IMG/VR virus record: IMGVR_UViG_3300009011_000065
Location: 1 to 20,089 of that record
Direction: 5' to 3' (one strand)
DNA length: 20,089 bases
Origin: a virus
The translations under genes were made by a program, and so were the position numbers. The notes beneath the pieces are model-generated. The model made no database searches and had not been told where the DNA came from. It saw nothing but the letters and a program-made list of their open reading frames with translations. Of the stretch, positions 1-20,089 are shown in pieces (the first letter of the stretch is position 1; every line of letters starts with the position of its first letter).

Positions 1-60
1 CGGCACGCTGAAGAGCTGGTGCAGCGGAATCTGGCATCGCTCGAACCGCTGAAGGAGTAA
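1..60 (+). CDS. 3' end of an unidentified upstream gene (partial)
   Basis: An open frame enters from the left edge and ends at TAA 58-60, giving 19 C-terminal residues ending SLEPLKE. The stop lies four bases before the next start, so the gene belongs to the same head operon. In phages of this type the gene before the gp6-like connector is commonly the major capsid protein or a small head protein. The visible residues are too few to decide, so the identity is inferred from position only. Confidence 0.55.
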   Translation, partial: RHAEELVQRNLASLEPLKE

Positions 61-64
61 GGGT

Positions 65-406
65 ATGTCGGTCATCAGCTTGACCATTGCCCGGCATCAT
101 CTCCGAGATCCTGACGATGATGATGAATACCTGGAGCTCCTGATCGAGGCGGCAGAAGGGCAGGCTATGGACTATCTGAACCGTCGCTTCTACGCAGATC
201 AGCAAGCGCTGGACGAAGCTGTCGCTGCCGACGATGCCGGCGAGTCCCCCATGGTCTGCAATAAGCAGATCAAGGCTGCCTGCTTGCTGATCCTCGGCCA
301 CCTTTACGCCAACCGCGAGGACGTCGTGATCGGGACCATCGCCACCGAACTGCCGCAAGGTTCGAAGGCGCTCCTGACGCCGCATCGTATCGGGTGGGGC
401 ATATGA
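65..406 (+). CDS. Phage head-tail connector protein, HK97 gp6-like
   Basis: This 113-residue protein has the profile of the gp6-like head-tail connector family (Phage_connect_1). That family forms a ring under the portal and extends the DNA channel in the virion. An N-terminal helical stretch (MSVISLTIARHHLRDPDDDD) is followed by the family-typical segment EAAEGQAMDYLNRRFY near residues 28-44. A second helical region (IKAACLLILGHLYANRE) follows, then a short C-terminal tail. The length suits the family. The stop overlaps the next start (ATGA at 403-406), indicating translational coupling with the head-closure gene. The assignment rests on pattern recognition plus the fixed gene order, not on a search. 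Confidence 0.85.
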   Translation: MSVISLTIARHHLRDPDDDDEYLELLIEAAEGQAMDYLNRRFYADQQALDEAVAADDAGESPMVCNKQIKAACLLILGHLYANREDVVIGTIATELPQGSKALLTPHRIGWGI

Positions 407-729
407 GGGCCGGGCCGCTGCGTCATCGGCTGCAGGTGGCTCATCGACACGAGGAGAGGAACAAATCCGGGGGCGCCACAGTGACGTGGCTGCCAGCTGC
501 TCGCCCTGAAATGTGGGGTGAGGTTCGCACCCCAAGCGGTCGAGTCATTGCGGTTGCTGAAAAGCTGAGTGCTGTTGTAACCGCCGAAATCATCGGCAGG
601 CAGCGCTCAGACATCGTTGCGGGATCTCGGCTCACGCGACGCGGAGTTACTTATCAGGTCGAGGCGGTTCTGCCAGACAACGAAAACTCCTTGATGAGGC
701 TTCTCTGCTCATCGGTACCTAACCCATGA
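403..729 (+). CDS. Phage head closure (head-tail adaptor) protein
   Basis: This 108-residue protein resembles the head-closure/adaptor family (Phage_H_T_join; SPP1 gp16 and HK97 gp7 type). Members plug the connector after DNA packaging and give the tail a docking surface. Recognisable elements are the N-terminal MRAGPLRHRLQV, the central tryptophans WLPAARPEMWGEV, and the SDIVAGSRLTRRGVTYQVEAV strand region before the C-terminus. I prefer ATG 403 over the in-frame GTG at 394. ATG 403 overlaps the previous stop, has a GGTGGGG sequence just upstream, and gives the family-typical N-terminus. It lies in the head-joining operon. Confidence 0.82.
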   Translation: MRAGPLRHRLQVAHRHEERNKSGGATVTWLPAARPEMWGEVRTPSGRVIAVAEKLSAVVTAEIIGRQRSDIVAGSRLTRRGVTYQVEAVLPDNENSLMRLLCSSVPNP

Positions 730-737
730 GGTGAATC

Positions 738-908
738 ATGAAAATTCGAGCACTAGGCCCGCGAACGGGCGCATCTGGTGAGCGTGAGAAGGGCGAAGAG
801 TTCGAGGTCGACAAGGCCTATGGCGAAGGCCTGATTGCCCGGGGGTACGCCGAAGCGGTCACCGACAAGGCCGCGAAGCCCGCAAAGGCTGATCCGGCCA
901 AGGAGTAG
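738..908 (+). CDS. Small phage protein (56 aa), function unknown
   Basis: An ATG at 738, preceded by GAGGTG a few bases upstream, opens a 56-residue frame ending at TAG 906-908, three bases before the next start. The protein begins MKIRALGPRTG and has the segment KGEEFEVDKAYGEGLIARGYAE. It ends in a Lys/Ala/Pro-rich tail (KAAKPAKADPAKE). Similar small proteins with a 'G.EFEV...A..LI..G.AE' pattern are common in head-tail modules of siphoviruses, where their role is unclear. Its spacing, ribosome binding site and biased codon use support a real gene. I do not assign a function. Confidence 0.7.
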   Translation: MKIRALGPRTGASGEREKGEEFEVDKAYGEGLIARGYAEAVTDKAAKPAKADPAKE

Positions 909-911
909 GGT

Positions 912-1487
912 ATGGCGCGCCGGTCGAGCCTTCGCGGTGATATCCGGCTACGCCGGACGCTGCGCAACATCCACAAGACGATGGATAACGAGTTGCAGCC
1001 TGCCATGGCCAAAGCAGCTGCGCGGGTACTCGCAACCCAGCGACAGCTGATCCCCAAGGATACCGGCGCTGCAGCAGCAGCCCTGCGTGTCTACGTCACC
1101 CCCAGCGGGTTGGATGCTCAGGTGGGCATACGCGGCAAGCGAGACAATCGCCGATTCTTTTACCTACGGTTCCTTGAGTACGGCACCAAGGGCTATTCCG
1201 GCAGCATGTACCAACGAGCTGACCGGGACGCGATCGGCGGCGTGCACACCAACAACCGCGACAAGTCGCAACTGAAAGGGCGGCGCAACTCGATACGCCA
1301 GCGCGACACGAAGAACAAGTCCGATGGGCAGCACTTCTTCGGCAAGTACCCGGACATACCAGCGAGGCCGGCGCACCCATGGTTGCGGCCGTCTTTGGAT
1401 GTAAACCGCGAGTTTGTGATGGCCGATCTTCAGGAAGCAGTCCGCCGAACGCTGCGCAAAGCAAGCCAGGGGGTAGGCAATGGCTGA
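912..1487 (+). CDS. HK97 gp10-family head-tail/tail morphogenesis protein
   Basis: The 191-residue protein fits the HK97 gp10-like family of small structural proteins acting at the head-tail interface or tail terminator. An N-terminal helical region (ELQPAMAKAAARVLATQRQ) is followed by the characteristic PKDTGAAAAALRVYV motif near residues 49-63. Then come the FLEYGTKGYSG motif and the C-terminal IPARPAHPWLRPSLD signature near 150-164. It is longer than many family members because of a basic, Asn/Arg/Lys-rich insertion around residues 105-145 between the EYGT and PARP motifs. The start follows the previous stop by three bases. The stop overlaps the DUF3168 start by eight bases. Confidence 0.85.
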   Translation: MARRSSLRGDIRLRRTLRNIHKTMDNELQPAMAKAAARVLATQRQLIPKDTGAAAAALRVYVTPSGLDAQVGIRGKRDNRRFFYLRFLEYGTKGYSGSMYQRADRDAIGGVHTNNRDKSQLKGRRNSIRQRDTKNKSDGQHFFGKYPDIPARPAHPWLRPSLDVNREFVMADLQEAVRRTLRKASQGVGNG

Positions 1488-1866
1488 TCCATCCCTGGCT
1501 CTGCAAGAGGCGATCTTCGCTAGGCTTCAGGCCGAGGTCAGCTGCCCGATATACGACGGCGCGCCGCTGAACGCCGAAATGCCGTACGTCTCCATCGATC
1601 GAGAGGTTTCGGTCAACAGCAGCCCGATCTCGGGCCGCAAGCGCGAAACGCGCCTGCTTTACCTGTCGGTCTGGTCCGATGCCGTGGGCCAAGCCGAGGT
1701 CAAACGCATCAACGGCGAGGTCATCGCCGCCCTCGATGAGCGCCGGCTTCCGCTGGAGGTGGGCCGAGCGGTTTCCGTTCGGGTCGAGCAGTCCGACGCC
1801 CAGCGCGACGCCGATGGCATCACTTACCAGGGCTCGATCACCGTCCGCGTGATCACCACCCACTGA
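1480..1866 (+). CDS. DUF3168 tail completion protein
   Basis: This 128-residue protein matches the DUF3168 pattern (tail completion protein gp17 type), which caps or terminates the growing tail. It opens with MADPSLALQEAIFARLQAE and continues with CPIYDGAPLNAEMPYVSI, a hallmark 'vYd..p.....PYv.ig' segment. The 'R...l.l.VWSDA.G.AE...I' region and C-terminal strands ending VRVITTH follow. Its position between the gp10-like protein and the tail tube protein is the usual one. The start lies inside the previous gene (eight-base overlap), which implies translational coupling. Confidence 0.85.
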   Translation: MADPSLALQEAIFARLQAEVSCPIYDGAPLNAEMPYVSIDREVSVNSSPISGRKRETRLLYLSVWSDAVGQAEVKRINGEVIAALDERRLPLEVGRAVSVRVEQSDAQRDADGITYQGSITVRVITTH

Positions 1867-1875
1867 ATCACCCAC

Positions 1876-1892
1876 AGGCCGCGCCGCGGCTT
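1876..1892 (+). other. GC-rich hairpin upstream of the tail tube gene
   Basis: GCCGC (1878-1882) pairs with GCGGC (1886-1890) around a three-base loop, and flanking bases can add one A-T and one G-T pair. It lies in the 55-base gap before the tail tube gene and is followed by TTCTAT, which is not a proper U-tract. It may be a weak terminator, an mRNA 5' stabiliser or a processing site. The structure is read from sequence; the role is inferred. Confidence 0.35.
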
Positions 1893-1921
1893 CTATCCAA
1901 CGTGGCTTTGGAGGATCACCC

Positions 1922-2425
1922 ATGCCCGCAGAAGACAACCTCAATACAGCCGCCGGCTGCCGCCTCTTCATTGGCGGAAAGACCGGTGCGACCACCAAAA
2001 CCGAGTTCGAGGCCGACACCTATGTGCGTGTTGGTGAAATCGAAGACCTCGGTGAGTTCGGCGACACCTTCAGCAGCGTGACCTTCACGTCGCTCGAGGA
2101 TGGCCGTGTGCGCAAGTACAAGGGCACGGCTGACGCCGGCGACATGACCCTCACTGTGGGCCTGGATAACGGTGACACCGGCCAGAACGCGGTGAAGACC
2201 GCCCACAAAGACCGTAGCAAGGGCGATTACAACATCAAGGTCACCCTGAATGACGGCGACCCTGATGCCTCGCCGGCCATCAGCCCGACCACGTTCTACT
2301 ACCGGGCAAAGGTCATGAACAACACCGTGGCTGCAGGCGCGGCTGACAACGTGGTGCGCCGCAACATCACCCTGGGCATTAACTCGGAAATCCTCGAGCT
2401 GCTGCCGGCCCCTGTAACCCCATAA
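1922..2425 (+). CDS. Major tail tube protein
   Basis: A 167-residue protein with the hallmarks of siphovirus tail tube proteins (lambda gpV/HK97 type). Members polymerise as stacked hexamers around the tape measure. It has an early RLFIGGKTGATTKTEF segment, then YVRVGEIEDLGEFGDTFS and VTFTSLEDGRVRKYKGTADA. The 'D.gdm.ltv..d..D.gQ' region and a final beta-rich part with FYYRAKVMNN follow. A strong GGAGG at 1910-1914 precedes ATG 1922, fitting a very abundant protein. It sits in a 55-base gap rather than overlapping its neighbours and is bracketed by hairpins. The next gene is the tail assembly chaperone, as expected. Confidence 0.88.
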   Translation: MPAEDNLNTAAGCRLFIGGKTGATTKTEFEADTYVRVGEIEDLGEFGDTFSSVTFTSLEDGRVRKYKGTADAGDMTLTVGLDNGDTGQNAVKTAHKDRSKGDYNIKVTLNDGDPDASPAISPTTFYYRAKVMNNTVAAGAADNVVRRNITLGINSEILELLPAPVTP

Positions 2426-2429
2426 GTGC

Positions 2430-2447
2430 CCGGGGCTACGGCCCCGG
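2430..2447 (+). other. Hairpin with UACG tetraloop after the tail tube gene
   Basis: Seven bases, CCGGGGC (2430-2436), pair perfectly with GCCCCGG (2441-2447) around the loop TACG. This forms the exceptionally stable cUACGg tetraloop type. There is no following U-run, so it is not a normal intrinsic terminator. It more likely protects the 3' end of the tail tube message or lowers readthrough into the chaperone gene. The structure is seen in the sequence; the role is inferred. Confidence 0.55.
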
Positions 2448-2465
2448 CCTCACAGGACCTGCCTA

Positions 2466-2795
2466 ATGAACAACACGTTGCACGGTACCGTTACTGTCAA
2501 GCTGGGTGATGAAGAGTTCACCCTGACCCCAACCCTGAAGGCTGTGCGGGCGATCGAGAGCCGCTTTGGTGGCCTGCGCGGTGCTTCCCAGGCGATCAAC
2601 TCACTCAGCGTCGACGGTTGCGCCGCCATTCTGGTGGCCGGCGCCGGCCTTGACGAGAAGGCCGCCAAGGCAGTGCCAGAGCAAGTCTGGCAGCACGGCG
2701 TTCTCGATGTGTCGACGCAGCTGAACGCCTACCTGGTTGCGCTGTACAACCCTCGCGGCAAAGAGTCGGGAAACGACCAAGCCGGGACGGCGTAA
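2466..2795 (+). CDS. Tail assembly chaperone, short (0-frame) form
   Basis: This 109-residue protein occupies the lambda gpG position between the tail tube and tape measure genes. It resembles the GTA gp11-like tail assembly chaperone family, with 'G.v.v.l.ge.ftL.PtlkAvraIE.rfGGl' over about residues 8-38. A small helical domain follows, with the segment STQLNAYLVALYNPRGK near 82-98. These chaperones bind the tape measure protein and recruit tail tube subunits, and are absent from the mature virion. The start has AGGA upstream (CACAGGACCTGCCTAATG). The frame ends at TAA 2793-2795. A -1 slip at 2768-2774 extends it into a second frame. Confidence 0.82.
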   Translation: MNNTLHGTVTVKLGDEEFTLTPTLKAVRAIESRFGGLRGASQAINSLSVDGCAAILVAGAGLDEKAAKAVPEQVWQHGVLDVSTQLNAYLVALYNPRGKESGNDQAGTA

Positions 2796-3043
2796 GCGTC
2801 ATTGAAGACGGAAGTTACGTTGACCGGCTTTATTCGATCGCTACGGGTTGGCTGGGCTGGGCGCCGGATGTTGCTTGGTGCACGCCGCTGCCTGAGCTTT
2901 TCATGGCACTTGATGCCCGGCTCGAATGGTCGCAAATGACCAACCCTTTCGGCAAAGGGAAGGCCCAAGGCGCCAAGCAGAAACCGAGCGCCTCGACAGT
3001 TGCCGACAAGCTGCGCCAGGCACTTACGGGCCGAGGCAATTGA
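2466..3043 (+). CDS. Tail assembly chaperone, -1 frameshift fusion (G-GT-like)
   Basis: Reading frame 0 to AAC 2772-2774, then slipping back one base and continuing at CGA 2774-2776, gives a 192-residue product: 103 residues plus an 89-residue extension ending at TGA 3041-3043. The extension runs through EDGSYVDRLYSIATGWLGW, APDVAWCTPLPELFMALDAR and LEWSQMTNPFGKGKAQGAKQ, and ends in a basic tail. It has no plausible separate start with a ribosome binding site near its beginning, yet it is clearly coding-like. This matches lambda gpGT, in which the T domain bridges chaperone and tail tube protein. The shift is inferred from slippery site, frame relation and gene position; efficiency cannot be judged from sequence. 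Confidence 0.8.
2768..2774 (+). promoter_or_regulatory. Programmed -1 ribosomal frameshift site (GGGAAAC)
   Basis: The heptamer G GGA AAC is in the correct phase of the chaperone frame, with zero-frame codons GGA AAC re-pairing as GGG AAA. It fits the X XXY YYZ rule and differs only in the last base from lambda's GGGAAAG. Two mutually exclusive small stems lie downstream. One is GCCG/CGGC at 2781-2791, six bases after the heptamer. The other is GACG-C/G-CGTC (2786-2800), which places the zero-frame stop codon in a GTAA tetraloop. Either might stimulate the shift. Confidence 0.82.
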
Positions 3044-3050
3044 CTCAATT

Positions 3051-3069
3051 CCCGCTCCGGCGGGTTTTT
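3051..3069 (+). terminator. Intrinsic terminator before the tape measure gene
   Basis: CCCGC (3051-3055) and GCGGG (3060-3064) form a five-base-pair stem with loop TCCG. Five T residues follow at 3065-3069. The ribosome binding site of the tape measure gene (CTGGAG) starts only a few bases later. Termination is probably partial, reducing tape measure mRNA relative to tail tube and chaperone. Confidence 0.7.
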
Positions 3070-3085
3070 CGTTCTGGAGAATTAC

Positions 3086-6000
3086 ATGGCCGACCAACAG
3101 GTCCAGGGAATGCTGGTCCAGATCGAGGCGACCACCGCCCAGCTGCGTCGGGAGTTGGCCAATGCGGATCAGTTGGTCGCGCGGTCATCCCAGGCGATTG
3201 ACCAGAGTCTGGCTAAGGTCGATTCGGCTTTTGATCGAGCTGGCGCAGCAGCGCAGCAAGCCGGCACTCTCATGCGCGGCGCTTTCGCGGCAGTGGCCGG
3301 CGCCGGTCTGATCGGTAGCATCATCCAGCAAGTTGACGCCTATGGGCAGATGTCTGACCGGATGAAGGCTGCAGCTGGTAGCGCAAGTGAGTACCAGCTG
3401 GTTCAGGATCACCTGCTACAAACTGCGCAGGAAACCTACCGTCCTCTGGCTGAGGCGCAAGAGCTGTACATCCGCACTGCTGACGTTATGCGTAGCCTGG
3501 GCTTTAACACCCAAGAGACGTTGGATATCACGGATAGCTTCAGCTTTTTGCTGGTGACCAACGCCGCGGCTGCAGATAAAGCTGGGTCGGCCTTGGATGC
3601 CTATTCGAAGGCGCTGCAGACCGGCAAGGTAGAGGCGGATGGCTGGGTTTCCATTCAGGACGCCATGCCGACCATCGTCACTGCGATTGCCACCGCCACC
3701 GGCAAGAGCGCCGAGGAAATCCGAAAGCTCGGCGTGCAGGGTAAGCTGTCGCTCGAAGACATCAATACTGGCCTGCTGCGCACCGTGGAGGTCAACCGCA
3801 AGGCTGCGGCCGACATGTCCACCAGCGTTCAGGACGCGATGGTGAACATCAGCAACGCCATTCAGGCGTTCTTGGGCGGCATGGAGGAGCAAACCGGCAT
3901 CGTCGCAGGCTTTGCGAACGTGCTGATTGCGCTGGCTGACAATGTGGACCTTGTGGCCGTGGCCATGGGCGGCGTCGGTGCAGCTGCGCTGACCAACTAC
4001 GTTGTGAAAACTGGGCTGGCCGTGCAGGCGGCGCGGGCTGACCGGGCCGCACGAGTTGCCCAGGCTGAGGCAACACTGCAGTCGGCGATAGCAGATCAGC
4101 GGAAGGCTCAGACGGCTACCATTCTCGCTGAGCGGGAAGCGATTGCGGCGCGAGGCACCGCAGTTCAGACCCAAATGTCCATCCAGCTTGCGACCGCGCG
4201 GACAAAGGAGGCCGCAGCAACCACCGCAGTAGCAACTGCTCAGTCTGGCTTGAAGGCCGCTTCGGCCGGTCTCCTCGCAGGCTTGGGAGGTCCGATGGGG
4301 CTGGCGATCCTCGCAGGCACTGCCGCGGCAAGTTTCCTCTTGCTTCGTGACAACGCGGACCAGGCTGGGGTCAGTCTGGAGGACATGCAAAAGCCCTTAT
4401 CCCAACTGCGGGAGGAGTTCCAGAAGCTCAACCAGGACCAGCGCGAAGCTGCCCTGGTGAAATGGCATCAGGAGCAGATTAACGCTACGGACAAGGTCAG
4501 GGATGCCTACGGAGATCTTGCCCAGGCAATACGCTCTGCGACAGTGACAGCTCCTGTTCGCGACTCGGGCGGCCAGTACAACAAGCAGCTTGCCGATTAT
4601 CAGGGGATCATCGATCGGCTGAACGAGGCTCGTTCCTCTGGTGCCAACCTTGCCCCGATCCTCAAGGAAGTGGGTAGTCGCCTGCAGTTGCCGGCGGCTA
4701 CGTTGCAGAGTTGGATCACGCAGGCCGGCGCCGTCAGCGATGCAGATCAGCGCTCAGGCCTGATTGCCGAAACCTTGCGTGTCCTCACTGGGGTCACCAA
4801 GGAAAACACAGTCGCGACCGAAGCGAACAATGCCGCGAAGAGCGGCATGAGCAGCGCTGGCCAGACTTACTTGGAAACTCTGCAGAAGCAGCTCGGCGGC
4901 CTGCAAGACAACAATGACGCGATTAAGATCGCGAACCGCTACATCGCCGAGAATGCGGACCTCACCGAAACAGATCGCCAGGCCATCCTGTCGGCAGCTA
5001 ACGCCATCGAGGCGCAGAAAAAGGCCAATGACAAGGCGAACAAGTCCAAGCGCGAGGGGGAATCAAAGTCTGAGCAGGCTGCCAAGAAGCAGCTGACGGA
5101 TTTCAAGGCGGCAGAAGAGGGCTACAAGCGCCAGATCGAACTGATCAACACCACTGGTGACAAGCAGAAGAACGCCACGGAAGTCGCGAAACTCTCCTTC
5201 GAGCTTCAGGAGGGCAAGCTCGGCAATCTGTCGAAAGCCCAGCAAAAGCGCCTGCTTGAGTTGGCCGCCGAGCTGGATACCCTGAACAAGATCAAGAAGG
5301 CCAACGAAGACGATCTAAAGCTCAGCGCTTTCAAGGCTGCTCAGCAAGCCGGCACGCAGTCGGCGGTAAATGGCTATGCGCAGGAGCTGGCCGGAATTGG
5401 CCTGGGGGACAAGGCCCGCGACCGTATGCGGTCTGAGCTGGCACTGCGTCAGAAGTATGTCGAAGACCTCCAGTCCCTGAATGAGCAGCGGAACACCGGG
5501 CAGATTGAGCCGGAGCTGTATGCGAGCGAAACGCAGGTCCTCCAGGAGGAGCTCGACAAGAGGCTGGAAGCTCAGCAGAACTACTATGCGGCGATTGACG
5601 AGCAGCAGTCCAACTGGATGAACGGCGTTCGCGAAGCGTGGGCGAACTTTGCCGACGAGGCGCAGAACTATTCAGCCCAGGCTGCCGATTTGACCAACAG
5701 CACCCTCGGCAGCGCCAGGGGTGAACTGAGCACCTTCCTAAAGGATGTTGCGACCGGAGCGGAAGATGCTGGCGATGCACTGAACAACATGCTGGGCGGG
5801 TTTGCAGAATCTGTCCTCAACGCGCTGGCCGACATGGCGGCGCAATGGCTGGTTTACCAGGGCGTGCAGATGCTCGTCGGAAAAACGACCCAGCTCAGTG
5901 CTGCTGGGATGATGAGCGCGAATGCCCAGGCAACCGCGTTGCAGGCCGGCCTCGCTGCCTTTGCATCTACCGCTGCCATTCCGATTGTCGGTCCCGCCTT

Positions 6001-6484
6001 GGCACCTGGCGCAATGGCTACTGCCCTGACTATTGCTAACCCGCTGGCTGCGGCTGTGGGGATGACAGCGATGTCTGGGGCGGGTTTCATGGAGGGTGGT
6101 TATACCGGGAACGGTCGTCGAGACGAAGTCGCAGGCCCGGTCCACCGGGGGGAATACGTCTTTGACGCAGAAGCAACCGCCCGGATAGGAGTTGGCACTC
6201 TTGAAGCCATCAGCAATGGGCGTGCTGCTTTTATCGGCGGCCCAGGCAGTTCTTCGGTCGGCACTGCCGATGGAGGTGATTCTGTCGGCGGTGCTCAGCC
6301 CCAGGCGCAGCTGCCCCCGAACGTTAACTTGTACGAGGACGCCAGCCGCGCGGGGCAGGTCCAGCACTCCACTGGCCCTGATGGTCGTCAGATCTTGGAT
6401 ATCTGCGTGGCGAACATCAGGCAGGGTGGTCAGTTGGCCAAGGCATATGAGCAGTATTACGGGGCGAAAAGGGTAGGGCGATGA
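3086..6484 (+). CDS. Tail tape measure protein
   Basis: At 1132 residues this is the longest gene here, and it sits directly after the chaperone, as tape measure genes do. The N-terminal part (about 1-240) matches the tape measure N-terminal domain, with the segments DAYGQMSDRMKAAAGSASEY, LYIRTADVMRSLGFN and WVSIQDAMPTIVTAIATATG. Hydrophobic stretches occur near residues 280-310 and 395-415 and around 935-1000. Long Ala/Gln/Lys-rich coiled-coil segments lie between (about 310-380 and 590-870). The C-terminus carries the typical FMEGGYTGNGRRDEVAGPVH and RGEYVFDAEATARIG segment. The protein sets tail length and is ejected with the DNA. ATG 3086 follows CTGGAG at good spacing. The end overlaps the next start (ATGA). 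Confidence 0.93.
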   Translation: MADQQVQGMLVQIEATTAQLRRELANADQLVARSSQAIDQSLAKVDSAFDRAGAAAQQAGTLMRGAFAAVAGAGLIGSIIQQVDAYGQMSDRMKAAAGSASEYQLVQDHLLQTAQETYRPLAEAQELYIRTADVMRSLGFNTQETLDITDSFSFLLVTNAAAADKAGSALDAYSKALQTGKVEADGWVSIQDAMPTIVTAIATATGKSAEEIRKLGVQGKLSLEDINTGLLRTVEVNRKAAADMSTSVQDAMVNISNAIQAFLGGMEEQTGIVAGFANVLIALADNVDLVAVAMGGVGAAALTNYVVKTGLAVQAARADRAARVAQAEATLQSAIADQRKAQTATILAEREAIAARGTAVQTQMSIQLATARTKEAAATTAVATAQSGLKAASAGLLAGLGGPMGLAILAGTAAASFLLLRDNADQAGVSLEDMQKPLSQLREEFQKLNQDQREAALVKWHQEQINATDKVRDAYGDLAQAIRSATVTAPVRDSGGQYNKQLADYQGIIDRLNEARSSGANLAPILKEVGSRLQLPAATLQSWITQAGAVSDADQRSGLIAETLRVLTGVTKENTVATEANNAAKSGMSSAGQTYLETLQKQLGGLQDNNDAIKIANRYIAENADLTETDRQAILSAANAIEAQKKANDKANKSKREGESKSEQAAKKQLTDFKAAEEGYKRQIELINTTGDKQKNATEVAKLSFELQEGKLGNLSKAQQKRLLELAAELDTLNKIKKANEDDLKLSAFKAAQQAGTQSAVNGYAQELAGIGLGDKARDRMRSELALRQKYVEDLQSLNEQRNTGQIEPELYASETQVLQEELDKRLEAQQNYYAAIDEQQSNWMNGVREAWANFADEAQNYSAQAADLTNSTLGSARGELSTFLKDVATGAEDAGDALNNMLGGFAESVLNALADMAAQWLVYQGVQMLVGKTTQLSAAGMMSANAQATALQAGLAAFASTAAIPIVGPALAPGAMATALTIANPLAAAVGMTAMSGAGFMEGGYTGNGRRDEVAGPVHRGEYVFDAEATARIGVGTLEAISNGRAAFIGGPGSSSVGTADGGDSVGGAQPQAQLPPNVNLYEDASRAGQVQHSTGPDGRQILDICVANIRQGGQLAKAYEQYYGAKRVGR

Positions 6485-6966
6485 CAGCAATTGCAACGTT
6501 GTATGCCTCCGGGGGCAGGGCTTGGATCATCCCTACCATTGAGCTCCGCTGCGTTTCCTGGCCTGGCCCCGTGTACATCTGTTCAGCGTTTGAAGATCTG
6601 GTGGCCACGACCGAGGACGGCGTTCTGGCGACTTTCACAGCGGCTGCCTTCGACGCTGCGTTGCCCAAGCGTGACAATAGCGGCAACCAGTCGCTGACTT
6701 TCGCGATCGATAACGTGACTGGCGTTGCTCAGCAACTTATCGATCAGGCGCTGGAAGCCAGGCAGAAGATCACCATGATCTTCCGCACTTACCTGTCTTC
6801 CGACTTGTCAGCGCCGGCTGAGAAGCCATACCGCATGAACGTGCTGAGCGGCTTTATGGAAGGGGCCACCGTTCAGCTGCAAGCCGGGTACTTCGACTTC
6901 GTCAACTTGGCTTGGCCAAGGCGTAAGTACACCTTGGATTTCGTGCCAGCGCTCCGCTACACCTGA
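6481..6966 (+). CDS. DUF1833 tail-tip assembly protein
   Basis: The 161-residue protein matches the DUF1833 pattern. An N-terminal segment is followed by TFTAAAFDAALPKRDNSGNQ, then SLTFAIDNVTGVAQQLID, a strand/helix region with 'R.YLSSD.SAP', and YFDFVNLAWPRRKYTLDF near the C-terminus. Family members sit between the tape measure and the NlpC/P60 gene, the place of lambda gpM/gpL. They are thought to belong to the distal tail-tip complex. The start overlaps the tape measure stop by four bases. In most relatives the NlpC/P60 gene follows directly, but here a lipoprotein gene has been inserted between them. Confidence 0.8.
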   Translation: MTAIATLYASGGRAWIIPTIELRCVSWPGPVYICSAFEDLVATTEDGVLATFTAAAFDAALPKRDNSGNQSLTFAIDNVTGVAQQLIDQALEARQKITMIFRTYLSSDLSAPAEKPYRMNVLSGFMEGATVQLQAGYFDFVNLAWPRRKYTLDFVPALRYT

Positions 6967-6996
6967 TTTACAGGCGTGCTTCAGATGATGGCGTTT

Positions 6997-7005
6997 TGTT
7001 ATAGT
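6997..7005 (+). promoter_or_regulatory. Extended -10 promoter for the lipoprotein gene
   Basis: TGTTATAGT at 6997-7005 fits an extended -10 element (TGn followed by TATAAT, one mismatch). It lies 25 bases before the start codon in an otherwise short gap. No good -35 element exists at 16-18 bases upstream, which is acceptable for extended -10 promoters. It would let the inserted gene be expressed from the lysogen. Confidence 0.55.
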
Positions 7006-7030
7006 CCCGCGCTTCTGAACGGAGCAAGCC

Positions 7031-7390
7031 ATGAAAAAAGCGTTGTTTGTTGCATTGATGGGCGCTGTACTCGCGTCTGGTTGTACCGTGCGCGTCGCCG
7101 ATATGACAGTTGCCAGCACCAAAAACTACAACCTGAACTCGTCCAAGTTCGTGAAGGGTAAGCGGGTCATTGGCGAGGATAACTACCCGGTGATCCTCTT
7201 CCCATTGGGCTTTCCCAACATCAAAACCGCTATGGATGACGCTATCCAGAAAGACCGATGCGCAGTCGGCCTGAGCGATGTGGTTATGACTTCAGTCAAC
7301 CACTCCTTCATTTTCGGCATGATCGGTTATCGGGTCGAAGGTGATCTGATCATCGACCAGACGCAGCCTGGATGTGCATCCAAGGCCTAG
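7031..7390 (+). CDS. Prophage-encoded lipoprotein (moron), possible lysogenic conversion factor
   Basis: The 119-residue product has a textbook lipoprotein signal: MKK, a hydrophobic core, and the lipobox LASGC with Cys18 as the lipidated residue. Thr at +2 predicts outer-membrane sorting. The mature part has [20 protein letters not shown] and [17 protein letters not shown], and two late cysteines (DRC and PGC) that could form a disulfide. Proteins with this outline occur in Pseudomonas and Acinetobacter as uncharacterised lipoproteins. The gene has its own extended -10 promoter, an AACGGAGC ribosome binding site and a strong terminator, the structure of a moron. By analogy with lambda Bor or T5 Llp it may alter the host surface or block superinfection. 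That role is inference. Confidence 0.8.
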
Positions 7391-7408
7391 GTCGAAACTA
7401 CTCCAAAT

Positions 7409-7434
7409 AGCCCAGCCATCGTGCTGGGCTTTTT
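7409..7434 (+). terminator. Intrinsic terminator of the lipoprotein gene
   Basis: AGCCCAGC (7409-7416) pairs perfectly with GCTGGGCT (7423-7430) around a six-base loop and runs into a T-tract (7430-7434). It lies 18 bases after the lipoprotein stop and before the NlpC/P60 start, isolating the moron from the tail operon. Antitermination or readthrough of the late operon must be assumed. Confidence 0.85.
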
Positions 7435-7448
7435 ATTGGGTGTTGGAA

Positions 7449-7850
7449 ATGTTCGATAAGTACCTAGAGGCCACCTACGAAGATGGCGGGCGCGGTCCTG
7501 CGTGCTTCGATTGCTGGGGCATGACCAGGCTAGTACGTCATCAGGTCTATGGTTTGCCGCTGCTGCCGAGCTGGGGGTATGTCCGTAGCACCATGCCCAA
7601 AGAATTCACCCGGGCCGTAAATATTGAGTCATCGGCCATGGAACGCTGCGAAGCGGAAATAGGGGCTATTGCCTGCATCTGGCGAGGGGAAATCTGCATC
7701 CACGTTGCGCTAATCGTTGAGGTGGAAGGTCGGTTGCACGGCCTGGAGATGAAGCCCAGCGGGGCAACCATCAAACCGCTACGGCGTTTTCAAGACCAGT
7801 ATCTGAAAGTGAGCTACCACCGTGATCGAATTTTACCCGAGCAAGCTTGA
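7449..7850 (+). CDS. NlpC/P60-family tail-tip peptidase (lambda gpK-like)
   Basis: From ATG 7449 the protein has 133 residues. The NlpC/P60 catalytic motif is visible as CFDCWGMTR, with Cys22 as likely nucleophile. The catalytic His is in IHVALIVE (His85), followed by the family-like strand GLEMKPSGA. Such domains cleave peptidoglycan cross-peptides and are thought to help DNA ejection or tail-tip maturation. It corresponds to the C-terminal half of lambda gpK and lacks the JAB metallopeptidase half. I prefer ATG 7449 to upstream starts, because these would lie inside the lipoprotein gene and terminator. The ribosome binding site is weak (GTTGGA). The 3' end overlaps the J-like gene by 29 bases. 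Confidence 0.85.
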
Positions 7851-10800
7851 GGGTTCTCCCCTGGAGCGCCACCGGACTGATCAGGTTATGACCATTGAGG
7901 GTTGGCTTTTTCAGAAGGTTCCAGGTTACACGCCAAGGCATTCGCCACCAATAAGCATCGAGCTGAACGGGGTTTTCATCAATCCTGATCGTTGGGCGAA
8001 AACTGAGTTCTCACCCCAAGACACTGTGAGGATCTACCCGGAACCAAAAGGGACCGGCCTGGAAGTCGCAGTGTGGGCCGTTGTTGCCGCAGTGGTTGCT
8101 GTCGGCGTGGTTATGATGACCCAGAGGCCGCTGTCCACTCCGCGCAATCAGGGTCGGTCGGGGCAGAATTTGAATTTGGCCAAGACCACGGGTAACCAGG
8201 TCAAGGTAGGTGACGTTATACGCGAGGTTGCAGGCAGGGCTCGAATCTTTCCAGACTATCTCGTCCCGCCTCGACATTACTTCGTCAATGAGACGGAACA
8301 ATGGGTTGAGCTATTGCTATGTGTTGGCGTAGGCGAGTTCGAGATAAATCCCACGGACGTCAAGATAGGCGACACCACGCTTGCTTCGCTCGGCAGTACC
8401 GCACGCTACAAAGTGTACGGACCGGGTGAGTCACTGGCCGACGAGTCAGCCCGGTTGTGGTGGCATAACTCGACCGAAGTAGGTGCGACCAACACCGGGT
8501 CTGGCGGCCTTACACTCACCAACATTACTCAAGTAGCACAGCAGTTCAGCGGCAATGCTCTGCTGGCGGCCGATCTGGTGCTGAGTGTCCCAGAAGGGGC
8601 GGGATGGTTCCCCTTTGGCTGGGATAGCGGCATGATTGCGCGCGTCGAGCTGACCTATCCGTACACCTTCACCGCTCCAGTTGATGGTAGTGCGACCATC
8701 GTCAGCGGCCCGCATCTCCCCATGCTCCAAGCATTCGTCGGTATGCGGATCGAGATCGCGGGAGCTAATGCTGGAAACTACATCGTTGCAAGCTACGACC
8801 CTGAGGTGCCCGGAACCCCGGCCGTGCCTGGTAACGCATCCATGGTCACCGGAAGCGCGGCGCCTGCGCGTTTCAACTTCGATGTGGTGTCGCTGAGCTT
8901 CACCGTATCGCGAGGAGTGAGCAGCTTTCCGGTATCGCTGAATACGAACGTTGCTAATCTTGCCGGCCTGGTTTCTGCGGTCAGCGCGTCCCTGTCCGGT
9001 ACCGGTCTGGTGGCCACTGCTTCCTCCGGGAGGCTGCGCATTGCTGAACAGGCCGCACCGTTCACTGGCTCGCCGCTGTCTATAACCGGGTCTGTATCTG
9101 ACATCCTCGGCTCAAGCCCCGCGTTCGTAACGGGCGTTAAGACAGAGGCCGCCACGGACGGGCAGTACGCCCGCATGACCATGACATACGAAGGTGGTGC
9201 ACCAGTCGTGGGACTTCAGGCAGGGTCTCTGCTGGCAACAATTGGGTACAGGGGGCTGCGGTATCGGATAACGGAGGTATCCGATGACTCAGTGGAGGAT
9301 GATGACAACACCCCAGCGGATGAGGGCCACGGGCCATCGGCAATCACGGTCGTTCGGCTGACTGACACTGGCACAGTGGACGATGACTGGCTGGGCTTCG
9401 ACGCAATGCAAACCAGTGATGTATCAGTTGTCCTGGACTCTTCCACAACTGAAGGCGACTGGGCCGGCTCGTTCGCAGTCTGTCCGGAGAATGAGGTTGT
9501 CCGTCGCGTCGAGTTGGACTTCTTCTTTCCCGCTGGGCTGATTGCCTATTCGAAGAAGGGGCGTCAGGTTGAAGTAACCGTCAAGGTCGAGGCCCAGTAT
9601 CGCGACATCAACACAGCGGGAGAGTGGACAAGCGTCTTCTGGACGTTCAAGGCAGCTCGCCGGGATCAGATCGCTTTCACCCGGGCAATCAATTTCCCGA
9701 CCTATATGAGGGGGGAGATGAGGGTTCGCCGAATCGGAGAGGAGTCGTCGGACAGCAACCAGCAAGACCGGGTGCAGTGGTACGGCCTAAGGGCTCGCAT
9801 TGATAAGGCCCCTCTACGCTATGAGGGGGTGACCACTATAGCTGTGTATGCACGCGGTGGTACCAAACTGTCGGCACAGTCTGAAAGCCAGGTATCACTC
9901 ATAGCCACCAGAAAGCTTCCTGTCTTGGTGAATGGCGCTTGGTCCGAACCTACAGCAACGCGCGATATCGCGCCCTGGGCGTCGTATGTTTCGAAGTCGG
10001 TAGGAGCGACAGACGATGATCTAGATATCGAAGAGTTTGTGCGGTATGGCGCCATCTGGCACAGCCGCGGCGACTACTTCGATTTCTCTGTGGAGGAGGC
10101 TGGTACGGTCAAGGAGGCCCTGAACGAAGCTCTCAAGGCAGGGTTTGCAGAGTTCACCCTTGAGAGGGGCCGTATCACGCCGGTGCGTGATGAGCCGCGC
10201 AGTCAGATCAAAAACATGTACACGCCGCAGAACATGACTGGATCACTCAAGCGCTCGTTCACACTGGCTGCGCCTGACGATTTTGACGGTGTTTCCATCA
10301 AGTACCGCGACTATAAGACTTGGGCGGAAGAAACGGTAAAGTGCAAGCTTCCAGGTGACGCCTTTCAGACGGTAAAGGAGATCACGCTCGATGGCGTTAC
10401 CGACCGTGACCGTGCTTGGCGCTACGGTATGCGTCAGCGTCGAGCCCAGGTCTATCAAAACAAGATCTACAGTTGGGGAACTGAACTCTCCGCGTTAAAC
10501 AGTGGATACCTCAACTATGACGCCGTCGCTGACGACATTCCTGGTTACGCCCAGTCTTCAATCATGACGGACTTCACTGCAGGTGAGGGCCCTGTGGTCA
10601 TCGAAAGCAGTGAGGCTTTCGTGTGGAACGAGGGGAAGACGCATGTGCTGGCGGTGCGGAGGCCGGACGGTTCAATCAGTGGTCCATGGACTGCTGCTCG
10701 GATCGATGACTATCGCATTGCCATCCAGGCTATCGACTTTGTGCCAGATCTTTCACTGCAGATAGAGCCGCCGCACCTGTTGTTCGGGGTATCAACTCGA

Positions 10801-10923
10801 TGGTGCTACCCGGTTCTTATTACATCGATAGAGCCTGGCGACTACTCGGCGGAAATGGAGGCGATCAACTACGACGTTCGCGTATATGCAGACGATGACA
10901 ACTTTGCTCCCGAGGATGCCTGA
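7822..10923 (+). CDS. Tail-tip/host-specificity protein, lambda J-like
   Basis: This 1033-residue protein is the tail-tip hub of lambda J type, which closes the tail tube and contacts the receptor. Residues 1-75 look like a beta-grasp (lambda gpI-like) domain: [16 protein letters not shown], then [15 protein letters not shown] hydrophobic segment (about 80-99, [19 protein letters not shown]) follows, as in gpI-type proteins. The J body follows ([40 protein letters not shown]), with a variable Gly/Ser/Thr-rich insert around 320-450. Conserved hub segments continue to about residue 1025, including [20 protein letters not shown]. The start is GTG 7822, supported by overlap with the preceding gene and the typical N-terminus [11 protein letters not shown]. 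Confidence 0.88.
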
Positions 10924-10925
10924 GA

Positions 10926-11408
10926 ATGCTTTCACTTCCCGAAGGTCTCCCTCTTCCGGTGGGAGATGACTACGGCTTCAAGCCCGTCAGTCCAATAGTC
11001 AGAACAACTATGGCCAGCGGTAGATCGATGCAGCGGCGCCGGTTTGGCAACGTACCGACGCTTCTGCCTGTGACCTGGCTGTTGTCCTCGAAGGAGGCGA
11101 AGATGTTCGAGGGCTGGTGCAAATTGAGCATCGGCTGGGTTGATTGGTTTCTTTGCCCAATCATGACTCCAATGGGGCTTAACCCAACCCGTGCTCGATT
11201 CACCGACATTTATGATGGCCCTAAATTTGTTAGCGATGACTTATGGCGATACACGGCCACCCTTGAGCTATTTGAATTGCCAGTTGTGGACGAGGCGGCG
11301 CTTACAGAGCTGCTCCTCGGAATGCCGCTGCCCGTTATGAACGCCGCTCTAACTGCAGAGCTTGTACGTTGGTATACCAAGTCTTGGCCTGGTGCCCAGA
11401 TCATCTGA
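10926..11408 (+). CDS. Tail protein of unknown role downstream of J (160 aa)
   Basis: The 160-residue protein starts two bases after the J-like stop, so it is part of the tail-tip operon. The middle part has VTWLLSSKEAKMFEGWC, then RARFTDIYDGPKF and DLWRYTATLELFELP. This 'e...F..w......w...p...........R......Y......lwr.ta.lel' arrangement resembles small tail proteins of lambda gpM type. I infer a tail-tip structural role, but the family is not certain. Cysteines are few and there is no signal peptide. A terminator follows seven bases after the stop. Confidence 0.65.
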   Translation: MLSLPEGLPLPVGDDYGFKPVSPIVRTTMASGRSMQRRRFGNVPTLLPVTWLLSSKEAKMFEGWCKLSIGWVDWFLCPIMTPMGLNPTRARFTDIYDGPKFVSDDLWRYTATLELFELPVVDEAALTELLLGMPLPVMNAALTAELVRWYTKSWPGAQII

Positions 11409-11414
11409 ATTCTC

Positions 11415-11435
11415 GCCCGCTTAAGCGGGCTTTTT
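11415..11435 (+). terminator. Intrinsic terminator with adjoining ribosome binding site cassette
   Basis: GCCCGC (11415-11420), loop TTAA and GCGGGC (11425-11430) form a perfect 16-base palindrome followed by five Ts. The sequence then goes directly into GTTGCCTGGAG, the ribosome binding site of the tail fibre gene. It ends the tail-tip unit and opens the adhesin region. Confidence 0.85.
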
Positions 11436-11451
11436 GTTGCCTGGAGTTTTT

Positions 11452-13755
11452 ATGAGCGGAGCCACCGACGTTCAGCTTTTCAACCAGCTTGTGTCCAACG
11501 CCAATGCGCTGTTCCTGTCTGACGCTGATTTCGTCACGATCAATGGCATTACAAAGCCGACCTTGAGGAAGATTTACGCCGAGTTCCTCGCCAGCGTGGG
11601 CACCTACCCAACTGTTGCCGAGGGCCTGACGAAGACCAATGGAACCGGAACAGACAACCGTTTCTTCTCGGTGCCCTCCACTGGTGACAAAGCAGAGACC
11701 CGCTATCGCAACGACGCCGGGGTCGCGGTTGAAATCAACTCGATTCTCTCGTTTGTCGCGGACGGCTTAACGATCAATCGGGGCAAGGGATATCCGCTGC
11801 GCCAGAAGATCCGCGCCGGGGTGACTTCGGCCCTGAGCTCAGCGTGGAATAAGTCGATTCTCGCGGTGGTCGTGGTAAACGCCAGGCAGGGTGAGTACTA
11901 CCGCATCTCGTACCAGGCAAACGAGAACGGTGGGAATGGCTTCAACTGGATCATCGAGAAATACGACTCTGCCACCTACGCGACAACCGCTGCCGGCCGG
12001 GTTGAGCTGATCCCGCTTGCGGGTACGCAGCCGCAAATTACCCGGTCAGGCGGTATTCAAACTGTGGTGCTGGTGCCGACCTCCCGGCCGGAAATGCAGT
12101 TCAAGATCACAGTTGATCCTGCCGGGCTTCCAGCGGCGGGAACCCCGATCAACTCCAACTCCAACTCGGCGTTCGATGCCTGGTCCTGGATCATCGACGA
12201 GAGCTGCTACACCTACGCTTCCGAATACAAGTCGCCACAGATCGACACGCTATCTATCAACGCTAGCAAGGTGTTCCCGCTCAGTCTGGCAACGCCACGA
12301 AATGCCACGGTTAGTGCTGATTATCAGCCGTTTCGCGACCTCTTCCTCGACATCGAGGTGCTTGGTGCAGAGGACGGTAAGCTGTACCGGGTAGCCTATA
12401 TCACCTGCGCTGCGGTGGTTGGATCTGGTGGCGTGGTGGTGACTGGCTTGTCGTCAATCGGCCTGATCCTCGAGGAGTTCGACAAGGCGACCTATGAGAC
12501 GGCGTCTGTCGCGGTTCGCCTGCAGCACTTCACTACCATTGCCGGGACGCTCAAGCGGGCAGGGGGGATCCAGACCCTAACCGTGGCCACTACGGTTAAG
12601 CAGTATGTGAAGTTCAAATTGACGGTCGACGGCAGCAAGCTTCCGGCCGATGGCTCCGCCTACGCGGCGGTAAACACGGGGTTCCCTGGCTACAGCTGGA
12701 TCATCGACGAAAGTCGCTACAAGCAAGCTATCACCGCCATTCCAACCGGGGATGGCCAGAAAACCGGCGTCTACTACACCTACAACGCAACCACGAAGGC
12801 GCTGACCTACGCCTACGTGTCGGGCGATTACGCCTACCGTGTGACGGTCAGGCCCGCAGCGATCAACAGCTTGCCGAACTTGACCCGGATCGACAGGGCT
12901 CCCAAGGTCGCCGATCTCTCGGCAGCTACCTGGACGACGCTGAGCGATGTGGAAACCGACTACCTGCCACCGATGATCGTTCAGGCCCTGAACAATGGTG
13001 ATTCTGCTCCCCGGTATTACACCGGCGGCGCTCATGGCAGCGACGGCAATGCCGGCGGTGTGGCGACGGCCAAAAACGTGCTGTTCGCCATCTATGCCGA
13101 TGGGCAACTGGTGGAAAAGACGAACTCGGGCTACGTAAACAGCCTGGAGTGCATGATCATCGACCACCTGTTCGCCTACAACACCATCAGCCTCGGTCGC
13201 TATGTTATGCAGCAGGCATTCTCGCTGAACATGTCTGGCAGCGGCATGCAGATCGATGCGGAAATGACCGCGCTTGAGCCCGTGGCTGTCAGCGTAGACA
13301 ACGGTCCGCAGGCATATTTTGGTGGGTTCAATGATACCCAGATGCTGCCCGATTCTCAGCTGCCGACGCGGGTAGCTCTTGACGCAACCCAGTTGAGTGG
13401 ACCGCGGACTGCCTACCCGAAGGCCTGGTTGCTGCTGATGAAGTCAGGTAACGGGACAATGGCCTGCTGGGTTGACCGCGGCTATGAAGCAGGCGATGGG
13501 CGATACGTCTCCCCAGGAGCCTCATTCATTCGCGGAGGTCAAGAGCCTGGCGGCCCGTTCCGAGCCAAGTTTTACAACGCCATCGTCGCCGCGATGTCAG
13601 CAACGCTCAGCACGGGCGAAAGCTACAAGTGGCGGGGCGGGTACCACTTCTTCTCAGACACGGCTGAATCTGGATTCGATACTAAGGCAGCCCTGACAGT
13701 TGGAAGCAGGAAGCTGGTAGCGGTCACCACTGCTGGTGCGAGCTTGGCAGTTTGA
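11452..13755 (+). CDS. Tail fibre / receptor-binding protein with duplicated domain
   Basis: From ATG 11452 (CTGGAG at 11441-11446) the product has 767 residues. The first ~105 residues look like a virion-anchoring N-terminus shared by many Pseudomonas tail fibres, including DNRFFSVPSTGDKAETRYRN. Residues about 137-253 and 297-423 are two copies of one domain; each has GGIQT, a 'FK.TVD...LPA.G' strand and ends in WSWIIDES.Y or YSWIIDESRY. The rest (430-767) has no family I recognise. It contains ECMIIDHLFAYNTISLGRYV and a C-terminal KWRGGYHFFSDTAESGFD and likely holds the receptor-binding head. Position after the tail tip and before lysis supports the fibre role. An upstream in-frame start at 11434 lies in the terminator and is rejected. 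Confidence 0.8.
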   Translation: MSGATDVQLFNQLVSNANALFLSDADFVTINGITKPTLRKIYAEFLASVGTYPTVAEGLTKTNGTGTDNRFFSVPSTGDKAETRYRNDAGVAVEINSILSFVADGLTINRGKGYPLRQKIRAGVTSALSSAWNKSILAVVVVNARQGEYYRISYQANENGGNGFNWIIEKYDSATYATTAAGRVELIPLAGTQPQITRSGGIQTVVLVPTSRPEMQFKITVDPAGLPAAGTPINSNSNSAFDAWSWIIDESCYTYASEYKSPQIDTLSINASKVFPLSLATPRNATVSADYQPFRDLFLDIEVLGAEDGKLYRVAYITCAAVVGSGGVVVTGLSSIGLILEEFDKATYETASVAVRLQHFTTIAGTLKRAGGIQTLTVATTVKQYVKFKLTVDGSKLPADGSAYAAVNTGFPGYSWIIDESRYKQAITAIPTGDGQKTGVYYTYNATTKALTYAYVSGDYAYRVTVRPAAINSLPNLTRIDRAPKVADLSAATWTTLSDVETDYLPPMIVQALNNGDSAPRYYTGGAHGSDGNAGGVATAKNVLFAIYADGQLVEKTNSGYVNSLECMIIDHLFAYNTISLGRYVMQQAFSLNMSGSGMQIDAEMTALEPVAVSVDNGPQAYFGGFNDTQMLPDSQLPTRVALDATQLSGPRTAYPKAWLLLMKSGNGTMACWVDRGYEAGDGRYVSPGASFIRGGQEPGGPFRAKFYNAIVAAMSATLSTGESYKWRGGYHFFSDTAESGFDTKAALTVGSRKLVAVTTAGASLAV
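11860..12210 (+). repeat. Tail fibre domain repeat, copy 1
   Basis: This codes for residues about 137-253 of the tail fibre, from the ILAVVVVNARQGEYYRISYQ strand to IIDESCY. It aligns by eye with copy 2 through GGIQT, FKITVDPAGLPAAG and WSWIIDES. The protein-level similarity is clear while the DNA has diverged, so the duplication is old. Confidence 0.7.
12340..12720 (+). repeat. Tail fibre domain repeat, copy 2
   Basis: This codes for residues about 297-423, from LFLDIEVLGAEDGKLYRVAY to IIDESRY. It contains the same ordered landmarks as copy 1 (LYRVAY, GGIQT, FKLTVDGSKLPADG, YSWIIDES) plus a short insertion near GSGGVVVTG. Confidence 0.7.
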
Positions 13756-13764
13756 GATCAGGCG

Positions 13765-13791
13765 CCCCGCTCATTTTGAATCTGAGCGGGG
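13765..13791 (+). terminator. Hairpin between the convergent tail fibre and HEPN-like genes
   Basis: CCCCGCTCA (13765-13773) pairs perfectly with TGAGCGGGG (13783-13791) around a nine-base loop, ten bases after the tail fibre stop. Only TTA follows, so the U-tract is poor. It sits between converging genes and probably ends or protects the fibre transcript. The opposite strand also lacks a T-run. Confidence 0.6.
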
Positions 13792-13803
13792 TTATAGCCA
13801 GAA

Positions 13804-14262
13804 TCACCATTCTGGATTTATGTGATTTTTCAGCTCGATGCATGCTGCAACCAAGTCTTGAACGCAAGCGTCGTGGCCTAAGTGGTATCCGCGAGAGTCG
13901 ATCTGGGTGGAAGTCAGATCAGCGCGTACAGGTCCTTTAGTAATTGTGAATTGATCCTGCCATTTGTGATTTCCGTCAATATACTCATCGAAGTGCTCGC
14001 GCTTATTTCGTACTTCGATTGCTTCTTTAGACGCTACGACAAAAGCGGCAGCAGCTCTGGCTACTTCCGAGATCGGAGAGTTTTTCGACAGGTACTTGCA
14101 GATCCGATGCAGCATGGTTACAGACGTGAGGAAAAAATGCTCATCTAGAACACGGCGCTGGACATGCACATTCGATGGGCCAGTGACGAGGATTTCCCCG
14201 ATGCGGATAGTTTCGTCTGCCCAGCCTATTGCCAGATGCTGAAGGTCTTCATGATCCCACAT
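13804..14262 (-). CDS. HEPN-like protein inserted in the tail fibre region (152 aa)
   Basis: This is a minus-strand gene among plus-strand late genes, with an excellent ribosome binding site (AAGGAG eight bases before ATG). The 152-residue protein looks alpha-helical in its first two thirds. It contains EVRNKREHFDEYI, in which Arg85-Asn86-x3-His90 is a perfect Rx4H motif of the HEPN type ('RN...H'). That motif is the active site of many HEPN ribonucleases in toxin-antitoxin, abortive infection and CRISPR effectors. Helices upstream (LTSVTMLHRICKYLSK) and downstream (DACVQDLVAACIELKNHI) fit a HEPN-type bundle. A beta-like segment (QFTITKGPVRADL) interrupts. I infer a defence or superinfection function; the fold is not proven. 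No clear promoter or partner gene is visible. Confidence 0.65.
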   Translation of the reverse strand: MWDHEDLQHLAIGWADETIRIGEILVTGPSNVHVQRRVLDEHFFLTSVTMLHRICKYLSKNSPISEVARAAAAFVVASKEAIEVRNKREHFDEYIDGNHKWQDQFTITKGPVRADLTSTQIDSRGYHLGHDACVQDLVAACIELKNHINPEW

Positions 14263-14345
14263 GGATCTGCTCCTTGACAGATGGAGGCATGAGGTTAGCA
14301 GGTGAGCCCCTTTTTGGCCGCTTGGCCATTCAAATATGTAAATCC

Positions 14346-14369
14346 AGCCCGCTCAGTGCGGGCTTTTTT
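14346..14369 (+). terminator. Intrinsic terminator with adjoining ribosome binding site cassette
   Basis: AGCCCGC (14346-14352), loop TCAGT and GCGGGCT (14358-14364) are followed by a run of six Ts (14364-14369) and then GTGCCTGGAGAAAAC and an ATG. No plus-strand gene ends just upstream; the minus-strand HEPN-like gene starts there. The cassette therefore looks like a leftover module joint. Confidence 0.8.
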
Positions 14370-14384
14370 GTGCCTGGAGAAAAC

Positions 14385-14435
14385 ATGGCCAGACTGAAAC
14401 CCAGGCCGGAGGTGCGAACGTGCTCCGGTTTCTAG
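14385..14435 (+). CDS. Very short leader ORF (16 aa) after the terminator/RBS cassette
   Basis: ATG 14385 lies at ideal distance from CTGGAG (14374-14379) and opens MARLKPRPEVRTCSGF, which ends at TAG 14433-14435. The frame overlaps the GTG start of the next small ORF. Translation starting here could feed that ORF by coupling. It could also be the start of a broken larger gene. It is too short to judge by composition. Confidence 0.35.
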   Translation: MARLKPRPEVRTCSGF

Positions 14436-14605
14436 CCCTGTTTATCTTTTCCACAGGCATCTTTTCGATTGAACCCGGCGATGGTGCGCCTATGAGATGG
14501 ACCCGAAGATGGCCAGCGGTGGCCCGGCTGAGATGCCCACGGACTGGGGGCACTGTTCCGTGTACTGCCGAGCTGTGTGCCAGAGCAGGCCCGTTGCCCA
14601 TCTGA
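14420..14605 (+). CDS. Small protein with hydrophobic N-terminus (61 aa), unknown
   Basis: GTG 14420 is preceded by CCGGAGG with a seven-base gap, a very good ribosome binding site. The 61-residue product begins MLRFLALFIFSTGIFSIEPG, a hydrophobic stretch that could be a signal or a single membrane segment. The rest is Arg/Cys-rich, including CPRTGGTVPCTAELCARAG with four cysteines in a short span. It is bounded by two terminators, so it forms its own little transcription segment. Its place just before tailspike and lysis genes leaves room for a membrane or lysis-related role, but I see no holin signature. AGA codons and an overlapping open frame (14497-14751) weaken the call. Confidence 0.4.
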   Translation: MLRFLALFIFSTGIFSIEPGDGAPMRWTRRWPAVARLRCPRTGGTVPCTAELCARAGPLPI

Positions 14606-14655
14606 AATCGAATGGCCAGTGCTATCGGCCAGGCTTGCAGCAACACCCAAATCTA

Positions 14656-14678
14656 ACCGCCGATGGCGGTATTTTTTT
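14656..14678 (+). terminator. Intrinsic terminator with adjoining ribosome binding site cassette
   Basis: ACCGCC (14656-14661), loop GAT and GGCGGT (14665-14670) are followed by A and seven Ts. The sequence then enters ACTTGGAGAAAACCC and an ATG. The stem differs from the neighbouring GCCCGC type, but the layout of terminator then TGGAG is the same. Confidence 0.8.
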
Positions 14679-14693
14679 ACTTGGAGAAAACCC

Positions 14694-14765
14694 ATGCCTT
14701 TCCACGACAAAGTTACTCTTTCTGGAGCCAACGCTCTCGAGCAAATGGTAGAGGGGGATGTTTGA
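14694..14765 (+). CDS. Short ORF (23 aa) coupled to the tailspike gene
   Basis: ATG 14694, four to eight bases after TTGGAGAAAA, opens MPFHDKVTLSGANALEQMVE plus GDV and ends at TGA 14763-14765. The A of the stop is the first base of the tailspike ATG (TGATG). Two explanations fit. It may be a coupling leader peptide that controls tailspike translation. Or it may be the stub of an earlier adhesin N-terminus left by module exchange. The ribosome binding site is good, but nothing shows a function of the peptide itself. Confidence 0.45.
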   Translation: MPFHDKVTLSGANALEQMVEGDV

Positions 14766-16513
14766 TGACTGCCTCAGATAAAATGACTCAGAACACAAAT
14801 GCCTTGCCACAAGTTGACGATGCCAACGATGCCGCAAATGTGGTTTATGATCCCAACGGCCCAGGACAAATCAATCGTTCTGTCCGAGATCGGTTACGCG
14901 ATGTGGTATCGGTTAAGGACTATGTCGATGGTTCTGTAGGTGGGGTAGCACTTAGTCAAGCCGGCTTAGAGGCAGCTACTGCTGCTGCTGTCGCCATTGG
15001 GGCTGATCTATATTGGCCAGCGGGGCCAGTCCCGCTAGTAAGTAATCAAACTATTCCGGGGCTTCACTCTGTTCGTCACCTGGGTGCAGGGAGTATCAGA
15101 GCGGGCTCGAACGTCTTCAATCTTCAACCTTCAAGTACCGATGTGAACAAGCTCTATATGGCGCCGGGGGGGACGGGTGACGGCTTGAGTTCAGAACGCC
15201 CCCTTAATGGTTTCTCTGGCGCTCTAGCAGCGTTGCGGAATTATATGCCGCTTTGCGGGAGGTGGATCGTCGTTGGCGCAGCCGGAATCTATAATGAGGC
15301 TGTCATTTTGCCAGACTGGCTGGCCAATGGTGCAAACTATCTATCTTTCGAATTCCCGTCAGTTGGAGGCTCTCAGGTCGAGCCAAGTGCCTACACTGCT
15401 TTCCTTGATGGATCGGGCTTGAGTGCCTTGAACGGTTTTAACACCGGGCAGGGGAACCGAGTAAGCATTACTAATCTCTGCATACGAAATTGGTACGACC
15501 CAGCGTTATCGAATGTTCAACAAGTCCGGCGTGCGTTGGCTGTTCCTTCAGGTAGCGTAGCATTCGTCCAGAACTGTGGGTTCTATGGAAACGGTTTGTC
15601 CAATATCTCTGCTCTACCGGGTGGGTCAGTAACAGTCTCCGGAGGGGTCTCGGATGGGGCTCGGTATGGTTTGGATAATACGGGAGGGCGCATGTCACTG
15701 AGTGCTAGCAGTTCAACCTACTCTATTGTTAGAAATGCACTTGAGTACGGGTTGTACTCTAAGCACGATTCCAGTACGGTTTTCGATTACACCGAGTTTC
15801 GTAATAATGGTCGAGTGCCGGCTGCCGCAGCATATGGCGCAGCTCTTTTTGGTTATAAATCTAACTGTTCTATTGATACGCGAGGCTGTAAATTTTATCA
15901 AAATAATATTTGTTGGAACCTTCGCGGAGGGTTTGGCGCGGACAACCCGGGGATCCCCGATATCTATGGGGTAGGGGCGGAGGCGAATGTCCGACGGTAC
16001 CTATGTCGTGCTGGAGGGGTAGATGATCTCTCGCAGTATAGGTCGAATCGTTGGAGCGATATTACACTTAGGTATACAGGAGGGTCGATTACCGGCACCG
16101 GAGAGGCAACTGTTTTAAGTGGCGTCGCGGCAACACGCGCTGGATATGTGGCTGATCAGGATCAGGCAATTCGTATGATCATGACTTGTCGAGCCCAATC
16201 AGCAGACGGACTTTTTACACCGACCATTCGCTTACTTAACGGTGAGTCTATCCCTCTAGGTACTTACCGGGTCGCCTCTGGATCTTACGGTCGTATTGAG
16301 ATTTTTATGCGTCCAGCAAGTTCTCGTAATGCTTTCCAGTTGCAGTTTTCGTGCGTGGGGGCAACGCAAAATTTAGGTGGTGCAGTAGGCCAGATCTTGT
16401 CTGGACACATAGATCTTCCGCATGCGGGACTTACTTTCGATGTCGCTGCTCGTTCTCTTAGCGAAAGCGGTGTCGCTGTGCTTCACAGCTGTAACGTTGA
16501 GTTGAGTGGTTGA
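14765..16513 (+). CDS. Tailspike protein, pectate-lyase-like beta-helix type
   Basis: From ATG 14765 the product has 582 residues. The N-terminus holds the virion-attachment/linker motif of phage tailspikes (VVYDPNGPG, then NRSVRDRLRDVVSVKDY at about 37-53). DLYWPAGPV at about 85-95 is like the 'lyfPaG.Y' strand at the start of pectate-lyase-type helices. The middle (about 160-440) is Gly/Ser/Asn-rich with short repeating strands, as in right-handed beta-helices. The last ~130 residues (from TGSITG-like strands to HSCNVELSG) may be a trimerisation or carbohydrate-binding cap. Such proteins bind or cleave surface polysaccharide; catalytic residues cannot be named. GAGGGGG precedes the start. 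The gene is visibly richer in A/T than its neighbours, suggesting horizontal exchange. Confidence 0.78.
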   Translation: MTASDKMTQNTNALPQVDDANDAANVVYDPNGPGQINRSVRDRLRDVVSVKDYVDGSVGGVALSQAGLEAATAAAVAIGADLYWPAGPVPLVSNQTIPGLHSVRHLGAGSIRAGSNVFNLQPSSTDVNKLYMAPGGTGDGLSSERPLNGFSGALAALRNYMPLCGRWIVVGAAGIYNEAVILPDWLANGANYLSFEFPSVGGSQVEPSAYTAFLDGSGLSALNGFNTGQGNRVSITNLCIRNWYDPALSNVQQVRRALAVPSGSVAFVQNCGFYGNGLSNISALPGGSVTVSGGVSDGARYGLDNTGGRMSLSASSSTYSIVRNALEYGLYSKHDSSTVFDYTEFRNNGRVPAAAAYGAALFGYKSNCSIDTRGCKFYQNNICWNLRGGFGADNPGIPDIYGVGAEANVRRYLCRAGGVDDLSQYRSNRWSDITLRYTGGSITGTGEATVLSGVAATRAGYVADQDQAIRMIMTCRAQSADGLFTPTIRLLNGESIPLGTYRVASGSYGRIEIFMRPASSRNAFQLQFSCVGATQNLGGAVGQILSGHIDLPHAGLTFDVAARSLSESGVAVLHSCNVELSG

Positions 16514-16542
16514 AACTGACCGAAAAATGCAAACTCTTTTAC

Positions 16543-16565
16543 GCCCGCATTTGCGGGCTTTTTTT
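16543..16565 (+). terminator. Intrinsic terminator with adjoining ribosome binding site cassette
   Basis: GCCCGC (16543-16548), loop ATTT and GCGGGC (16553-16558) are followed by seven Ts. GCCTGGAGAAAACC then leads to the lysozyme start. It separates the tailspike from the lysis cassette and repeats the cassette seen at 11415 and 14346. Confidence 0.88.
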
Positions 16566-16581
16566 GCCTGGAGAAAACCTT

Positions 16582-17013
16582 ATGCGTACATCGCAACGCG
16601 GCTTGAGCCTCATCAAGTCGTTCGAGGGCCTGCGCCTACAGGCCTATCAGGATTCAGTCGGAGTCTGGACGATCGGCTACGGGACCACTCGTGGCGTGAA
16701 AGCCGGGATGAAGATCAGCAAGGATCAGGCTGAGCGGATGCTGTTAAACGATGTAGCGCGGTTCGAACCAGAGGTTGAGCGCCTGATCACTGCGCCGCTG
16801 AACCAGGATCAGTGGGACGCCTTGATAAGCTTCACCTACAACCTGGGTGCGGCCAATCTCGAATCGTCCACGCTCCGCCGGCTGCTCAATGCTGGCGATT
16901 ACGCAGCAGCTGCTGAGCAGTTCACGCGCTGGAACAAGGCCGGCGGGCAAGTACTTGCTGGCCTGACTCGTCGGCGTGCCGCTGAGCGGGATCTGTTCCT
17001 GGGGGCTGCGTGA
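16582..17013 (+). CDS. Endolysin: T4-type lysozyme (GH24)
   Basis: This 143-residue protein is a T4-type muramidase that cuts the glycan backbone of peptidoglycan at the end of the lytic cycle. The catalytic pattern is complete: Glu15 (SFEGLRLQAYQD), Asp24 and Thr30 (VWTIGYGTT), with the same spacing as T4 lysozyme E11/D20/T26. Further family landmarks are LNQDQWDALISFTYNLGAAN and GLTRRRAAERDLFL near the end. There is no signal peptide or SAR helix, so export should need a holin. ATG 16582, after CTGGAG, is chosen over the longer frame from 16510, which would cross the terminator. The stop overlaps the spanin start. Confidence 0.93.
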   Translation: MRTSQRGLSLIKSFEGLRLQAYQDSVGVWTIGYGTTRGVKAGMKISKDQAERMLLNDVARFEPEVERLITAPLNQDQWDALISFTYNLGAANLESSTLRRLLNAGDYAAAAEQFTRWNKAGGQVLAGLTRRRAAERDLFLGAA

Positions 17014-17537
17014 CCTGGCTCGGCGCGGTACCGGCTTGGTGTTGGTGGTTGATCGCTCTGGTTCTGGTCGCCGGCGGGCAGCAGTACCGGGTGGTGGTTG
17101 CTGATGGGGCGGCGGCCGATGCCAGGGGTGAGACTGCCAAGTCCGACAAGGCCCTGGCCGACTACCGCCTTGAGGTATCCGAGCGCGACCGGCGCGCCGC
17201 CGCCCATGCCAGAGCTGAAGAACAGCGCCGCCAGGCTTTGGCGGACGAGGAGGGTGAGAGTGCACGACAGAAACTGGAACTGGCCCAAGGCCGCGCCGCT
17301 GCTGCTGAGTCTGCTGCTGGTGGGCTGCGCGGGGAAATCGCCCGACTGCGCGCCGGCCGAGCAGCAACCTGCGACACCATCGCTACCCAGCAGCGCAAGG
17401 CAGGAGCCTCTGCCGTCGTGGTGCTCGGGGGATTGCTTGAAGAAGCTGACCGAATGGCGGGAGTCTTCGCGGATGCGCTTGAGAGAAGTCGAGTAGCGGG
17501 TAGGGCTTGCGAAGCTATTGTAGATAAATTCAGATAA
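17010..17537 (+). CDS. Inner-membrane spanin (Rz-like, DUF2514 type)
   Basis: The 175-residue product starts at GTG 17010, overlapping the lysozyme stop, with CTGGGGG upstream. It has an N-terminal membrane anchor (about residues 10-23, WCWWLIALVLVAGG). A long Ala/Glu/Arg-rich periplasmic coiled coil covers about 35-115, and a C-terminal helical part contains VVVLGGLLEEADRMAGVFAD. This is the layout of i-spanins in Pseudomonas phages (DUF2514-like), which join an outer-membrane lipoprotein partner and fuse the membranes as the last lysis step. The partner gene is nested inside it in another frame. Confidence 0.82.
   Translation: MTWLGAVPAWCWWLIALVLVAGGQQYRVVVADGAAADARGETAKSDKALADYRLEVSERDRRAAAHARAEEQRRQALADEEGESARQKLELAQGRAAAAESAAGGLRGEIARLRAGRAATCDTIATQQRKAGASAVVVLGGLLEEADRMAGVFADALERSRVAGRACEAIVDKFR
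17260..17496 (+). CDS. Outer-membrane spanin lipoprotein (Rz1-like), nested in the Rz gene
   Basis: This frame lies wholly inside the i-spanin gene. GTG 17260 has AGGAGG six bases upstream and gives 78 residues. The signal reads MHDRNWNWPKAAPLLLSLLL followed by VGC, with Cys23 as the lipidated residue. The mature protein is short and Pro/Ser-rich in the middle (EQQPATPSLPSSARQEPLPS), typical of Rz1 proteins, and has a further WCSGDC motif. An alternative GTG at 17254 is in frame, but its spacing to the ribosome binding site is too short. Full nesting is the lambda Rz/Rz1 arrangement. Translation of two frames from one stretch explains the constrained codon use there. Confidence 0.85.
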   Translation: MHDRNWNWPKAAPLLLSLLLVGCAGKSPDCAPAEQQPATPSLPSSARQEPLPSWCSGDCLKKLTEWRESSRMRLREVE

Positions 17538-17575
17538 TTCTAGTAATACGGATTTCTCTGAGGTGCTGACGATGT

Positions 17576-17595
17576 GAAGTTAAAGGTTTAACTTC
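17576..17595. repeat. Perfect inverted repeat between spanin and HEPN-like genes
   Basis: GAAGTTAAA (17576-17584) and TTTAACTTC (17587-17595) are perfect nine-base arms separated by GG. No T-run follows on either strand beyond the arm itself. It lies in the 147-base gap between two convergent transcription units. It could act as a bidirectional mRNA end or as a protein-binding dyad. Nothing else in this gap could be assigned. Confidence 0.6.
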
Positions 17596-17684
17596 TATCC
17601 TGCTGCCCATGTAGCGCGGAGAAGTATCGTGTCTCTATCAGTATGATTGGTGCTAAAATACAGTGGTGCGACAGTTGAGCGGGA

Positions 17685-18080
17685 TTAATTGGTTTCGTTC
17701 TCTATTATGCTAAAAATACTTGTTACATTTTTTACTTGCGACATTGCTTCGGTGTTTGTAATGTGCTCGTCTAAAAAATAATCCGCTCTAACTCGTAGTG
17801 CGTGCATTGCATGTATGCGTGTTCCGAGTCTTCTGATTGTAGCTTGTCTTTCTTTATTTTGGCATATGAAGTTGCATAGTGTATCTGAAAGTTTTATGTG
17901 TGATCCACCTTTCATATTGCTAACCCCTAGGCTAAGGTTTTGATCTGCTAGGTGAAGAGTCTCATGGTAGGCGCTGTAATATGATCTACTTACAATGTTT
18001 CGGTGGTCGGTCTCGCTCAGGTTGCTACACGTCAGCAACTCTTGAGACCAAATCAGGAAGCTTTTTGAGGTGATTGGCAT
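17685..18080 (-). CDS. UPF0332/HEPN-like protein, second gene of a TPR-HEPN pair
   Basis: The 131-residue protein shows the pattern of small HEPN proteins of UPF0332 type. SRSYYSAYHETLHLAD at 31-46 matches the family's 'SRaYYaafHaa..ll'. LRVRADYFLDEHI at 95-107 matches the late helix 'LR..ADY'. Between them are GGSHIKLSDTLC, like the family's 'KHs....f' turn, and an additional R88-x4-H93. HEPN proteins are often RNA-cleaving toxins or defence effectors, or their non-catalytic relatives. The gene starts 26 bases after the TPR gene on the same strand, with only a weak GGA upstream, so translation likely depends on the TPR message. A/T content is much higher than in the phage structural genes, suggesting acquired cargo. 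Function is inferred from family type and context only. Confidence 0.7.
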   Translation of the reverse strand: MPITSKSFLIWSQELLTCSNLSETDHRNIVSRSYYSAYHETLHLADQNLSLGVSNMKGGSHIKLSDTLCNFICQNKERQATIRRLGTRIHAMHALRVRADYFLDEHITNTEAMSQVKNVTSIFSIIENETN

Positions 18081-18106
18081 ATGTCAGATCCGTTGATCAA
18101 TATTTT

Positions 18107-18889
18107 TCAATGGTTGCCGTCAGTTTGCGCCCTGTGGTACGGAATGAAAACGTACATAATGTCTTTGAGTATGTGGCACGCATCTGAGTCAACAATACGA
18201 TCGCACAGCGTCTCATTGAGTTCATGTATTAGGCTGGCAGTGCCCTCTACTGCAGCGTAAAAAGTCACTGTTGAACCGCCGTAATTGTCGGTTCTTCTGA
18301 AGTTCCCTTTTTCGAAACTTATGTCTCTATCGCGCATGACGCTGGCTGCGATTTTGTAGATTCTATTCGCGTCTTCGTCAGATATGTTATTCTGCTCAAA
18401 TAGTGATGCAAGTTGTAAGGTTGCTCTGGCGTTAATATTTGCTTCAAGTGCGTCGAGGTCTATTGTATTAAGATTGCTCTTGACGGTATCGGAGAAAATT
18501 CGCGGCTTGAATATTATCTGGGCAGCTTCAGCGAGGTCAATCAATGTATAATGATCTGGCGATAGTTCGGCTGCTACTTTATAATGAAGGCAGGCTTCTT
18601 CAGGTTTTTTGAATTTAGTAAGTGCGTGAGCGTAGTTTGTATGAATGTTGTGGTCGTTAGGGTCGAGTGTTAATGTTTCTTCAAATGTAGAGAGTGATTT
18701 TTCTACGTTGTTCTCGATGGTATATAAAATCCCAAGGCAGATTCGTGCGGCTATAAAGTGCGCGGACTCTAGATTTTTAATGTCACGACGAAGTCGTGCG
18801 GAAGTGAATTGGTCTAGAGGGGAACCTGAGTTAGCAAGAATATTTAGTTCTTCTACTAAGGTATCGCTTATTGTTTTTGCCACAGCCAT
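18107..18889 (-). CDS. TPR-repeat protein, first gene of a TPR-HEPN pair
   Basis: This 260-residue protein has at least two tetratricopeptide motifs. One covers about 44-77 (ICLGILYTIENNVEKSLSTF to LDPND). The other covers about 78-111 (IHTNYAHALTKFKKPEEACL to LSPDH). Further helices fill the N- and C-terminal parts, the latter with DRDISFEKGNFRRTD and YHRAQTDGNH at the end. There is no signal peptide or membrane segment, so it is cytoplasmic. TPR repeats bind protein partners; the natural partner here is the HEPN-like product downstream. It might sense infection, hold the HEPN protein inactive, or scaffold it. ATG 18889 is preceded by GGAG at good spacing. Codon use is AT-rich, unlike the late genes. 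I do not recognise a named family for the full length. Confidence 0.78.
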   Translation of the reverse strand: MAVAKTISDTLVEELNILANSGSPLDQFTSARLRRDIKNLESAHFIAARICLGILYTIENNVEKSLSTFEETLTLDPNDHNIHTNYAHALTKFKKPEEACLHYKVAAELSPDHYTLIDLAEAAQIIFKPRIFSDTVKSNLNTIDLDALEANINARATLQLASLFEQNNISDEDANRIYKIAASVMRDRDISFEKGNFRRTDNYGGSTVTFYAAVEGTASLIHELNETLCDRIVDSDACHILKDIMYVFIPYHRAQTDGNH

Positions 18890-19227
18890 GAGCTACTCCG
18901 AATCCCTTTGTGACACCAGCCTTGGTACGAAATCACCTGTCTAAAATTCCGACGAAGATCGGAATGGCAGCTACATGTCCTCGGCAGCGCTACTATACGA
19001 CACGATGAGGCCTCCCGTCGAACCCACTCGATTGGCTGAATGTAGCATTGTCACCGTACGTCAACGCACCTTCACTATACGCCCTGGTCTTGGGCTATTT
19101 CCGCCATGCCCACTGTTCGACCGCTGCTACGCTCAGTGCTTTCCGATTGCTCCCTATCGTGCTCGATTGGACAGATTATCGTGATAAACACCCTATGATT
19201 CGCAGGATCATTAATCGGGGCAGGGCT
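18890..19227. other. Intergenic region between the TPR gene and the 74-aa gene
   Basis: This stretch of about 340 bases separates the minus-strand pair from plus-strand genes. It contains the ribosome binding site of the TPR gene at its left end, the 18943-18965 hairpin, and a small near-palindrome TTATC-GT-GATAA at 19176-19187. Short open frames run through it (for example from 18975 and 19048), but none has a convincing ribosome binding site and coding composition. I found no confident promoter, tRNA or attachment site. Confidence 0.5.
18943..18965 (-). terminator. Minus-strand hairpin upstream of the TPR gene
   Basis: ATTCCGA (18946-18952) and TCGGAAT (18959-18965) form a perfect seven-base stem around a six-base loop. 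Read on the minus strand, the stem ends in TTTT then AG, so it resembles a short intrinsic terminator. It could shield the TPR-HEPN pair from transcripts entering from the right, or be an operator dyad upstream of its start. Confidence 0.45.
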
Positions 19228-19452
19228 GTGGACAAGCACACATTCATTGGCATGGTCGAGGCCGGCGAGCCGCTGATTCAGCAGGCTATCGACGCCATGC
19301 GTGAGTATCACCAAGCTCAAGATAGCGGTGCGCCGGCAGAAGAGATCGAGCGTCTGCGCCTGCTCGCCGAATCATTGTTCCAGGCGGTATCCGACTACCA
19401 GCTTCGCGCTGTGGCAAAGGCTCGCGGCAAGGAGTTACCGCCTCTTCACTGA
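19228..19452 (+). CDS. Small helical protein (74 aa), unknown function
   Basis: From GTG 19228 the product is MDKHTFIGMVEAGEPLIQQA and onward, with an amphipathic helix (AIDAMREYHQAQ) and EEIERLRLLAESLFQAVSDY as a second helix. It ends ARGKELPPLH. It resembles small uncharacterised proteins seen near Pseudomonas prophage genes; no function is known to me. GC-rich codons contrast with the pair on its left. The start is uncertain. ATG 19195 in the same frame adds 11 residues (MIRRIINRGRA) but lacks a ribosome binding site. GTG 19228 has GGGG seven bases upstream and gives a more natural N-terminus. Confidence 0.65.
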   Translation: MDKHTFIGMVEAGEPLIQQAIDAMREYHQAQDSGAPAEEIERLRLLAESLFQAVSDYQLRAVAKARGKELPPLH

Positions 19453-19467
19453 TCCGCTGATTGGCGA

Positions 19468-19496
19468 TTGCCCGGGACCGGGCTCGCTTATACGAT
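19468..19496 (+). promoter_or_regulatory. Sigma-70-type promoter overlapping the LexA box
   Basis: TTGCCC (19468-19473) and TACGAT (19491-19496) are separated by exactly 17 bases. Transcription should start around 19503, inside the LexA box, about 23 bases before ATG 19526. A bound LexA dimer would block it directly. Confidence 0.6.
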
Positions 19497-19515
19497 ACTG
19501 TATCTTTATACAGTA
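19496..19515 (+). promoter_or_regulatory. LexA (SOS) box
   Basis: The near-palindrome TACTGTATCTTTATACAGTA contains the canonical core CTGT-N8-ACAG (19498-19501 and 19510-19513), matching the gammaproteobacterial LexA consensus almost perfectly. It abuts the -10 element of the promoter for the following two genes, so they should be repressed in normal growth and induced by DNA damage. Confidence 0.88.
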
Positions 19516-19525
19516 TTGGTGTCCC

Positions 19526-19819
19526 ATGTATTTCCTCCTCGTTCGACGCCGCGAGCATGGCGTGGCCATACCCTCTGACCGCCTCCGGAGGATTCAGCCG
19601 CTCCGAGCGGATGTGCACATTGGTGACCACCACAGTGAGTCTCTGGGCCGGGTGTCGACCCAGGCATGGGTGTTTAACCCTTCGCCTGGGCCTGACATCA
19701 TTCCCCGTCTGCATGACGCCAAGGTCAACGGCATGGCCCAGCTCGGCATCAACATCAACGGGGTAGAAGAGATCGACGGCGTGCTGTATGCGCAGTCGTG
19801 GTGGTGCAGGGCAGAATGA
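19526..19819 (+). CDS. SOS-regulated protein of unknown function (97 aa)
   Basis: ATG 19526, the first start after the LexA box, gives 97 residues. The sequence begins [20 protein letters not shown] and contains THQ-free polar strands followed by [20 protein letters not shown]. It ends with [20 protein letters not shown]. It has no signal peptide or membrane segment and I do not recognise a domain. The ribosome binding site is weak (TTGGTG). The stop overlaps the next start (ATGA at 19816-19819), so the two genes form an operon. SOS control suggests a role in DNA damage response or prophage induction, or simply phage-borne cargo turned on with induction. An overlapping frame at 19461-19766 is rejected, as it would start before the LexA box. 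Confidence 0.65.
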
Positions 19820-20089
19820 TGGCCGGTATACCGCAGGCTTGGCTGGATGAACTGAACGACCGATTCGCTCTGGTCACTGATCCCGAGGGGCGTGCGGCTG
19901 TGCTCGACGAGATGGCCTATGCAGCCTATCGTCGCCGAGAGGTTGGGGACGAGAACCTGGTAGACATGCTGGAGCTTACGGAATCGGCGAGGGCGTGGGC
20001 GCTGCTCGAGCACGAGGAGGCTTGGCACATTGGCCTTTTTCAATACGAGGGTTGGGTAGATCGCGAGCCAGGACGGATCGTGGTCGGCA
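19816..20089 (+). CDS. Second gene of the SOS operon, truncated by the window edge
   Basis: An open frame starts at ATG ATG 19816, overlapping the previous stop, and continues without a stop to the right edge (at least 91 residues). It begins [20 protein letters not shown] and is rich in acidic residues and Trp, with [20 protein letters not shown] and [19 protein letters not shown] further on. The composition is that of a soluble helical protein. I do not recognise it. Its transcription should follow the LexA-controlled promoter upstream. Genes after it lie outside the window and would be needed to judge the operon's role. Confidence 0.65.

Follow-up and report, generated by a model that had tools for sequence, protein, structure and literature searches.

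A predicted lambda-type programmed −1 frameshift at GGGAAAC in the tail-chaperone genes of a Pseudomonas phage

Gene order and reading frames of the locus

The sequence analysed, referred to below as the window, is the 20,089-base virus record IMGVR_UViG_3300009011_000065 over its full length. The locus described here is the tail module of a Pseudomonas tailed phage (prophage), and the G relatives in bacterial genomes that are closest to it, from P. capeferrum and P. putida, share 99% protein identity with the window. The genes follow the order tail tube, G, T and tape measure, with overlapping G and T frames, and the features are as follows.

1922..2425, + strand: major tail (tail tube) protein gene, the upstream neighbour of G (PHROG 158, E = 3.5e-29)
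2466..2795, + strand: G-like tail assembly chaperone ORF encoding the short product of 109 residues (PHROG 6454, E = 5e-45)
2768..2774, + strand: slippery heptamer G_GGA_AAC, in phase with G and conserved in relatives
2774..3043, + strand: T-like frame of 89 codons and a TGA stop, in the −1 frame (PHROG 7493, E = 8e-25)
2779..2830, + strand: predicted interrupted stem-loop, a probable stimulator (−24.2 kcal/mol)
3086..6484, + strand: tape measure protein gene (PHROG 339, E = 1e-195; Pfam TMP_3, E = 8e-47)

The tail tube gene also gives weak Pfam matches to Phage_tail_3, TTP_11 and TTP_12. The G ORF begins with ATG at 2466 and ends with TAA at 2793–2795. The heptamer is read as G GGA AAC in the G frame, which is the X XXY YYZ phase, and starts 25 nt 5′ of the G stop codon. 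The T-like frame (sense codons 2774–3040, TGA 3041–3043) would provide the C-terminal part of a predicted fusion of 192 residues. A preliminary description of this DNA had reported both an in-phase heptamer 25 bases before the chaperone stop and a frame difference of −1, with an 89-residue frame entered exactly at the heptamer; the coordinates and the reading phase bear out each of these points.

GGGAAAC is the only in-phase site of the form (A/G/C)3-AAA-N in the ∼14.1 kb of predicted coding sequence of the window. Such a heptamer appeared in 6.5% of trials when G was recoded synonymously with the codon usage of the window, a figure that makes it mildly unusual by chance alone in a single sequence and is suggestive only. 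The reality of the heptamer is settled by its conservation among relatives and not by this single-sequence figure.

Conservation of the heptamer

G and T served separately as queries for protein similarity in IMG/VR, phage records and bacterial genomes, and the alignment of relatives that had been proposed as a check of the heptamer was carried out. An in-phase GGGAAAG (104 regions) or GGGAAAC (42 regions) is present in 146 of 146 distinct junction regions. The heptamer was found in 73 of 73 distinct G relatives, a tally in which overlapping in-phase sites were resolved by choosing the GGGAAAN form, and in 70 of 70 T relatives. One of the six peptide patterns used in one of the relative searches overlaps the heptamer and introduces a slight bias; the T-based search and the search for P. 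aeruginosa-type relatives agree with this slightly biased search on the conservation of the heptamer. Among the relatives that keep it are the P. aeruginosa phage clade (∼41–45% identity) and the Rhizobium-phage types L005 (31% identity) and L336 (22% identity). Relatives that lack the heptamer and retain both frames with a separate T start, which would speak against a frameshift, were looked for in this set and not found. One P. aeruginosa-type relative (L406, 1201–1600) carries GGGAAAC rather than GGGAAAG; its T frame ends 53 nt past the G stop and is either decayed or affected by a sequencing error.

Codon usage was compared in 66 G genes of equal length with a median pairwise nucleotide identity of 71%. 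Codon 102, which lies inside the heptamer, is GGA in all 66 genes, and other well-conserved glycine codons in the body of G use three to four synonyms each. The codon preceding GGA 102 takes eight forms, every one of which ends in G, and there is almost no variation at codons 106, 107 and 109, in the stretch shared by the two frames. Judged from the aligned sequences, the heptamer is conserved in homologues beyond the requirement of the protein.

Coding evidence for the T frame and alternative explanations

In the window the −1 frame opens at 2654; the ATG at 2903, within the conserved T block, is the first ATG, GTG or TTG in it, as expected from the earlier claim that the 89-residue frame has no start of its own. 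In 52 of the 146 distinct regions a stop closes the −1 frame no more than 6 nt 5′ of the heptamer, so that entry into the T frame must there occur at or after the heptamer. The variability of the T frame at codon positions 1, 2 and 3 is 0.108, 0.035 and 0.305, respectively; changes concentrated at third positions are the pattern, in sequence comparison, of a translated frame under selection at the protein level. The fusion matches PHROG 7493 with residues 21–191 aligned to positions 2–170 of the profile, which suggests that the profile was built from fusion-length proteins.

T could instead be a separate gene whose translation begins at an overlapping or noncanonical codon through reinitiation or coupled initiation; the window offers ATT 2801 and the internal ATG 2903 as candidates, and some relatives have a GTG where G stops. 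This is how GenBank annotators treated the P. aeruginosa phages, the T start of which is placed at a GTG overlapping the G stop (the T start of phage VW-6S is placed at an internal codon; records L001–L004), and a GTG is present at the overlap in 59 of the 146 relatives, 24 or 30 nt after the start of the heptamer. However, the window and 83 other distinct relatives (84 of 146) contain no ATG, GTG or TTG near the junction in the −1 frame. The GTG is itself the form that a valine codon takes with a TGA stop and is GTA in relatives with a TAA stop, as dual coding requires, and an invariant heptamer is left unexplained. A separate T start was rejected since it is not conserved among the 146 distinct regions; we regard this explanation as very improbable, and the annotated T starts in L001, L002, L003 and L004 are probably wrong.

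Still less probable is that the heptamer is kept for protein or chance reasons and that the −1 ORF is unexpressed or decayed. The 6.5% of synonymous recodings of G that contain a single heptamer of this kind leave some room for chance, but the third base of GGA and the G preceding it are fixed in all relatives despite the available synonyms and a varying preceding codon, and the T frame, which varies mostly at third positions, is recognizable down to ∼27% identity. Slippage of RNA polymerase instead of the ribosome would lead to an identical fusion protein, but this process generally depends on longer tracts of A or T, the run here is only GGGAAA and the conserved feature is a codon-phased heptamer; we consider this account equally improbable.

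Downstream RNA structure

The window is predicted to form a stem (∼2779–2830) that starts 4–5 nt after the heptamer, with a folding energy of −24.2 kcal/mol (z = −3.7 against dinucleotide shuffles). The stem is interrupted and consists of helices P1 (∼2779–2785 with 2824–2830) and P2 (∼2788–2795 with 2815–2822). In the preliminary description the G stop codon was placed in a GNRA-type loop of a stem just downstream of the heptamer. That small hairpin has an energy of about −4.7 kcal/mol versus −24.2 kcal/mol for the longer stem and an ensemble probability of ∼3e-5, and it was rejected; the larger predicted stem overlaps the same place, and in its fold the G stop codon sits in helix P2 and not in a tetraloop.

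Compared with synonymous recodings that keep the T protein, the fold of the window has a p value of 0.015, or 0.055 if the T-only part alone is recoded, and several relatives have stronger folds than the window in this control. The predicted stem recurs in close relatives: pairing is kept in 95.7% of the cells tested across 46 relatives. No compensatory (double-sided) changes were found in the stem among these 46 relatives, and covariation support for the longer stem was rejected because all of the standard-pair changes are one-sided. A mixed alignment fails for the analysis of covariation owing to a one-base shift of the 5′ arm in part of the family: the AGCCGG arm is displaced by one base in another subgroup and still meets CCGGCT. 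At the corresponding position a Rhizobium phage has a stem of different sequence (−27.3 kcal/mol, z = −3.9), and its relative L336 folds poorly. A universal stem was rejected, as the P. aeruginosa clade and lineages such as L124, L219 and L153 fold no better than their synonymous recodings; several lineages with an AAG site have a weak stem. No Rfam match was found in the window. From the predicted folds, the downstream stem is a probable stimulator of the shift in this phage and is not universal in the family.

The A-site codon

Across the family tree the A-site codon switches between AAC and AAG at least four times, with support for two of the changes. In E. coli, AAC as the second codon in an A_AAA context gives a much weaker shift site than AAG (PMC5009743). 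A fold of −22 kcal/mol or stronger is predicted for 40 of 42 AAC sequences versus 49 of 114 AAG sequences, samples that are not independent. We consider it a doubtful proposition that the presumably weaker AAC sites are retained only with a strong downstream stem; this association was set aside as a result, since the tree requires only four changes (two supported), too few independent ones for a test. If it were true, the family would offer a natural series of phages that maintain the G:GT ratio by balancing the slipperiness of the site against RNA structure. The AAC site should also allow the slip mechanism to show in the junction peptide: slippage of two tRNAs would give Gly-Asn-Arg, and P-site slippage before decoding of the A site would give Gly-Lys-Arg. 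At a GGGAAAG site both mechanisms would give Lys and would not be distinguishable by the junction peptide.

Protein families and predicted folds

The Pfam family Phage_TAC_11, which contains the gene-transfer-agent gp10 proteins, is matched weakly by 21 of 22 members of the G family; the window G scores 19.7 bits, below the curated cutoff of 27.8. No match to NCBIfam was found for G or T, and a sequence search of the PDB gave no significant match. The AlphaFold2 model of the G family is fairly confident (pLDDT 83.8, pTM 0.77). A Foldseek search with this model gave no significant match in the PDB (best E = 0.63). The HK97 tail assembly chaperone (PDB entry 2ob9) ranks second among the PDB chains that were re-aligned to the model, and its match to the fold of the window G is weak, with a Z score of 3.7 over 82 residues and a sequence identity of 8% in the structural alignment. 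In BFVD, the top viral matches to G include several predicted phage proteins that carry the name tail assembly chaperone (E = 0.003–0.01). The T model is helical and of low confidence (pTM 0.46), and a fold search with it was uninformative. The modelled similarity of the G fold to known tail assembly chaperones is supportive and not conclusive.

Comparison with known systems

Frameshifting in lambda G/GT and its wide conservation are established (reviewed in PMC5009743, citing Levin, Xu, Hendrix and Duda). The locus of the window resembles lambda G/GT (G_GGA_AAG) in its predicted −1 shift at a GGGAAAN site late in G, in a T frame without its own start and in its position before the tape measure gene (PMC5009743 and general knowledge). 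It differs in its A-site codon, which is AAG in lambda and AAC in the window, and in its predicted downstream stem of ∼50 nt. No profile match to lambda G was found in the libraries searched (Pfam, PHROG and NCBIfam).

The heptamer GGGAAAC has been proposed as the tail-chaperone shift site of Burkholderia phage KL1 (gp18/gp19; PMC3483164) and Caulobacter phage Colossus (PMC3556154) and is listed as such for the haloarchaeal virus HCTV-1 (PMC5009743). These are different phages that are likened to the window by the site alone, which is identical. GGGAAAC tail-chaperone sites are thus already published for other phages, and the present locus adds another example.

Pseudomonas phage VW-6S and P. 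aeruginosa phages (Alize, vB_Pae_CF53a and others) have homologous G and T frames with an in-phase GGGAAAG; in contrast to the window, their A-site codon is AAG, the frames are annotated as separate hypothetical proteins with no frameshift noted, and the P. aeruginosa clade is without a strong stem. VW-6S also has an additional annotated gene of 924 bases (L001, 2682–3605) between T and the tape measure gene, which is absent from the window.

Proposed mechanism

Gene order, reading phase, a heptamer in 146 of 146 distinct regions and a −1 frame under protein-level selection support a programmed −1 ribosomal frameshift of the lambda G/GT type at GGGAAAC, as the preliminary description had suggested, and from this comparative evidence we assign the reading a probability of roughly 0.95. 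As read from the sequence, most ribosomes would translate 2466–2795 and stop, giving the chaperone of 109 residues. The conservation suggests that a minority, with tRNAs on GGA and AAC, would slip back to GGG and AAA, resume at CGA 2774 and produce a less abundant fusion of 192 residues ending at 3040. The stem located 4–5 nt downstream probably makes the ribosome pause and so increases the frequency of the shift. By analogy, the G part may bind the tape measure protein and the T part may recruit the tail-tube protein, and both parts would, as in lambda, be absent from the virion. The frequency of shifting, the part played by the stem and the functions of the proteins are features that we infer.

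There is strong comparative evidence that PHROGs 6454 and 7493, which are listed as having unknown function, correspond to the G and T frames of a frameshifted tail chaperone, and T genes of Pseudomonas phages that are annotated with doubtful starts ought to be re-annotated as fusions. What is added here is the family-wide comparative evidence for these two PHROGs and a corrected structural claim.

Other features of the window

A small predicted lipoprotein (7031–7390, + strand) is inserted between tail genes and is possibly a cargo gene; neither Pfam nor PADLOC gave a match to it. Two genes on the − strand (17685–18080 and 18107–18889), opposite to the late genes of the phage, lie beyond the lysis genes and encode an unmatched protein of 131 residues and a TPR-repeat protein; neither has a PADLOC match. 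The DUF2514 (Rz-like spanin) gene at 17010–17537 contains a second, nested frame (17098–17496, + strand) with a lipobox-like stretch in its product, LLLSLLLVGCAGK, a feature that an embedded Rz1 spanin lipoprotein would be expected to have.

Follow-up and report, generated by a model that had tools for sequence, protein, structure and literature searches.

HEPN proteins are often toxins (PMC3710099, PMC4621449), and their active-site motif is placed at the end of helix 3 (PMC3710099). A prophage-borne representative is Tha, the HEPN RNase defence of the S. aureus prophage 80alpha, which is described as being shut down when the prophage is induced, chiefly through an inhibitor protein, Ith, and in minor part by antisense transcription (PMC11087260). 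Comparable genomic settings are reported from other phages: Salmonella prophages carry accessory genes antisense to lytic genes and with a promoter of their own (PMC7067206), and P2-like phages are described as having variable defence hotspots (PMC9122126).

Here we consider a gene, P0001, in a 20,089-base virus record, the whole of which is referred to below as the window and whose weak DNA matches to Pseudomonas phages suggest a host of the Pseudomonas group. We propose, at a probability of about 0.5, that P0001 is a single-gene accessory ('moron') cassette encoding a HEPN-like RNase that is expressed in the lysogen for superinfection defence.

An antisense gene at a variable site

P0001 (13804-14262, minus strand) encodes 152 residues from an ATG start that is preceded, at a distance of 7 nt, by the Shine-Dalgarno sequence AAGGAG (14270-14275, minus strand). 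A sequence-only reading of the window had described a minus-strand frame of this length with a strong ribosome-binding site, running against the late genes between tail fibre and tailspike, and this description holds: the flanking frames, the tail fibre at 11434-13755 and the tailspike at 14663-16513 (phrog_27277, tail spike, E 1.2e-245 in PHROGs), are both on the plus strand. Between the convergent stops of the tail fibre and P0001 lies a 9-bp G+C-rich inverted repeat without a T run (13765-13791), recognized from its sequence and folding energy. The G+C content of the gene (0.49, and 0.50 at third positions) is below that of the tail fibre gene (0.585 and 0.72, respectively) and similar to that of the tailspike gene (0.508 and 0.52).

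A scan of viral contigs recovered one relative, P0002, in locus L002 (IMGVR_UViG_2551306350_000004), which is 52% identical over all 152 residues. Two further viral contig scans for relatives of either protein returned L002 alone, two scans of genome contigs yielded no relative of P0001, and tblastn of phage and plasmid records gave nothing for P0001 or for P0002. The differences between the two genes number 58, 43 and 93 at codon positions 1, 2 and 3 (dN 0.434, dS saturated). Judged by this peak of changes at third codon positions, P0001 is a real, conserved protein-coding gene under purifying selection.

P0002 is flanked on one side by a tail gene and on the other by the endolysin-Rz genes, and runs opposite to them. 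Just upstream of the P0001 start, window positions 14346-14433 match, at 77% in DNA, L002 positions 1699-1604, which is the stretch between P0002 and its endolysin. Also retained here in the window is a residual endolysin gene start (14393-14482, plus strand; 60% over 30 aa by tblastn, E 2.6e-08, together with the DNA match to L002), the intact counterpart of which adjoins P0002 in L002. On the strength of the matching upstream DNA and of the endolysin-start remnant beside P0001, sequence comparison places the two genes at the same ancestral position; the window's tailspike-endolysin block would have arrived beside P0001 later. Another endolysin-start remnant between tail fibre and tailspike is seen in locus L004 (about 5541-5651, plus strand). 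Upstream of the remnant in the window is a repeated cassette of terminator and Shine-Dalgarno sequence (14346-14387, plus strand). Four copies of terminator, Shine-Dalgarno sequence and start codon occur in the window, at 11431, 14364, 14671 and 16558 (plus strand), standing before the tail fibre, the endolysin remnant, the tailspike and the endolysin, respectively. Their sequence, TTTTTTGTGCCTGGAGAAAACATG, searched with up to 7 mismatches, occurs 0.02 times per sequence in 50 base shuffles, and these copies may be borders for module exchange.

The site is occupied differently in related phages. The sister phage L005 (the same contig as L006), the tail fibre of which is 93% identical in protein to that of the window, lacks the cargo: its DNA similarity to the window breaks off at 13759 and returns at 14674. 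The absent segment (13760-14673) comprises P0001 and the endolysin-start remnant. A profile of P0001 and P0002 matched one of 22 related virus records, namely that of L002, which was itself found via the protein; 12 further loci, being duplicate or short contigs, lay outside this profile search, and a phmmer screen of 36 loci gave matches in L002 and the window's own copies alone. Among 27 loci gathered via the tip protein J, 17 extend to the lysis genes, and in six of these, read by eye, the interval from the last tail gene to the endolysin holds a gene on the minus strand. Four encode an AT3-SGNH acyltransferase (L013, L014, L016 and L017; identified by Pfam in L014 and L016 and by shared sequence in the other two, with L016 and L017 looking like near-duplicates), which possibly modifies surface antigens in the lysogen; the others encode a 274-aa protein (L022) and an IS30-like transposase, named by eye (L030). 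The 274-aa protein (16586-17410 of L022, minus strand) occupies the same antisense site, looks unrelated to P0001 and has a match in phrog_19381, a family of unknown function. It contains the sequence LRNRAVHKGY, another R-N-x3-H pattern, by which it may tentatively be called HEPN-like.

The presence of the gene in one of the 22 related records, the empty site in L005 and the variable antisense cargo of other sister phages bear out the earlier suggestion of accessory cargo, and we consider it very probable that P0001 lies outside the phage core. The same evidence bears on a virion or lysis-related function exercised from the opposite strand, e.g. as a tail-fibre helper: while P0001 does lie among tail and lysis genes and its place is kept in L002, it opposes those genes, is absent from 21 of the 22 related records searched, and is lacking in L005, whose tail fibre and tailspike are of the same kind. 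This function appears highly improbable, and a structural role was rejected given the absence from 21 of 22 records and from L005. Phage cargo sites also hold counter-defence genes, and P0001 could in principle act against host systems in this way; against this, it opposes the late genes, has no early-gene context and has no match in PADLOC, though PADLOC lists defence rather than counter-defence genes. We regard such a role as quite improbable.

The conserved motif and the predicted fold

The sequence-only reading had assigned P0001 to the HEPN type on account of the string RNKREH, which indeed forms residues 85-90 and can be written correctly either as RN-x3-H or as R-x4-H. The predicted active-site motif, R85-N86-K-R-E89-H90-F91-D92-E93 (codons 13984-14010, minus strand), is identical in P0002 and falls where helix 3 ends in the structural model. 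Such patterns recur in a background of 582 ORFs, 120-200 aa in length and taken from the window and related loci: Rx4-6H in 323, R[polar]x3H in 63 and RNx3-5H in 12. Since 323 of the 582 carry Rx4-6H, the bare pattern is not beyond chance and was discarded as evidence for a HEPN domain. Both P0001 and P0002 have R85-N86-x3-H90, with a polar residue after the arginine as in the HEPN R-x4-6-H motif, a feature that is weak evidence when taken alone. The longest run identical between the two proteins, V84-K100, spans 17 consecutive residues and includes the motif, and in this pairwise comparison it is the conserved block, not the motif alone, that carries evidential weight. The acidic residues D40 and E41 of helix 2 (33-61), the helix in which HEPN proteins may have an acidic residue close to the motif, are likewise identical in the two, but are not invariant in the wider set of proteins described next.

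Two DNA-pattern scans of viral contigs, with RN-x2-EHFDE and then RN-x2-EH-[FY]-DE-x-x-D, gave 38 motif ORFs, of which 23 were kept as distinct plausible proteins. From the 19 stretches of the first scan 11 were kept; L039 was set aside because its contig is that of L002, and seven were dropped by judgement as short ORFs in a different context (L041, L044, L046, L055 and L057), as ATPase-like (L045) or as a fragment (L051). These eight, together with fragments or off-motif ORFs (L066 and L067) and near-duplicates (L061, L071, L073, L075 and L076), make up the 15 excluded from the 38. The retained proteins are of about 180-240 aa and come from phages or prophages; the neighbours read by eye include integrases (L053, L058), an FRG-like gene (L047), terminase-like genes (L056, L072) and, in one case, tail fibre and lysis genes with the motif gene between them (L062). 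One set member has relatives on seven plasmid records (six annotated 'hypothetical protein', one record without annotation), and no plasmid-record relatives were found for another.

All 11 kept first-scan proteins, as well as P0001 and P0002, have [LI]D after the motif, though this was absent from the first-scan pattern; P0001 matches R-N-x2-E-H-[FY]-D-E-x-[LI]-D with the sequence VRNKREHFDEYIDG. In an alignment (A3) of 21 of the 23 set members with P0001 and P0002, from which the trimmed L054 and L074 were excluded, R, N, E, H, D, E and D are invariant across the 23 sequences, an invariance that is partly built in because the same residues served as search terms. The full hhalign comparison of P0001/P0002 with the set scored 45.3, versus at most 43.0 in 100 motif-preserving shuffles. 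With the motif masked, scores fell to noise level in hhalign and in a further masked comparison, so the link between P0001 and the set consists of the motif and the order of structural elements. Among the set members scanned, Pfam gave no match above cut-off, NCBIfam none for eight and PADLOC none for three, and PHROGs returned weak matches alone for nine; the motif, searched as text, was not found in the open library of literature covered.

P0001 itself matches no family in Pfam or NCBIfam, searches that a diverged HEPN domain can escape by sequence alone, and no entry in PADLOC. PHROGs yields weak matches alone (unknown function or tail completion, E at least 0.044), and PDB sequences give chance-level matches alone. 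A model from the two-row alignment (mean pLDDT 72.9, with the C-terminal third of low confidence) predicts helices at 4-27, 33-61 and 65-89, a strand pair at 106-115 and a helix at 128-148, with H90 directly after the helix 65-89, i.e. helix 3. In a second model, headed by the set member L069 and built from a 23-row alignment including P0001 and P0002 (pLDDT 90.7), R117-H122 lies at the end of helix 114-121, with H122 just past it. Foldseek with the P0001 model retrieved generic four-helix bundles, all at E of at least 0.33 and with no HEPN chain among the 50 matches listed, an absence that carries no weight against a HEPN fold; a search against viral structures gave weak matches. With the L069-headed model, the HEPN structure 2hsb ranked first (E 0.91), 4nqf third and 1wol 42nd among the matches listed, all of them at E of at least 0.33 and not significant. 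VIA listed 1jog, 7bxo, 6m6w, 5yep and 4nqf among 50 matches to the same model, the first four of which we take to be HEPN chains; the Z scores of the HEPN chains (5.2-5.8) are in the range of common helical arrangements, and unrelated bundles score as high or higher.

Of the earlier HEPN assignment, the part that stands is the conserved motif, which two predicted models place where helix 3 ends, while no profile or fold match reaches significance. P0001 is thereby predicted to be a compact helical bundle with R-N-x3-H at the end of helix 3, as in a HEPN-like metal-independent RNase, and on the models and motif together it probably has a HEPN-like fold and active site. These results can be read differently, with P0001 as a non-RNase helical bundle for lysogenic conversion that modulates the host or excludes phages by binding, the RNxxEHFDE residues being structural or binding ones. 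The generic four-helix bundles among its fold matches and the want of a catalytic family match accord with this, as does the surface-modifying acyltransferase at the same interval in L013, L014, L016 and L017, which implies that the cargo of this interval can be something other than a defence RNase. Set against it are the R, N, E, H, D, E and D residues invariant in the 23 aligned sequences, which look catalytic though they were partly search terms, and the predicted placement of the motif where HEPN proteins have their active site. We consider this non-enzymatic function possible, if rather unlikely.

The window contains a further candidate locus after the Rz gene (17685-18889, minus strand; G+C 0.417), where a 131-aa ORF adjoins a 260-aa TPR protein. 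It had been counted with P0001 as giving two HEPN-type loci in one phage, a claim which finds weak support: the 131-aa ORF (17685-18080, minus strand), a match to phrog_5176, weakly matches a solved 'HEPN domain-containing protein' (E 0.15) but nothing in Pfam. The post-Rz site of sister phages also carries candidate defence genes (L004, 8919-9788, minus strand; L025, 14214-15077, minus strand; L016, 19602-20348, plus strand), with matches to FRG domain/PDC-S15 (E 8.8e-34), AbiEii (E 2.1e-4) and, weakly, HepT-like (E 0.0048) families.

Proposed role and comparison with known systems

The proposal of a lysogen-expressed RNase can be framed as a sequence of steps. As a consensus scan found no sigma-70-like promoter for P0001, its production in the lysogen from a promoter of its own is a step that we infer. 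On infection by another phage the protein would cut RNA and the infection would be stopped, either abortively or as superinfection defence; we give even odds that P0001 defends the lysogen by RNA cleavage. Because the gene is antisense to the late genes, late transcription after induction would cross it, which could lower its expression and spare the resident phage.

A wider generalization is tentative and, in our estimate, rather unlikely: RNxxEH(F/Y)DExxD might mark a widespread, uncatalogued family of HEPN-like RNases acting as single-gene prophage defences, of which P0001 would be a compact antisense member shut off by induction through transcriptional interference, without an inhibitor protein. 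If true, an unnamed HEPN-like family would join the known kinds of prophage-borne defence, a simple motif would be at hand for finding its members, and the locus would make it possible to test cleanly whether a gene's antisense position in a late operon is enough by itself to prevent self-targeting on induction.

The comparison with HepT of the HepT-MntA (HEPN-MNT) system rests on the small size of a HEPN-type protein with an R-x4-6-H motif. By this likeness P0001 might be the toxin of an addiction (toxin-antitoxin) module that stabilizes the prophage, a role consistent with the frequency of toxins among HEPN proteins (PMC3710099, PMC4621449). HepT, however, has an MNT partner gene, whereas none is seen beside P0001 or P0002, each of which stands alone between late genes; by eye, the flanks of P0001 are late genes and the endolysin remnant, with no MNT nucleotidyltransferase gene among them, and L002 is likewise. 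No sequence similarity to HepT was found either. A toxin-antitoxin pair was rejected for want of a visible partner, and we hold the addiction role to be unlikely.

Returning to the proposed defence RNase, Tha shares with P0001 a prophage-borne HEPN-type protein, antisense transcription next to phage genes and a single effector gene. Tha has an N-terminal part of residues 1-167 (PMC11087260), whereas P0001 comprises 152 aa in all, and Tha is encoded in the cI operon together with ith, an inhibitor gene in antisense, whereas P0001 is in the late region, is itself antisense and has no inhibitor gene in sight. Membership of P0001 in Tha was rejected, as architecture and position differ. STMMW_20121 of ST64B likewise lies opposite to lytic genes and is comparable in the expectation of an own promoter (PMC7067206); its expression was seen by RNA-seq, whereas that of P0001 is predicted. 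The RNxxEH(F/Y)DExxD set (L040-L076), found in phages, prophages and plasmids and unnamed in the libraries searched, shares with P0001 the motif, placed where the third core helix ends, a similar order of helices and strands and single-gene cargo contexts; it differs in that its members are longer by about 30-80 aa and have no significant similarity to P0001 outside the motif. P0001 is a plausible further case of a known type of dormant-virus cargo, and the uncatalogued motif family is an interesting lead.
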